Part shown: piece by piece, positions 1 to 54,968 of the stretch | Position numbering within the stretch: position 1 is the stretch's first letter | Layout of the letters: every line of letters begins with the position of its first letter | From: Alphaproteobacteria bacterium | GTDB taxonomy: Bacteria > Pseudomonadota > Alphaproteobacteria > Micavibrionales > Micavibrionaceae | Reading direction: 5' to 3' | Assembly: GCA_021775915.1 (NCBI GenBank) | Contig: JAJFGW010000001.1 | Location: 1-54,968, forward strand | DNA length: 54,968 bases | Program-made: the position numbers and the translations under genes | Notes under the pieces: generated by a model | Databases searched by the model: none | Told to the model about the DNA's origin: nothing | Seen by the model: only the letters and a program-made list of their open reading frames with translations

Positions 1-11
1 AGGGAGAAATT

Positions 12-1133
12 ATGACAGCGATCGTGATCAGTGGAACAGGGCTTTACACGCCGCCTCATTCAATAAGCAATGAGGAGTTGGTAACATCGTATAATTCCTA
101 TGTTGATATCTATAACCAAAATCACAGTGTTGCTATTACAAGTGGAGAGGTTCCGGCGCTTGAATATTCCAGTGTAGAATTTGTGCAGAAGGCCTCCGGT
201 ATTAATGCTCGTTATGTTGTGGAGAAAGAAGGTATTCTTAACCCGAACGTTATGGCACCGCGCATTCCTGAACGTGCCAATGATGAAATTTCCGTACTTG
301 CCGAAATGGCTGTTAACGCGGCCAAGGGGGCTTTAGAGGCCGCCGGAAAGACGCCGCAGGATGTTGATGCGGTACTGGTCGCTTGTTCCAATCTACAGCG
401 CCCTTACCCTGCCATTGCCGTTGAGGTGCAGGACGCGCTGGGTATTGATGGCTTTGGCTTTGACATGAATGTGGCTTGTTCGTCCGCTACCTTTGGTCTT
501 CAGACTGCCGCTGCTATGATAGAGGCCGGAAATGCGCGCTCTATCCTTGTTGTGAACCCGGAAATTTGCTCCGGCCATTTGAATTTTCGTAATCGTGACT
601 GCCATTTTATTTTCGGTGATGTGGCGACAGCCGTTCTTTTGGAGCGGGCGGAAACAAGCACGGGGCCAAATGCATTCGAAATTGTGGGGACAAAATTAAA
701 GACCGAGTTTTCAAATAATATCCGTAATAATTTTGGCTTTCTAAACAGCGCCGCGCCGGAAGGCAAAGACAGCGCGGATAAACTTTTCGTACAGGAAGGG
801 CGTAAAGTATTTCGGGAAGTTACGCCCATGGTTTCCGATCTTATTCTGGAACATATGGGCGAGCAGAATATTGGTTCGGAGGACATTAAGCGGCTCTGGC
901 TTCATCAGGCCAATATTCATATGAATGACATGATTGGTAAAAAGGTGTTAGGGCGTACGCCGGAAGGTAACGAAGCACCGGTTATTCTGGACGAATATGC
1001 GAACACTAGCTCCGCCGGGTCGATCATAGCGTTTCACAAATATAGTGCTGACCTTGAATCAGGCGATCTTGGTATTATCTGCTCTTTTGGTGCCGGGTAT
1101 TCTATTGGTTCTGTGATTGTGCGCGCCCTTTAA
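12..1133 (+). CDS. beta-ketoacyl-ACP synthase III family protein (long KAS III variant)
   Basis: This 373-residue thiolase-fold enzyme is expected to condense an acyl-CoA or acyl primer with malonyl-ACP in the cytoplasm. The KAS III triad is visible: Cys156 in NVACSSATFG, His298 in LWLHQAN and Asn331 in YANTSSAGS, plus a glycine-rich C-terminus (CSFGAGYSIGSV). At 373 residues it is longer than E. coli FabH (317). The extra length lies mainly in the N-terminal 90 residues, as in the longer FabH-like class of Vibrio and Xanthomonas. The start has an AGGGAGAA ribosome site at bases 1-8. Its 3' end overlaps the convergent SET gene by 32 bases. Whether it serves bulk fatty acid synthesis or a special pathway with the nearby acyl-CoA ligase cannot be told from sequence. 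Confidence 0.9.
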   Translation: MTAIVISGTGLYTPPHSISNEELVTSYNSYVDIYNQNHSVAITSGEVPALEYSSVEFVQKASGINARYVVEKEGILNPNVMAPRIPERANDEISVLAEMAVNAAKGALEAAGKTPQDVDAVLVACSNLQRPYPAIAVEVQDALGIDGFGFDMNVACSSATFGLQTAAAMIEAGNARSILVVNPEICSGHLNFRNRDCHFIFGDVATAVLLERAETSTGPNAFEIVGTKLKTEFSNNIRNNFGFLNSAAPEGKDSADKLFVQEGRKVFREVTPMVSDLILEHMGEQNIGSEDIKRLWLHQANIHMNDMIGKKVLGRTPEGNEAPVILDEYANTSSAGSIIAFHKYSADLESGDLGIICSFGAGYSIGSVIVRAL

Positions 1134-1623
1134 TGGGACCTTTACATTTTTGGCTACCACATTGACATTCAAACTTTCGATATAGCTCGTCTTCTGTTGT
1201 CTCATAATCCATTGTGAGATAATCACCGGTCGCGATTGGTTTGATTGCCGTGAAAGTTAATGTCTTCATGTCGCAAATTAAATTAGGGTCGCAAGAGTGC
1301 AAAACTTTTCCCATGACGAACGGGTCTTCAACATATAGACCGGATGATTTCTGAAGTGTGAATAATGTTTGTTCGTTTAAAAAAGCGCCGAAAAATTTGA
1401 AGGCAACTTGTCCCGAATTTATATGAACCAGCGAGATCAGCCCTTCACCTTTGGCGTCACTCTGTACAACTTCCATACGGTCCCGTGTTGGCTCTCCTTC
1501 AAAAGGAGCGCATAAATCTTTATAAAAACGATTATTCTCATAGCTTTTAATATTAATATTAGCCGGTGTGTGGGGATCGTTACCGGGGCTAACAATTTCC
1601 TGTTCTTTAAGAATTTTTTTCAT
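1102..1623 (-). CDS. small SET-domain protein with post-SET cysteine cluster (putative protein lysine methyltransferase)
   Basis: The 173-residue protein has the marks of a SET methyltransferase, which moves methyl groups from AdoMet to protein lysines. KGEG at 58-61 begins the fold. LHSCDPN (108-114) corresponds to the pseudoknot motif NHSCxPN with the first Asn replaced by Leu. GDYLTMDYE (133-141) holds the likely catalytic Tyr140. CQCGSQKC (153-160) is a post-SET zinc cluster, C-x-C-x4-C, probably completed by Cys111. About 55 N-terminal residues are unlike anything I recognise. It is the last gene of the minus-strand operon, 5 bases after the SpeD-like gene, with an AAGGAAG ribosome site. 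Substrate unknown; a non-histone target such as a ribosomal or DNA-binding protein is possible. SET assignment is firm from the motifs; activity is inferred. Confidence 0.85.
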   Translation of the reverse strand: MKKILKEQEIVSPGNDPHTPANINIKSYENNRFYKDLCAPFEGEPTRDRMEVVQSDAKGEGLISLVHINSGQVAFKFFGAFLNEQTLFTLQKSSGLYVEDPFVMGKVLHSCDPNLICDMKTLTFTAIKPIATGDYLTMDYETTEDELYRKFECQCGSQKCKGPIKGRAQSQNQ

Positions 1624-1628
1624 AATGA

Positions 1629-2039
1629 CTACTTCCTTAAAACGATTTGGTAAGTGACATCTTTGGGGTTAAAAGTCTTTCTCACATGATCTCTAACCGT
1701 TTGTTCATCAAACCATTTACAGCTAAACACATCAAGATACAGATCACGGGCCGCATCATTTGTGTGGACGGTTAAGGCGCTGGTTGTAATCAACTGAACA
1801 GCGGACAAACCGACCTCTATGCCTTCACCAAATCGCGCAATAATAGGCTCGCCATAGCGAACCATATCAATTTCATCGGCCAGATCTTTGAGGAAATTTC
1901 CCATTGTATCAATGTCAGTCAAACTTTCATTGCAGTTCTCGCAGGTCAGCATCATGTGCTTGCCGTAGTATTTAATGCCGTTTACTTCGATGTTTTTATA
2001 ATCCGGCGGAGCTATGTTTTTATAAGCGAGTGCAGTCAT
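1629..2039 (-). CDS. S-adenosylmethionine decarboxylase (SpeD-like) family protein
   Basis: The 136-residue protein matches the small prokaryotic AdoMet decarboxylases, pyruvoyl enzymes made by self-cleavage. The block TTSALTVHT (85-93) followed by DVFSC (103-107) aligns with the Thermotoga SpeD block around its cleavage serine, giving Ser87 as pyruvoyl precursor, His92 as processing residue and Cys107 as proton donor. Two departures stand out. Thr86 precedes Ser87 where Glu or Lys is usual, and HTND replaces the usual HT[WY]PE. The N-terminus has CENCNES (33-39) in place of the usual short start. No spermidine synthase gene lies nearby. It sits between the amidase (14 bases upstream) and the SET gene (5 bases downstream). 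Some members of this family use arginine or ornithine instead of AdoMet, so the substrate is open. Confidence 0.75.
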   Translation of the reverse strand: MTALAYKNIAPPDYKNIEVNGIKYYGKHMMLTCENCNESLTDIDTMGNFLKDLADEIDMVRYGEPIIARFGEGIEVGLSAVQLITTSALTVHTNDAARDLYLDVFSCKWFDEQTVRDHVRKTFNPKDVTYQIVLRK

Positions 2040-2053
2040 TTAAATTTTCCCTG

Positions 2054-3469
2054 TTAAGCAACTTTTTTATTTTCGTATTCGGAAAGTAAGGATTTGAAGG
2101 CAAGCTCCTGTTCCAGTCTGTAAGAGGCCTGCATTACGAGTTCGTCATTTAGGTAATTGCCCATAAGCTGCACGCCTGCGGGCATGCCGTCTTTTGTTAT
2201 GCCGCAAGGCAGTGACGCCGCCGGACATTTTGTAAGGTTGGCGATAAATGTAAAGGGCGTCCAGTATAGTTGTGGGTTTCCGCTTTCATCAATGAACTCA
2301 TTCTGCCCAACGTCAAAGGCGGTCATGGCCATTGTCGGCAGTATAATTAAATCATATTTCGTGAATATCGATTTGATTTTGTTGCATATGACCATGCGCT
2401 CTACTTCTGCATTCATATATTCATCAAGCGTAAGTTTTTCGCCGCGTTCACAAAAAGACAATAAGTAAGGGTCCATTTTGTCGTGGTCTTTTTCAGGAAT
2501 TTGTTTTTTTATCCAGGACGCAATCGCCATCCAGTGCTTGTCAAAAACGTCAATCAGGCTTGGCAGAGAAAGAGAAATTTCTTCAACATCAGAAAATCCG
2601 TCCATCTTGTCCGCGGCTGTTTTTAGAAAAGAAGCAATTTCCGGATCAACAGAGACATCGTTAATTGTGGGGACATAGGCCACTTTCATTTTTGTAGGCA
2701 GGATTTTAAGGTTCTCGAATGAGCAACATTGTGAATGTGGCGGCGCGTTCCAGTTTGTTGGTTCAGGCTCTGTAATGACATCGAGCATTAAGGATGCATC
2801 TTCCACCGTTTTTGCAATCGGGCCAAGTGTGGAGATTGTTGAAAATGGCGCAGGCTGTGTCTCAGGCACCGTTCCCGTGCTTGGTTTGATGCCAAAAACG
2901 CCGCAAAAACTTGAAGGAATACGGATAGAGCCGCCGCCATCACTGCCCAAATGAAGTAAGCCCATATGGGTTGCTGCCGCCACCGCCGCGCCGCCTGATG
3001 AGCCGCCTGAGGTTTTGTCCTTATTCCACGGGTTTCTTGTAATGCCGGTGACAAGGCTGTCCGTTACGCCCTTATGGCCGAATTCAGGCGTTGTTGTTTT
3101 GCCAATAAATAAAGCACCGGCCTTGCGTAACCTTGTAACACAAGGCGAGTCACTTTCTGCGGGAGCATCTGATGTGGTGAGAGAGCCGTGTCTGGTCGCC
3201 CAGCCTTTGACCTCTGTTTCATCCTTAATGGATGTGGGGAGGCCGTCCAGCCGTCCCATAGGCTTGCCTTCAAACCATCTCTGTTCGGATAGTTTTGCTT
3301 GTTTTAAACAATCGCCTTCGTCTGCAATAAGGTTATAGGCGTTATATGTCGGATTGTGCTCTTCTATTTTCCTGAATGATGCTTTTACGACATCAACAGG
3401 TGAGAGCTCTTTTCCTTCGTACAGCTTCAAAATTTTAGAAGCAGATAAGTTTAAAATATCATCGACCAT
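2054..3469 (-). CDS. amidase (amidase-signature family)
   Basis: A 471-residue amidase-signature hydrolase that cleaves a carboxamide with a Ser-cisSer-Lys triad. Lys82 is in PTSIKDE, the cis-Ser is Ser157 in TSGGSSGGAA, and the nucleophile Ser181 lies in SDGGGSIRIPSS. It is full length for the family and has no signal peptide, so it is cytoplasmic. Lack of GatB/GatC neighbours and overall divergence argue against GatA of the tRNA amidotransferase. It is the third gene of the operon: the GNAT gene ends 9 bases upstream and the SpeD-like gene begins 14 bases downstream. Its leader carries AGGTTCGTT just before ATG, the same 9 bases as before the lipoprotein gene that starts at 17701. The substrate is unknown; the context suggests an acylated amine. 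Confidence 0.88.
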   Translation of the reverse strand: MVDDILNLSASKILKLYEGKELSPVDVVKASFRKIEEHNPTYNAYNLIADEGDCLKQAKLSEQRWFEGKPMGRLDGLPTSIKDETEVKGWATRHGSLTTSDAPAESDSPCVTRLRKAGALFIGKTTTPEFGHKGVTDSLVTGITRNPWNKDKTSGGSSGGAAVAAATHMGLLHLGSDGGGSIRIPSSFCGVFGIKPSTGTVPETQPAPFSTISTLGPIAKTVEDASLMLDVITEPEPTNWNAPPHSQCCSFENLKILPTKMKVAYVPTINDVSVDPEIASFLKTAADKMDGFSDVEEISLSLPSLIDVFDKHWMAIASWIKKQIPEKDHDKMDPYLLSFCERGEKLTLDEYMNAEVERMVICNKIKSIFTKYDLIILPTMAMTAFDVGQNEFIDESGNPQLYWTPFTFIANLTKCPAASLPCGITKDGMPAGVQLMGNYLNDELVMQASYRLEQELAFKSLLSEYENKKVA

Positions 3470-3478
3470 AACGAACCT

Positions 3479-4174
3479 TTATAGAGATGGTTTATGGGGG
3501 TTGTCATTTGAAGGTGGCGGCAAAATAAAAGATTTTTTATCATTAGCACGCTTCTCATAGAATGTCTCTTTGTCCAAAAACATAATCATATATTTTCTGC
3601 GTCCGTGATTGGTGTCAAACTCAATATCTTTCCCGGTATATTGATAGCCCTCACTGTAGGCAACGGCCAAAGACGGTTTGTTGCCAGCCTCAATTGTTGC
3701 ATTGAGTCTTGTTATATTACAATCGTCAAAAGCATGTTTCATAATGTTTATAGCGGCTTCCCTGCCATACCCTTTGTTTTGAATGTCGGGGTCTATAAAG
3801 AAATTTGGTTCTATAACAACTGTGCCGTCGTGGTATGTGACTGTCTCGAGGGACACAAAGCCAACAAGCTTGCCGTCATCCTTTGTTTCTACCGCCAGCA
3901 TAATATTATCACGTTGTCCGGTTTTTGGATTTGGCTCCTGATTCTCAATGGATTTTTGGATAAAGGACTTAACCGAGTCCATTGTTCCGTCGAAATAATG
4001 AAATTCAAAATTATTTTTCTGTGTGATCTTATATACAGCATCAGCGTCATCGTCATCGTCTCTAAACTCCCGCAAAACCAGACGCGGCGTTTCTATTGTA
4101 ACGAGATGCTTGCTTTTTGCTTCTTCCTGATCGGCGCTGTCAAAAAACTTTTTGAATAAGTTTCTAATGAGCAT
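3479..4174 (-). CDS. GNAT-family N-acetyltransferase (RimJ/RimL-like)
   Basis: A 231-residue acetyltransferase of the Acetyltransf_3 type. ETPRLVLREF (about 29-38) is the usual opening strand. QNKGYGREA is the acetyl-CoA pyrophosphate-binding Q-x-x-G-x-G/A loop. The block NPS/NKPS-like (NKPSLAVAYSEGY) is the helix-alpha4 motif of RimJ/RimL relatives. About 25 extra residues precede the domain and a 25-residue charged tail follows it. Members of this family acetylate protein N-termini, antibiotics or small amines, and I cannot choose between them. It lies 35 bases downstream of the fadD-like gene, and the leader shares a 16-base block with the alternative-oxidase leader, which may mean a second promoter inside the operon. 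Confidence 0.85.
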   Translation of the reverse strand: MLIRNLFKKFFDSADQEEAKSKHLVTIETPRLVLREFRDDDDDADAVYKITQKNNFEFHYFDGTMDSVKSFIQKSIENQEPNPKTGQRDNIMLAVETKDDGKLVGFVSLETVTYHDGTVVIEPNFFIDPDIQNKGYGREAAINIMKHAFDDCNITRLNATIEAGNKPSLAVAYSEGYQYTGKDIEFDTNHGRRKYMIMFLDKETFYEKRANDKKSFILPPPSNDNPHKPSL

Positions 4175-4184
4175 GTTTGTTCTC

Positions 4185-4200
4185 TCTGTTCGTTTTTTAT
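4185..4200 (-). repeat. 16-base leader block shared with the alternative-oxidase gene
   Basis: Read on the minus strand this is ATAAAAAACGAACAGA, ending 10 bases before the GNAT start codon. The identical 16 bases occur on the plus strand at 5988-6003, 15 bases before the alternative-oxidase start. The ATAAAAA part could be a -10 region. Function is inferred only from position and identity. Confidence 0.5.
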
Positions 4201-4209
4201 GCCTGTTAT

Positions 4210-5880
4210 TCAGGCTTTTGTTATGCCTTCTTCTTCCAGCAGCAATTTGCGTGAAAGTTTACCCACGGCTGTTTTAGGAAGAGGTGCGTTCCGCAAAATT
4301 ATTTTGCGTGGAATTTCAATCGGTGAAATTTTGTCGGCTAGAAATGATTTGATTTCTTCTTCGGTAAGGTTTTTCCCATCAAGAGGTTTTATCCACGCCC
4401 AAACTGTTTCGCCGCGCTCTTCGTCCGGTACACCGGCAACGATGCATTCTTCAACGGCATCATGCAGGTAAATCGCTTCTTCTATTTGTGTCGGGTAAAC
4501 ATTATAACCACGCACCAGAATAATATCTTTCAGGCGGTCAACCAGATGGATATAGCCTTCCTCATCGATATACCCAATGTCGCCGGTATAAAGCAGGCCG
4601 TCGCGAATAGTTTCGGCGGTGGCGTCCGGCTGGTTGTAATAGCCCTTCATGATTTGCGGCCCGCGTACGCAAACTTCACCTTTTTCGCCGAGAGGAAGGA
4701 CTGTTTTCTTGTCTTCCATATCGATGATTTCAACGATGGTTCCGGGGATAGGTACGCCAATAGAACCGACTTTAATTTCGCCTTTCATTGGGTTGCAAGT
4801 CACAACCGGCGCGGCTTCTGTTAGCCCGTACCCTTCACCGACCTTAGTGCCGGTTCTGTTTTCAAAAGCTTGCTTTACGCCGCCGGGCAGCGGTGCACCG
4901 CCGGACATGCATATTTTTATAAAGGACAGATCTAGCCCTTCCGATGCCGGATGGCTGGCGATGGCATTGTAAATAGCCGGAACAGCCGGGAACAGGGTTG
5001 GCTTCTTTGCCTTTAAAAGCGTCACCATTTGTTCCGGATCAAATTTTGGCACCACAATAATCTCCATGCCGAGTTTAAGGGCAAGATTCATGACCGCTGT
5101 CATGGCAAACACATGAAAAAGAGGCAGGACACAAATAATCCGGTCTTGCCCCGGTTCCGTTACCGGCGCATGCCAAAGCTCCATTTGCACGGTATTGGCA
5201 TAAAGATTGGCATGAGTCAGCATCGCGCCTTTGGGAACGCCTGTGGTGCCGCCGGTATATTGCAGGACGGCGATGTCTTCATTGGAGTTGATTTCTACCG
5301 CTTCATAGCTGCCGTTATTGTTAATAATATCTTCGTAGGAAATATAAGAGTCACCTTCCGGTAAGGGCTTTGTGTCTCCTGTTGCCGGGCAAATAATCAA
5401 GCCTTTGAGGCGTGTTTCAGCCATAACATTGCCTGCTTTTTCAAAAAGCGCTGCTGCGTTTAAGGTCACAAGGAAATCGGTTTCACTGTCTTCGATCTGG
5501 CTAACAAGCTCGCGCTCAACATAAAGCGGATTGTAATTCACGACTGTGCCGCCGGCTTTTAAAATACCGTAATAAAAAGCAATGCTGTAAGGCGTGTTGG
5601 GCAAAAACAAACCAACTTTTATGCCCTTTTTGACGCCCCGCTTTTGCAGCCCTGCTGCAATTTTTGAAACCAGAGCGCCGAGTGCGCTGTAATCAAGCCG
5701 CATGCCTTCAAAATCAATCGCAGGACGGTCTGCAAACCTGGCAACGGCCTGATCGAGAATATGAGGGATAGGCGCTGTTTCAATCGCTGTGTTCCAGACT
5801 TGTCCTGCCGGATATTGCTCTTCCCATATATGGTCTGTTGTAAAAGGGCTTTCTACGGACACAGTTGCGCTGCTTTGCAT
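4210..5880 (-). CDS. fadD: long-chain fatty acid-CoA ligase (FadD-like)
   Basis: This 556-residue adenylate-forming ligase activates fatty acids to acyl-CoA with ATP. Motifs in order are the P-loop YTGGTTGVPKGA, the adenine-binding GYGLTEAAPV, the hinge region YTGDIGYIDEEGY followed by VDRLKDIILVRGYNVYP (FadD signature), and the C-terminal catalytic lysine in PKTAVGKLSRK. I place the start at 5880 (MQSSATVS...) because AGGGAGAA lies 8 bases upstream; the reading frame stays open 17 codons further without a ribosome site. It heads the five-gene minus-strand operon and diverges from the alternative oxidase. It is the right size for FadD; the exact chain-length preference cannot be read from sequence. 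Confidence 0.92.
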   Translation of the reverse strand: MQSSATVSVESPFTTDHIWEEQYPAGQVWNTAIETAPIPHILDQAVARFADRPAIDFEGMRLDYSALGALVSKIAAGLQKRGVKKGIKVGLFLPNTPYSIAFYYGILKAGGTVVNYNPLYVERELVSQIEDSETDFLVTLNAAALFEKAGNVMAETRLKGLIICPATGDTKPLPEGDSYISYEDIINNNGSYEAVEINSNEDIAVLQYTGGTTGVPKGAMLTHANLYANTVQMELWHAPVTEPGQDRIICVLPLFHVFAMTAVMNLALKLGMEIIVVPKFDPEQMVTLLKAKKPTLFPAVPAIYNAIASHPASEGLDLSFIKICMSGGAPLPGGVKQAFENRTGTKVGEGYGLTEAAPVVTCNPMKGEIKVGSIGVPIPGTIVEIIDMEDKKTVLPLGEKGEVCVRGPQIMKGYYNQPDATAETIRDGLLYTGDIGYIDEEGYIHLVDRLKDIILVRGYNVYPTQIEEAIYLHDAVEECIVAGVPDEERGETVWAWIKPLDGKNLTEEEIKSFLADKISPIEIPRKIILRNAPLPKTAVGKLSRKLLLEEEGITKA

Positions 5881-6018
5881 GACGATATTCTCCCTGTAAC
5901 GTTTTTTTATTATTGCTATTAGGAATATCACTCCCCGGTTGATTTAAAAAGGCATAAATGCGAAAATCAGAAAAAAGTAAGACGACTATAAAAAACGAAC
6001 AGAACAGGGAATATCACA
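5881..6018. promoter_or_regulatory. divergent leader region of the fadD operon and alternative oxidase
   Basis: The two outward leaders resemble each other. Minus strand 5910 to 5881 reads ATAAAAAAACG, then ACAGGGA, then ATATC before the fadD start. Plus strand 5988 to 6014 reads ATAAAAAACG, then ACAGGGA, then ATATC before the oxidase start. The ACAGGGA parts are ribosome sites. The similarity suggests a duplicated or co-regulated promoter, but no convincing -35 box is seen. Confidence 0.5.
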
Positions 6019-6714
6019 ATGACAAAAAAATCAGCATTACCTGATGATATAAAGCTGCGCCATGAAACGCAGGTTGAGCATCCTATTAACTGGAATCATG
6101 AAAAAGAAGGCCTGTCAGATTATTTTGCGCAGGCCGCCGTTGATGTTATGGGCTTTTTCGGCGATTTATTTTTCAAGAATCGTTATGACCATAAGGTCAT
6201 TGTTTTGGAAACTGTTGCGGCTGTGCCGGGCATGGTTGCGGCGATGTTTAATCACTTAAGCAGTCTGCGGAAAATGAAGCATGATAGCGGGCGGATCAGG
6301 GTTTTGATGGACGAGGCAGAAAATGAGCGTATGCATCTTATGACGTTTCTCGAGATTGCCAAGCCGTCACTATTGGAAAGGGCGCTTATAAGCGGTGCGC
6401 AGGCCGGGTTTTTTGTGGCTTATTCCCTTGCTTATATCGTTGACCCTCGGACGGCTCATCGCTTTGTAGGGTTTATCGAGGAGAGGGCGATTGAAAGCTA
6501 TAACGATTATCTGAAAGCTGTGGATGAAGGCCGGGTCGAAAATGTCGATGCGCCGGAGATTGCCAAGAAATACTGGAACCTGCCGGATGATGCCAAATTG
6601 CGCGATGTCATTATTGCTGTGCGTGATGATGAAGCAGAGCACCGTGATGTTAATCACGCTCTTGCGGATCAACTTGATGCGAAAAGGCAGAGCGTGGATT
6701 TAAAGCTGGCTTAG
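6019..6714 (+). CDS. alternative oxidase (cyanide-insensitive ubiquinol oxidase)
   Basis: A 231-residue membrane-bound diiron protein that passes electrons from ubiquinol to oxygen without pumping protons. The six-ligand pattern is complete: Glu64 in LETVAAVPG, Glu103 and His106 in ENERMH, Glu154/155 in FIEERA, and Glu205 and His208 in DEAEHRDVNH. Two hydrophobic helices (about 60-78 and 123-141) are the monotopic membrane anchor typical of the family. It is short at the N-terminus compared with plant and fungal enzymes, as in other alphaproteobacterial members. The gene diverges from the fadD operon and has an ACAGGGA ribosome site. A bypass oxidase fits an organism exposed to cyanide, nitric oxide or sulfide, or one with surplus reducing power; this is inference. 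Confidence 0.95.
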   Translation: MTKKSALPDDIKLRHETQVEHPINWNHEKEGLSDYFAQAAVDVMGFFGDLFFKNRYDHKVIVLETVAAVPGMVAAMFNHLSSLRKMKHDSGRIRVLMDEAENERMHLMTFLEIAKPSLLERALISGAQAGFFVAYSLAYIVDPRTAHRFVGFIEERAIESYNDYLKAVDEGRVENVDAPEIAKKYWNLPDDAKLRDVIIAVRDDEAEHRDVNHALADQLDAKRQSVDLKLA

Positions 6715-6721
6715 AACTTTT

Positions 6722-7600
6722 CTAATCCACATTCGGAATGCGGGCAGGCTCAACGATGGTTTGGGCGGGGGCGACCACGGCGCGAACAAGGTCGCCAGCC
6801 TCATTGATAAGATCGAATTGATCTTTGTAATCCCTTGGATTCATAGGAGAGAATACTGTTAGCTCAATGGTGGTACTTTTTGTGGCAAACCGAATCCATA
6901 TTCTTTTCAGGGTGCTTCTTGTGTCGGGGTGGCAGTAAAAGCGGCGTAAATCTTCGCGTGTTTTGATGTCTTTGCCTTCGACGTCTTTCACGCGAATAGC
7001 TATGGGTTGCACAACGACATCTTTTTTAAGAGGTACGTCGTTGCCTTGCTTGTCTGTGCCGACAGTCCCGAATAATACGCTGATAAGTCCTGCCCGGAAT
7101 TGCGCGACTTTGGAACCGTCTGTTGCCGTGCCTTCGGGAAACATAATGGTGTTGTTGCCGTCATTAAAGTTTCCTGCGATTTTTCCTATTGCCATTTTAT
7201 GATATTTTTGGAAGTCAGGATCTTTTTTGCTTACGCGCGAGATCCCGATAAATTGAGCAGCTTTTGCGATTTGGGCAACGCCCGGCGTGCGTAATATCTC
7301 GCCTTTGCCTGCAAAGCTGCCTTTTACAATGCCGCCCAAAATCAGGAAATCCGCCATAGACATGTGGTTGGCCACAAACCATGTCGGTTTTTTGTTTTCG
7401 ATCGGTGCGGAAGATTTATTAAACTCGATTTTGATACCGAACAGTTGCCTCAGGCTGCTGTAGAAGAGGCTGGGAATAGCGGTATTGTTTTTCAGGAGCG
7501 GCCCAACGATAAAGGCTTGCAGGGCAACCAGCGGCAGTAAAACAAACGCCATTCCGGCGGCCAATATGGTGCGTCTTATCGCCCGTAAACCTCGTAGCAT
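6722..7600 (-). CDS. 1-acyl-sn-glycerol-3-phosphate acyltransferase (PlsC family)
   Basis: A 292-residue membrane acyltransferase that should acylate lysophosphatidate or a related lysolipid. One N-terminal membrane helix (about 13-35) is followed by the HX4D motif NHMSMAD (His79, Asp84) and the glycerophosphate-binding FPEGTATDG (154-162). Full length for the family. The same motif pattern also occurs in OlsA of ornithine-lipid synthesis, so the acceptor is not certain. The start has AGGA 8 bases upstream. It lies 16 bases downstream of ftsH on the same strand and is probably cotranscribed with it. It is convergent with the alternative oxidase, only 7 bases apart. Confidence 0.9.
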   Translation of the reverse strand: MLRGLRAIRRTILAAGMAFVLLPLVALQAFIVGPLLKNNTAIPSLFYSSLRQLFGIKIEFNKSSAPIENKKPTWFVANHMSMADFLILGGIVKGSFAGKGEILRTPGVAQIAKAAQFIGISRVSKKDPDFQKYHKMAIGKIAGNFNDGNNTIMFPEGTATDGSKVAQFRAGLISVLFGTVGTDKQGNDVPLKKDVVVQPIAIRVKDVEGKDIKTREDLRRFYCHPDTRSTLKRIWIRFATKSTTIELTVFSPMNPRDYKDQFDLINEAGDLVRAVVAPAQTIVEPARIPNVD

Positions 7601-7616
7601 TGGTTGGTTCCTGTCG

Positions 7617-9683
7617 CTAACGCGGTCCTTCTCTTCCCGGCGGTTTGGGCGGCGTTATTTTGTTGTCGGAGGCTTCTTCCATATCGGTTATAACAGTCTC
7701 ACGGTCAAGCTCTTCACCGTTGAGAATTTTAGTAACGTCTGCGCCGCTAAGGGTTTCATATTTTAGGAGAGCCTCTGCAATTTTCTCCAGTTCGTCTTTT
7801 CTTTGTTCTAGAATCGTGCGTGCCTTTGCTTCTGCTGTTGTCAGAATTTTGTTTATAGCCTCATCAATTTTCTTTTCAGTGCTTTCGGAAAAATTCTTGG
7901 TCTGTGATGGAAAAACAGAGGCTTGTGTGCTCTCTCCAAAAAACTGAGGACCAAGGTCTGAAAATCCATATCTTGTCACCATTTCACGAGCGATATTTGT
8001 CGCAACTTCGATGTCGTTGCTGGCACCAGTGGTGATGTTTCCTTTTCCGTTTGTAAGCTCTTCCGCTATTCGGCCACCATATAATACGGCCAATTGTGAT
8101 TTTAGTTGGGCCTCACTCCTGCTGATTATATCTTTTTCCGGCAGGTTCATTGTTACGCCAAGAGCGCGGCCGCGTGGAAGAATGGACACCATATGCAGCG
8201 GATGATAAATAGGCTCTGTACGGAGACCAACCAAAGCATGCCCTGCTTCATGATAAGCCGTATTTTTTCGTTCTTCGTTTGTCATGACCATGGATTTGCG
8301 TTCTGCGCCCATTAGAATTTTATCTTTGGCACTTTCGAACTCGGCCATGCTAACGACCTTTTTGTTTCTGCGGGCGGCAAGAAGTGCGGCTTCATTGACG
8401 AGGTTAGCCATATCAGCGCCGGAAAATCCCGGTGTGCCACGGGCAATGGTATGGGCGTCAACATCCGGTGCCAGTGGTATGGCTTGCATGTGCACCCTCA
8501 GGATAGCTTCGCGGCCTGTTACATCGGGGTTAGGCACCATAACCTGGCGATCCAGGCGGCCAGGGCGCAGTAAGGCCGGGTCGAGCACTTCAGCGCGGTT
8601 GGTCGCGGCAATAATAATAACTTCTTTGCTTCTTCCTTTGCTTTCCCCTTCACTAAGTTCTTCGCTGGCTTCTGCGTTTTTTGTAAAGCCGTCCATTTCG
8701 GCGAGTAGTGCGTTGAGCGTTTGTTCCTGCTCGCTGCCACCGTTGGTAACAGAACCACCGCGACGACTGCCTATGGAGTCGATTTCATCTATAAAGATAA
8801 TGCAGGGCGCGTTTTTACGGGCTTCTGCAAACATGTCGCGTACCCGGCCTGCGCCGACGCCGACAAACATTTCAATAAAATCAGAACCGGAAACCGAGTA
8901 AAAGGGGACGCCAGATTCTCCGGCGACAGCGCGGGCTGTTAGTGTTTTACCAGTTCCGGGGGGACCAACCAATAGCGCACCTGTAGGAATTTTTGCACCA
9001 AGGGCTTCGTATCTTTCTGGGTTTTTCAGGAAGTCGACAATCTCCATAAGATCTTCCTTGGCTTCGTCGATACCAGCAACATCTTTAAAAGTAACGTTTT
9101 GATGTGCTCCGGTAAATAATTTAGCTTTGGATTTACCAAATCCTAATTGACCGCCCCCGCCTTGTTGCTTCATTTTCCAGACAATGAAGCCGATAATCAG
9201 GATCATTGGTGCCAAACTCATCAAGAGCGAGACGGCAATTTGACCGCCACTGGCTTCGGGCGGTGGTGGTGTGGCTATTTGCGTAAATGGCACACCGGCT
9301 TTTTGCAGGCGGTTAATAAGGCCGGGGTCATCCATTGCAGTCATTTTAGAGGTTCTGCCGTTATTCAGTGTAACGCTTATAACTTTGTCAGCCCCTTGAT
9401 TTTGAATGATGACTTGCGAAACATTGCCTTTTTCAAGCTGGAACAGAAAATCGCTGTATTGCATGCCGGATGCAGAGGCCGGAAGCGTGACGTTGGGGAT
9501 GTCAGTTTGAAGGTCAGGCTCACCGTCCGGATTGGTGTTGTTGTCATTAGCGCCGGAATAGATGTTGAAGGCCATATACAGCGCGGCGCCTACGAGAAGA
9601 GCTTTCCCGAATCCATTCTTCTTGGGCGGATCCTCATTAGAGTTTTTTTGGTCATCCTGATTGTTAGAATCCTGCTTCGGCAC
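7617..9683 (-). CDS. ftsH: ATP-dependent zinc metalloprotease FtsH
   Basis: The 688-residue membrane AAA+ protease degrades misfolded membrane proteins and short-lived regulators as a hexamer. Layout: cytoplasmic charged start, TM1 (about 28-43), periplasmic segment with a Gln/Asn-rich start, TM2 (149-169), Walker A GPPGTGKT (240-247), Walker B IIFIDEID (295-302), second region of homology ending RPGRLDR, zinc site HEAGH (478-482) and third ligand Asp557 in SNDIE. Unusual is an acidic Ser/Glu/Lys-rich insertion of about 17 residues (335-353) between MDGF and the sensor-1 strand, where most FtsH proteins have five residues. The start codon is GTG with AAGGGAG about 10 bases upstream. It is followed by the PlsC-type gene. 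Confidence 0.97.
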
Positions 9684-9841
9684 TATAAAACGCTCCCTTA
9701 ACCCTTGTTCCTGATAATTATTTTTATTGTTATTTTTTTATAAGCTATAATTTTTATTACTTTTTATTGAAAGCTGTCAAGTTTTGCTGATAATGTTATA
9801 TGCAATTTCGTTCCGGAAATTTTTTCTTTGGGGTCATACAC

Positions 9842-10357
9842 ATGTCATTATTCATCCATCATAAATTCAAAATCGGGCTGGCGCTGGTTCTCATCGCTGT
9901 TATGGCGGGGGGCATCCTGATAAAAGGGCACCCTGTTGCCAGTCAGGACGAAGCGCCTGCCTCACCATGGTCTGTGCGCTGTAGTGAAGGCGAGGACAAG
10001 AGCTGCGAAATATTCCAGCGTCTGGTTGTAAAAGAAACAGGGCAAAGGGTTGCCGAGTTTGCCATTGGTTTTCCTGATGGTAAAAAGGAAGCCAGAGGCG
10101 TTGTTATTTTGCCGCTTGGTATATTATTGCCAGAGGGCGCGCGGATGCAGATTGATGACGGGCAGCCCTTTAAATTTAAGGTGCGCTATTGTACCCAGCA
10201 AGGGTGCTTTGCCTTTTTGAACCTGAACAAGGAGCTTTTGGGTAAATTGCGTAAGGGCGATGCCGCAACCGTTATATTTAAAAACCTGGAAGGTCAGGAT
10301 TTGAGTGTTGGTATGTCGCTGTTCGGCTTTACAAAATCTCTAAAAGAGCTTTCCTGA
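9842..10357 (+). CDS. invasion-associated locus B (IalB) family exported protein
   Basis: A 171-residue exported protein with an N-terminal hydrophobic helix (about 9-25) and the IalB pattern: WSVRCSEGEDKSCEIFQRL near the front, then LPLGILLPEGA, a Cys pair in YCTQQGCFAF, and a C-terminal FTKSLKEL. The four cysteines likely form two disulfides in the periplasm. Family members are found almost only in alphaproteobacteria and were first linked to erythrocyte invasion in Bartonella, but most occur in free-living species and the molecular role is unsettled. I start it at 9842; an upstream ATG at 9800 would add 14 residues but lacks a better ribosome site. It stands alone, divergent from ftsH. Confidence 0.85.
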   Translation: MSLFIHHKFKIGLALVLIAVMAGGILIKGHPVASQDEAPASPWSVRCSEGEDKSCEIFQRLVVKETGQRVAEFAIGFPDGKKEARGVVILPLGILLPEGARMQIDDGQPFKFKVRYCTQQGCFAFLNLNKELLGKLRKGDAATVIFKNLEGQDLSVGMSLFGFTKSLKELS

Positions 10358-10381
10358 GGTTAATTTCCCCTTTTTTAATAA

Positions 10382-10415
10382 TTGACATGGAGCTTTAAAG
10401 TGTTCCATAAAGCTC
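10382..10415 (+). promoter_or_regulatory. sigma70-like promoter overlapped by an 8-bp inverted repeat
   Basis: TTGACA at 10382-10387 and CATAAA at 10406-10411 (18-base spacing) could drive the paralogue pair. A perfect inverted repeat, GAGCTTTA (10390-10397) and TAAAGCTC (10408-10415) with a 10-base loop, fills the spacer and covers the -10 box. That placement fits a repressor operator. There is no T-run, so a terminator for the IalB gene is less likely. Confidence 0.5.
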
Positions 10416-10452
10416 TTGGCTTGCGAAAATATTACATAAGGGGTTCTGGGCT

Positions 10453-11013
10453 ATGTCTATAGGCAAAAAGTTGGGTGATTTGGCCGTGATGGCGACGGCA
10501 ATTTTCGCTTTCGGTTTTTCTGGCGGTGATGCTGCGGCACAAGGCATGAAAAACTTCGGGGGCGGTGAAAGGAAACCGGCTGCGCGTTGTTATATAGAAG
10601 TTACAAAAAACGGTAAACCTGTTGGTATTGTGCTTGACCTACACCGTAGAGATGGTGGCGTTATCATGCCGGGTAACAGTGGTCGACGGGGGTATGGTGG
10701 AAATACGGCAAGTGACGCTGCTATTAAAGGAACCACAGATAGTACCGGTATAAAAATCGCGGCGATCAGCGATCAGCCCATCAATGACTCGAAAGACTGG
10801 GATACAGTTAAAATATTTCATTGTGTACCGAATGTATCTCCTGAGTACGATATTTTGAAACAAAGCTTTCAAGGCGCCACTTTTGTTGCCGACCCTGATA
10901 CGGGGAGAACTCTTGAGCGTGAGATAAAGGATCTTAGTCCTCAATATGAAGCGGACATTGCAATCTGGCAAAGCCTTTACCCTTACTCTCTGCCGCAACG
11001 GCAACCGAAATAA
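10453..11013 (+). CDS. secreted protein of unknown function, paralogue A
   Basis: I do not recognise this 186-residue protein. It has a signal peptide (hydrophobic core about 9-23, cleavage near DAAAQ) and two cysteines, in ARCYIEV and IFHCVPN, likely joined by a disulfide in the periplasm. Shared with the next gene are ARCYI.VT.NG, G.V.D.H...G.IMPG.SGR.GY.G.TA, VKIF.C.P...EYD.LK.SF, and a C-terminal repeat of V/ADPDTG. The AAGGGG ribosome site is 8 bases before ATG. The two genes are 34-40 bases apart and lie in one transcription unit behind the promoter with an inverted repeat. They are a recent tandem duplication. Confidence 0.85.
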   Translation: MSIGKKLGDLAVMATAIFAFGFSGGDAAAQGMKNFGGGERKPAARCYIEVTKNGKPVGIVLDLHRRDGGVIMPGNSGRRGYGGNTASDAAIKGTTDSTGIKIAAISDQPINDSKDWDTVKIFHCVPNVSPEYDILKQSFQGATFVADPDTGRTLEREIKDLSPQYEADIAIWQSLYPYSLPQRQPK

Positions 11014-11053
11014 AGAAATTTTAGAAAACCATTAAATTAAGGGAGTTATGAAT

Positions 11054-11581
11054 ATGTTTGTAAGCAAAAAAATAGGTAGTCTGGCCGTGATGGCGACGGC
11101 GCTTTTCACTTTTGGTTTTTCCGGTGATGTGGCTGCGCAAGGCAAGCATTTTGAAGGCCATGAAAAGAAATCGGCGGCGCGGTGCTATATACCGGTGACG
11201 CAAAATGGCGAAGAAATAGGTGTTGTGCTGGATCGCCATAGTAAGGGCGGCGCTATTATGCCGGGAGCCAGTGGTCGTCACGGTTACAATGGTGGTACGG
11301 CACAAGAAGCCGCGGTTGATGCAACTGAAGACTGGACGGGCGTGAAAATCGGAGCGGTCAGTGAAAACCCTATCTATCAAGACAGATTTGTTAAAATATT
11401 TAATTGCACGCCGGCAGACTCTTCTGAATATGATGTTCTGAAGAAAAGCTTTAAAATGAAGGGTGTTTTTGTTGCTAACCCTGATACAGGACAGGCTCCC
11501 GATGGCCAGAAAGTGGATATTACGCCGCGTTATGATGGAGATGACAAAGCGTGGAAGAGTCTCTTCCCGCAGCCAAAATAA
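11054..11581 (+). CDS. secreted protein of unknown function, paralogue B
   Basis: Second member of the tandem pair, 175 residues from the ATG at 11054. That ATG is preferred over the one at 11048 because GGGAG at 11041-11045 is 8 bases away instead of 2, and because the protein then aligns with paralogue A at its first residue. Signal peptide cleavage is expected near DVAAQ. The two cysteines (ARCYIPV and IFNCTPA) and the IMPGASGRHGY block are conserved with paralogue A, while the tail differs and is shorter. Function unknown; likely periplasmic or secreted. The gene converges on the PKMT-like methyltransferase with no space between them. Confidence 0.85.
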   Translation: MFVSKKIGSLAVMATALFTFGFSGDVAAQGKHFEGHEKKSAARCYIPVTQNGEEIGVVLDRHSKGGAIMPGASGRHGYNGGTAQEAAVDATEDWTGVKIGAVSENPIYQDRFVKIFNCTPADSSEYDVLKKSFKMKGVFVANPDTGQAPDGQKVDITPRYDGDDKAWKSLFPQPK

Positions 11582-12868
11582 TCAGGTGACTAAAAGCCCG
11601 GCCTCGGCCATTATCTTTAAATTGCTTTCGATGACGGATTTTAGTGTTTCGTGCAGAAGGTCGGCCTTTATGGGCTGGCCTTTTGCCGTTTTCAGGGAAA
11701 TGTCCCCGTTTTTAACATGGTCCGCCATCTTTGCCGCGAGGTCGTCTGCCGTGCGTGTGCCGTCAGCATAAAGGGTCAGCAAGTTTAGCAGCAACGTCGT
11801 TTTAATGCTCTCCCGGTGTATCGTGGTCACCATCGGCGTTTCCCTGTTGCGCAGTATCTGTTGCTGCGCGAGCGGCCATGATTTTGGTTTTTCACTGACA
11901 TTAACGGGAACAGGGGGCGGAACATCAACTGTCTTCACAGACCTTGTCGCCTTGTTTCCCTCCGGCGTTACGATCGACAAATGAAAGCGACGATTGGTCA
12001 GAAAATCGTAATATTGTTCACGATCTACTACGTTATCTATGGTTTTGAGAAAGCCTTGCGCCTCCTTATCAAGCGCAACTTTTCCCTGCACAGCATCGCC
12101 AACATAATCAAGCCCGTGCTTTTGCGCCATGTCCGCAAAATCTTTCAGGTAAAACGCGGCGTTCTCCGCTGCAAGCTGGTCATGGTACAAATAAGTATCG
12201 GACAGCCCCGAAAGCACTTTGGCTTCGTCTTGTAGAAAAGCCTTATAGGCCTTGCGAAAGGGCGTGTCTTCATAACTGTGCGCGGCCAGAAAGTCATAAA
12301 ATTCTCGCGCCGGTGCTATTTTGTCTCCTGTGGTGCATGCTCTTGTATGAAAGCGCATGGCATCGCGTAGGGCGTTGTCAAAGTGCCAGCCGGGCAGGGC
12401 GTTATAGCTGATAACCGCCAGTCCGTTCGGGGTGAGAAGATCACGGCAGAGTTCCAGGATTTTCAAGCGGACGTCTTGCGGTACCCACGAAAAAACACCA
12501 TGACACAGAATATAATCAAAGCTACCGAAGTCCTTGTTTATGTTTGTAATATCATCACATTGAAAATCTATATTGTCGATTTTTAGCGCGGCCGCCAGCT
12601 CCTGCGCTTCATCGATCTGCTGTTCCGACAGATCAATACCAATGCATGCAGCCCCCGGAAAGGCAAGCGCATAGGGAATAAGGTTGCCACCCAACCCGCA
12701 CCCAAGCTCCAAAATACGCGCCGTATCGTATTTTACGGCGCTAAAATCATTGCTCTGCGCTACATTATATAGAGCATCAGGGTGGCTGTGTTTACAGCAC
12801 GCACTTTCATAAGGCAGTGCGTCATAGCTGAATATCTCTTCGGTGCTTTGTTTCGCAGTTTTGTTCAT
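11582..12868 (-). CDS. class I SAM methyltransferase with methyltransferase-regulatory domain (PKMT-like)
   Basis: The 428-residue protein opens with SYDALPY and KHSHPDAL, then the AdoMet-binding motif ILELGCGLGG (52-61), acidic motif II (IGIDLSEQQI) and a VPQDVR segment. This order is characteristic of proteins with the 'predicted methyltransferase regulatory domain', a family that includes the rickettsial OmpB protein-lysine methyltransferases PKMT1/2. The C-terminal third (about 340-428) resembles the small winged-helix part of those enzymes (LLTLYADGTRTADDLAAKM). It lacks about 100 residues relative to rickettsial PKMT. It diverges from a large autotransporter gene, which is suggestive because PKMT substrates are autotransporters. 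The family call is good; protein-lysine activity is inference. Confidence 0.82.
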   Translation of the reverse strand: MNKTAKQSTEEIFSYDALPYESACCKHSHPDALYNVAQSNDFSAVKYDTARILELGCGLGGNLIPYALAFPGAACIGIDLSEQQIDEAQELAAALKIDNIDFQCDDITNINKDFGSFDYILCHGVFSWVPQDVRLKILELCRDLLTPNGLAVISYNALPGWHFDNALRDAMRFHTRACTTGDKIAPAREFYDFLAAHSYEDTPFRKAYKAFLQDEAKVLSGLSDTYLYHDQLAAENAAFYLKDFADMAQKHGLDYVGDAVQGKVALDKEAQGFLKTIDNVVDREQYYDFLTNRRFHLSIVTPEGNKATRSVKTVDVPPPVPVNVSEKPKSWPLAQQQILRNRETPMVTTIHRESIKTTLLLNLLTLYADGTRTADDLAAKMADHVKNGDISLKTAKGQPIKADLLHETLKSVIESNLKIMAEAGLLVT

Positions 12869-13257
12869 CCGGTATCATTCCAATTTAAATCACAGGCCGC
12901 AACCCCTCTCCCTGAGGGAGGGTGAGGGGTTACGATACGAATTTATAATCCCACGTGCAAACCATATAAAAAGCAAAACCGTTACATTTTTGCAACAGTC
13001 ACATTCTTTTTATGTATTTTTTGAAATTTACCCTTGGTTGCGATTCAAAGCGCTGGTAAAACATTAAGGTCTTTTTGGTTCAGCTAGCCGGAAAGGCGCT
13101 CTAATAGCTACTCAATGAAATTCAAAGAGATTCAATGCGCAAGAATTCGAGAATTATTACCTAGGTTTGTCCATTCCGTGCCAATGACAGCGCGGCGTGG
13201 ATTTTGTCATTTAACTAATTTAACTAATTGCTTGGTGTTTAATAAAGGAGAAAAACT
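12869..13257. promoter_or_regulatory. 389-base intergenic region between the methyltransferase and the autotransporter
   Basis: No gene is visible. Contents in order are a REP-like palindrome (12901-12931), an AT-rich stretch with a possible promoter TTGCAA (12990-12995) and TGTATT (13013-13018) at 17-base spacing, three copies of ATTCAA[AT]G (13043, 13120, 13130; the last two 10 bases apart), a perfect tandem repeat of TTTAACTAA (13210-13227) and the AAAGGAG ribosome site of the autotransporter. The length and repeats suggest a long regulated 5' leader. Confidence 0.5.
12901..12931. repeat. REP-like palindrome
   Basis: AACCCCTC (12901-12908) and GAGGGGTT (12924-12931) are perfect inverted arms around an inner palindrome TCCCTGAGGGA. 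This type of CCCCTCTCCCTGAGGGAG element is dispersed in many proteobacterial genomes. Only one copy is seen in the window. Confidence 0.55.
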
Positions 13258-16200
13258 ATGAAGATCAATCTTAAAAAAGTACTACTCGCCGGTACAGCGA
13301 TTGTCGCTGTGAGTGGCTTTACGGCAACGGCTGCGCAAGCGCAGACAGCTACACTTGTAGGGCCCACATCATGGGCTAGCGGTGTTGCTGGCGCGGTTGA
13401 CGGTGATGGTACAACAGCGTCTGCTGGCCACGATGCCGTTATGACGACCTTTGCTCTGACTGTTTCAAACGATACCGTCAACGATGATGGTAGTGTTGAT
13501 ACTGACACTTTTGCACTTGGCGCGGTAACCTCAACAACTGGTAACATTATCATTACTGACGATGCTGCTGGTGGTGCTGCCCTTGCCGTTACGCTTGGTT
13601 CTTTTACTTCAACAGGAACCGGTGACTTTAGTGTTTTGGCTGCGGACGCTGCGGTAGGTAATGTTACAACAACCGTCACCGGTGCTTTGAATACTGGTGG
13701 TGCTTTAGCTGTTGTTAATACAGAGGGTGCAGCTCAGGCTGATCTTCTTACGCTGAATGTTGGCGGTGCATTGGATGTTACTGGCTTAACAACAATAACT
13801 GCTGCTGTCGGTGCCGGTGCTACGGCTGCTGTGGATGTGGAGGGTAATGCAACATTTACCGGTCTTGTGACGCTGCAAGGTGGTGCGGGCGCTGGTTCTG
13901 ATGCCTCGTTAAATCTTGCGGGCGCGACTAACACCTTTACAGGTGGCTTGGTGCTGGCTGATGGCGTTGCTGGCGTGTCAGACTTTATCCTTGATGGTGC
14001 TGTTGCGCAGACTGTTGCGGGTGCTATTGATGGTGGCGGTGCTGCTGAGGGTGCTATTCAGGTGGATAATGCAGCAGGCGTTACCTTTACTGGCATTATT
14101 GGTGCGACAACGCTTGATGACATTACTATCGCGGCCACAGTTGATGGTACAGATTCTGCTGCTACATTCCAGGCCGCTGTTTCTACCGCTAACGGTATTA
14201 TTCTTGGTAATGGTACAGGTACGGATACTAACACAGTGACATTCGATGGTACTACTGCTGGCTTTGCGGTGACCGGTATCGTCGATGGTACGGCAGGTGA
14301 TACGGACGATGTTATTGTGTCGGGTACTAATATTATCACTCAGGCTACGGCTTGGGGTGGTGCTGGTGGTGCCACGATACTTGATAGTTTGACCGTTACT
14401 GGCACAGGTACAACACTTGATTCCGATGCGGCTATTGATGCAACAACACTAACAATTGCTACTGGTGCGATATTGGATCAGGGCGCAGGCCTTATTACGG
14501 CGGCTGTTGCTAACTCCGGTACAATTCAGTTCACAGCGGGTGGTGATATTACTGGTGACATCACCGGTGCTGCCGGTGCTTTGGATGTTGATGCCGATAC
14601 AGATATTACCGGTTCTATAACGCAGGCATCAGCTGATGTTGCCACAGGCGTTACATTGCTGGTTGTCGGTGCTGCTGAAGCGATTGATATTGATACAGTC
14701 ACTCTGAACGGTGCTGCTGGTACTTTGGAATTCACAGCGGGTACCAGTTTGACTGCGAATGTTTATGGTGCGGCAACGGGCAATGGGATAGTGAATATTC
14801 TTGACGCCGCTGCAACAACCGCGATTGTTGGCGATCTTGGTCAGTCCGGTACGACATTGGCTCAGTTTGACATTGATGCTCTTGGCGGTGGTGCTGGTGC
14901 GATCGTGACGACAACAGGTAATTTGTATGTTGATGCCATAACGGCAGATGATGCAGCCACGCTGAGCTTTGTCGGTACGTCGGCACAGACTGTGTCTGGT
15001 ACGATCACTGATGGTATTTTGAATGTTGGTACAGGTGCTACGGCAACTGATGTCACGTTTGAGGGCGTTATCGCTTCTATGGTGACAGCTACTGTTGGTG
15101 CGGGTGCCTCGGCTACCTTTGACGCTGCGGCTACTTTCACGGGCGCTCTGACCAATGATGGTACATTGCAGGTTAATTCTGGTAATGTTTTGACTGTCGT
15201 CGGTTATGCTGCCGGTGCCGGTGCTGGTACATATGTACTTGGTGTTGACCGTACAGGGCTTGCTGCTGCGGCTCCAACAGTTGTTGGTACGAATAGTGCC
15301 CAGATTACCGACCTAGGTGCCGTTGATATCAGTGCTGATACCTTGCAGATCAATGTTGAGGGCGGTACTCTGATCGCTGAGACATATGTTGACTTTATAA
15401 CAGGTGTTACTGTTATTCCGACTATCGTTGATACGGTTCTGTATGACTTCACAGGAGCTATTGTTGGTGGTGACCTTGACGTTACTGTTGTTGTTAACTC
15501 TCTGGCGTCTCTTTCTTCGACAGCCAGTGGCGCTGTTGCTGCGGACATCATTCTGAATGATGCCACTTTGGCGGCCTCTGTGGATGCCGACGTCATTGCT
15601 TTGCGGACTTCTATCCAGAATGCAACGACTGATGCCGCATTTAACGATGCGGTTGAGCAGGCGATGCCAACAGTTGACGGTAGTAGCTTTGCTGCGGCCG
15701 CGAATGTTGCGAATACATCGTTCAGCATCATGGGTGATCGTCTGGCTTCGTTGCGTACCGGTGAAACTGTTACGGGTATGACAACCGGTAACATGTCTCA
15801 AGGACTGCGGGCCTGGTCTCAGGTCTTTGGTGCTACGGGTGAGCAAGATCGTCGCGATGGCGTTGATGGTTACGACTTTGATACTTATGGCGTTGCCGTT
15901 GGTATTGATAGCGAAAACGTCTTCGAAGACACGGTTATGGGGATTGCATTCAGCTATGCTGATACAGACGCTGACTCTGATAACGGTGCCCGGACAAACA
16001 CGGAAGTTGATAGTTACCAGTTCACATTGTATGGCGATCATGACTTTGAAAACCGTATTTACCTGAACGGTATGGCTTCTTACACTCTTAACGAAACCGA
16101 TACATCTCGTACGGTTGCGGGCGCGACTGCCAAGGGTGACTTTGATGCCGATCAGTACACATTCCGTGCCGAAGTTGGCCGCGATTATGAGTACGATACA

Positions 16201-16629
16201 GCAACTTTGACACCTCATGTTCTGGGTCACTACACGCACTACAGTGCTGACAGTTACACAGAAACAGGTGCCGGTGGTGCCGGTCTGGTAGTTAGCCCTG
16301 ATGACATGGACATCTTCGAAATTGGTGTTGGTGTTGATGCAAGCTGGTTGTTCCAGAATGCTGATGGTTCTCACTTCTCTCCAGAATTGAGCATTGGATA
16401 CCGTTATGACTTTGCTGATGACAAAGTTGAAGCGAGCTCCACGTTCGTTGGTGGTGGTGCGGCCTTTAAAACCGAAGGTGCGGATGCGCAACAAAGCACG
16501 TTTGAACTTGGTGCCGGCTTTACTTACTACAGCACGGATAACTGGGAACTTTCTGCTGAATATGACTTTGAGCACAAAGAAGACTTTGATTCTCATGCTG
16601 GTCTGTTCCGCGCCGCTTACCGTTTCTAG
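13258..16629 (+). CDS. large autotransporter with an acidic, lysine/arginine-free passenger
   Basis: An 1123-residue type V secretion protein. A signal peptide (MKINLKK, hydrophobic core, cleavage at AQA-Q near 29) leads to a passenger rich in Gly, Ala, Thr, Val and Asp with many short beta-helix-like repeats (forms of TFTG, DGT, GTGT, LTV). The C-terminal beta-barrel domain spans about 848-1123 (GLRAWSQVFG to GLFRAAYRF) and ends in the terminal Phe expected of BAM substrates. Residues 30-664 contain no Lys and no Arg and only one His; the first Arg is 665 and the first Lys after the signal peptide is in the barrel. No Cys is present. AAAGGAG lies upstream and a strong terminator downstream. 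Likely a surface-layer or adhesin-like protein; no protease or adhesin motif is recognised. Confidence 0.93.
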   Translation: MKINLKKVLLAGTAIVAVSGFTATAAQAQTATLVGPTSWASGVAGAVDGDGTTASAGHDAVMTTFALTVSNDTVNDDGSVDTDTFALGAVTSTTGNIIITDDAAGGAALAVTLGSFTSTGTGDFSVLAADAAVGNVTTTVTGALNTGGALAVVNTEGAAQADLLTLNVGGALDVTGLTTITAAVGAGATAAVDVEGNATFTGLVTLQGGAGAGSDASLNLAGATNTFTGGLVLADGVAGVSDFILDGAVAQTVAGAIDGGGAAEGAIQVDNAAGVTFTGIIGATTLDDITIAATVDGTDSAATFQAAVSTANGIILGNGTGTDTNTVTFDGTTAGFAVTGIVDGTAGDTDDVIVSGTNIITQATAWGGAGGATILDSLTVTGTGTTLDSDAAIDATTLTIATGAILDQGAGLITAAVANSGTIQFTAGGDITGDITGAAGALDVDADTDITGSITQASADVATGVTLLVVGAAEAIDIDTVTLNGAAGTLEFTAGTSLTANVYGAATGNGIVNILDAAATTAIVGDLGQSGTTLAQFDIDALGGGAGAIVTTTGNLYVDAITADDAATLSFVGTSAQTVSGTITDGILNVGTGATATDVTFEGVIASMVTATVGAGASATFDAAATFTGALTNDGTLQVNSGNVLTVVGYAAGAGAGTYVLGVDRTGLAAAAPTVVGTNSAQITDLGAVDISADTLQINVEGGTLIAETYVDFITGVTVIPTIVDTVLYDFTGAIVGGDLDVTVVVNSLASLSSTASGAVAADIILNDATLAASVDADVIALRTSIQNATTDAAFNDAVEQAMPTVDGSSFAAAANVANTSFSIMGDRLASLRTGETVTGMTTGNMSQGLRAWSQVFGATGEQDRRDGVDGYDFDTYGVAVGIDSENVFEDTVMGIAFSYADTDADSDNGARTNTEVDSYQFTLYGDHDFENRIYLNGMASYTLNETDTSRTVAGATAKGDFDADQYTFRAEVGRDYEYDTATLTPHVLGHYTHYSADSYTETGAGGAGLVVSPDDMDIFEIGVGVDASWLFQNADGSHFSPELSIGYRYDFADDKVEASSTFVGGGAAFKTEGADAQQSTFELGAGFTYYSTDNWELSAEYDFEHKEDFDSHAGLFRAAYRF

Positions 16630-16664
16630 GTTGACGGTTTAACGTAGAGCTTAAACAGAATTAC

Positions 16665-16694
16665 AAAAGCCCCGGTTAGTCCGGGGCTTTTTTT
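16665..16694 (+). terminator. rho-independent terminator of the autotransporter gene
   Basis: AAAAGCCCCGG, loop TTAGT, CCGGGGCTTTTTTT: a GC-rich stem of at least 9 base pairs followed by a run of seven T, 36 bases after the stop codon. This is the clearest intrinsic terminator in the window. Confidence 0.92.
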
Positions 16695-16726
16695 GTGGTC
16701 ACGCTGTAGTAGATAATTCGCCTCTC

Positions 16727-16815
16727 CGTCATTCCACGGCTTGTCCGGGGAATCCATTTCGCCGTTTTGTGCAGGTCATAAAATGGACCACCAGCATAAA
16801 GCGGGTGATGACGAC
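16727..16815. repeat. degenerate alphaproteobacterial intergenic palindromes (two halves)
   Basis: 16727-16755 (CGTCATTCC...GGGGAATCC) and 16783-16815 (ATGGACCACC...GGGTGATGACGAC) look like the two common dispersed palindromes of alphaproteobacteria, of the CGTCATTCCCG and GGACCCCCG...CGGGGGTGACGA kinds. Both are decayed here. They fill the space between two convergent genes. Confidence 0.5.
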
Positions 16816-16837
16816 GAGGGTGCGATTATTAGATTTG

Positions 16838-17701
16838 TTACTCGCTCAGGCAATCCAGCGGCGCAGCCAGCAGTTCCGGCCAGACATTGACCCAGCCGGT
16901 TTCATGGTTAACTTTACTGACCATGCTGGAGCGCATGCAGCTTGAAGCCCCTGCGGCCCTGCGGAAGCTGTCATAGACAGCAGGCGTTACCACCTCGTCC
17001 CACTCACCGATAAAGTGATGCTGTGGTACATCTGAAATTGATGCCGCAACGCCTACGGGATTAAGCGAGCGCGGCATTTGTGATACGCCATGTATCCTGT
17101 TCAGCGTCTCGTGATCTATATTGCCGGCAACAGTGCGCAATGTAGCCACATCGCTCCGTTCTGCTGTTAACAGCGCGGCAACCGCGCCGCCGCCGGAAAA
17201 GCCGACAAGGTTGAATTCTGTAATACCGTATTTATGTTTGATATTATCCAGCGCGGCATCCATGGAGTTTATAACGTCCGGCGCAAAGCGGTCTGACGTC
17301 CAGTATTTTGGATCACACGGGCCGGCTTCTATCATTTTGCTGTATTGGCAGGGACGCGCCATATATATCACGTTATGGCTGCTGTCATGTGATGCCAGAT
17401 GCAGAGACACCGGGTTTTTAGGCGTCGGGTCGAGCGAAGGCCTGCGCTTGCTAATCCATGCGACGCCATCTCCCTCGATATAAACCGTGGCCGCACTTCC
17501 TTTTTGATGAATGCGCTCATAGACCGTTAACATAAAAGGTGCCGCCGGTATTTCTCTGTGCAGCATAAAGGACGGTGTGGCGATGCGCTTGACCGTTTCA
17601 AGCCGCATTTCCCCTACGTCCAGATAACATGCGCTAAGGCCAAGACCTGCAACCAGAACGGCGGCGGAGCAAAAAGTACGTAAATTTTTGAAATCTGTCA
17701 T
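16838..17701 (-). CDS. alpha/beta-hydrolase lipoprotein
   Basis: A 287-residue lipoprotein with a hydrophobic N-terminus and lipobox LSAC (Cys about 25 from the chosen start). The hydrolase fold is indicated by the nucleophile elbow GFSGGG (G-x-S-x-G), an acid candidate in HHFIGEWDEVVTP and a late histidine in KVNHETGW. It is probably anchored to the inner face of the outer membrane. I start at 17701 (MTDFKN) because AGGTTCG lies 6 bases upstream and the signal sequence begins there; the frame is open 21 codons further. It follows the next lipoprotein gene (17778-18374) and xth on the same strand, and lies 76 bases from the former. Substrate unknown. Confidence 0.8.
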   Translation of the reverse strand: MTDFKNLRTFCSAAVLVAGLGLSACYLDVGEMRLETVKRIATPSFMLHREIPAAPFMLTVYERIHQKGSAATVYIEGDGVAWISKRRPSLDPTPKNPVSLHLASHDSSHNVIYMARPCQYSKMIEAGPCDPKYWTSDRFAPDVINSMDAALDNIKHKYGITEFNLVGFSGGGAVAALLTAERSDVATLRTVAGNIDHETLNRIHGVSQMPRSLNPVGVAASISDVPQHHFIGEWDEVVTPAVYDSFRRAAGASSCMRSSMVSKVNHETGWVNVWPELLAAPLDCLSE

Positions 17702-17777
17702 AACGAACCTGAATTTGTTCAAAGAATCTTTATTCCTTACATTTTTAGCATAATTTAAGGTCAAAACCTAAGGCTTA

Positions 17778-18374
17778 TCAATCTGGCCGCCAGCCAAAAA
17801 ACCACTCTTTCATACTTACAATCTCAGCTTCATGGCCATTATCATGAAACCAGCTGTCCACAGCATAACGCTCCCCTGTTTTTATCTCAGAAATAACGGC
17901 GGTCTGGTGCGGTCCCAGAGCGCGGCTAAAGGGCGGAACACGAGCGCTGGGCGTGCCGATGCTATGAAAATGGAGCAATTCTTTGTCTTTTAACAGGGAT
18001 AAATAAATAGTGGTGTTGATACTTTCGTCGACGCAATCATGCTGGTAATCGCCAAGCTTCACATAGGTTCCGGCGATGTCGGCTTTTGTGCCTGTATAAG
18101 CCCCGATCTTTTGTTCCATAACGCCTATGACTTCGGCTATTTTTTGCCGCTCTTCTGCGGCGTCTTTTACGGGGGTCATAAGATTTCCCAGATCAACCCA
18201 GTCCGCAGTGGATAGGCTGGTCTGATCCACAATCCGGCAGCCATAGCCGCGGCAATGCTCAAAATTTTCCGGCGATAAGGCCGTGACACCTTTTTTGGCC
18301 AGATATATTTTATAATCGTTGCCGGGGGCCGCGCATGAGGTGAGAAGCAGGATTAAAAACAAAGAGCGTATCAA
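17778..18374 (-). CDS. lipoprotein of unknown function with a possible Cys-His-Asp site
   Basis: A 198-residue protein with a short signal sequence and lipobox LTSC (Cys14), so likely an outer- or inner-membrane lipoprotein. I do not recognise the family. In the C-terminal half, Cys in HDCVDESINT sits at the start of a predicted helix, followed by His in GPHQTAVI and Asp in YAVDSW. That order and spacing recall transglutaminase/papain-like peptidases, but this is a pattern, not a proven domain. The start codon is TTG, overlapping the xth stop as TTGA, which implies translational coupling to exonuclease III. Confidence 0.75.
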   Translation of the reverse strand: MIRSLFLILLLTSCAAPGNDYKIYLAKKGVTALSPENFEHCRGYGCRIVDQTSLSTADWVDLGNLMTPVKDAAEERQKIAEVIGVMEQKIGAYTGTKADIAGTYVKLGDYQHDCVDESINTTIYLSLLKDKELLHFHSIGTPSARVPPFSRALGPHQTAVISEIKTGERYAVDSWFHDNGHEAEIVSMKEWFFGWRPD

Positions 18375-19135
18375 TCATTGATCTCCACGATAATCGGTGT
18401 GTGGTCGGAAGCTTTGTCCAGCCCGCGCGGTTCCGCGTCAATGTGGCACGAAACAAGCCGGTCTACGACTGAGGGTGATAGAAGAAAATGGTCGATTCTT
18501 ATCCCGTTATTTTTAGGCCATGCGCCGCGCTGGTAGTCCCAGAAGCTATATTGCTGTGTTTGCCCGTTACCTACCCGGAAGGCGTCAGTATAGCCCAAAT
18601 TAAGCATCGCTCTTAATTTTTGACGGCTTTCCAACCGAAAGAGAGCATCATTTTTCCAGCCTTCGGGGTCGTAACAATCCTTTGCTTCGGGGATGATATT
18701 AAAATCACCGCCGATTACAGTGGGAGTTCCTTCTTGTCGTAGTACTGTAAGACGCTCTTTTAAACGCTCCAACCATGCCAGTTTATAGGGGTATTTCTCA
18801 CTGTCCACAGGGTTACCGTTCGGAGCGTAAATACCAATAGTCCGTAAATTGTTAATTGTCGCTTCTATATAACGCGCTTGCTCGTCCGTTTCATCGCCGG
18901 GCAAGGCTTTTAGCTCTACATGAATAGGGTGCCGGGAGAGCATGGCCACGCCGTTATAGGCTTTTTGCGGTACAGCAGCACTTTCATAGCCAATGGTTTT
19001 GAGTTCATCTGCCGGGAATTCCAGCCCTTTGAGCTCCTGAATCATTAAAACATCCGGCTGGTTTTTCTCCAGCCAGTTTTTAACGTGCTCAAGGCGCGCC
19101 TTGATAGAGTTTACATTCCAGCTTGCTATCTTCAT
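18371..19135 (-). CDS. xthA: exodeoxyribonuclease III (AP endonuclease)
   Basis: This 254-residue enzyme removes 3' blocks and incises abasic sites during base-excision repair. It has the EEP fold motifs: SWNVNSIKARL (5-15), metal-ligand Glu in IQELKG, GGDFNI, the loop WDYQRGAWPKNNGIRIDHFL and the terminal SDHTPI with the catalytic Asp-His pair. Full length and no signal. No clear Shine-Dalgarno site is seen before the ATG. A TATTCT box 7 bases upstream could make this another short-leader transcript, but its -35 is weak. It overlaps the downstream lipoprotein gene by 4 bases. Confidence 0.95.
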   Translation of the reverse strand: MKIASWNVNSIKARLEHVKNWLEKNQPDVLMIQELKGLEFPADELKTIGYESAAVPQKAYNGVAMLSRHPIHVELKALPGDETDEQARYIEATINNLRTIGIYAPNGNPVDSEKYPYKLAWLERLKERLTVLRQEGTPTVIGGDFNIIPEAKDCYDPEGWKNDALFRLESRQKLRAMLNLGYTDAFRVGNGQTQQYSFWDYQRGAWPKNNGIRIDHFLLSPSVVDRLVSCHIDAEPRGLDKASDHTPIIVEIND

Positions 19136-19201
19136 ACGGGAGAGAATATCATTTTAAGAAGTGACTATAAACAGTTCTCTTTACAGGTTGTTTTCTTAGA
19201 T

Positions 19202-21118
19202 ATGCCATTAACCACTAAAACGTTGTCTGATCAGCAAGCAGCTTTACAAGGTGCAGAAAAACTATTTATGGCTCAGAATTTTTCTGAAGCAAAAGCGCTT
19301 TGTCACGTTGCATTGGAAGGGAACCCTGAAAATAGCGATGCTTTACGGCTTATGGGGGCCATCTTTGCGCAAACCGGAGATGCGCAGGGCGCTATAAATT
19401 TCCTTTCTAAAGCCTGTGAAATTCAGCCTAAAAATACTTTTTACAAGAAAACACTGGCGCGAACTTATATGGCTGCCGGGTATCCGGGTAAGGCCATGGC
19501 CGCGATTATGGCCGCGATTATTCTTGATCCGGAAGATGACCAGAACAAGAATCTCTTTCTTCGTTGGTTTAAAGTTAAATGCATTCCTTTATCCGGTGAT
19601 TATAAAACGGTTAAAAAAGTGCTGGAAATATGTCTTCGGGATAATAGCCTTACGCGTAAATTTTTAATTTCTCCGTGGCTGTCGATTATTACGAAAGGAG
19701 ACGATTACAGGATTCTTCGTGATATATCTAACTGTCCTTCCTATGAGGACTTTCTAAGTACAGTTAATGAAGGTGAGCTAAAGGATATTTTGAACGATTC
19801 TCTGCTTTTGGCCGGTTTACCTATTTTTTGTGTGGTTGACCCGGCCTTTGAAAAGGCGCTGACTTTTCTACGACGGTATTTTGGAGAGAGCAGAGGGGAT
19901 AGCCCTCTTGATTTTATCGCAGCGCTGGGATTGCACTGCTTTCAGAATGAATATGTGTTTTTTCGGGAAGAAAGTGAAACGGCTCTCTGTGATACATTGA
20001 AAGACGCGCTTGTGTCTTGCGATCCAAGCAAGGAGCAAAGCAGAATTATGGTGGCGGTTTACGCCTGTTACAGGCCACTAAACACGCTAGCGAACGCTTC
20101 AAAAATTTGTGACGCGGCGTCAGATTCTGATAGCGTCTATTTTAAAGATCTTGTGCGGCAACAAATCGAAAACCCGTTAACGGAAAATAAAATTAAAAAC
20201 GATATTCCGGTTTTGACAAAGATAAGCGATGACGTGTCCAAAGCTGTGCAGGAACAATATGAAGAAAATCCTTATCCGCGCTGGCATTCGCGGCGCAGGC
20301 CTGCCTCCCATAATTTAGAGGAGCATAAGGGCGAAGGGAAAACAATTTTGAATGCAGGCTGCGGCACGGGGCAGTCTCCGATTAGTACCGCAACAGCTTA
20401 TCCGGGCGCGGCCATTACGGCTGTTGATTTAAGTCTTTCAAGTCTGGCTTATGCGGTGCGGCAAGCGAAAGAGATGGAGCTAAAAAATATCGATTTTGCG
20501 CAAGCAGATATTCTTGAGATGGGTGCGTGGAAAGAAAAATTTGATATTATTACAAGCGGCGGGGTGCTGCATCATATGAAAGACCCTTTGGAAGGCTGGC
20601 GTGTGTTGGCCACGCGATTAAAATCGGACGGCGCAATGCAGCTTGGTTTATATAGCGAGTTAGGACGGAAGACCCAAATAGCAGGACAGGAATGGATTAA
20701 GGCGCATGATATTCCGGCAACATCTGAAGGTATTCGTTCCTTTCGCAAGTATATTTTTGAATGTGCTTTATCTGATCCGATGAAGGCACTTGTAAAGGCG
20801 TATGATTTTTACTCTCTTTCTAATTGCCGTGACCTTGTGTTCCATGTCATGGAACATCGGTTTTCCTGTCTTGACCTTGCCGCCATGATGAAAAAGCTGG
20901 AACTGAAATTTTTAGGCTTTGATAATATGTTGCCTTCGATTAGGCAGCAATATCAGGTAATGTTTCCTGATGATCCGGCGATGACGAATTTAAAAAATTG
21001 GGATAAATTTGAGAAGAAAAATCCACAGACTTTTGCGAGTATGTATAAATTCTGGTGTTGCCGGGAGAATGAACGCCCGGCAAATGATTTGCCGGGCTGG
21101 TTCAATATAACGTCTTAG
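19202..21118 (+). CDS. TPR-repeat SAM-dependent methyltransferase
   Basis: A 638-residue cytoplasmic protein. Tetratricopeptide repeats cover about 17-115 (ALRLMGAIFAQTGDAQGAI, TLARTYMAAGYPGKAM). A middle region of about 250 residues has no recognisable motif. A class I methyltransferase domain runs from about 380, with NAGCGTGQ as motif I, TAVDLSLSSL as motif II and TSGGVLHHMKDP as post-II. A C-terminal region of about 150 residues follows. The TPR-methyltransferase pairing suggests a protein substrate. I choose the ATG at 19202 because the first TPR helix begins 15 residues later and earlier codons overlap xth; the ribosome site is weak. The 3' end overlaps the globin gene by 4 bases. Confidence 0.85.
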   Translation: MPLTTKTLSDQQAALQGAEKLFMAQNFSEAKALCHVALEGNPENSDALRLMGAIFAQTGDAQGAINFLSKACEIQPKNTFYKKTLARTYMAAGYPGKAMAAIMAAIILDPEDDQNKNLFLRWFKVKCIPLSGDYKTVKKVLEICLRDNSLTRKFLISPWLSIITKGDDYRILRDISNCPSYEDFLSTVNEGELKDILNDSLLLAGLPIFCVVDPAFEKALTFLRRYFGESRGDSPLDFIAALGLHCFQNEYVFFREESETALCDTLKDALVSCDPSKEQSRIMVAVYACYRPLNTLANASKICDAASDSDSVYFKDLVRQQIENPLTENKIKNDIPVLTKISDDVSKAVQEQYEENPYPRWHSRRRPASHNLEEHKGEGKTILNAGCGTGQSPISTATAYPGAAITAVDLSLSSLAYAVRQAKEMELKNIDFAQADILEMGAWKEKFDIITSGGVLHHMKDPLEGWRVLATRLKSDGAMQLGLYSELGRKTQIAGQEWIKAHDIPATSEGIRSFRKYIFECALSDPMKALVKAYDFYSLSNCRDLVFHVMEHRFSCLDLAAMMKKLELKFLGFDNMLPSIRQQYQVMFPDDPAMTNLKNWDKFEKKNPQTFASMYKFWCCRENERPANDLPGWFNITS

Positions 21119-21498
21119 CGGTTTAAAATGTCGTCCCGTGTGGAACCGACGATGGCCATAACCTCACCGGTCAGGTCGGCAGGTACGCCCATCTCATCCA
21201 GTGTGTTTTGTAAGTTTTCGGCAACGGCGTCAAAATGCGAGTCATTAAGGCCCTTTTCTTCGACAAGCTTTTTGTGAGAGTCACGCATGGACAGCCCGGA
21301 GTAATTCGGAGCGCCGCCAAAAGCATAAGTCATAAAGGCTTTTTGTTTGGCGCGTTGACGGGTCATATCGACCCCATCAAAGAAAAAGTTGATGCGGTCA
21401 TCGGCCATAACTTTTTCATAGAATAATTCAACGGCAGCATTAACGGCATCCTTGCCGCCCAGCTTTTCAAACAATGTTTGTTCTGCAGGTTCATTCAT
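21115..21498 (-). CDS. truncated haemoglobin, group I
   Basis: A 127-residue 2-on-2 globin that binds haem and gaseous ligands such as O2 or NO. Typical features are TLFEKLGGKDAV at the start, Tyr27 (B10) in ELFYEKVMADDRI, the FGG segment before NYSGLSMRDSH with His75 as the proximal F8 ligand, and HFDAVAENL after it. Length and motifs are normal for group I. AAGGAAG lies in the leader. A palindrome, AATATAC-AGTA-GTATATT, lies 69-86 bases upstream and could be an operator. It sits between a methyltransferase (convergent) and erpA (upstream, same strand). A role in NO detoxification would fit the alternative oxidase, but that is only inference. Confidence 0.92.
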   Translation of the reverse strand: MNEPAEQTLFEKLGGKDAVNAAVELFYEKVMADDRINFFFDGVDMTRQRAKQKAFMTYAFGGAPNYSGLSMRDSHKKLVEEKGLNDSHFDAVAENLQNTLDEMGVPADLTGEVMAIVGSTRDDILNR

Positions 21499-21566
21499 GA
21501 TTTCTTCCTTTGGTGATATTTTGAAGTTGGGTAAATGTACCCTGTTTTGATGGTTGAGGGAATGAT

Positions 21567-21584
21567 AATATACAGTAGTATATT
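21567..21584. promoter_or_regulatory. palindrome upstream of the globin gene (candidate operator)
   Basis: A perfect 7-bp inverted repeat, AATATAC and GTATATT, separated by AGTA, sits between the erpA stop and the globin start. A second, smaller one (GGGTA-AATG-TACCC, about 21525-21540) is nearer the globin start. The AT-rich 18-base dyad has the size of a dimeric repressor site. No match to a named regulator is claimed. Confidence 0.4.
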
Positions 21585-21588
21585 AGGA

Positions 21589-21945
21589 TTAAATCATTTT
21601 ATTAGGATCAATGGCAAAAGAAGCCTGACAGCCGCAACTCGACTCGGCGTTGGGGTTATCAATAACAAACATCGCGCTCATTAGATCGTCCTGAAATTTG
21701 ACAACGGAGTCTTTTAAGTACCCGGCTGAAATTTCATCAATGACAACGGCATCATGAAAGACAATATCATCATCATTGATTGTTTCTTCGGCCCCCATTT
21801 TATACTGAAAGCCGGAACAGCCGCCGCCTTCAACGGCAACGCGTAGGAGAGCCCTTCCGCTGAATTCACCGGATTTGGCGTCGCGTAGCGCCTCTATGCG
21901 CTTGATCGCGCTATCATCAATGGTTATGCCGTAAGTTTCGCTCAT
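21589..21945 (-). CDS. erpA: iron-sulfur cluster insertion protein (ErpA/IscA-type)
   Basis: The 118-residue A-type carrier delivers Fe-S clusters to apoproteins. The three ligand cysteines are in place: Cys43 in EGGGCSGFQY, and Cys104 and Cys106 in SSCGCQASF. Length is normal. In alphaproteobacteria this gene usually stands next to dgt, as here, where the two diverge. There is no ribosome-binding sequence. Instead a good sigma70 -10 box lies only 5 bases before the ATG, so the transcript probably starts at the start codon. Confidence 0.95.
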   Translation of the reverse strand: MSETYGITIDDSAIKRIEALRDAKSGEFSGRALLRVAVEGGGCSGFQYKMGAEETINDDDIVFHDAVVIDEISAGYLKDSVVKFQDDLMSAMFVIDNPNAESSCGCQASFAIDPNKMI

Positions 21946-21950
21946 GCTCT

Positions 21951-21980
21951 ATTATATAGTTTGAGGTGAAGAAAATTCAA
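21951..21980 (-). promoter_or_regulatory. sigma70-type promoter of erpA, predicted leaderless
   Basis: Read on the minus strand, TTGAAT (21980-21975), an 18-base spacer and TATAAT (21956-21951) precede the erpA ATG by 5 bases. Transcription would begin at or within one base of the ATG. No Shine-Dalgarno sequence is present. Confidence 0.65.
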
Positions 21981-21992
21981 GTCATCCAGTAA

Positions 21993-22021
21993 TTGCACAA
22001 ATAACATAATCGCGCTAGTCT
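21993..22021 (+). promoter_or_regulatory. sigma70-type promoter of dgt, predicted leaderless
   Basis: TTGCAC (21993-21998), a 17-base spacer and TAGTCT (22016-22021) end 6 bases before the dgt ATG at 22028. The intervening GCCCCT is not a ribosome site. The -10 match is moderate (TAGTCT against TATAAT). Confidence 0.5.
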
Positions 22022-22027
22022 GCCCCT

Positions 22028-23245
22028 ATGAGCAATTTAGCAGAAGACCAATCATCTTATAATTATTGCGCCTTGCCGCTGGCGGTTTATGCCTGCCGCC
22101 CGGACCATAGCGCCGGACGTATTTTCGAGGAGCCGGAGAGCAAGTATCGCACCTGTTTTCAGCGCGACCGTGACCGGATTATCCATTCCGGCGCTTTTCG
22201 GCGTTTAAAGTATAAAACGCAAGTTTTTGTCTATCATCAGGGCGATCATTACAGAACGCGCCTGACCCATACGCTGGAAGTGGCGCAGGTGGCGCGTTCA
22301 TTGGCGCGGGCGCTGATGGTGAATGAGGATCTCGCGGAAACCGTGGCTTTGGCGCATGACCTGGGGCATCCACCCTTTGCCCATGCCGGTGAAGAAATCC
22401 TCAATAAATGTATGAAGGATGTCGGCGGGTTCGATCATAACGACCAGTCTTTGCGGGTGTTAACCTCTTTGGAGCGTAAATATCCGAATTTTATCGGCCT
22501 GAATATGACATGGGAAACGCTGGAAGGTGTTGTGAAACATAACGGCCCGGTTGAAAATATGAATCCGGATTTACAGGTCGCCCTTGCCGGGTTGCAGGAG
22601 CAGACTGATTTACGGCTGGACACTTATGCATCGATAGAGGCACAGATCGCCGCGCTGGCAGATGATATTGCCTATAACAATCACGATGTTGAGGACGGGC
22701 TGCATGCTGGGTTGTTTAGTTTTGATGATATACGCGAGGTCACTCTGATTGATGAGGTCGTGAGTGCGGCAGAGAAGAAATACCCGGACATTACCTCGGA
22801 ATTGCTGGTCTTCGAAATGATCCGTGAAACGATTGGCGCGATGGTGGAAGATGTTCTGGCCGAGACTGAAAAACGACTTAAAGATCTGCAGCCGCAAAGC
22901 CCTGAAGACATAAGGCTTGCGGGCCGGCAAATGGTCGCTTTTTCACCGGCTATGCTGAAAAAGGTCGATGAATTGCGGGCTTTCTTGTGGAGCCGTATGT
23001 ATAAGCATTACGAGGTTTGCCGCACCATGTCCAAGGTCAGCCGTATCATTGAAGAGATTTATAGCGCTTTTATCAACGATAGTGAGTTGCTTCCCACGAT
23101 TTGGCAGAAACGGCTGGAAGAGGAAGGCGCGGAAAGTGAACAAGCGTGCGCCCGCCTTGTCGCCGATTATATCGCCGGGATGACCGACCGCTACGCCGTG
23201 CGGGAGCATGAGCGCCTTTTTGATCCCCACTGGGATTTGCGGTGA
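22028..23245 (+). CDS. dgt: deoxyguanosinetriphosphate triphosphohydrolase-like protein (HD domain)
   Basis: This 405-residue HD-domain enzyme should hydrolyse dNTPs to deoxynucleoside and triphosphate, affecting nucleotide pools. The opening RTCFQRDRDRIIHSGAFRRLKYKTQVF block is the family hallmark. The metal site is His81 in THTLEVAQ, His110-Asp111 in AHDLGHPPFAH, and a late Asp in ADDIAYNNHD. Length is normal for the alphaproteobacterial clade (about 400, shorter than E. coli Dgt). It begins the run dgt - SPOR - nagZ - scpAB - tatABC. In most alphaproteobacteria argS follows dgt; here it does not. Confidence 0.93.
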   Translation: MSNLAEDQSSYNYCALPLAVYACRPDHSAGRIFEEPESKYRTCFQRDRDRIIHSGAFRRLKYKTQVFVYHQGDHYRTRLTHTLEVAQVARSLARALMVNEDLAETVALAHDLGHPPFAHAGEEILNKCMKDVGGFDHNDQSLRVLTSLERKYPNFIGLNMTWETLEGVVKHNGPVENMNPDLQVALAGLQEQTDLRLDTYASIEAQIAALADDIAYNNHDVEDGLHAGLFSFDDIREVTLIDEVVSAAEKKYPDITSELLVFEMIRETIGAMVEDVLAETEKRLKDLQPQSPEDIRLAGRQMVAFSPAMLKKVDELRAFLWSRMYKHYEVCRTMSKVSRIIEEIYSAFINDSELLPTIWQKRLEEEGAESEQACARLVADYIAGMTDRYAVREHERLFDPHWDLR

Positions 23246-23298
23246 ATAATTAGCAAAGGTTTCTTGCCTTACGGCCCCCTTTTTCATAGGATGAGCCC

Positions 23299-24186
23299 AT
23301 GCAAAATAAAGGTAAATTTAACGGCCCGGATATAGCGGGCGCGATAGGCTCCATATTTGGAGTGTTGGATCGTCGGGATAGGGTTTCGACGCGGCGCAGG
23401 CCTGTTTGGGCTGGCGCGATTGTTCTGTCTCTGGTGGCATTTTTGGGCAGCGTCTTATGGTACAGCTATCCTAATGAGGTGGAAAAACGTGAAATTATGG
23501 CGGTGCCGATTATTCGCGCTGACGCCGGGCCGATCAAGATCATGCCGAACGATCCCGGTGGTATGGATATTCCTTATCGTGATAGTACTGTTTTTGAGAC
23601 TCTGCACGCCGGGCGTGATGATTTAAACAATATTGAAAACCTGCTTCCTGACCCGGAAGAACCTGTTTCCCGTGATCAGGTCTTTGCCGGACTGAGGACG
23701 GAGATCAAGGTCGAAGGCCGGGAGGTTTTTAAAGAGGATATCGCCGGGAATGTCGAAGAGCCCAAAGCGCGGAAAGAGCCTCAAAAAATTGTCGAGGATA
23801 TTACTGAACCGGTTATTATCGCTAAAAATACTGTTAAGGTGACACCTGTGCCGCAGGAAAAACCTGTATCTAGCGTTGCTGAAAAAGTGAGTAGAACCGA
23901 GCCGGCTGCCGGTGTTCAGACCTATGAACGTAGCGGGTATGGCGGTTATTTCGTGCAACTTGCCAGTTTGCGCTCTGACGCAGCGGCGCAAACGGCCTGG
24001 AAAGATTTGCAGAAAAGCCTGTTTGTGCTGAAATCTCTGGATCATCGTATTAAACGGGCGGAGTTGGGAACGCGCGGCGTTTATTACAGGGTACAAGCCG
24101 GGCCTATGGACGAAGCCAGAGCGCGGGAAATTTGTGTGGCAGTGGAGGCGCAACGGCCGGGAGGCTGCCTTGTTGTCAAAAATTGA
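23299..24186 (+). CDS. SPOR-domain membrane protein
   Basis: A 295-residue bitopic protein with a cytoplasmic start, one membrane helix (about 37-56, AGAIVLSLVAFLGSVLW), a long charged Pro/Glu/Lys-rich periplasmic linker, and a C-terminal SPOR domain (about 213-293, GYFVQLASLRSDAAAQ ... YYRVQAGPMDEARAREIC). SPOR domains bind denuded peptidoglycan at division sites. The gene lies between dgt and nagZ, the usual alphaproteobacterial place for this SPOR protein. AGGATGAG precedes the ATG. Two cysteines in the SPOR domain (EIC and GGC) match the disulfide seen in some members. Confidence 0.9.
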   Translation: MQNKGKFNGPDIAGAIGSIFGVLDRRDRVSTRRRPVWAGAIVLSLVAFLGSVLWYSYPNEVEKREIMAVPIIRADAGPIKIMPNDPGGMDIPYRDSTVFETLHAGRDDLNNIENLLPDPEEPVSRDQVFAGLRTEIKVEGREVFKEDIAGNVEEPKARKEPQKIVEDITEPVIIAKNTVKVTPVPQEKPVSSVAEKVSRTEPAAGVQTYERSGYGGYFVQLASLRSDAAAQTAWKDLQKSLFVLKSLDHRIKRAELGTRGVYYRVQAGPMDEARAREICVAVEAQRPGGCLVVKN

Positions 24187-25183
24187 AGATAAAGAAAAGG
24201 CGCCCTTAGCCGCTATATTCGGCATTGAGGGGGAGGCTCTTACCCGCGAGGAAAAAGAGCTGTTCCAGCGTGTAAATCCGCTGGGTTTTATTCTTTTCAC
24301 CAGAAATTGTAATAACCCTGAACAAACCAGAGCCTTGATTGCTTCTTTGCATGATTGTCTCGGGCGTGAGGCGCCAATCCTGATTGATCAGGAAGGCGGG
24401 CGTGTGCAGCGGCTTAAAGCGACTCACTGGAAAGACTACCCGCCAGCGCGTCAGTTCGGGGAGGCCTTTTTGCGCGATTTTTCCAAAGGGCGAGACTCCC
24501 TGAAAGAGTGCGCTGCTTCAATGGCATCTGACCTTGTCGATTTGGGCGTCAATGTTAATTGCGCGCCGGTGATGGATGTTCTTTATCAGGACACCCACGA
24601 AGCCATTGGCGACCGCGCTTTCGCTAAAGACCCGGAAATAGTCGCTGTGCTTGGGGCCGTTACCTGTGATGAATTTCTTAAGGCGGGCATTATCCCGGTT
24701 ATGAAACATATGCCGGGGCAGGGGCGGGCGGCCTCTGATAGTCATAATGACCTGCCTGTTGTTAATGCAACAATAGAAGAAATGCGGCAAAGTGATTTTG
24801 TTCCCTTCAGGGAGCTCCAGACCAAGGCTTTCTCCGAGGCTGTCTGGGGCATGGTGTCTCATATTGTTTACAGGGATATTGATGCACGGGCACCGGCTTC
24901 CTGCTCCCGCCGTGTGGTATGGGACACAATTCGGAAAGATGTTGGGTTTGATGGTTTATTGCTCAGCGACGATATATGTATGGGGGCGCTGGAAACAATC
25001 GGTGATGTTGCCGCCCGCACTGACAAAGCGTTACGGGCCGGGTGCGATGTGGTTTTGCACTGCAATGGAGACTTGCCGGAAATGCAGAATGTGGCCGCTC
25101 GTGCACAAAAGATGACAAATGATGCGGTTATGCGCTATAACCGCTCGGTTTCGTGGGTTAACAGAAATTTTGAAAATGACTGA
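24173..25183 (+). CDS. nagZ: beta-N-acetylhexosaminidase (NagZ)
   Basis: A family GH3 glucosaminidase of about 336 residues that removes GlcNAc from recycled muropeptides in the cytoplasm. Motifs are LIDQEGGRVQRL near the front, KHMPGQGRAASDSHNDLP with the catalytic Asp-His dyad (DSH), and the nucleophile Asp in LLSDDICMGAL. The usual KH[FI]PGHG is KHMPGQG here, a His-to-Gln change outside the dyad. The frame opens with ATG at 24134, but GGGAGG at 24159-24164 sits correctly for the TTG codons at 24170 and 24173, so I favour a TTG start; the gene then overlaps the SPOR gene by about 14 bases. The stop overlaps scpA by 8 bases. Confidence 0.9.
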   Translation: MSKIEDKEKAPLAAIFGIEGEALTREEKELFQRVNPLGFILFTRNCNNPEQTRALIASLHDCLGREAPILIDQEGGRVQRLKATHWKDYPPARQFGEAFLRDFSKGRDSLKECAASMASDLVDLGVNVNCAPVMDVLYQDTHEAIGDRAFAKDPEIVAVLGAVTCDEFLKAGIIPVMKHMPGQGRAASDSHNDLPVVNATIEEMRQSDFVPFRELQTKAFSEAVWGMVSHIVYRDIDARAPASCSRRVVWDTIRKDVGFDGLLLSDDICMGALETIGDVAARTDKALRAGCDVVLHCNGDLPEMQNVAARAQKMTNDAVMRYNRSVSWVNRNFEND

Positions 25184-26054
25184 CACTGAAATACAGTTTG
25201 AAGAAGATCCGCCGCGCCTTGTCCCTGAAGGGGACGGCCCTGCCGATGCTTTGCTGCTGGATATTGATGGTTTTGAAGGGCCGATTGATGTCTTGCTGCT
25301 GATGGCGCGTGACCAGAAGGTTGATCTGACTAAAATTTCGATCTTGCAGCTCGCACGGCAATATTTAAAATTTATTGATCGTGCCAAAGAGCTGCGGCTT
25401 GATCTGGCGGCTGAGTATCTGGTGATGGCGGCGTGGCTGGCTTATTTGAAGTCGCGTTTGTTGTTGCCTAGAGAAGAAGGTGAAGCGGGGCCGGATGCCG
25501 AAACAATGGCCGAAGCTTTACAATTCCAGTTACGCCGTTTAGAGGCGATGCAAAAGGCGGCGGAAGATTTGTTTGGTTTGCCGCAACTCGGACAGGATAT
25601 CTTCCCGCGCGGTATGCCGGAAGGCCTAAAAACCGTGACGAACACAATTTACGATGTGTCCCTTTACGATCTTCTTAAATCCTATGGCGATATTGAGCGC
25701 CGCAAGGAATACAGCAATTACGAGCTGCCGACATTTAATTTGATGGGTATGGATGAGGCGATGACCCGCATGACAAAAATGCTGGGCAAGCTACCGGTCA
25801 AAGGGCCGTGGAGCGTCTGGACGACATTGCAAAGCTTTATGCCGGAGGGAATAAGGGACAAGCTGTTTGCCCGTTCGTCTCTGGCATCTTGCTTTACCGT
25901 GGGGCTGGAACTGGCCAAACAGGGCAAGGTCGAGATTAAACAGGACGGCTTGTTCCGTCCGATTTACTTGCGCGCCGCGACAGAAAAACTATATGAAGTG
26001 CCTGATGGAGTAAGTGAGGAAAATGATGACACAAGAGCAGATACAGGAACATAG
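25176..26054 (+). CDS. scpA: segregation and condensation protein A (kleisin)
   Basis: The 292-residue kleisin bridges the Smc heads in the bacterial condensin complex. The N-terminal domain has the standard FEGPIDVLLLMARDQKVDL block and YLVMAAWLAYLKSRLLLP. The C-terminal winged helix (about 215-290) contains FLALLEL-type sequence as FTVGLELAKQGKV. The ATG at 25176 is chosen because it fits the family N-terminus and couples to nagZ through an 8-base overlap (ATGACTGA). It overlaps scpB by about 30 bases. Confidence 0.95.
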   Translation: MTDTEIQFEEDPPRLVPEGDGPADALLLDIDGFEGPIDVLLLMARDQKVDLTKISILQLARQYLKFIDRAKELRLDLAAEYLVMAAWLAYLKSRLLLPREEGEAGPDAETMAEALQFQLRRLEAMQKAAEDLFGLPQLGQDIFPRGMPEGLKTVTNTIYDVSLYDLLKSYGDIERRKEYSNYELPTFNLMGMDEAMTRMTKMLGKLPVKGPWSVWTTLQSFMPEGIRDKLFARSSLASCFTVGLELAKQGKVEIKQDGLFRPIYLRAATEKLYEVPDGVSEENDDTRADTGT

Positions 26055-26709
26055 CGAAGATTTGCCTGATAATGGCAGTGATGATCTTCGCGTGCTGGAA
26101 GCTATATTGTTCGCTTCGGCGGAACCGCTGTCAACCAACGCCATTCGGGAGCGGATGGGCGAGGACAAGGACATTGGCGGTTTGTTGATGACGCTTAAAG
26201 AGACTTATACGCAGCGCGGTGTGGAACTTGTCGAGATGGAGGGCGTTTGGGCGTTCCGTACGGCGCAAGACCTTGGCGAGTCGCTGCAGATGAAAAAAGA
26301 AGTGCAGCGCAAATTGTCTCGCGCCGCCATGGAAACGCTGACGATTATCGCGTATCATCAACCGGTGACACGGGCGGAAATTGAAAATATCCGTGGTGTG
26401 GCAACTCATAGAGGAACGCTCGATGTTTTGATGGAATGCGGCTGGGTCAAGCCGGGCCGTCGCCGCGAAACGCCGGGAAGGCCTCTGACATGGGTGAGTA
26501 CCACGGCTTTTATGGATCATTTCGGTCTGGAGTCTATGAATGAATTGCCGGGGCTTGATGAACTCAAAGCCTCCGGTCTTTTGGATCGTCGTCCGGCGAT
26601 TGATACTTTGCCGGGAACCGGTGATTTATTTGGGGACGATGATATTGAAGAATTGGAAGCTGCGGGTGACGCTGAATCGGAAGACGATTTTGAAGAAGAG
26701 GAAATTTAA
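26023..26709 (+). CDS. scpB: segregation and condensation protein B
   Basis: The 228-residue partner of ScpA in the Smc complex, made of two winged helices. Recognisable blocks are LRVLEAILFASAEPLS, LSRAAMETLTIIAYHQPVTRAEIE, IRGV and WVKPGRRRETPGRPLTW. The Glu/Asp-rich C-terminal tail of about 40 residues is common in alphaproteobacteria. The two adjacent ATGs at 26023 and 26026 follow AGGA closely; a GTG at 26014 is also possible. It is embedded in the scpA-scpB-tatABC run. Confidence 0.95.
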   Translation: MMTQEQIQEHSEDLPDNGSDDLRVLEAILFASAEPLSTNAIRERMGEDKDIGGLLMTLKETYTQRGVELVEMEGVWAFRTAQDLGESLQMKKEVQRKLSRAAMETLTIIAYHQPVTRAEIENIRGVATHRGTLDVLMECGWVKPGRRRETPGRPLTWVSTTAFMDHFGLESMNELPGLDELKASGLLDRRPAIDTLPGTGDLFGDDDIEELEAAGDAESEDDFEEEEI

Positions 26710-26712
26710 ATA

Positions 26713-26907
26713 ATGGCACCAAGTATCTGGCAAATTTTAATTGTTATCGTTCTTGTCATGTTTTTATTTGGCAGGGGTAAAATATCCGGTGTCATGGAAG
26801 ATCTGGCCAAGGGCATTAAGTCTTTCAAAAAAGGCATGAAGGATGAAGATGAGAGCAAGCCTCCGCCTGTCCTCGAAAGCAAAGAGGCCGAAGGCAAGAA
26901 GGAATAA
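26713..26907 (+). CDS. tatA: twin-arginine translocase subunit TatA
   Basis: The 64-residue pore-forming component of the Tat system, which exports folded proteins. It has one N-terminal membrane helix ([16 protein letters not shown]), the FG hinge at FLFGRGK, an amphipathic helix ([19 protein letters not shown]) and a charged tail. It begins 3 bases after the scpB stop. Confidence 0.96.
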
Positions 26908-26910
26908 GTC

Positions 26911-27165
26911 ATGCTCGATTTTGGCTTGCCGGAATTATTGTTGATTATGGCGGTAGCTGTTCTGGTTATTGGGCCGAAAGAAATTCCTGAACTTATGCGC
27001 GGTCTGGGTCGTATTGTACGGCGGCTGCAATATATGAAATTCGCGTTATCGCAGCAATTTGATGATTTTATGAAAGACCATGATCTGGATGAATTGCGCA
27101 GTGGCGCAGAGATGCCTGTTATTGAGAAAGATAAAGATGTCAGCGGAGATGCAACAACAGACTGA
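26911..27165 (+). CDS. tatB: Tat translocase subunit TatB
   Basis: An 84-residue partner of TatC in substrate recognition. FGLPELLLIMAVAVLVIGPKEIPELMRGLGR is the TatB-type helix-hinge-amphipathic unit, with the conserved Glu in the membrane helix (PELL) and GPKEIP at the hinge; it is quoted here only as a description of residues 4-34. It is shorter than E. coli TatB (171) because most of the C-terminal extension is missing. AAGGAAT precedes the start, and it overlaps tatC by 29 bases. Confidence 0.92.
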   Translation: MLDFGLPELLLIMAVAVLVIGPKEIPELMRGLGRIVRRLQYMKFALSQQFDDFMKDHDLDELRSGAEMPVIEKDKDVSGDATTD

Positions 27166-27931
27166 AGAGTTTGAGCAAACGCGTAAGCCGTTAATTGATC
27201 ATCTGATTGAATTGCGCAAGCGCCTTGTCTGGACATTGGCGGCAATGCTTGCGGGTACGGCGGTCTGTTTTTTCTTTGTTGAGGAAATTTACGGATTTCT
27301 TGTGCAGCCCCTTGCCAATGCTATGGGGGAGGGTAGTACAAACAGGCTGATCTATACGGGCCTAACCGAGGCGTTCTTTACCTATTTAAAAGTCGCGTTT
27401 TTCGCCGGGATATTTTTGACGTTCCCTTTGCTCGCTATTCAGCTCTGGCGCTTTATTGCGCCCGGCATGTATGGCAAGGAAAAGAACGCGTTCTTGCCGT
27501 TTTTAATCGCGACACCGATATTGTTTTTTCTCGGTGGTGCCTGTGTTTATTACGTACTGATGCCGGTGGCATGGCCGTTTTTCTTAAGTTTTCAGAGTAT
27601 GGGCACGGACACAATTCTGCCAATTCAGCTTGAGGCGCGGGTGGGGGAGTATCTCGACCTTGTCATGGTGCTGATTTTTGCCTTTGGCCTGTGTTTTCAG
27701 CTTCCCGTTCTGTTAACGTTGCTGGGGAAAGCAGGCATGGTTACTGCTGACGGACTTGCCAAAAAGCGCAAATACGCCGTTATTGTTACCTTTATTGTCG
27801 CTGCATTCCTCACACCGCCGGATATTATCAGTCAGGTCTTGCTCGCGATCCCTGTTTTGGGGTTATATGAACTATCAATCATTCTGGTTCGCAACGTACA
27901 AAAAAATGTCACCACCACTTCAGCTTTATAA
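27137..27931 (+). CDS. tatC: Tat translocase subunit TatC
   Basis: The 264-residue, six-helix receptor of the Tat system. Diagnostic segments are PLIDHLIELRKRL at the cytoplasmic start, FTYLKVAFFAGIFLTFP in the second helix, WRFIAPGMYGKEK, and FGLCFQLPV followed by TPPDIISQ. The start at 27137 (MSAEMQQQ) lies inside tatB; an in-frame ATG at 27149 is an alternative. The 3' end overlaps zapE. In many alphaproteobacteria serS follows tatC; here zapE does. Confidence 0.95.
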   Translation: MSAEMQQQTEEFEQTRKPLIDHLIELRKRLVWTLAAMLAGTAVCFFFVEEIYGFLVQPLANAMGEGSTNRLIYTGLTEAFFTYLKVAFFAGIFLTFPLLAIQLWRFIAPGMYGKEKNAFLPFLIATPILFFLGGACVYYVLMPVAWPFFLSFQSMGTDTILPIQLEARVGEYLDLVMVLIFAFGLCFQLPVLLTLLGKAGMVTADGLAKKRKYAVIVTFIVAAFLTPPDIISQVLLAIPVLGLYELSIILVRNVQKNVTTTSAL

Positions 27932-28976
27932 AGATAAAATAGACGAGGGAGAGTTGCAGCCTGATGAATATCAGGAAGCGGCGGCGCAGGAATTACGGCG
28001 GCTTTATGATGAGTTGACCGAAGCTAAAGGTGGCTTTTTAAAAAGAAAGAAAACCCCGAAGGGCATTTACCTCTGGGGCGGGGTAGGGCGCGGCAAGTCG
28101 ATGCTCATGGATATGTTCTATGAGGCGCTACCGAATGATATGGCAAAACGTCGCGTTCATTTTCATGAATTTATGATTGAAACGCACGATTTCCTGCACA
28201 AAGCGCGCCAAGATAAAGAATCCGGTGCGGCCATTCTCAAATTTGCCAAAAAGATAAGCGACGAGGCCAAAATCCTGTGCTTTGACGAATTTCATGTCAC
28301 TGATATTACTGACGCTATGATTTTAGGGCGGCTGTTTACCGCGCTATTTAAACGGGGCGTTGTCGTTGTTGCTACCAGCAACTGGGCGCCGGACAGTCTT
28401 TATGAAGGAGGGTTGCAGCGCGACCTGTTTTTACCCTTTATCGCTTTGGTAAAGGAAAAGCTGGAAGTCGTGGAGGTGAATGGTGATACGGATTACCGCC
28501 TGCAATGCTTAAGTGATAACGGGGTTTATTTTACGCCGTTGGGCGCGGCCGCAAAAAAACAGGCCGATAAAGTATTTTCGCAGTTAACGGATAATATGAA
28601 ACCTTACGCGGAGACCTTAACGGTAAAAGGCCGGGATATAGAGGTGGACATTGTGGCCAAGGGCATTGCCCGCTTTAGCTTTGCTCAACTTTGCGAGCGC
28701 CCGATGGGGGCGGAGGATTATTTAACCATTGCCCAAAATTATCACACCATATTCCTTGAAAATGTACCGCGCCTTAAATATGATCGGCGTAATGAAGCAA
28801 AGCGCTTTATGACCTTGATAGATGCGCTTTATGAACGGCGCGTTAAGCTGGTTATGGTTGCCGATGTGCCGCCGGAGGAGCTTTATCTGGGGGATGATCA
28901 CGGATTTGAGTTTCAGCGTACCGTTAGCCGTCTGATTGAAATGCAGGGTGAGGACTATTTGGGGGCAGGTCTTTAA
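27906..28976 (+). CDS. zapE: cell-division protein ZapE / AFG1-type ATPase
   Basis: A 356-residue P-loop ATPase of the AFG1 family. Bacterial ZapE associates with the Z-ring and the mitochondrial relative acts with membrane proteases. Walker A is GGVGRGKS (58-65), Walker B is ILCFDEFHVTDITDAMIL, and sensor-like VVVATSNWAPDSLYEGGLQR follows. The start at 27906 is the Met that begins the conserved region (SPPLQLYKDKI); the frame extends 50 codons upstream inside tatC without similarity to the family. In alphaproteobacteria zapE usually precedes mdh, and here only the DUF2336 gene stands between them. Confidence 0.92.
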   Translation: MSPPLQLYKDKIDEGELQPDEYQEAAAQELRRLYDELTEAKGGFLKRKKTPKGIYLWGGVGRGKSMLMDMFYEALPNDMAKRRVHFHEFMIETHDFLHKARQDKESGAAILKFAKKISDEAKILCFDEFHVTDITDAMILGRLFTALFKRGVVVVATSNWAPDSLYEGGLQRDLFLPFIALVKEKLEVVEVNGDTDYRLQCLSDNGVYFTPLGAAAKKQADKVFSQLTDNMKPYAETLTVKGRDIEVDIVAKGIARFSFAQLCERPMGAEDYLTIAQNYHTIFLENVPRLKYDRRNEAKRFMTLIDALYERRVKLVMVADVPPEELYLGDDHGFEFQRTVSRLIEMQGEDYLGAGL

Positions 28977-29015
28977 AATTACCTTCACTTTTACAGCCAA
29001 GTCTCTATCTTCTAT

Positions 29016-30299
29016 ATGATGCTTAAAATTATAAAGAAAATCACAGGTCTGTTTTCTCCCGATCAAAAGAACGATCCGGAGCGCTATGACCGTGAGAAGG
29101 CGATTGCGCGGGGCGATGACCTTAAAGCCAAGGTCAGTCTGGCGGGCAATTCAAAAACGCATCAGGAGCTTTTATATTACCTCGCTGAGAAAGATGACGA
29201 TCCGGCAGTTAGAAAAGCGCTTGCTAAAAACATGTCTACGCCTGTGCAGGCCAGCCCGATTTTGGCCGGGGATAGCAATGAAGTTGTGCGTATGGCTTTG
29301 GCCGAGCGGCTGATAAAATTACTGCCAGAGCTTAATCAGGAGAGCCATAGCCAGCTTTATGCTTTTGCTGTTGAGGCGCTGGGGACACTGGCGCTTGATG
29401 AGGTGTTGAAAATTCGCAAAGCTCTTTCCAGTGCGCTGCATGATTATGGTGAGGCGCCGCCCGACGTGGTCGGAAAACTGGCCCGCGATATTGAGCGTGA
29501 GGTGTCTGAGCCTATCCTTAAATTTTGTACGGCCCTTGGGGATGATGATTTGCTCGATATTCTAAAAACCCATCCGGCAGGGTGGGCGGTTGAGGCGATT
29601 GCCGGACGGAAGACAATAAGTGAGATAATTTCACAGGCCGTGATTGATACCAAAGACCGTCCCGCCGGCGCGGTGCTGATTGATAATAAAGGCGCTAAAA
29701 TTAGTGAAAAAACGCTGGAAGAAATTATAGATCGCGCCAGAGATTACCCGGAATGGCAAACTCATTTGGCCGCGCGCGCAAATTTGCCGCCTAAAATGGC
29801 AAAAACTCTGGCAAAGTTCGCGGACCGTTCGGTGCAAAAACTTTTGCTCAATCGATCTGATTTTGATCCAAAGGTAGCGGAGGAAATTTCCGAGACTTTT
29901 AAACGCCGCCTTGATTTTGCCGGGGAAGCGGACAGGCAACAGGATATGCCGCCGTCGGAGCGTGTAAAAAAACTGGCGCGGGAAGACCGTCTTAACGAAG
30001 AGACAGTCGCCGATGCACTTGGTATGCGCGATCGGGAGTTTGTTTGTGCGGCGCTGGCACATATGGCGGGAACCGATCTGGAAACGGTGGAGAAAATATT
30101 TGATATGAAGGCTGCCAAGCCTATCGTGGCGCTAAGTTGGCGCGCTAAACTGACCATGCGTTTTGCTCTGCGTTTGGAAAAAGAGCTGGGCCATGTCCAG
30201 CCCAAAGAGTTGATTTACCCTCGCGATGGCACTGATTACCCCCTGACATACGATGAAATGCTTTGGCAGCTTGAATTTCTGGGTGTAGAAGCTGCTTAG
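29016..30299 (+). CDS. DUF2336 family protein (HEAT-like repeats)
   Basis: A 427-residue cytoplasmic protein with alternating helices and HEAT-like units: AVRKALAKNMSTPVQASPILAGDSNEVVR near the front and DRSVQKLLLNRSDFDPKVAEEISETFKRR later. This agrees with the DUF2336 family, found mainly in alphaproteobacteria and of unknown function. No signal peptide or membrane segment is seen. It sits 39 bases after zapE and 78 bases before mdh. The ATG pair at 29016/29019 has no strong ribosome site. Confidence 0.8.
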   Translation: MMLKIIKKITGLFSPDQKNDPERYDREKAIARGDDLKAKVSLAGNSKTHQELLYYLAEKDDDPAVRKALAKNMSTPVQASPILAGDSNEVVRMALAERLIKLLPELNQESHSQLYAFAVEALGTLALDEVLKIRKALSSALHDYGEAPPDVVGKLARDIEREVSEPILKFCTALGDDDLLDILKTHPAGWAVEAIAGRKTISEIISQAVIDTKDRPAGAVLIDNKGAKISEKTLEEIIDRARDYPEWQTHLAARANLPPKMAKTLAKFADRSVQKLLLNRSDFDPKVAEEISETFKRRLDFAGEADRQQDMPPSERVKKLAREDRLNEETVADALGMRDREFVCAALAHMAGTDLETVEKIFDMKAAKPIVALSWRAKLTMRFALRLEKELGHVQPKELIYPRDGTDYPLTYDEMLWQLEFLGVEAA

Positions 30300-30377
30300 C
30301 ATTCCCCCTTGCCTCTGTTCCTTTAAGGCTGTATTTTTCTTGCTGATGTTATGAAATGAGTAAGAAAGGTTATTATC

Positions 30378-31373
30378 ATGAAAGCTCCCGTCCATATTGC
30401 TGTTACTGGTGCTGCCGGTCAAATTGGTTATGCGCTGTTGTTTCGTATTGCTTCCGGCGAAATGCTGGGCAAGGACCAGCCGGTTATTCTCCATTTGCTG
30501 GAAATAACCCCGGCGCTGGGCGCGCTTGAAGGCGTTGTGATGGAGCTTAATGATTGCGCGTTTCCATTGTTGCAGGGCGTCGTTACAACAGACGATGTTA
30601 ATGTCGCGTTTAAAGACGTTAGCTACGCTCTTTTGGTCGGTGCCATGCCGCGTAAAGATGGTATGGAGCGCAAGGATTTGCTTGAGGCCAATGGCGGTAT
30701 TTTCGGGCCGCAGGGCCGCGCGCTGAATGATCACGCAAAGCGCGATGTTAAAGTTCTGGTTGTGGGCAATCCGGCGAATACGAATGCACTGATCGCGCAG
30801 CAGAATGCGCCTGACCTTGATCCGAATTGTTTTACGGCGATGGTACGGCTCGATCATAACCGTTCATTGAGTCAGCTTGCCGAAAAAACGGGCACGCATT
30901 CGACAGATGTGAAAAAGATGATTATTTGGGGCAATCATAGTTCAACCCAGTACCCTGACATTCATCACACAACGATTAAGGGAGAGGCGGCGCTTTCTAA
31001 AGTCGATCAGGATTGGTACGAAGGCACGTTTATTCCCGAGGTACAGCAGCGCGGCGCGGCCATCATCAAAGCGCGCGGTGCTTCGTCTGCGGCGAGCGCG
31101 GCGGGTGCGGCGATTGAACATATGCGTTCATGGGCGCTGGGCACCGAAGACGGTGACTGGGTTTCCATGGCAATTCCGTCTGACGGTTCTTACGGCATCG
31201 CGCCAGGCATTATCTACGGCTATCCCGTGACCTGTAAGGACGGAGCCTATAGCATCGTTCAGGGGCTGGAGATCAACGATTTCTCCCGTGCCCGCATGGA
31301 TGCCACAGAGTCCGAACTCCGCGAAGAACGCGCGGCGGTTGAGGGTTTGTTTGCGGGAAGAAAAGCGGCTTAG
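30378..31373 (+). CDS. mdh: malate dehydrogenase, cytosolic 'type 2' class
   Basis: The 331-residue NAD-dependent enzyme interconverts malate and oxaloacetate in the TCA cycle. It has the type-2 signature [35 protein letters not shown], the substrate-loop region [39 protein letters not shown] and [13 protein letters not shown] with the catalytic His. (The first is given as residues 9-31.) Most alphaproteobacteria instead have an LDH-like MDH of about 320 residues in this same place before sucC. AGAAAGG precedes the ATG. This looks like replacement of the ancestral gene. Confidence 0.95.
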
Positions 31374-31382
31374 GCTACGCCG

Positions 31383-33506
31383 TTAGGTACTAACGCTCAT
31401 GGTTTTGTTGTTCGGATCATCCGGTGCTGGTGCTCCGGTGTTGTCGGGTGCAGGTTGCTGCACATCAAGCGCAACATTTCTCGGTTGTCCTGCGTGGGCG
31501 TGGGTTTCAGAGAGGCTATTCTCAAGTGGAATACCATTATTGTCGGCTGATGCCGCTGATGTTCCTGTCCTGCTTGTGTTGTGTATTTCGCTTGCAAAGC
31601 TATTTAATCCAGTGCTAGCCGTATCATTTATTTTTTGCATTGTGTTTTCTGCTGTTGTATGGGCTTGTGTTGCTTTCTGTAAGCTTTCTTCCGCCATTTT
31701 GATAGCGGTGGCATGATGATCGGCTGTATCAAAACCTAAAGCACTCTGTATTTCATGGAGAGCCTGATCCATGAAATCCCCTTTTATATCTTTTAGGTTT
31801 GTTTCGGCCTCGGCTGCTATTACGGCAGAGTTTTCAAGATTCTGTTTGGCCTCTATGGCTTGCTCGTTATTTTGTGCAGCAAATGCGTCTGGATGCTCTT
31901 CTAGTAGATGCATTTTTATATTACTACCATTTTCCTTGTCAAAAGTTTCTGCCTCATCAAGAATCTGTTGCGCATATTCCTGACGCTTTTCAAGTGGGAG
32001 GCTGTCGTCCTTCATTTTCGTTGCTAGACCCTGTATGTCTTTTCTTTTCACAAAGCTGTCAATATCAAGCGTTGTTTGAGCATGGTCTATTTTTTCTCTT
32101 AGTTCTATTACCTGGTTGTCTATTTCTGCGAGCTGGCTTTTTAGTTCTTCTGATCTTGTTCCATCTTTCTCCATAAGATCATGAAGTTCTTTCGATCTGC
32201 TTTCTAATTTTTCTAGTTTACTTTCTGTGTCTATTTTGTATTTTTCAACCATGTCTAGGGCGTCTTTACTAAGTCCGATACCATCCCATATCTCGTTGAT
32301 GGTTGTATTCGCTGTAATAAACCTATCCTGAGTTTCTTGTGAAACTTTGTCTCCTGCGGGCTCTCCATTTATTATAATGGTATTTGTTCTATCCTCGTTT
32401 TTTTGAATTTCAATATTGGTATAGAGGCCGCCTCCTGTGTTTGTATCAAAAAATTCATCCAGAAGCTCTGTTCGGGATTCATGATACTCTTTAGAAGCTG
32501 GCCCTAGATTTTGAAATTTTTCTGCACGATCTTGTTCAATATTTTTAGTGATTTGGCTAAGAGAATCCACAGAGACCTTTACTCCTTCAATTTCTTCTTG
32601 CAGGCTGGATAATTCTTTTGTGTAACCTTCCATCCTTTTTTGAATGGCATCATATTCTGTTTGAATTGGTTCTCTTTTTATCTCTAGAGCAACAATCTCT
32701 TTTTCCCAGCCAACTATCTGCAGCTCAAGCTCTGCCCTTTCCTCATCGCTAAGGGTGTCGTGGTTTAGAATATTATCGGCAAAGTTATTGAGTGAGTTTG
32801 ATAGATTACTCAACATCATTTCCGCCGCCATTTGTTTGGCAATTATGTTCCGTGGATCATCGTCTTTTTCGTCGCCTTTTCCGGCAAGGGTGCCGCGCTG
32901 GTCTTTTTCATCCAGATAGCGGTGAACTCTGAGAGCTTCCTGGCTTGTGGCTAACGCGGCAAAAGCATGTTTGTCATGATTAATGCTGTTGTCTTCTTCG
33001 GGGCTCTCTTTGTCTTCTCCATGATTAAAACGTTGTTGCTCTTTCAGCGTTTCAACAGCTTCATTTGTAATCTCGTTTGTAGTTTTATCTATGCTGCGCG
33101 CCACTTCATTAAGGGCTTCGTCATCATAGTTATCCTCTGTCATATTTTCAAAAAGCGCGGCGCCTTCATTAATTTTTGTTTGAAGTTGTTCCATGGCGTC
33201 CATGGGGCTCGTGTTTTGCGGCGCAGATGTATCAGGACTTATGTTCGGTTGGGCTGTTTTAATTTCAGGCGCTTCTTCATCAAGCGCTTCTCCATTGACC
33301 AGGTTTTGCAACCCTTCCGGCAATGTATTGAAAATTTTGCTTAGCTGTTTAATTTCCGCAGGGTTTAGAGGCGTGCCTGTAATATCACGCAGAACTTCAT
33401 TGCTCTCTTTGTTTAAACTATCTGGAGAGCTCTTTTCGTATCCTGTTTGTTTATTTTCTACCAAACCGTAACACCCTGAAATTTTGTATATTACCTGTTT
33501 TTTCAC
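31383..33506 (-). CDS. large coiled-coil protein of unknown function
   Basis: I do not recognise this 707-residue, strongly acidic protein. Residues 1-120 are low in structure. About 225-520 are rich in heptads (ELEKLESRSKELHDLME, ELQIVGWEKEIVALE) and should form long coiled coils. About 560-640 are another helical stretch, and the last 60 residues are Pro/Ala/Asn/Thr-rich and disordered. No signal peptide or membrane helix is seen. The frame opens with GTG at 33506, but a TTG about 14 codons later, preceded by CAGGG, may be the true start. It lies on the opposite strand between mdh and sucC. The organisation recalls large structural or effector-like proteins, but nothing proves a role. Confidence 0.75.
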   Translation of the reverse strand: MKKQVIYKISGCYGLVENKQTGYEKSSPDSLNKESNEVLRDITGTPLNPAEIKQLSKIFNTLPEGLQNLVNGEALDEEAPEIKTAQPNISPDTSAPQNTSPMDAMEQLQTKINEGAALFENMTEDNYDDEALNEVARSIDKTTNEITNEAVETLKEQQRFNHGEDKESPEEDNSINHDKHAFAALATSQEALRVHRYLDEKDQRGTLAGKGDEKDDDPRNIIAKQMAAEMMLSNLSNSLNNFADNILNHDTLSDEERAELELQIVGWEKEIVALEIKREPIQTEYDAIQKRMEGYTKELSSLQEEIEGVKVSVDSLSQITKNIEQDRAEKFQNLGPASKEYHESRTELLDEFFDTNTGGGLYTNIEIQKNEDRTNTIIINGEPAGDKVSQETQDRFITANTTINEIWDGIGLSKDALDMVEKYKIDTESKLEKLESRSKELHDLMEKDGTRSEELKSQLAEIDNQVIELREKIDHAQTTLDIDSFVKRKDIQGLATKMKDDSLPLEKRQEYAQQILDEAETFDKENGSNIKMHLLEEHPDAFAAQNNEQAIEAKQNLENSAVIAAEAETNLKDIKGDFMDQALHEIQSALGFDTADHHATAIKMAEESLQKATQAHTTAENTMQKINDTASTGLNSFASEIHNTSRTGTSAASADNNGIPLENSLSETHAHAGQPRNVALDVQQPAPDNTGAPAPDDPNNKTMSVST

Positions 33507-33695
33507 ACGCCTATATATATTTTACGAAATTTATTAACATAAAGTCAAAATTCAGAAGTTTTTTTTGTGAGGGTTTTGTATGTTGCCTTTGCAAGAAAGC
33601 CTGAAAATGCTACATAGAATAGCGTTCTTATGGTGCCATTTTGGTAGTAATCCGGCGGTAATTTCGAGTAACATACTGAAAATACGGAGTTTTTA

Positions 33696-34901
33696 ATGAA
33701 TATTCATGAATATCAGGCCAAAATCCTTCTTAAAAAATACGGCGTAGCTATCCCCGAAGGTCATGCGGCGATGAGTGTTGATGAGGCCGTTAAGGCCGCT
33801 GAGAGCCTTCCTGGGCCTCTTTACGTGGTCAAGGCGCAAATACATGCCGGAGGGCGCGGAGCGGGGCATTTCAAGGATGCTAGCGACGATAAAGGCGGGG
33901 TACGGCTCTGTAAAACAACCGATGAAGTGCGTATTGCGGCGGAAGCCATGATGAATCAGGTGCTTGTGACCAAACAAACCGGCCCTGATGGCAAGGAAGT
34001 ACAGCGCCTTTATGTGACGGACGGTGTGGATATTTCAAAGGAATATTATTGTTCTGTGGTTCTTGACCGGGCAAGTTCCCGCGTGACCTTTATGGTGTCG
34101 ACCGAAGGCGGTATGGATATTGAAGAAGTTGCAGAATCAAGTCCCGAGAAAATTCATAAAGTGTCCGTTGATCCGGCGACCGGTATCTTACCTTTTCATG
34201 CGCGTAAGCTGGCTTTCGCGCTGGGTCTGACTGGTGATTCAAACAAGAGCGCGGTGAAATTTTTCATGGCGCTTTATAAAGCTTTTGTCGAGCTTGATGC
34301 CTCGATTGTCGAGATTAATCCGATGATTGTCACTGAGGATGGCGGCGTGATGGCGCTGGACGCAAAAATGAATTTCGATGAAAGCGCGCTGTTCCGGCAA
34401 AAAGAAGTCGCTGATATGCGCGATGAAACCGAAGAAGATGAAAAAGAGCGTGAGGCGCATAAATACGATCTGTCTTACGTTGCGCTGGATGGAAATATTG
34501 GCTGTATGGTCAATGGGGCGGGGCTGGCTATGTCGACGATGGATATTATCAAACTCTACGGCGGCGAACCCGCAAACTTCCTTGATGTTGGTGGTGGCGC
34601 TGATAAAGAAAAAGTCACGGCGGCGTTCAAGCTCATTCTGTCTGACCCGAAAGTAAAGGGCGTTCTGGTTAATATCTTTGGCGGCATCATGAAGTGTGAT
34701 GTTATCGCCGAGGGTGTTGTCGCGGCGGCGAAAGAAGTATCGCTGAGCGTTCCTCTGGTCGTGCGTCTTGAAGGCACCAATGTTGATAAGGGCAAAGAGA
34801 TTATGGCGAATTCCGGTTTGCCAATCATTGCGGCGGATAACCTCGCCGATGCGGCGGAGAAGGTCGTTGAGGCTACGCAAAAAGCGGTGAAGGCGGCTTA
34901 G
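33696..34901 (+). CDS. sucC: succinyl-CoA synthetase beta subunit (ADP-forming)
   Basis: The 401-residue subunit with an ATP-grasp domain couples succinyl-CoA cleavage to ATP or GTP synthesis. It opens with [16 protein letters not shown] and [12 protein letters not shown], continues with [12 protein letters not shown] (metal binding) and ends with the CoA-ligase-like half: [45 protein letters not shown] is 8 bases before ATG. The leader carries ATCCGGCGGTAATT at 33650-33663, also found before sucD. Its partner sucD is 1.57 kb away, beyond an opposite-strand gene. Confidence 0.97.
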
Positions 34902-34903
34902 AT

Positions 34904-36322
34904 CTAGATCGGTTTTATGGCAGGCGTTTTTTCTTCGTCCTTTACTTTATACGCAGCTTTTGTGATTTGCTTGTCGAGGTTCTTTATGGCTTCTGTGCTT
35001 TGCAGAGAAGTTAGAGGAATTGCGGGCACCTTTCTTTGTATAGCTTTATAAACGTCTCCAATCTTTTTTTCTTTCCAGCCCTCTTTTCTTATTGCGCGGT
35101 AAACATCGACGATTGATTTTTCTACGCCGCTTTCATCAAAGAAGATGCTCTTATGTTTTTTGGCGTCAACTTTGAAGTAACGACTCGGTTTGTGATCTCT
35201 ACGCCCTCTGTTTTTTGCCAGCTTAATAAATTTTTCCGCTGCTTTTTTTGAACCTAACAGAGGGCTGATACGGGGCTTCAAGGAGCCTTTTATTTTGAAA
35301 AATAAAGATTCGTTGGCATCAACCAGACTTTTTAATTTATCGTAACCGCTGGCGGCTTGGTCATTGTAGCCGCCATGTTCTATGATTTTTATGAACTGGT
35401 TACCGCCATTTGGGCCGAGAAAATGTTTTATATAGATATATGTTCCGTTGGCTTTGACGTCAGGTAGGGTGGCTTTCAAGTGCTTCAGGTTTTCCAGTAT
35501 GTATTTGGTTGTAAGGTACGCGTTTACAAAGAGGTCTTTCTTTCCTTTGAAAATTTGTGCGCTGATTTTTTCGGGGGCATAGTACTTGCCTTTGTGCTTA
35601 CCAGTTTTGTACTTACCAATTTTATCGAGACGGTATTTTTTTTGCAGTTCTTCGGGCAATCCACTTTTATATTTATAAGCCAGTTCCAGATAAGTGCTAT
35701 TTATAAGGTGGAACAAGCCTTCTGCGGTACTGGCTTTGCTGCTCATGTTTTTGCCCATGGAGCTTTCGGCGGCGGCAATTAGAATGCATACATTATAAAG
35801 ATCGCGATGGCCGATTGATGCCAGCAAAATAGCCTTGTTAACTTCTGTGGGTATCGTGAATCTATATTTTTTCAAATATTTTTTGACTGCCGGTAATAGT
35901 AAGTCAGGCTCGCTTTTTACTTGCTGCTTTTTAAAGTCTTTGGAAATTTTTTTCGGTGGTTTTTTCGCGGTTATCTTAGGTGCTATTTTTGGTTCGGCCT
36001 TCTTCTTGTATTGAGAAGGTGCCTCTTCAACAAATGTCTCTTCGATTATATCTGGTTTTGATTCTTTAGTTTGTTCCTGAGAAAGGTGCTCTACTTCAAG
36101 AGTATGCTCGTTTTCTTTTTCAGCATTGAATGTAACCGTCAGGCTTTGCTTTGTTTTATTAAAAGCATCCAGCGCTGTATTCTTTGCATCAACTAGGGGG
36201 TCATGCGCAGCGAAGCCGCCAGCAAACGCAGCCAGCAGCGGCACCGCATATCTTGATACGTTCCAGGTCATAAGAAGTTTCTTCTTCCAACCGCCTGGAG
36301 CTGATTTACGTTTTTTCGCCAT
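34904..36322 (-). CDS. lytic-transglycosylase-like periplasmic protein between sucC and sucD
   Basis: A 472-residue, lysine-rich protein. A basic start and one membrane helix (about 24-40) would place the rest in the periplasm. After a low-complexity linker (about 60-140) a helical domain has ILIAAAESSMGK with Glu186 in the position of the catalytic acid of SLT-type transglycosylases, then TAEGLFHLINSTYLELA (like the GLFQF-type segment) and IKHFLGPNGG, which matches the AHFLGPGG block of alphaproteobacterial SLT proteins. The C-terminal 130 residues are unknown. GAGGAGT precedes the ATG. It is on the strand opposite to sucC and sucD and splits the usual sucCD pair. The fold call is inference from three motifs. 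Confidence 0.7.
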   Translation of the reverse strand: MAKKRKSAPGGWKKKLLMTWNVSRYAVPLLAAFAGGFAAHDPLVDAKNTALDAFNKTKQSLTVTFNAEKENEHTLEVEHLSQEQTKESKPDIIEETFVEEAPSQYKKKAEPKIAPKITAKKPPKKISKDFKKQQVKSEPDLLLPAVKKYLKKYRFTIPTEVNKAILLASIGHRDLYNVCILIAAAESSMGKNMSSKASTAEGLFHLINSTYLELAYKYKSGLPEELQKKYRLDKIGKYKTGKHKGKYYAPEKISAQIFKGKKDLFVNAYLTTKYILENLKHLKATLPDVKANGTYIYIKHFLGPNGGNQFIKIIEHGGYNDQAASGYDKLKSLVDANESLFFKIKGSLKPRISPLLGSKKAAEKFIKLAKNRGRRDHKPSRYFKVDAKKHKSIFFDESGVEKSIVDVYRAIRKEGWKEKKIGDVYKAIQRKVPAIPLTSLQSTEAIKNLDKQITKAAYKVKDEEKTPAIKPI

Positions 36323-36404
36323 AACACTCCTCTATTTTCGGAAAATACACGAAAATCATTAGAAAAGGGTAAATTTTTTAGAAATTAGAAGCTTTGCTTC
36401 GGCC

Positions 36405-36433
36405 TTGAATATCCGGCGGTAATTGCCTAGAAT
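36405..36433 (+). promoter_or_regulatory. sigma70-type promoter of sucD
   Basis: TTGAAT (36405-36410), a 17-base spacer and TAGAAT (36428-36433) stand 33 bases before the sucD ATG. The spacer contains ATCCGGCGGTAATT, the 14 bases also present before sucC. A dedicated promoter is expected because an opposite-strand gene separates sucD from sucC. Confidence 0.65.
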
Positions 36434-36466
36434 CAAAAGCTGAGTTTAAACGCTAAGGGGTAAAAT

Positions 36467-37342
36467 ATGTCTGTTCTTGTTAATAAAGAAACTAAGGTTA
36501 TTTGTCAGGGTGTTACCGGCGCGACGGGGACCTTTCATACGGAACAGGCGATTGCCTATGGCACTAACATGGTGGGCGGTGTAACCCCCGGCAAAGGCGG
36601 GCAGACGCATCTTGATATTCCTATTTTTGATACTGTGTCCGAAGCAAGGAACAAAACGGGCGCGAATGCCTCGGTTATTTATGTGCCGCCGCCTTTTGCC
36701 GGTGACGCTATTCTGGAAGCTGTGGATGCGGAAATTGAGCTGATTATTTGTATCACCGAAGGTATTCCGGTGATGGATATGGTCAAGGTGCGGCGCGCGA
36801 TTGATGGTTCTAATTCACGTTTGATCGGGCCGAATTGCCCCGGCGTTATTACTCCGGATGAATGCAAGATTGGTATTATGCCCGGCCATATTCACCAGCG
36901 CGGCAAAGTCGGTATTGTGTCGCGTTCCGGTACATTGACTTATGAAGCTGTGGCGCAAACCACCGCGCCGGGGCTGGGCCAGTCAACATGTATCGGTATT
37001 GGCGGCGACCCGGTTAATGGCACGAACTTTATTGATTGTCTGGAACTGTTTTTGGATGACGATGAAACAGAAGCTATTTTGATGATCGGTGAAATTGGCG
37101 GTACGGCAGAAGAAGAAGCTGCTGAATTCTATAGAAATGCCAAAAATAAAAAACCAATTGCCGGGTTTATTGCGGGCGTTACAGCGCCGCCGGGGAAACG
37201 TATGGGGCATGCCGGGGCGATTATTTCCGGCGGGCAGGGTACGGCTGAATCTAAAATAAAAGCAATGCAAGATGCCGGTTTTGTTGTGTCTGATAGTCCA
37301 GCCGCCCTTGGTGAGGCTGTACAGCAGGCGATAGCCGCTTAA
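36467..37342 (+). CDS. sucD: succinyl-CoA synthetase alpha subunit
   Basis: The 291-residue subunit binds CoA and carries the phosphohistidine. [18 protein letters not shown] is the CoA-binding Rossmann start, [10 protein letters not shown] follows, GPNCPGVI lies mid-protein, and His248 in [12 protein letters not shown] is the phosphorylated residue. AAGGGG is 7 bases before ATG. The stop is followed after 16 bases by the first of three paralogous genes with a strong AAGGAGG site, so they are probably cotranscribed. Confidence 0.97.
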
Positions 37343-37358
37343 GAAGGAGGATGAGGTA

Positions 37359-37907
37359 ATGTCAGCGCTTAGAAGTATGCAGCCGGAGGATATAGGGCTT
37401 TTGATTGGCCTTCCTTATCGCGTTGGGGTTTGGATGAGTCATTCTGATGACGAGGATGGTGAAGGCGATGATATTCGTGAAATGAAGGCCTTAGAACATA
37501 TTATTAAATCCATTGCCCGTGTTCATGAGCAATCTGAATTTGTGCAGGAAGTGGCGCGGCTGACCTTAAGTAAAAAAGACAGGTGGCCGGTTTGGGCGGA
37601 CCATTCTTTTGATATTCTGTCTGATTGTGAAAAGGCCGTTTCTGTCCTTAAAAGTAACGTCAATGACAATGACCTGAAGGATTACCGGAAGACGCTTATT
37701 AGTATTGCGGAGACTGTTGCGGCGGCTTATGGCGAGTTCGGCATGGGTGCCGGTGACGATGAGAATATTCTGAAGGGCTTTCTTGGCAAGGTTACAAGCA
37801 AGCTAAAAGGTGAAGCGCAGGCCGCCGATTTTATGAATATAAGCCCGGCTGAGGGTGAGGCTCTGGAACGTTTGAAGGCGGCGTTGCACTTTGATGACGA
37901 TAAATGA
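37359..37907 (+). CDS. unknown protein, tandem paralogue 1 of 3
   Basis: A 182-residue, acidic, mostly helical cytoplasmic protein that I cannot assign. It shares with the next two genes an N-terminal block LLIGLPYRVGVWMS followed by an Asp/Glu/Gly-rich loop, a middle block SEFVQEVARLTL..KDRW..W, C-A/KAV, a DYRKTLISIAETVAAAYGEF block, and a C-terminal ISPAEGEALERLKAAL. No signal peptide or membrane segment is seen. AAGGAGGATGAGG lies immediately before the ATG, and the gene follows sucD by 16 bases. It is the most diverged of the three. Confidence 0.82.
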   Translation: MSALRSMQPEDIGLLIGLPYRVGVWMSHSDDEDGEGDDIREMKALEHIIKSIARVHEQSEFVQEVARLTLSKKDRWPVWADHSFDILSDCEKAVSVLKSNVNDNDLKDYRKTLISIAETVAAAYGEFGMGAGDDENILKGFLGKVTSKLKGEAQAADFMNISPAEGEALERLKAALHFDDDK

Positions 37908-37963
37908 TTCCAATTGGTCACGATCCGGTCTAGAATGGACGGAGACGAAGAAAGGATCCCCTT

Positions 37964-38557
37964 TTGCCTTATCTTGAGAGTTTTACAGAAGAACAGCGCT
38001 CTTTGCTTGTGTCGCTTCCTTACCGGGCCGGTTTGTGGGTGAGTGAAAGCGATGAGGACGGCGGTGATGACGCTGATGAAGCTGAGATGCATGCGCTGGA
38101 ATGCATTATTACGGGTTACTCCGAAGATTTCTTAAAGTCAGAATTTGTTGAAGAAGTAATGCTGGAAACGCTTGCTCATAAAGACAGATGGAAAGACTGG
38201 AGCGCCGGGCTGGATAATGTGCCCGAACAGTGCGCGCGGGCTGTTGATGCTTTGAATCAGCACATGGAGTCAAAAGAGGTGTTGTCCTTCAGGCAAACCT
38301 TGATGGATATTGCACGGGCCGTGGCCATGGCTTATCGCGAGTTTGATGAGGACGAAGCGTTGCCGGATAAAATAAAAAAATATTCCCGATATTATTGCGG
38401 TCGTTTTAGCGCTTATTTGAAAAAAGAGCAGCCTCCTACTTTGGATGAAGTATTGAATATTAGTAAGGCGGAGCAGGCGACGTTGGTGGCGCTTTCAAAG
38501 GCTCTACAACTTGATTTGGAAGGTAACCCCGTAGACGGCAGCGCGGCTGCGGCTTAG
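37964..38557 (+). CDS. unknown protein, tandem paralogue 2 of 3
   Basis: The second copy is 197 residues long and begins with TTG (MPYLESFTEEQ); AAAGGA lies about 7 bases upstream. Conserved features are LLVSLPYRAGLWVS followed by an acidic loop (ESDEDGGDDADEAE), SEFVEEVMLETLAHKDRWKDW, a Cys in PEQCARAV, and AVAMAYREFDE, then a C-terminal VLNISKAEQATLVALSKAL. The tail adds an Ala-rich end. It is 56 bases from copy 1 and 18 bases from copy 3. The acidic loop could bind a metal or a basic partner, but nothing confirms this. Confidence 0.82.
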   Translation: MPYLESFTEEQRSLLVSLPYRAGLWVSESDEDGGDDADEAEMHALECIITGYSEDFLKSEFVEEVMLETLAHKDRWKDWSAGLDNVPEQCARAVDALNQHMESKEVLSFRQTLMDIARAVAMAYREFDEDEALPDKIKKYSRYYCGRFSAYLKKEQPPTLDEVLNISKAEQATLVALSKALQLDLEGNPVDGSAAAA

Positions 38558-38575
38558 AAGAAGAGGACGATCGCT

Positions 38576-39130
38576 ATGGCATTTCTGGAGCAGTTTTCTG
38601 ATGAAGAGAGGGAGCTTCTTATCTCTCTTCCTTATCGCGCCGGTCTGTGGGTGAGTAGTGTGGATGATACCGGCGGTGCCAAGGCTGATTATGAAGAGCT
38701 CGATGAGCTTGAAAGCATTGTTGTTGAAAAAGCTAGCGGTATGTTTGAATCGGCGTTTGTGCATGAAGTCATGGCCGAAACCTGCACAAGGCAGCAGGAC
38801 TGGAAAAAATGGGCGGAAGGGCTCGATGCTGTACCGAATGATTGCAAGAAGGCTATCGCTATTATTTCCGGTAAGCTGGCAGAAAAAGACATTGATGCTT
38901 TTAGGGCTAATGTGATGTCTATTAGCCTGAGCGTTGCGAAAGCTTTTCGCGAGTTTGATGATGGTGCATCAATGCCGGTTAAACTTTTCACGCAAATAAG
39001 ATTGTTTTTGGAAGCCGTTATGCGCTTTTTAAAGAGAGATAAATCCTATGACACGGAGAGTGTTTTGAACATCAGTTATGAGGAAGATGTCGCGCTGTCT
39101 ATGCTTTCCAAAGCATTGCATGATGTATGA
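38576..39130 (+). CDS. unknown protein, tandem paralogue 3 of 3
   Basis: The third copy is 184 residues with an AGAGGA ribosome site. It is closest to copy 2: LLISLPYRAGLWVSS, DDTGGAKADYEELDELESI, SAFVHEVMAETC, LDAVPNDCKKAI, SVAKAFREFDDG and VLNISYEEDVALSMLSKAL. Two positions stay constant in all three copies: the LPYR.G.W.S segment and the Cys after the middle Trp-x-x-Trp block. It ends 108 bases before sucA. The persistence of three intact copies within the TCA cluster argues for a used function. Confidence 0.82.
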   Translation: MAFLEQFSDEERELLISLPYRAGLWVSSVDDTGGAKADYEELDELESIVVEKASGMFESAFVHEVMAETCTRQQDWKKWAEGLDAVPNDCKKAIAIISGKLAEKDIDAFRANVMSISLSVAKAFREFDDGASMPVKLFTQIRLFLEAVMRFLKRDKSYDTESVLNISYEEDVALSMLSKALHDV

Positions 39131-39238
39131 CAGGGAGTGACAGGCTCTGGTATGTAATCTTTCCAGATGCTCCCGCGAATGTTAATCTACAAATATTAAA
39201 AGAACGTAGCGCAACAACCTAAGAGATCCCTTAAAAGT

Positions 39239-42127
39239 ATGACCCAAAAAAGTAATCTGAGTTTCCTCACTGGTGTTAATTCCGAATATATTTCTCATCT
39301 TTACAGCGAATATCTCGTAAATCCGGAGAAAATAGACCAAAGCTGGCGCAGCTTTTTTGGTGACCTTAATGATAATGAAGTCGGTGTCTTAAAAGAGCTT
39401 CACGGGGCGAGCTGGACGCCTGAAGAAAACCGTAAGGATGGGCGTGGTTTTAACAGCTTTGTCAAAGCAACCCATGCTGAAATGCCGGAAGTCGCGCCAT
39501 CATCTGTTGCCGGAGCGCTGAGTGAAAGCGAGGTACGGCAAGCCACGCTTGATTCTATCAGAGGGTTACTCTTGATCCGGGCTTATCGTGTGCGTGGTCA
39601 TATGATTGCTAATCTTGACCCGCTCGGCTTGAAAGAAACGGGGTATTACCCGGAGCTTGACCCGGCGCACTATGGTTTTACGGACGGTGATTATGATCGT
39701 CCTATATTTTTGAATAATGTGATGGGGCTGGATCATGCGACCTTGCGCGAAATTCTTGAAACCTTAAAAGAGACATATTGCGGCACTATCGGTGTTGAAT
39801 TTATGCATATGACCGATCCGGACGAAAAAAGCTGGATACAGGAGCGTATTGAGGCCGCTCACAACCACACTGATTTTACCGTTAACGGCAAGCGCGCTAT
39901 TTTGCAGCGCTTAACGGCTGCTGAAGGGTTTGAAACATTCCTGAACACAAAATACACAGGCACTAAGCGCTTTGGTCTTGATGGCGGCGAGTCTATTGTT
40001 CCGGCGATTGAACAAATTATGAAGCGCGGCGGGCAGCTTGGCCTGGAAGAAATTGTGCTGGGTATGGCCCATCGTGGCCGCCTGAATATTTTGACCAATG
40101 TCATGGGTAAATCTTTTACGGCTGTGTTTTCGGAGTTTCAGGGGAGCTCTTCCAACCCGGAAGATGTGCAAGGCTCAGGCGATGTGAAGTATCATCTTGG
40201 CACGTCCAGTGATCGTGATTTTGACGGTAATGTCATTCATTTGTCATTAACCGCCAATCCGTCTCACTTGGAAGCGGTGAACCCTGTCGTGATTGGTAAG
40301 GTGCGTGCCAAGCAGGTGCAGCGCGATGATTTTGATTCAGAGAAAGTAATGACGTTGCTGCTGCATGGGGACGCTGCGTTTGCAGGGCAGGGCCTTGTTG
40401 CTGAAACGCTTATGATCTCTGATCTCCCGGGGTATCGTGTTGGCGGTACAATTCATATTGTGCACAATAATCAAATCGGTTTTACAACAGCGCCGCAATT
40501 TTCTCGTTCAGGGCCGCATCCAACTGACGTTGCGAAAATGCTCTCGTCACCGATTTTTCATGTTAATGGCGATGACCCGGAAGCCGTTGTCCATGTATCG
40601 CGCATTGCGATTGAATATAGGCAGAAGTTTAAAAAAGATGTTGTGATCGACCTGGTTTGTTACCGCCGCCACGGTCACAATGAAGGCGATGAGCCGTCTT
40701 TTACCCAGCCGCTCATGTATAAAAAGATCAAAAACCACGAAACAACGCGGGCGCAATATGCGGCACAACTTGTTGGTGAAGGCGCTTTGTCCGAAAGTGA
40801 GGCACAGGAAATTCACGATGAATTCAATGCCTATATGGAAGAGGCCTTTGAGGCGACCAAAAGCTACAAGCCGAACAAAGCCGATTCCATGGATGGGGCA
40901 TGGAGTGACATGTCTGAGGCCCACGGCGAAGAACGGCGCGGCGTTACGGCGATCGACGAGAAGCTGTTAAAGAAAATCGGCAAAGCTCTGACCAGTGTTC
41001 CAGAAAGTTTCAATATCAATTCTAAAATTGCGCGCCAGCTTAAAGCCAAAGAAAAAATGTTTTCTGGCGAGACCGGATTTGATTGGGGGACAGCGGAGGC
41101 TCTGGCCTTTGGTAGCTTGGTTGATGAAGGGTTTCCTGTGCGCTTGTCCGGGCAGGATGTTGGGCGCGGCACATTTTCGCAGCGTCATGCCGTTGTTCAT
41201 GATCAGGAAAATGAAGATAAATATATAGCGCTTGATCATATTGATAAAAAACAGGCGCGGTTTGAGGTTCATAACAGCCCGCTTTCTGAAGCGGCCGTGC
41301 TTGGTTTTGAATATGGTTACACGCTCGCGGAGCCTAAAGCGCTTGTGCTTTGGGAAGGGCAGTTCGGTGATTTTGTCAACGGGGCGCAAGTGCTCATCGA
41401 CCAGTTTATTTCGACCGGCGAGTCAAAGTGGCTGCGTATGTCCGGGCTTGTGATGCTTTTGCCGCACGGCTATGAAGGGCAGGGGCCGGAGCATAGCTCA
41501 GCAAGGCTGGAGCGGTTCTTGCAAAACTCGGCGGAAGACAATTGGCAGGTCTGCAACTGTACAACCCCTGCAAATTATTTCCATGTATTGCGGCGGCAGA
41601 TGCACCGCGACTTCCGCAAGCCGCTGGTTATCATGACGCCGAAGTCGTTGCTGCGGCATAAACTTGCCGTGTCTCCAAAAGAAATGTTCACCGGGAAAAG
41701 CACCTTCCACCGTTTTTTGTGGGATGATGACCGTGATGATATGGCGCTTTCTAAAAAGGTCAAGCGGGTTATCTTGTGCTCCGGTAAAGTTTATTACGAT
41801 TTGTATCAGGAACGTAAAGAGCGCGGTATTGATGATGTTGCCATCCTGCGGTTGGAGCAGCTTTATCCTTTCCCTACGAATGCGCTGGGTGAGGATTTAA
41901 AGCAGTTTGAAAATGCAGATATTGTCTGGTGCCAGGAAGAGCCGCGTAATATGGGGGCATGGTTCTTCGTCAATGAACGGATTGAAGAAGTGCTGACGCA
42001 AATTAAACACAAGGCAGGCCGCCCTAAATATGCCGGTCGCCCCGAAGCGTCTTCTCCCGCCACTGGCCTTATGAAACGTCATCTTCTTGAGCAAAAGCGG
42101 CTCCTTGATGAAGCGCTGAGCGTTTAA
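39239..42127 (+). CDS. sucA: 2-oxoglutarate dehydrogenase E1 component
   Basis: The 962-residue thiamine-diphosphate enzyme decarboxylates 2-oxoglutarate and transfers the succinyl group to the E2 lipoyl arm. The start FLTGVNSEYISHLYSEYL and DPEKIDQSWRSFF-like segment, RAYRVRGH, GMAHRGRLNIL, HGDAAFAGQG, HNNQIGFTT, CYRRHGHNEGDEPSFTQP and the late LPHGYEGQGPEHSSAR are all diagnostic. Full length. The ribosome site is weak. It follows the three paralogues and precedes two unknown genes and then sucB. Confidence 0.98.
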   Translation: MTQKSNLSFLTGVNSEYISHLYSEYLVNPEKIDQSWRSFFGDLNDNEVGVLKELHGASWTPEENRKDGRGFNSFVKATHAEMPEVAPSSVAGALSESEVRQATLDSIRGLLLIRAYRVRGHMIANLDPLGLKETGYYPELDPAHYGFTDGDYDRPIFLNNVMGLDHATLREILETLKETYCGTIGVEFMHMTDPDEKSWIQERIEAAHNHTDFTVNGKRAILQRLTAAEGFETFLNTKYTGTKRFGLDGGESIVPAIEQIMKRGGQLGLEEIVLGMAHRGRLNILTNVMGKSFTAVFSEFQGSSSNPEDVQGSGDVKYHLGTSSDRDFDGNVIHLSLTANPSHLEAVNPVVIGKVRAKQVQRDDFDSEKVMTLLLHGDAAFAGQGLVAETLMISDLPGYRVGGTIHIVHNNQIGFTTAPQFSRSGPHPTDVAKMLSSPIFHVNGDDPEAVVHVSRIAIEYRQKFKKDVVIDLVCYRRHGHNEGDEPSFTQPLMYKKIKNHETTRAQYAAQLVGEGALSESEAQEIHDEFNAYMEEAFEATKSYKPNKADSMDGAWSDMSEAHGEERRGVTAIDEKLLKKIGKALTSVPESFNINSKIARQLKAKEKMFSGETGFDWGTAEALAFGSLVDEGFPVRLSGQDVGRGTFSQRHAVVHDQENEDKYIALDHIDKKQARFEVHNSPLSEAAVLGFEYGYTLAEPKALVLWEGQFGDFVNGAQVLIDQFISTGESKWLRMSGLVMLLPHGYEGQGPEHSSARLERFLQNSAEDNWQVCNCTTPANYFHVLRRQMHRDFRKPLVIMTPKSLLRHKLAVSPKEMFTGKSTFHRFLWDDDRDDMALSKKVKRVILCSGKVYYDLYQERKERGIDDVAILRLEQLYPFPTNALGEDLKQFENADIVWCQEEPRNMGAWFFVNERIEEVLTQIKHKAGRPKYAGRPEASSPATGLMKRHLLEQKRLLDEALSV

Positions 42128-42132
42128 AATTA

Positions 42133-42161
42133 TTGACATAAAGCAGAATATTTGCTATAAA
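42133..42161 (+). promoter_or_regulatory. strong sigma70-type promoter after sucA
   Basis: TTGACA (42133-42138), a 17-base spacer and TATAAA (42156-42161) lie 6 bases after the sucA stop and 32 bases before the next gene. This is the best promoter match in the window, so the two unknown genes, and perhaps sucB, can be transcribed independently of sucA. Confidence 0.75.
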
Positions 42162-42193
42162 CTCCTGCGAATGCAAACAAGAGGAGAGCAGTT

Positions 42194-42736
42194 ATGGCTA
42201 AAAAATATCAAGGGCAAATCCCGGAGAATACGCCTGAAGATCCGGAGCGCGATTATAGGACAGGACTGGGTACGGTCACCGAAGGACTCTATTCATGGGC
42301 GGCACGTCATGAGATTATGGCCTTGATGGGCGGACTTGCAGGCACTATAGGGACGACTAGTCTTTTAGGGGTATGGCTTGTTGCGGGAACTTCAGACCCA
42401 AAACTGGGGACAGTTGTGGCTGTAGCAACTTTGGGCCTTGGTTTTTACGGATTCTGTAAATTAACTTCACGTTTTCAGATTGCGGCAAGTCAGGCGGCCT
42501 TTAGAAAAACGGATAGCGAGGATCATTATTATAATCATGTCCTAACCCATGAAGCCGGCCATCTTGACCGCAAAGGTATGAGAATGCTTGATGAAAAGGG
42601 AACTGGCTCTGAAACTCGGGGGCAGGCACGCCGCTTGTTTGAAAAGGCCACGGAAATACGGTCACAGAGAGATTCAAGAGCACCAAATATTATACGTGAC
42701 GACCCTGTTTATCCGAAGCTGGCACTGTCTGCATAG
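42194..42736 (+). CDS. two-helix membrane protein with an HEAGH motif
   Basis: A 180-residue protein I cannot assign. A polar start (about 45 residues) is followed by two membrane helices (about 42-67 and 72-93) and a cytoplasmic or periplasmic tail with NHVLTHEAGHLDRKGM (about 113-128). HEAGH fits the zinc-metallopeptidase HExxH motif, but no third ligand is obvious and the domain is much shorter than known peptidases, so activity is doubtful. GAGGAGAG precedes the ATG, behind a strong promoter. It lies between sucA and sucB, 34 bases before the zinc-ribbon gene. Confidence 0.75.
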   Translation: MAKKYQGQIPENTPEDPERDYRTGLGTVTEGLYSWAARHEIMALMGGLAGTIGTTSLLGVWLVAGTSDPKLGTVVAVATLGLGFYGFCKLTSRFQIAASQAAFRKTDSEDHYYNHVLTHEAGHLDRKGMRMLDEKGTGSETRGQARRLFEKATEIRSQRDSRAPNIIRDDPVYPKLALSA

Positions 42737-42770
42737 TCGGTCAGACATATAGAATTCAGTTGAGGGGGTC

Positions 42771-43724
42771 ATGGCTAAGGTAAGAATGGATACGGCGCGC
42801 TACGTAAGAGCGAAGGAAGAGGAACAAATTGTTGAGCTTCCCGGCGCGGTATTGCGTGGTGATAATATCCATTATGATGACGCCAGCCATAAAGGTTTCC
42901 TGAAATGCCGTTTTTGTGCAGTGTCCGTTCATCATCATGCGGGCAGCAAGTCCATATGCGGTGATAACCTTGTCGGGCCGAGCGTGCATTTTCATACTAA
43001 TCGCGGTCAGAAGCACGAAGAGAACTGTGAGTGGCCTGAACAGGTGCAATCCAAAAGTAATTCGGATAAATACGACGATTCCAGAGGTTATAAAATTCAT
43101 TGGAACACGACCGGATTTTCAGCGCAGTTTAATAAAAAAGCGGGAGCGCCTTACACTCGGGGCAAAGACAAAAAAATTATAACAAACGATGATGATCTTG
43201 TAGGTAGGCGTCCGAAAAGCTTTGCTTTTGTTGGGGGCGTGGTTGATCTGATTAAGCAAGGGAACTTTGATAGACTCAATGATTCCGTTGTCATTCACCG
43301 GAACCATAAATTACCGTGGCAAGATTTTATGGTGCGTTATACCAATAAACCTAACGCTAAACATGACCGTTTTGTTAATCTGATGGAACGCTTGAAACTG
43401 AATGAAAAGCCGCAGCCTTGTCTGATGGAGTTTAATCTTAAATCAGGAAGCGGTGCTTTTTGTGCTAAATCGCTGGCTATTTTTCACAAGCGCGATGATA
43501 AGGGGCGCAGGCACTTTATTATCCCGCGCGCCTATCTTGATGGTGACAATGTTAAGCATGCGATGGTAGAGGCCGGGAAGTATCTCGTTTTGGGGTATGC
43601 GCGGCTTTCTACCGTCGTAAAACCGGACAGCGTACTGCATTTCATCAATATGAGCGTCACAGACCGTCAGCAGGTTCAAAAAACAGATGTGTCTGCCTTG
43701 GCACTTTCACCGCAGAAACCATAG
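42771..43724 (+). CDS. unknown protein with an N-terminal zinc-ribbon-like module
   Basis: A 317-residue cytoplasmic protein. Near residues 45-85 it has CRFCAVSVHHH, then HFHTNRGQKHEENCEWP, giving C-x2-C ... H-x-H ... H-x4-C. The order recalls the zinc-ribbon of CoiA-like and related proteins, where HFaH and a final H...C follow a CxxC. The remaining 230 residues (VGGVVDLIKQGNFDRLNDSVVIHRNHKLPW, FVNLMERLKL) match nothing I know. GAGGGGG lies close to the ATG. It is in one unit with the membrane protein before it and ends 69 bases before sucB. Confidence 0.75.
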   Translation: MAKVRMDTARYVRAKEEEQIVELPGAVLRGDNIHYDDASHKGFLKCRFCAVSVHHHAGSKSICGDNLVGPSVHFHTNRGQKHEENCEWPEQVQSKSNSDKYDDSRGYKIHWNTTGFSAQFNKKAGAPYTRGKDKKIITNDDDLVGRRPKSFAFVGGVVDLIKQGNFDRLNDSVVIHRNHKLPWQDFMVRYTNKPNAKHDRFVNLMERLKLNEKPQPCLMEFNLKSGSGAFCAKSLAIFHKRDDKGRRHFIIPRAYLDGDNVKHAMVEAGKYLVLGYARLSTVVKPDSVLHFINMSVTDRQQVQKTDVSALALSPQKP

Positions 43725-43793
43725 TTGACCTCCGCGCCTGTTCAGGCCACATTATAGAGTGGCGTAAATAACTCATAATGATCAGGAAATCTC

Positions 43794-45023
43794 ATGACTC
43801 AAATCGTTGTCCCGGCCCTTGGTGAATCTGTTTCCGAAGCAACTGTTGCGCAGTGGCTCAAGAAAGAAGGCGAGGCGGTGGCCGTGGACGAGCCTATTGT
43901 TGAGCTTGAAACGGACAAGGTCACTCTGGAGGTTAATGCGCCGGAGGCTGGTGTCATAAGCAAGATTGTTGCCGGGGAGGGCGATAACGTCGAAGTTGGC
44001 GCTCTTTTGGGAGAGATTGGTGAAGGCAGTGCTGCAAATGATGAAAAGCCTGTTGCCGCTGCTGCCCCGAAAAAAGAGAAAGTCGAAAAAGAAGCGCCTG
44101 CGGAAGAAGAGCAAAAATTAGCGCCTGCCGTGCGTAAGCTGGTGGACGAGCATAATATCGACCCGGCTAAAATCAAAGGTACGGGCAAAGATGGCCGCTT
44201 AACCAAAGGCGACGTCCTTGCTTTTGTTGAGGATGGCGGCAGAGCGGCGGAAGTTCCGGCAACGGAGGCCGTAAGTACTCACCCGGTTAAAGAAGAAGAG
44301 AAGGTTGAGCGCGCCACAGGCGAGCGTGAAGAACGCGTGCGTATGACAAGGCTGCGTCAGCGTATAGCGGAGCGCCTGAAAACCGCGCAGAATACGGCGG
44401 CGATCCTGACAACCTTTAACGAGGTCGATATGGGCGCGGTGATGGATTTGCGTAAGGACTATAAAGAAAAGTTTGAGAAGAAACACGGTATAAAGCTTGG
44501 TTTTATGTCGTTCTTCACCAAGGCGACCGTGAATGCGCTGAAAGAAATTCCGGCGGTGAATGCCGAGATTGATGGTGACGACCTTGTCTATAAAAACTAT
44601 TACGACATTGGCATGGCTATGAGTACGCCGCAGGGGTTGATTGTACCTGTTATCAAAGATTGTGATACTAAATCCATGGCGCAAATTGAAAAAGCGATTG
44701 TCGAGATGGGAACCAAGGCGCGTGAAGGCAAGATCGAAATGGCCGACATGACTGGCGGTACGTTTACCATCACAAATGGCGGTATATTTGGCTCGATGCT
44801 GTCCACGCCGATCTTGAATACGCCGCAATCCGGCATTCTTGGTATGCATAATATTCAGCAGCGCGCGATGGTGATGCCGGACGGTTCCATTGAATCCCGT
44901 CCCATGATGTATATCGCGTTGTCCTACGATCACCGCGTCATTGATGGCCGTGAGGCGGTTACTTTCCTCGTGCGTATTAAGGAAGCGATTGAAGACCCGC
45001 AGCGTCTTTTGCTGGATATTTAA
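43794..45023 (+). CDS. sucB: dihydrolipoamide succinyltransferase (2-oxoglutarate dehydrogenase E2)
   Basis: The 409-residue core of the 2-oxoglutarate dehydrogenase complex. It has a lipoyl domain with Lys42 in ETDKVTLEV, a peripheral-subunit-binding domain (about 107-145, [14 protein letters not shown] ... GRLTKGDVL) and a catalytic domain ending with [13 protein letters not shown] (His380, Asp384). Flexible Ala/Pro/Glu/Lys linkers separate them. AGGAAAT precedes the ATG. The E3 gene lpd, which often follows, is not here; instead the stop overlaps an opposite-strand deaminase gene by 4 bases. Confidence 0.97.
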
Positions 45024-46009
45024 AGCTCATAAAAACTCAAAATCTCGGCCTTGCCAAGCGCGTCCATCGCCTTGAATGCCCAGTCATCACGTGCTTTTGT
45101 CATGTTGCGGATGGTGATGCTGCTAAGGTCAGCGCCCACTATATTTACTTGTTCGCGCGCGGTGGGGATTTGTGAACAAAACACTAGGCCATTTACAATG
45201 TGCAAGCCATTGCGCGGGGCAGCCATTAGTAACCTGTTTACCGGTTCCATCATGAAGCTATATTTGCTTTCCGGGTGTTCTATTTCTTCAATGTCTTTGT
45301 CGCTTGAATACCCCATGGCTGGATGTGATATGGCGGTGATGCCAAAGGCTCTTCTGTTTTTGTCGCGGGCAAAAGCGACAGCCAGTTTACGGCCTTTGTT
45401 TTCCTGACTCTTTATGGCGATAAAATCTTTGAAAATGTTTTCGTCCGCCTCCGGTACGGCTTCTATTTCTACCGGGTTTTCATCATAAGGGTGGTAGGCC
45501 TCAGAAACCTCAAGGATGGGAATAAGTTTTTGTTCCTTGCGATGTAGTTCATAAACGCTGATCCCCGCTTTTTCGCAAATTTGCATCGACATTTTTTTAA
45601 ACTGATGACCGCGCCGTTCTGCAAAATCCTTGGCAAAGCCTTTATGGTCGATATAGATCGTCTTTATGCCAGCTTCGGCAATGTTTTTGGCACAGTTCGG
45701 GCAAAAGGGATCGGTTATGCATAGGCTTGCATCTTTTGTGTAAGGGGCTTTGATAATACAGGCTGTTTCGGCGTGGATGGTGCCGCTGCTGTTGCCAATG
45801 CTTACTTCCGTGCCAATTTTATCTTCTATGGATGTTGGCCAATAATTGGTTTTTGAAATGCTGTAAGGGCGCTGCTGGTCTATGCCATATATGGTGGCAG
45901 CGACTTTGCTGGTCGGGTGCCTGCTGTCGTCGACAATATCGACGGCTTTTTGCATTTCATCGAAGGGGGAGACGTCCATACTTGCCAAAATATTGTTTTT
46001 TAAAACCAT
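45020..46009 (-). CDS. cytidine/deoxycytidylate deaminase-fold protein with a decayed second domain
   Basis: A 329-residue protein. The first half holds a complete zinc deaminase site: His79 and Glu81 in TIHAETAC, and Cys103 and Cys106 in [20 protein letters not shown]. The second half appears to repeat the fold without the site: MMEPVNRLL (253-261) takes the place of HAE, and [19 protein letters not shown] (277-295) takes the place of PCxxC. Such pairs of active and inactive domains occur in other cytidine deaminases. Substrate could be dCMP, cytidine or another nucleotide. It diverges from a cytosine-deaminase-like gene with 54 bases between them. The ATG at 46009 has no clear ribosome site; 45979 is an alternative. 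Confidence 0.82.
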
Positions 46010-46063
46010 ACTCTGTTATAAGCAATTTTGCGGCTTAAAGCGATACAGGAAAAGGATAAAACC

Positions 46064-46510
46064 ATGCAGGACGATGCTTATTATATGAAACGTGCTTATG
46101 AGCAGGCACTCAAGAGTTACGAGGAGGGCGGTTGCCCGATTGGTTCGGTGCTGGTTGACGGTGAGGGAAACATAATCGGTGCCGGGCATAACATGCGCGT
46201 GCAGAGCGATAGCCCTATCCTGCATGGCGAAATGTCGGCCCTGACCAATGCCGGGCGGCAGAAAAGTTACCTAAAGACGACGCTTTATACGACATTGAGT
46301 CCCTGCATGATGTGCAGCGGAACAATCGTGCAATTCAAAATCCCCCGGGTTGTTGTCGGTGAAAACGATAATTTCGGCGGTAATGAAGACTTTCTGCGTG
46401 AGCGGGGCGTAGCAATCACGCTTCTTGATGACCCGTCATGCAAGGAACTGATGAGTAAATTCATTGCCGAAAAGCCGGAGCTCTGGAATGAGGATATTGC
46501 GGAGGAATAG
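46064..46510 (+). CDS. cytosine deaminase, yeast FCY1-like
   Basis: A 148-residue zinc deaminase with closer resemblance to yeast cytosine deaminase than to bacterial CodA (an unrelated amidohydrolase) or TadA. Similarities include EEGGCPIGSVLVD, GHNMR, ILHGEMSAL (His54, Glu56), LYTTLSPCMMCSG (Cys81, Cys84), IPRVVVGENDNFGG and the C-terminal FIAEKPELWNEDI. It is expected to convert cytosine to uracil. I start at 46064 because AAAGGA lies 8 bases upstream; the frame continues 12 codons before it. It is divergent from the two-domain deaminase, which suggests a shared pyrimidine-salvage role. Confidence 0.88.
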   Translation: MQDDAYYMKRAYEQALKSYEEGGCPIGSVLVDGEGNIIGAGHNMRVQSDSPILHGEMSALTNAGRQKSYLKTTLYTTLSPCMMCSGTIVQFKIPRVVVGENDNFGGNEDFLRERGVAITLLDDPSCKELMSKFIAEKPELWNEDIAEE

Positions 46511-46515
46511 CTTTA

Positions 46516-46545
46516 TTGACATAACCTTTAATATTGCCTTATACT
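46516..46545 (+). promoter_or_regulatory. sigma70-type promoter upstream of the ChaN/EreA-like gene
   Basis: TTGACA (46516-46521), an 18-base spacer and TATACT (46540-46545), 27 bases before the GTG start at 46573. The TTGACATAA core is the same as in the promoter at 42133. Confidence 0.6.
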
Positions 46546-46572
46546 CGGTAATCTTATTATGGGGCGAAAATT

Positions 46573-47664
46573 GTGAACTACAGGTCTTTGACAGATATAA
46601 ACATGACACAGGCGCAGATTGACGCAGATGCGGCGGCCATTGTGCGTAGTGCTGCCGGGGCCGTCGATTCTATTCTGGTGCGCCGGGAAAAGCTTGATTC
46701 TCAAGGGCTGTACGATACCCCGCTTGTTGTTCTTGCTGGTGAGCTTCATGCTATGCCTGCCCATAAGCTCCATCATATGAAGGTCTTAAAAGGGCTGGCG
46801 GATAGCGGCGAAAAAACAGTTCTTGGCTATGAAGAGGGGCACAATAATATCAGCCAGATATTTTTTGATGAGCAGAATCGTTGGCATGGGCCGGTTACGG
46901 CGCAAAATCTGCAGGCGCGCCATTGGCAAAAAATGCTGACTTTGCAGTCGGGAGATGGGTTTTGGAGATCAAACTATGCTGATCATTCCCGCAATATCCT
47001 GCTTCACTCTTTGCGACGTAACAATAAAATTGCCGTGCGCTTCACGGATGCGGCAACACAGAAAAGCTATATTGATTTAGATGATCCGGCAACGGCATAT
47101 TCCATGCATGCCAGCCTTAAAAGACTGTCAGATAATAATATATATGCGCGGTCACGTGATGGTGTGAACGGGCGGAATCAACATATGTCACGTTTGAACG
47201 TGGGGTTTGCCAAAGCGCATAAGGCCCGCTTTGCTGTACAGCATTCCGGTAATGCTCATATTGTTGGGTGTGAGGGCATTTACCCGGCGGGTTACAGCTT
47301 GTCGGCTTATTTCAAAGCGCATGGCTTGCCGGTTGTGGCAATGCCGATTTTTAGCAGGCTCTTTAACGAAACACATATCCCGGTGGATCATGGGTTGCAT
47401 GAAAATGAACTGCTGTTTCGTACAGGCGTGCCGGAAAAACGGGCGGTTTATGACCCTATTACAGATAAGTCGGTTGTTAATGAACCTGCCGATTTTGAGT
47501 GCCGCGCGGCAGAGGCTTTCTATGCGAATGCTGTATTAAGCAGCATGGGAGATAAAAGAGACCGTATGAGCGTAGAAGATTACCGGACAGGAAAAGTGTC
47601 GCTTGAAAATGTTGTGGTAGAAAAATTCAGGGCCTGGAATCAGGAGCCTGCTTTGGCGGTTTAG
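46573..47664 (+). CDS. unknown protein resembling the ChaN/EreA-like superfamily
   Basis: A 363-residue protein without signal peptide. VVLAGELHAMPAHKLHHMKVL (about 52-72) resembles the GExH...hh..q..ll opening of ChaN and EreA-type proteins, followed by VLGYEEGHN with a conserved Glu, and a late QHSGNAHIVG that resembles the GxxH segment of the same group. Known members include haem-binding lipoproteins and erythromycin esterases, so no activity can be named. The start is GTG with GGGGCG 6 bases upstream; an ATG at 46603 is an alternative. Confidence 0.7.
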   Translation: MNYRSLTDINMTQAQIDADAAAIVRSAAGAVDSILVRREKLDSQGLYDTPLVVLAGELHAMPAHKLHHMKVLKGLADSGEKTVLGYEEGHNNISQIFFDEQNRWHGPVTAQNLQARHWQKMLTLQSGDGFWRSNYADHSRNILLHSLRRNNKIAVRFTDAATQKSYIDLDDPATAYSMHASLKRLSDNNIYARSRDGVNGRNQHMSRLNVGFAKAHKARFAVQHSGNAHIVGCEGIYPAGYSLSAYFKAHGLPVVAMPIFSRLFNETHIPVDHGLHENELLFRTGVPEKRAVYDPITDKSVVNEPADFECRAAEAFYANAVLSSMGDKRDRMSVEDYRTGKVSLENVVVEKFRAWNQEPALAV

Positions 47665-47677
47665 GAATTCTCCTAAT

Positions 47678-47726
47678 CTTTTATATATATTTCGTTATAT
47701 AATTCTATATTATAAAAGAAACGAAA
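47678..47726. promoter_or_regulatory. AT-rich nested inverted repeats before the small RHH-like gene
   Basis: CTTTTATA (47678-47685) pairs with TATAAAAG (47711-47718), TTTCGT (47690-47695) with ACGAAA (47721-47726), and TATAAT (47698-47703) with ATTATA (47709-47714). A -10 box (TATAAT) lies inside. This layout fits autoregulation by the DNA-binding protein encoded just downstream. Confidence 0.45.
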
Positions 47727-47735
47727 GGTGCCCTT

Positions 47736-48035
47736 ATGAGCAAAAATATGAAAAGTATATGTCTAATGGTTCGTGATGACCAGTATGACAAATTGCATGA
47801 GATGCAGGTTAATATGAGTGGTTATATTAGGGATCTGATTGACGATAGTATCAGCGAGCATGTCATTACGCTAAATGTTACCGAAGAAACACGGAGCCTT
47901 TATAACAAGGTTATCTCCATGTCATCAAAGGGCGATGAAGAGCTTGAGCCGCATTTGCGTAGCGCTTTAAAGTCCATGCTTGATCAAAGTATCAAGGACA
48001 TGCAGAAGCTGCAAAAAAAGCTGGCGACAACGTAA
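47736..48035 (+). CDS. small ribbon-helix-helix-like protein
   Basis: A 99-residue protein. The first 45 residues (KSICLMVRDDQYDKLHEMQVN, then MSGYIRDLIDDSI) read as a beta-strand followed by two helices, the plan of ribbon-helix-helix DNA-binding domains such as CopG and Arc. The remaining half is helical and charged. AAAGG lies upstream of the ATG. No toxin gene is adjacent, so it is not an obvious antitoxin. The inverted repeats directly upstream are a reasonable binding site. It converges on the DUF1493 gene. Confidence 0.65.
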   Translation: MSKNMKSICLMVRDDQYDKLHEMQVNMSGYIRDLIDDSISEHVITLNVTEETRSLYNKVISMSSKGDEELEPHLRSALKSMLDQSIKDMQKLQKKLATT

Positions 48036-48043
48036 TTGTTATT

Positions 48044-48361
48044 CTACCTCAGTTTCTTGATCTCTACCGCGCGCGCAAGGTCGGCAACTCTTAACGTTTT
48101 GAGAGGTTTGCCGTTGCCCAGCATCCATAACATGTATGAGAGCACAGGATTAACGCCTGCTTCTACCTCAAAATAATCATTGATACGAAAATCATCAATG
48201 TCAGCATCAAATGTCAGGGAAAAAGCTTCGAGAATATCTGCGGCATCGGCCCCGTTTATGCCAAGGTCCTGACGTAACCTGGTGCGCAGATGTATCTTTT
48301 CTGGCGGCTGGGCTAATTCTGTGCTCAGAAAATCAATGATTTTCTCTGTCATATCTTGCAT
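48044..48361 (-). CDS. DUF1493 acyl-carrier-like protein
   Basis: A 105-residue protein whose LRQDLGINGADAADILEAFSLTFDADIDDF segment (about 28-57) and YFEVE fit DUF1493, a group of small proteins with an ACP-like helical fold. The phosphopantetheine serine of true ACPs (DSL) is absent; GADAAD stands in its place, so it should not carry an acyl chain. GGAAGGAAG lies 8 bases before the ATG. It is a single gene between two plus-strand genes. Function unknown. Confidence 0.75.
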   Translation of the reverse strand: MQDMTEKIIDFLSTELAQPPEKIHLRTRLRQDLGINGADAADILEAFSLTFDADIDDFRINDYFEVEAGVNPVLSYMLWMLGNGKPLKTLRVADLARAVEIKKLR

Positions 48362-48424
48362 GGCTTTTCTTCCTTCCTTCTATAGTCTACTTTAAAAGGG
48401 TTGTAAGCCAAGGGAGTTCTTTTT

Positions 48425-49102
48425 ATGAGCAATGATATTATCGCCGCGCAGAATTCGGAAGAGGTTCTGGATTACCTGCTTAAACGTCGCAGTGTTCCGG
48501 TTAAACAGCTTGGCGCTCCCGGGCCTGATGAGGGGCAGATCAAAACTATTTTACAGGCCGCCAGCCGTGCGCCTGACCATGGCAAGCTTTGTCCCTGGTA
48601 TTTTCTAGTGTTTTCTGGTGAAGCGCGTGAGCAGGTTGGAGAAATTATTGAATGGGCATGGCGAGAACAGGACAATAAAGCCGCGCCGGCCAAGTTGGAG
48701 TTGGAGCGGGAGCGTTTTATGCGTGCGCCTGTCATTGTCGGTGTTGTCAGCCGTATCCGTAAAGCCAAGCATCCGATGTGGGAGCAAATTCTTTCCGCCG
48801 GTGCGGTTTGTCAAAATTTATGTTTGGCCGCCAATGCTCTTGGTTTTGGCTCAAACTGGGTCACGGAATGGTATTCCTATAATGAAAGCTTTCGTAGTGA
48901 ACTGGGGCTGGATGAGCAAGACCATATTGCGGGCTTTATATTTCTTGGGACACCTGCCGAACAGCCCGCCGAGCGTGACCGGCCAGAGCTTAATGACCTT
49001 GTGACTTTTTGGCGCCCCGGTACCAAAGTTAACAAGGGCGACAATTACGGCCATGAAGGCGTGGGTTGGCCTGAAACGGGCTTTGACCTTAAAAAACAGT
49101 AA
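48425..49102 (+). CDS. nitroreductase family protein (YdjA-like)
   Basis: A 225-residue flavoprotein. RRSVPVKQL with PDEGQIKTILQAASRAPDHGKLCPWYF is the FMN-binding start of the family, AGAVCQNLCLAANALGFGSNWVTEW is the central helix, and GFIFLGTPAE is the last strand block. It probably reduces nitro or enone compounds with NAD(P)H as a homodimer. Slightly longer than E. coli YdjA (183). AAGGGAG stands 10 bases before the ATG. Single transcription unit. Confidence 0.92.
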   Translation: MSNDIIAAQNSEEVLDYLLKRRSVPVKQLGAPGPDEGQIKTILQAASRAPDHGKLCPWYFLVFSGEAREQVGEIIEWAWREQDNKAAPAKLELERERFMRAPVIVGVVSRIRKAKHPMWEQILSAGAVCQNLCLAANALGFGSNWVTEWYSYNESFRSELGLDEQDHIAGFIFLGTPAEQPAERDRPELNDLVTFWRPGTKVNKGDNYGHEGVGWPETGFDLKKQ

Positions 49103-49186
49103 TTCTTTACTAACCAGTTGTTTACCCGGTGTTAAACCTGCCCTGTCATAATAGTTAAAACATTAATTGTTATGAAGGGAACTTCT

Positions 49187-49441
49187 ATGACCGATGAGGT
49201 CACATATGTTTATTTACGGCTTTCTGCCGGAGCGCGGCACAGTCAGGTTGATTTCGATGAAATCGAAGAATTGGCGGAGTCTGCCGAGCTACAGCATGAT
49301 GGCCGTGATGACTCTGTTTATGTCCTGGCTGTGCCCGGAGATATTGACCCTTCTGATGCTAACAAGATCATAAGTGCGCTGGTGACAAAGTCATATATCG
49401 ATGAGGCGTGGAAGGGCGATGTTATTACTGGAGAAGTTTAA
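49187..49441 (+). CDS. small protein of unknown function
   Basis: An 84-residue acidic protein (TDEVTYVYLRLSAGARHSQ ... DIDPSDANKIISALV) that I do not recognise. Predicted mixed alpha/beta, no signal or membrane segment. I start at 49187 because AAGGGAAC lies 8 bases upstream; an in-frame ATG at 49172 would overlap that ribosome site. It ends in a hairpin that may stop transcription. Confidence 0.7.
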   Translation: MTDEVTYVYLRLSAGARHSQVDFDEIEELAESAELQHDGRDDSVYVLAVPGDIDPSDANKIISALVTKSYIDEAWKGDVITGEV

Positions 49442-49459
49442 GCCGCAGCTCGGCTTAAA
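49437..49459. terminator. bidirectional hairpin between convergent genes
   Basis: TTTAAGCC (49437-49444), loop GCAGCTC, GGCTTAAA (49452-49459). The stem is 8 base pairs and AT-rich at its base, giving A/T runs on both sides. It spans the stop codon of the 84-residue protein and lies just before the end of the opposite-strand gene. Confidence 0.55.
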
Positions 49460-49465
49460 ATAACT

Positions 49466-50617
49466 TTAATTCAGTTTGGGCCTCGGCGCCTGCAAACCTT
49501 GAGGAAAAACAAACCTGACCTTGCCACTTTCAATGGTTTCTTTACGCATTACACGTGGATTACTGTGCTCACCATCGCGTATAATAAAGTCCCCCGATTT
49601 TGCCACACTAAAATGCCAACCGTAACCAATCTGTACTGGCTCTTTAACTTCCATATAAGCCACGTCTGGTAACATGTGTCTAACGATATTGGGCTTATCT
49701 GTCTTTTCTATATAGGATTTTCCATGGGGGTTTTTATAACCATCTTTATATTGACGTTCTTCTTCGGCCAAAGATAACTTTATAACGGGATCAAAATTTA
49801 AAATGTCTTCATCGCTCAATGATTCCAGAAGGGCAACATCCTCTACGTCAGAATTGCTAACGGTTATAACTTCGCCCTCTCGGGCTGTTTTTTCATGTTC
49901 GCAGCGTTCACCCAGAATACTTATCCATCCGGATTTATATTTTTGTCCCGGTTGCAAGGGTACTAAACGATACAGAGTTTCCCAGGTCAGGCGCGGACAG
50001 GAGTCCATGTCTTCTGGCTTAATAGCCATGTGCTTATATGGTAGCTCCGGTTTTCCGGGGTAATCTAGTGAAAACCTTGTCCACTTTTGAGACACAAAAA
50101 TATGACCGTCATCATGGACATACATCCATATATTTTGCGGCATCTGACCTCTTTTTATGTTTGCCGCCAGCATCGCATTCTCAAGTTCATCAGAAAAAGG
50201 AGTTTCGGGAAAGGCCGGGTGGTCGGATGATGCTCCGGTCATTTTGCTCAGTTGGATATAAAAAGTATTACGACAGTTTGTATCCGGCCTCTGAAATTCT
50301 TTTTTTTCCTTCAATGCGGTAAATAAATTATCAAAAAAAGTGTCCAGTTGTTCCGGTGGTACGGGATTTTTCATGTCCTCGGTAGCTTTCCTGTTAAACT
50401 CTTCCTTACTTAACGTTGCTCTTTCTTGCCCCTTTTCTAATTCTTTAAAGCAGTATTCATCCCATGAGAGGGGCTTTCTTTTGATATTCAAAGAAGGAAA
50501 ATTAATTTTCTCCCTGTTGTAGCGCTCACAAATCTGCGGCGCGTACTTATCACCGCCGGGAAGCGCAGAAGTCCATAGCAGGGCCGTATAAAAAAGCTGA
50601 TTTTCACTAAATGGCAT
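49466..50617 (-). CDS. unknown cytoplasmic protein
   Basis: A 383-residue protein with no signal peptide or membrane helix. It is rich in charged and aromatic residues. WMYVHDDGHIFVSQKWTRFSLDYP and GYGWHFSVAKSGDFIIRDGE look like beta-strands of a repeated small domain. I recognise no catalytic motif and no family. The ATG at 50617 has AAGGAT 8 bases upstream. Its codon use and composition resemble the neighbours. It is alone between a convergent small gene and pabC. Confidence 0.7.
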   Translation of the reverse strand: MPFSENQLFYTALLWTSALPGGDKYAPQICERYNREKINFPSLNIKRKPLSWDEYCFKELEKGQERATLSKEEFNRKATEDMKNPVPPEQLDTFFDNLFTALKEKKEFQRPDTNCRNTFYIQLSKMTGASSDHPAFPETPFSDELENAMLAANIKRGQMPQNIWMYVHDDGHIFVSQKWTRFSLDYPGKPELPYKHMAIKPEDMDSCPRLTWETLYRLVPLQPGQKYKSGWISILGERCEHEKTAREGEVITVSNSDVEDVALLESLSDEDILNFDPVIKLSLAEEERQYKDGYKNPHGKSYIEKTDKPNIVRHMLPDVAYMEVKEPVQIGYGWHFSVAKSGDFIIRDGEHSNPRVMRKETIESGKVRFVFPQGLQAPRPKLN

Positions 50618-50686
50618 GTGCAAAATCCTTTTTAAAATTAAAAACTCATAATCTTTACAGGGGAATTAAATTTATGTCAAATTAGT

Positions 50687-51487
50687 TTACGCGGCCAGAT
50701 CGATAGAGATAATATTCTCAAAAACCGTATCATTTACTTTTTGTACAGGGCGAATGCCGAGAATGCTGTTGGTCATGAAAACGGCATCGGCATTAAACAA
50801 GCGGTCTATACTGATGCTTTCTTCAAGCGCTTGGTGTTCCCGGATAACTAATTTACGTGTGATACCGTATAAGACACCGTCTGTAAGAGGCGGTGTTACA
50901 AGCGTTTCACCTTCGACAATAAACACGCTGCTGGTGACGGCGCAGGCAATATTGCCATCTGTATTGGTCAAAATCGCTTCGTTAGCGCCATTTTCGATCG
51001 CTTTATGTTTGGCGTAATATGAACGTGTGTAGTCCTGCCTTTTACAATTTTCAAAAATACAATTTGCTATGCGCGGATAATCTTTAACAATCCATGCGTG
51101 GACGGGGGCCGGTGTATCAGGAATTTCTGTTGCAACAGCGCTCATTATAATCATCGGGCTTTCCGGCTTGCCCATCATTTCTGCTGTTACCCCGGTGGTG
51201 ATTTGCGTGCGGATGCGCGCATGTCCTCCTGTTAGCCCGGTTTTCTTTAACAGCTCTTCCGCCGTGCTTATGAACCAGTCCAAACCTATGTCCGGCTCAT
51301 GGAGCAAAACAGTTTTGCAATCATGAACAAGTCTTTGAAAATGTTCCTGCGCATTGGCCGGTTGTCCATTTGCGCCGAGCATTGTATCAAATACGCTCAA
51401 CCCGCGCATAAACCCGCCATCCTCATGGGAAATGAGAGGCCTGCCCGTTCCAACGAACTCTCCGTTTAGCCAGATAATGTTACTCAT
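50687..51487 (-). CDS. pabC: aminodeoxychorismate lyase (class IV PLP enzyme)
   Basis: A 266-residue fold-type IV PLP enzyme that releases pyruvate from aminodeoxychorismate to make p-aminobenzoate. WLNGEFV with SHEDGGFMRGLSVFDTM is the usual start. Lys149 in NCKRQDY aligns with the PLP lysine, followed by NGANEAILTNTDGNI. The same fold includes branched-chain and D-amino acid aminotransferases, but the position directly after pabB and pabA decides for PabC. It overlaps pabA by 4 bases (ATGA). Confidence 0.88.
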   Translation of the reverse strand: MSNIIWLNGEFVGTGRPLISHEDGGFMRGLSVFDTMLGANGQPANAQEHFQRLVHDCKTVLLHEPDIGLDWFISTAEELLKKTGLTGGHARIRTQITTGVTAEMMGKPESPMIIMSAVATEIPDTPAPVHAWIVKDYPRIANCIFENCKRQDYTRSYYAKHKAIENGANEAILTNTDGNIACAVTSSVFIVEGETLVTPPLTDGVLYGITRKLVIREHQALEESISIDRLFNADAVFMTNSILGIRPVQKVNDTVFENIISIDLAA

Positions 51488-52086
51488 GCTATTTCTTTAT
51501 GTTGTTTTTCGTTCCACTGGTCAGACGCTGCCATAAAATTGCGAACAATATCTAGGCCGTATGGGGTCATAGTTGACTCTGGATGGAATTGCAAACCATA
51601 AATCGGGAAATCTTTATGTTTTATCCCCATAACGATGTTCTCATCATCGGTGCGAGCCGTGACCTGTAGTGGAGAGTTGGCTGCCAGATCAATCATAAGG
51701 GAGTGGTAGCGCGCTCCTGCCAACGGGTTAGGCAATCCCATAAAAAGTTCATCTGCGTTATGTTCGATAATACTGGTCTTGCCATGGTAAGGTTGCGGCG
51801 CGCGGATTGTTTGCCCGCCAAATTGTTCGCCGATACATTGATGTCCCAGACATATTCCAAGAAGGGGTATGCGCCCGGCAAAATGCCGGATTAGTGAATT
51901 GCAAATTCCTGCCTCTTTCGGTGTGCAGGGGCCGGGTGAAAGGATAATCGCTTCTGGCGCTAAAGTTTCAATTTCTTCAATTGTTATTTCGTTATTGCGC
52001 ACCACTTGTCTTTCGCGCCCCAGTTTTCCGACATAGCGCGCGAGGTTGTAAACAAATGAATCGTAATTATCGATGAGTAAGATCAT
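51484..52086 (-). CDS. pabA: aminodeoxychorismate/anthranilate synthase glutamine amidotransferase subunit
   Basis: The 200-residue class I glutamine amidotransferase supplies ammonia to PabB. Cys79 in LLGICLGHQ, His168 and Glu170 in QFHPES form the triad, and LIDNYDSFVYNLARY is the conserved start. PabA and TrpG are hard to separate by sequence and one protein can serve both pathways. It sits between pabB and pabC with 4-base overlaps on both sides. Confidence 0.92.
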   Translation of the reverse strand: MILLIDNYDSFVYNLARYVGKLGRERQVVRNNEITIEEIETLAPEAIILSPGPCTPKEAGICNSLIRHFAGRIPLLGICLGHQCIGEQFGGQTIRAPQPYHGKTSIIEHNADELFMGLPNPLAGARYHSLMIDLAANSPLQVTARTDDENIVMGIKHKDFPIYGLQFHPESTMTPYGLDIVRNFMAASDQWNEKQHKEIA

Positions 52087-53480
52087 CCGGTTTTTTTCTT
52101 TGTTAATTCTGTGATGTCAAAGCTTTTAAATATAGCCTCGGCCTTGGTCAGTGTTTCATCATATTCATCGCCCGGTTTTGAGTCTGCGACAATGCCGCCA
52201 CCGACATTAAAGCTGACACTTGCTCCATCATAAACCAGTGTGCGAATGGCTACGTTCGTATCCATGGTGCCGTCAAAACCGATATAGCCCATCGACCCGC
52301 AATAAGGGCCGCGGCGCTTTTGTTCCAGCTCTTCAATGATCTCCATAGCCCGAACTTTCGGTGTGCCGGTAATAGAGCCGCCGGGAAAGCAGGACTGCAG
52401 TAGATCAACAGGGCTTTGGTCTGCGCGCAGCGTGCCTTTAATTGTTGAAACAAGGTGGTGCACTTTGGCGAAGCTTTCAAGTTTGCAAAGCTGAGGTACT
52501 TCAATCGAATGGTCTTCGCAGGTTTTGGATAGATCGTTACGCAGCAAATCAACAATCATGACGTTCTCAGCGCGGTCTTTTTCGCTGTTCTCTAATTGGT
52601 TGCGGTAGAACTGATCAACGGCTTCTTCGAGGCTGCGTTTTTGTGTGCCTTTGATAGGGCGTGTTTCAACCGCGCGGTCTTTAACAAAAAGAAAACGTTC
52701 GGGCGATGCGGAGGCCAGTTTAACGCTGCCAAAATTCATAAAGGTAGAAAACGGCGCAGCATTGATTTCCCGCAATGTCATGTAATGGGCGTAAGGGTTA
52801 AAATTGTGTGGCAGAGCTGCTTCAAATCTTTGTGACATATTGGCCTGAAAAACATCGCCTGCATAAATATAATCAATGACGCGTTGTACGGCTTGTTCAT
52901 ATTGGTCGCGGGTATGAGATGAGGCCCATTCTTCCACATTACTTTCTCCTGCAAGGGAGGAGGCGGAGGTTAATTTTAGAAAATGAAGTTGTCTGGTTTT
53001 GGCCTCATGCTCGTTTGCCGCATGAACCATAAACCAGCCCTTTTTCTCGCGGTGGTCATAGGCAAAAACCTGATCGTAAATACCCACGGCCATGTCCGGC
53101 ATGGACGGGTTGTCTTCTGTTTCTTCCGGCAGGTTTTCCAGTGACCGCGCCAGATCATAACCAAAAAATCCGGCAGCGCCGCCTTGAAATGGTGGCAGGT
53201 TGTCATTGCTTTCTCTATCCAGCCCGTAAAGCTCAAGTCGCTCTTTGACAATATCAAAGGGCTGACCGTCAAAGGAAAGCTGGTTTTGATTGTTGGTGAC
53301 GGTGATTTTGCCGTTTTTTGATTCAATCGTTTCAAGGGGGTGAAAAGCAATAAAACTATAGCGGCTAAGCTCATGCTCTGTATCGGCGCTGTCAAACAAC
53401 AGGCTGTAAGGCTGCTGCGCTAAAGGAGCAAAAAGCTCATGCGGCTTCCGATTATGCGCTGTAAAGCTATATAATTTCAT
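52083..53480 (-). CDS. pabB: aminodeoxychorismate synthase component I
   Basis: The 465-residue chorismate-using enzyme makes 4-amino-4-deoxychorismate for folate. The C-terminal half has YIYAGDVFQANMSQRF, SPERFL, the PIKGT motif with Lys277 (Lys rather than the Ala of TrpE, which marks PabB), RAENVMIVDLLRNDL, CFPGGSITGTPK and GYIGFDGTMDTNVAIRT. The N-terminal half has GGAAGFFGYDL. CAGGGAC lies before the ATG. First gene of the compact pabB-pabA-pabC operon. Confidence 0.95.
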   Translation of the reverse strand: MKLYSFTAHNRKPHELFAPLAQQPYSLLFDSADTEHELSRYSFIAFHPLETIESKNGKITVTNNQNQLSFDGQPFDIVKERLELYGLDRESNDNLPPFQGGAAGFFGYDLARSLENLPEETEDNPSMPDMAVGIYDQVFAYDHREKKGWFMVHAANEHEAKTRQLHFLKLTSASSLAGESNVEEWASSHTRDQYEQAVQRVIDYIYAGDVFQANMSQRFEAALPHNFNPYAHYMTLREINAAPFSTFMNFGSVKLASASPERFLFVKDRAVETRPIKGTQKRSLEEAVDQFYRNQLENSEKDRAENVMIVDLLRNDLSKTCEDHSIEVPQLCKLESFAKVHHLVSTIKGTLRADQSPVDLLQSCFPGGSITGTPKVRAMEIIEELEQKRRGPYCGSMGYIGFDGTMDTNVAIRTLVYDGASVSFNVGGGIVADSKPGDEYDETLTKAEAIFKSFDITELTKKKTG

Positions 53481-53559
53481 TTTTTCTGTCCCTGAACAGC
53501 GCTATTTATCGCTTTTTAGGCCGTTTTACGCAACTAAAAATTATTTGAAGAGAACTGTC

Positions 53560-53588
53560 TTGACATAATTTAATGCGATGACTACAAC
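53560..53588 (+). promoter_or_regulatory. sigma70-type promoter upstream of an unknown gene
   Basis: TTGACA (53560-53565), a 17-base spacer and TACAAC (53583-53588), 34 bases before the ATG at 53623. An ATG inside the spacer at 53578 is therefore unlikely to be the translation start. Confidence 0.65.
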
Positions 53589-53622
53589 ATTGATGCAGAC
53601 TTTGTTTTCAAGGAGGCCAACA

Positions 53623-54321
53623 ATGAGTGAACCAATTAAGCTGTATTATCAGGGAATGCGTGAAGCGTTATTAGACCTTGATAAGAAAGGACAGTTGTCA
53701 GCCCTGAAGAGGGTTCAAAATAGATTAGATACGGCAAAAGCTGAATTGGACGCCAGAGAAGATTTTAAACGTTTAACCGCAGCTTCAAATACACTTGAAC
53801 AAATAAAGGCATTCGACGCTTTATCTCAGGAAGCAAAAAACCTTTGCGAATTTTATTCTATGGAGAAGAAGGAAGTCGCGTCTCTTTCCTTTTTCCTTTA
53901 CGCACACTCTAAATATGAAGAAGTTCGTCAGGAAATGCAGGGAGTGGTTGATGACTTTATTGCAGAACATTTTAGCGAAGAGCGCTTGTCAGATCCTGTA
54001 GAAGAAATAGATTTATATCATGACCTTTTATACCTGTCGACATTCGGAGGAGAAATGACCGAGGAAAGGCCAAATATTTGTGATCTGGCTTATGAATTTA
54101 ATGTTTGTAATGGAGATAAATACAAACCGGCCATTCCCTGGAAACGAATGAGAACCCTGTTTGAGAGTGGGCTGACAAAGGAATACTGTAATAAAACAAT
54201 CGAGAATAATTTAACAGATATAGGGGCTGCGGTTCTTGTCCGGTTGAATGAGCGGTTTGGGCCGCCAGCAGCAGCAAAATGCTTTACACAAAAAGTCTCT
54301 ACTGGTCCGGTCCAGCCTTAG
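53623..54321 (+). CDS. unknown helical cytoplasmic protein
   Basis: A 232-residue protein that I do not recognise. The first 110 residues are helical and rich in Lys/Glu/Leu (ALKRVQNRLDTAKAELDARE), the middle has an acidic helix (VEEIDLYHDLLYL), and the C-terminus has WKRMRTLFESGLTKEYCNKTIE. No signal peptide or membrane segment. AAGGAGG lies 6 bases before the ATG at 53623, which is far better than the ATG at 53578. Convergent with the DinG-like gene. Confidence 0.75.
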   Translation: MSEPIKLYYQGMREALLDLDKKGQLSALKRVQNRLDTAKAELDAREDFKRLTAASNTLEQIKAFDALSQEAKNLCEFYSMEKKEVASLSFFLYAHSKYEEVRQEMQGVVDDFIAEHFSEERLSDPVEEIDLYHDLLYLSTFGGEMTEERPNICDLAYEFNVCNGDKYKPAIPWKRMRTLFESGLTKEYCNKTIENNLTDIGAAVLVRLNERFGPPAAAKCFTQKVSTGPVQP

Positions 54322-54326
54322 TAAAG

Positions 54327-54968
54327 TTACGTGGAAATAAAGGCGCTTATTTCTTTGACCGCCTCTGCCAGCCCCAATTTCTGGACTTCTACGTCTTCAG
54401 GGAAAGCGCCGTGCAGCTTTGAAGGCAGGCCGGAATCGAGCATCACAAATACGCCTTTGTCGTTGTTGCTGCGGATCAGGCGGCCATAGGCCTGGCGTAG
54501 TTTCAGGCGAGTCATCATCTCGTCATAGCGCCGCCCGCCAAATTTTTCGCGTCTTGCCTTGTGCAATATATTTGGTCGTGGCCATGGCACGCGGTCATAA
54601 ACCAGCATCCGTAAGGACTCGCCGGGGACATCAATGCCGTCGCGCACCGCATCGGTTCCGAGCAGGCAAGCATGAATTTCTTCACGGAAAATATCGACCA
54701 GCGTGCCGGTATCCATATCATCCATATGCTGGGCGTAAAGAGACAGCCCCGCATTTTCCAGCGGTTCAATAATGCGGCTGCGTACGGCTTTAAGGCGCTG
54801 GATCGCGGTAAATAATCCGAGCGCGCCGCCGCCGGAGGCCTTGAATAATTCGCGGTAGGCGGACGCCACTTGCCCGACATCATTTTTGTTTACATCATCG
54901 ATGACAAATATTTTTGTCTGGTCAGCGTAATTAAACGGCGAATTTTCCGTGAATTGTACAGCGTCAGG
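54327..54968 (-). CDS. DinG-type ATP-dependent DNA helicase, C-terminal part (cut by window edge)
   Basis: The frame runs through the window end, so the 5' part is missing. The visible 214 residues begin PDAVQFTENSPFNYADQ, continue through FKASGGGALGLFTAIQRL, LLGTDAVRDGIDVPGE (motif V region), VYDRVPWPRPN and QAYGRLIRSNNDKGVFVMLD (motif VI). These are the C-terminal helicase motifs of the superfamily 2 DinG/XPD group found in alphaproteobacteria. Its Fe-S cluster region would be outside the window. A GTG at 54869 is an internal valine, not a start. Confidence 0.88.
   Translation of the reverse strand, partial: PDAVQFTENSPFNYADQTKIFVIDDVNKNDVGQVASAYRELFKASGGGALGLFTAIQRLKAVRSRIIEPLENAGLSLYAQHMDDMDTGTLVDIFREEIHACLLGTDAVRDGIDVPGESLRMLVYDRVPWPRPNILHKARREKFGGRRYDEMMTRLKLRQAYGRLIRSNNDKGVFVMLDSGLPSKLHGAFPEDVEVQKLGLAEAVKEISAFIST

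Follow-up and report, generated by a model that had tools for sequence, protein, structure and literature searches.

A SpeD-like decarboxylase gene paired with a BurB-like SET gene: a predicted two-gene route from methionine to a sulfonium amine

Gene layout and the recurring pair

Five closely spaced genes on one strand raise the question of which of them act together, and on what substrate. In the window, by which is meant the whole stretch of 54,968 nucleotides that was analysed, the ORF coordinates confirm the five minus-strand genes with gaps of 5 to 35 bases that were described in the first-pass annotation. They encode a long-chain acyl-CoA ligase type of the AMP-binding family (4210..5880), a GNAT acetyltransferase of 231 amino acids (3479..4174; Acetyltransf_3), an amidase-signature enzyme of 471 amino acids (2054..3469; Amidase family), a SpeD-like protein of 136 amino acids (1629..2039) and a SET protein of 173 amino acids (1102..1623), all on the minus strand. 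From ligase to SET the gaps are 35, 9, 14 and 5 bases, with the ligase taken to start at an ATG (the mechanical reading frame opens at a GTG, 5931). The plus-strand gene that converges on the SET gene (12..1133), with an overlap of 32 bases between their ends, encodes an ordinary beta-ketoacyl-ACP synthase III (KAS III) of the PRK07515 type, which scores 636 bits against a family cut-off of 304 and is not judged part of the module discussed below. Between 900 and 6150 there are 10 promoter-like sites (shuffle mean 9.4, sd 3.3), which is chance level, and 9 terminator-like sites (shuffle mean 6.0, sd 2.8), which is near chance, so that the scan neither shows nor excludes a single transcript.

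The five genes are not one conserved unit; the part that recurs is the SpeD-like gene followed by the SET gene. The first-pass annotation had set the neighbourhood of these two genes in other genomes as a test, and they adjoin each other in nine distinct loci: the window, one metagenome-assembled genome (MAG) each from Alphaproteobacteria, Eisenbacteria and Anaerolineae, a Rhizobium plasmid and four viral contigs. At two of the loci, L140 and L223, the order is reversed, and as the SET tree supports a separate origin of these two pairs at only 0.47, no such origin is claimed. The SET tree, from which L057 and the incomplete L058 were left out, places L048 outside the BurB-like clade and so tells it apart. 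Three SET relatives have no recognised decarboxylase adjoining: L054 and L056, which sit inside the SpeD-linked SET clade, and L058, which the end of its contig truncates. The SET gene of L044 has a neighbour of 408 amino acids, for which no PDB match was found.

Scanning genome contigs with the window SET as a single sequence confirmed no relative, and a two-sequence SET alignment found six loci. Among annotated phages, a viral SET (L060) had no match and the window SpeD had one, at 32% identity; among plasmids the window SpeD had three, one from Rhizobium (51% identical) and two from Leptospira (35%). Scans of viral contigs confirmed none with A1 and only two contigs with A3, both already known.

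Predicted activities of the SET and SpeD-like proteins

The SET protein exceeds the Pfam cut-off for its family (24 bits against 22.4), and by both sequence and fold BurB comes first by a wide margin. BurB is the nearest PDB sequence (E 8.7e-21), the profile comparison with it gives E 1.1e-42, and the model superimposes on the BurB-SMM-SAM structure with Z 20.1 and rmsd 2.2 over 144 aligned residues, while the next family, ASH1L, reaches Z 12.6. BurB acts on free methionine and makes S-methylmethionine (PMC7496086, PMC12542666), and the window SET is accordingly a predicted methionine S-methyltransferase. In the alignment, Tyr124, the SET tyrosine, is present, as is the Thr-Glu-Asp (TED) motif that follows it in BurB also (residues 143-145; 1189..1197, minus strand). 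TED, a feature picked from the present alignment and not one given in the papers, is complete in 16 of the 21 BurB-like rows that were aligned (BurB counted, L057 cut off); none of 6 generic SETs has it in full. The SAM contacts listed for BurB include Arg42, Ala44, His72, His93, Arg133 and His138; the window protein keeps H93 and R133 and has K, E, F and Q at R42, A44, H72 and H138, positions that are variable among the BurB-like relatives too. Methionine is held by the main chain in BurB, from which follows that the methionine pocket is not readable from sequence.

The SpeD-like protein matches AdoMet_dc (PF02675) with 57.6 bits, where the cut-off is 25, and reaches 33.2 bits with the NCBIfam AdoMetDC equivalog TIGR03330, below its cut-off of 75.65. 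Its model aligns with the class 1b AdoMetDC of Thermotoga maritima (1vr7) with Z 17.2 and 25% identity in the structural alignment. The fold and the catalytic Ser, His and Cys are common to the two: by alignment, Ser87 (codon 1779..1781, minus strand) corresponds to the pyruvoyl-forming Ser63, His92, the first residue of His92-Thr-Asn-Asp (1755..1766, minus), to the processing His68, and Cys107 (codon 1719..1721, minus) to Cys83. Around the catalytic His the proteins differ, at T. maritima positions 64, 67, 69, 70 and 73; at position 71, which is Pro in T. maritima, the window protein has Asp. That proline is also absent from L034 and L035, the SpeDs with a fused spermidine-synthase-like domain. 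A proline is described as the mark of a true AdoMetDC, as opposed to ADC, and four diagnostic residues are named for SpeDA and SpeDC, in both cases with positions that the source gives in a figure only (PMC10407285, Figure 8 for the four residues).

In a tree of 118 SpeDs, the nine SET-linked proteins and one orphan, L144, which has no SET adjoining, form a clade of their own, with a modest support of 0.79 under midpoint rooting. Its signature is TS[AQ]...H[TS]ND, and Asn-Asp follows the processing His in all nine distinct SET-linked SpeDs. For the remaining 108 of the 118, a search of the available flanks revealed no SET gene.

On these computed results, which comprise gene calls, homology, folds, recurrent pairing and a distinct SpeD clade, together with the coupling of related SETs to PLP decarboxylases and the search that found no canonical spermidine synthase (both detailed below), we find it rather probable that the SpeD-like and SET genes constitute a two-gene module that leads from methionine to a sulfonium amine; we infer the two reactions, the sequence in which they run and what becomes of the product as follows. 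With SAM as donor, the SET protein would methylate free methionine at its sulfur and so produce S-methylmethionine, which can be regarded as a small SAM relative that bears methyl where SAM bears adenosyl. The SpeD-like protein would cleave itself at Ser87 to form its pyruvoyl group and then decarboxylate S-methylmethionine to 3-(dimethylsulfonio)propylamine (DMSP-amine), thereby taking the place of the unrelated PLP enzyme of the known DMSP routes. The amine may possibly be converted to DMSP by general aminotransferases, or oxidases, together with aldehyde dehydrogenases; as another fate, it might be N-acylated by the neighbouring GNAT. Points that weigh against the module are the altered SAM contacts of the SET protein, the SET relatives that have no recognised decarboxylase adjoining, the orphan SpeD L144, the modest support of the SpeD clade and the lack of an aminotransferase or aldehyde dehydrogenase in the window unit.

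Alternative explanations of the pair

Consider first the case where the SpeD-like protein acts on ornithine or arginine, as a decarboxylase of the SpeDC or SpeDA type, and its SET partner methylates the nitrogen of the amine or amino acid. SET domains usually methylate lysine nitrogen, which counts for this reading, and such SpeD homologues are widespread, phages included (PMC10407285). We nevertheless regard it as unlikely, since the SET protein is nearest to a methionine S-methyltransferase and since related SETs are coupled to PLP decarboxylases of the diaminopimelate type, as BurB is to BurI. G013, a genome of the window's own family, encodes a fusion of a BurB-like SET with a PLP decarboxylase, and BurB-like SETs adjoin PLP decarboxylases in G691 and on a Sphingomonas plasmid; a SET in G460 also lies beside one, but this SET is more distant. 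In G013 and G691 the PLP enzyme resembles diaminopimelate decarboxylase and scores under the lysA cut-off. Among three candidate decarboxylases from plants, the one of diaminopimelate type is described as nearest to SMMDC and BurI, at 27% and 24% (PMC11464771).

An ordinary SAM decarboxylase that supplies polyamine synthesis, with the SET protein as a SAM-using neighbour, would account for the AdoMetDC family and fold and for the retained processing and catalytic residues. Against it stand the score far under the equivalog cut-off, the changes around H68 and the result of the spermidine synthase search, which covered four bacterial genomes that carry the pair. The N-domain of spermidine synthase (PF17284) was not found in three of them, the window's genome (G000), G818 and G819, where it must be noted that PF17284 is one domain of the enzyme only and that MAG incompleteness could hide the enzyme in G818 and G819. 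The fourth, G157, has PF17284 beside a different and stronger SpeD (122 against 63 bits). PF01564, searched in G000 alone, had two matches there, both long proteins of another layout, which we read as membrane-spanning and devoid of what we take to be the usual spermidine synthase motifs. With no canonical spermidine synthase found in G000 by either family, and with the second SpeD in G157, a role of the window protein in spermidine synthesis is improbable.

A pathway made up of all five genes was the proposal of the first-pass annotation, which suggested synthesis or turnover of an acylated amine. In terms of the present chemistry, an acyl group activated by the ligase would be placed on DMSP-amine by the GNAT, and the amidase would hydrolyse the product. 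The single strand and short gaps agree with this, DMSP-amine, being a primary amine, could serve a GNAT as acyl acceptor, and in L058 a fusion of GNAT and carbon-nitrogen hydrolase adjoins a related SET gene. The comparison of genomes points the other way. No close ligase, GNAT or amidase was found beside the pair in the six loci searched (L031, L055, L057, L059, L060 and, by its annotation, L140, with L143 and L223 left out); L055 has one weak ligase-like match (1e-13), on the opposite strand some 3 kb away. A genome of the same genus, G001, has a GNAT-amidase pair, with an amidase relative 47% identical after the GNAT (L245), that stands without SpeD or SET. Apart from G000, 2 of 37 related genomes have GNAT relatives at E 1e-10. 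Five genomes of the order have ligase relatives unaccompanied by the other four genes, and a second ligase copy lies elsewhere in the window's own genome (C31). Because close ligase, GNAT and amidase genes were not found beside the pair in the searched loci and the GNAT-amidase pair stands without SpeD-SET in G001, the five-gene set is unsupported, a single conserved operon pathway is rejected, and the probability left to the joint pathway is small.

That the SET protein acts as a lysine methyltransferase on the SpeD-like or another protein, as the first-pass annotation hinted, is very improbable: the SET domain is above the Pfam cut-off and many histone methyltransferases are among its PDB-sequence matches, but all of these are far weaker than BurB, a free-methionine enzyme, one and the same SET type goes with two decarboxylases that are unrelated to each other, and one SET relative adjoins a polyketide synthase, an aminotransferase and an aldehyde dehydrogenase.

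Relation to known routes and implications

The predicted route from methionine over S-methylmethionine to DMSP-amine has the same chemistry as the DMSP routes of Burkholderia thailandensis (BurB-BurI-BurD-BurE) and Streptomyces mobaraensis (MSMT-SMMDC), in which a BurB-like SET gene likewise goes together with a decarboxylase gene. In those routes the second step belongs to BurI or SMMDC, which resemble PLP-dependent diaminopimelate decarboxylases, whereas the window unit has the SpeD-like, pyruvoyl-type gene in that place. The window unit also differs in having no adjoining aminotransferase, aldehyde dehydrogenase or polyketide synthase; a family search of the unit found no counterpart of BurD or BurE. 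B. thailandensis mutants in BurD and BurE are reported still to make the product, in reduced amounts (PMC7496086). The intermediates are identical in the Spartina plant route (MMT, SDC, DOX), where all the enzymes described are of other kinds: the methyltransferase is a plant one, the decarboxylase was assayed with PLP, and the third enzyme is an amine oxidase (PMC11464771).

SpeDA and SpeDC are also pyruvoyl enzymes of the AdoMetDC fold with a substrate other than SAM, which for the window SpeD is only proposed; the latter is distinguished by its own clade and signature, its SET partner and the proposed sulfonium amino acid substrate. The passages of PMC10407285 that bear on these enzymes do not describe a SET-partnered SpeD group, and neither a SpeD-type, pyruvoyl S-methylmethionine decarboxylase nor a SET-SpeD pair was found in the open-access literature searched. 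That the pair represents a further neofunctionalised AdoMetDC line, in which a pyruvoyl S-methylmethionine decarboxylase joins a SET-type methionine S-methyltransferase across Alphaproteobacteria, Eisenbacteria, Chloroflexota, a plasmid and phages, has in our view an even chance of being correct.

If the proposed chemistry is true, a genetic marker for the synthesis of sulfonium amine, and possibly of DMSP, has been overlooked, because the genes are annotated as SAM decarboxylase and as protein-lysine methyltransferase or hypothetical protein. The SpeD family would then gain a substrate, and one pathway step would be filled by two unrelated enzymes, i.e., by non-homologous replacement. Phages would, furthermore, possess a pair of genes for producing DMSP-amine; this small dication could act on packaged DNA in the manner of a polyamine or feed the DMSP cycle.

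The SET protein and its SpeD-like neighbour

Five minus-strand genes, for an acyl-CoA ligase (4210-5880), a GNAT protein (3479-4174), an amidase (2054-3469), a SpeD-like protein (1629-2039) and a SET-domain protein (1102-1623), stand convergent with a KAS III gene (12-1133, plus strand); both the positions and the gene families named in the first-pass annotation were confirmed, the latter by family profile matches.

The best solved relative of the SET protein is BurB (E 8.7e-21), and a profile from six SpeD-linked SET proteins ranks BurB first (E 1.1e-42) and the ASH1L family second (about 1e-10). When the AlphaFold2 model of the window's protein (14 sequences, mean pLDDT 82) is compared with solved folds, BurB with S-methylmethionine and SAM comes first (Z 20.1), followed by BurB with methionine (18.7) and then ASH1L (12.6). 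Two papers describe BurB as an enzyme that forms S-methylmethionine from free methionine in vitro and with which DMSP synthesis in Burkholderia thailandensis begins (PMC7496086, PMC12542666). A Tyr, followed a short way on by Thr-Glu-Asp (TED), is common to the window's protein and BurB. Among 21 BurB-like rows of the alignment, with BurB included and the cut-off L057 protein left out, 16 have the full TED, against 0/6 generic SET proteins; the BurB-like rows lacking it are L143, L054, L043, L044 and L048. Several SAM-contacting residues of BurB differ in the aligned window protein. In the same sources, methionine is reportedly held by main-chain atoms of BurB (PMC7496086 / PMC12542666), so that the pocket would leave few traces in the sequence.

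The SpeD-like protein matches AdoMet_dc with 57.6 bits and falls far under the cut-off of the NCBIfam AdoMetDC equivalog (33.2 versus 75.65 bits). Its model (mean pLDDT 90) superimposes on Thermotoga maritima SpeD with Z 17.2 and rmsd 1.6 over 111 aligned residues, and the protein retains the pyruvoyl-forming Ser, the processing His and the catalytic Cys. Numbered as in T. maritima, the nine SET-linked SpeDs all carry Asn at position 70 and Asp at 71, together with Ala (7) or Gln (2) at 64 and Thr (7) or Ser (2) at 69, while 109 other SpeDs, counting the orphan L144, have Asn64 in 80, Phe69 in 96, Asn70 in 6 and Asp71 in 54. These sequences are the 118 unique domains that remained of 186 SpeD-matching loci at minimum values of 95 residues and 25 bits, and were chosen by likeness to the SET-linked proteins. 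In their midpoint-rooted tree, the SET-linked nine and L144 form a clade of ten (local support 0.79); the available flanks of the other 108, limited and often ended by contig ends, contain no SET match.

The SpeD-like protein of the pair probably has a role other than spermidine synthesis. The spermidine synthase N-domain PF17284 was present in one of seven genomes searched (G157), where it adjoins a second SpeD of 122 bits, the SET-linked one having 63 bits; it was not found in the window's genome or in those of L055 and L057 (G818, G819). A search for PF01564 in the window's genome alone gave two proteins (761 and 471 aa), which we read as membrane-spanning and without the usual catalytic motifs. 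Elsewhere in the class, two genomes encode SpeD fused to a spermidine-synthase-like domain, by reading of translations (L034:7237-8502, L035:5113-6510).

Recurrence of the pair and other decarboxylase partners

SpeD adjoins SET in nine distinct loci: the window, L031 (identical with record L053; an uncultured member of the Alphaproteobacteria, with 54% identity to the window's SpeD and 51% to its SET), L055 (Eisenbacteria MAG), L057 (Anaerolineae MAG, SET frame broken), the viral contigs L059, L060, L143 and L223, and L140 (Rhizobium bangladeshense plasmid p7). A 4-base overlap joins the two genes in L031, L060 and L143, and SET precedes SpeD in L140 and L223. A large terminase was identified in L143 (PHROGs) and, by reading only, in L059. 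L143 and L145, a second contig with an identical SpeD that is counted once with L143, were found by the SpeD search and then shown to have SET; L223 was found by the SET search and then shown to have SpeD. L144 (52% identity), from the same SpeD scan as L143 and L145, lacks SET. A PAPS-reductase/DUF3440 protein follows SET in L060 and L143, phage contigs where a ParB-like gene, SpeD, SET and this gene stand in a row (L060:403-3930, L143:1687-5233), with a second ParB-like gene in L143 by reading. Both SET proteins are extended at the C-terminus, and this part matches nothing further in Pfam and nothing in PHROGs.

SET proteins of the pair's type are rare. With the window's genome included, SET matches occur in 4/78 relatives and 9/385 genomes of the class at E 1e-8, and in 8/398 phylum genomes at 1e-12. 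When that genome is excluded and at least 85 bits are required, one relative (G013), three genomes of the class (G157, G293, G382) and seven of the phylum remain. Among 24 distinct loci at this threshold of the SET profile, duplicates merged, an amino-acid decarboxylase is fused to SET or next to it in 13: nine SpeD and four PLP enzymes (L039, fused; L042, L048, L141). When the three loci that SpeD searches had brought in (L059, L060 and L143) are left out, the count is 10/21, and 9/20 without the window. The L048 SET falls outside the BurB-like clade of the SET tree. No decarboxylase was recognised beside SET in the remaining 11 loci, whose neighbours were scanned in part, L058 ending at a contig end. 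Among these, SET is followed by genes for an aminotransferase and an aldehyde dehydrogenase in L139 and preceded by a 2591-aa gene in L043, and L041 has an aldehyde dehydrogenase.

The L039 fusion (9411-11087, 558 aa; PF02784 and PF00278 joined to a BurB-like SET domain) comes from G013, which is in the same family as the window's genome and has no SpeD, as expected if SpeD and PLP decarboxylases replace each other. Two further arrangements were seen: an NNMT/PNMT/TEMT family methyltransferase directly before a BurB-like SET gene (L056:7057-7932), and a gene of about 390-410 aa adjoining SET in four genomes (L044-L047), whose L044 product has no match in Pfam, NCBIfam or PDB.

Composition of the five-gene unit

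Gaps of 5-35 bases make cotranscription of the five genes plausible; promoters and terminators in a consensus scan of the unit are near chance level. In the same-genus genome G001 (L245), GNAT is followed by amidase (32% and 47% identical to the window's), and G001 has no SET match at E 1e-8. Five genomes of the order have ligase relatives around which the 11-17 kb covered contain none of the other four genes. From this the unit looks like three pieces: ligase, GNAT-amidase and SpeD-SET. Against a clean split, however, a GNAT-carbon-nitrogen-hydrolase fusion adjoins a related SET gene in L058, and a weak ligase-like match lies about 3 kb from the pair in L055. The window's genome has a second ligase copy.

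The L058 fusion (396-1994) is convergent on its BurB-like SET gene, placing an acetyltransferase and an amide hydrolase near SET, as in the window. Also in the window are an alternative oxidase gene divergent from the ligase (6019-6714; PF01786, 256 bits) and, by reading of translations, two similar secreted-looking proteins in tandem (10453-11581; 186 and 177 aa) and three similar tandem genes (37359-39130; 182-197 aa).

Predicted reactions of the pair

By analogy with BurB, the SET protein would convert methionine and SAM to S-methylmethionine. The SpeD-like protein, judged from its fold, its partner and the parallel with BurI, the PLP-type decarboxylase of the Burkholderia route, would then decarboxylate S-methylmethionine through a pyruvoyl Schiff base to 3-(dimethylsulfonio)propylamine (DMSP-amine) and CO2. 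In G013 and G691, the PLP enzyme linked to SET is of the diaminopimelate decarboxylase type, and among three plant candidates in one study it is the diaminopimelate decarboxylase that comes nearest to BurI and its Streptomyces counterpart SMMDC (PMC11464771).

DMSP-amine may be carried to DMSP by general enzymes; B. thailandensis burD and burE mutants continue to form the product at lower levels (PMC7496086). It might alternatively end as an acylated amine or, above all in phages, as a polyamine-like cation. No account of a SpeD-SET pair or of a pyruvoyl S-methylmethionine decarboxylase turned up in listings from an open-access library. SpeD-SET would be a variant of a known pathway type, and its enzyme activity may be new.
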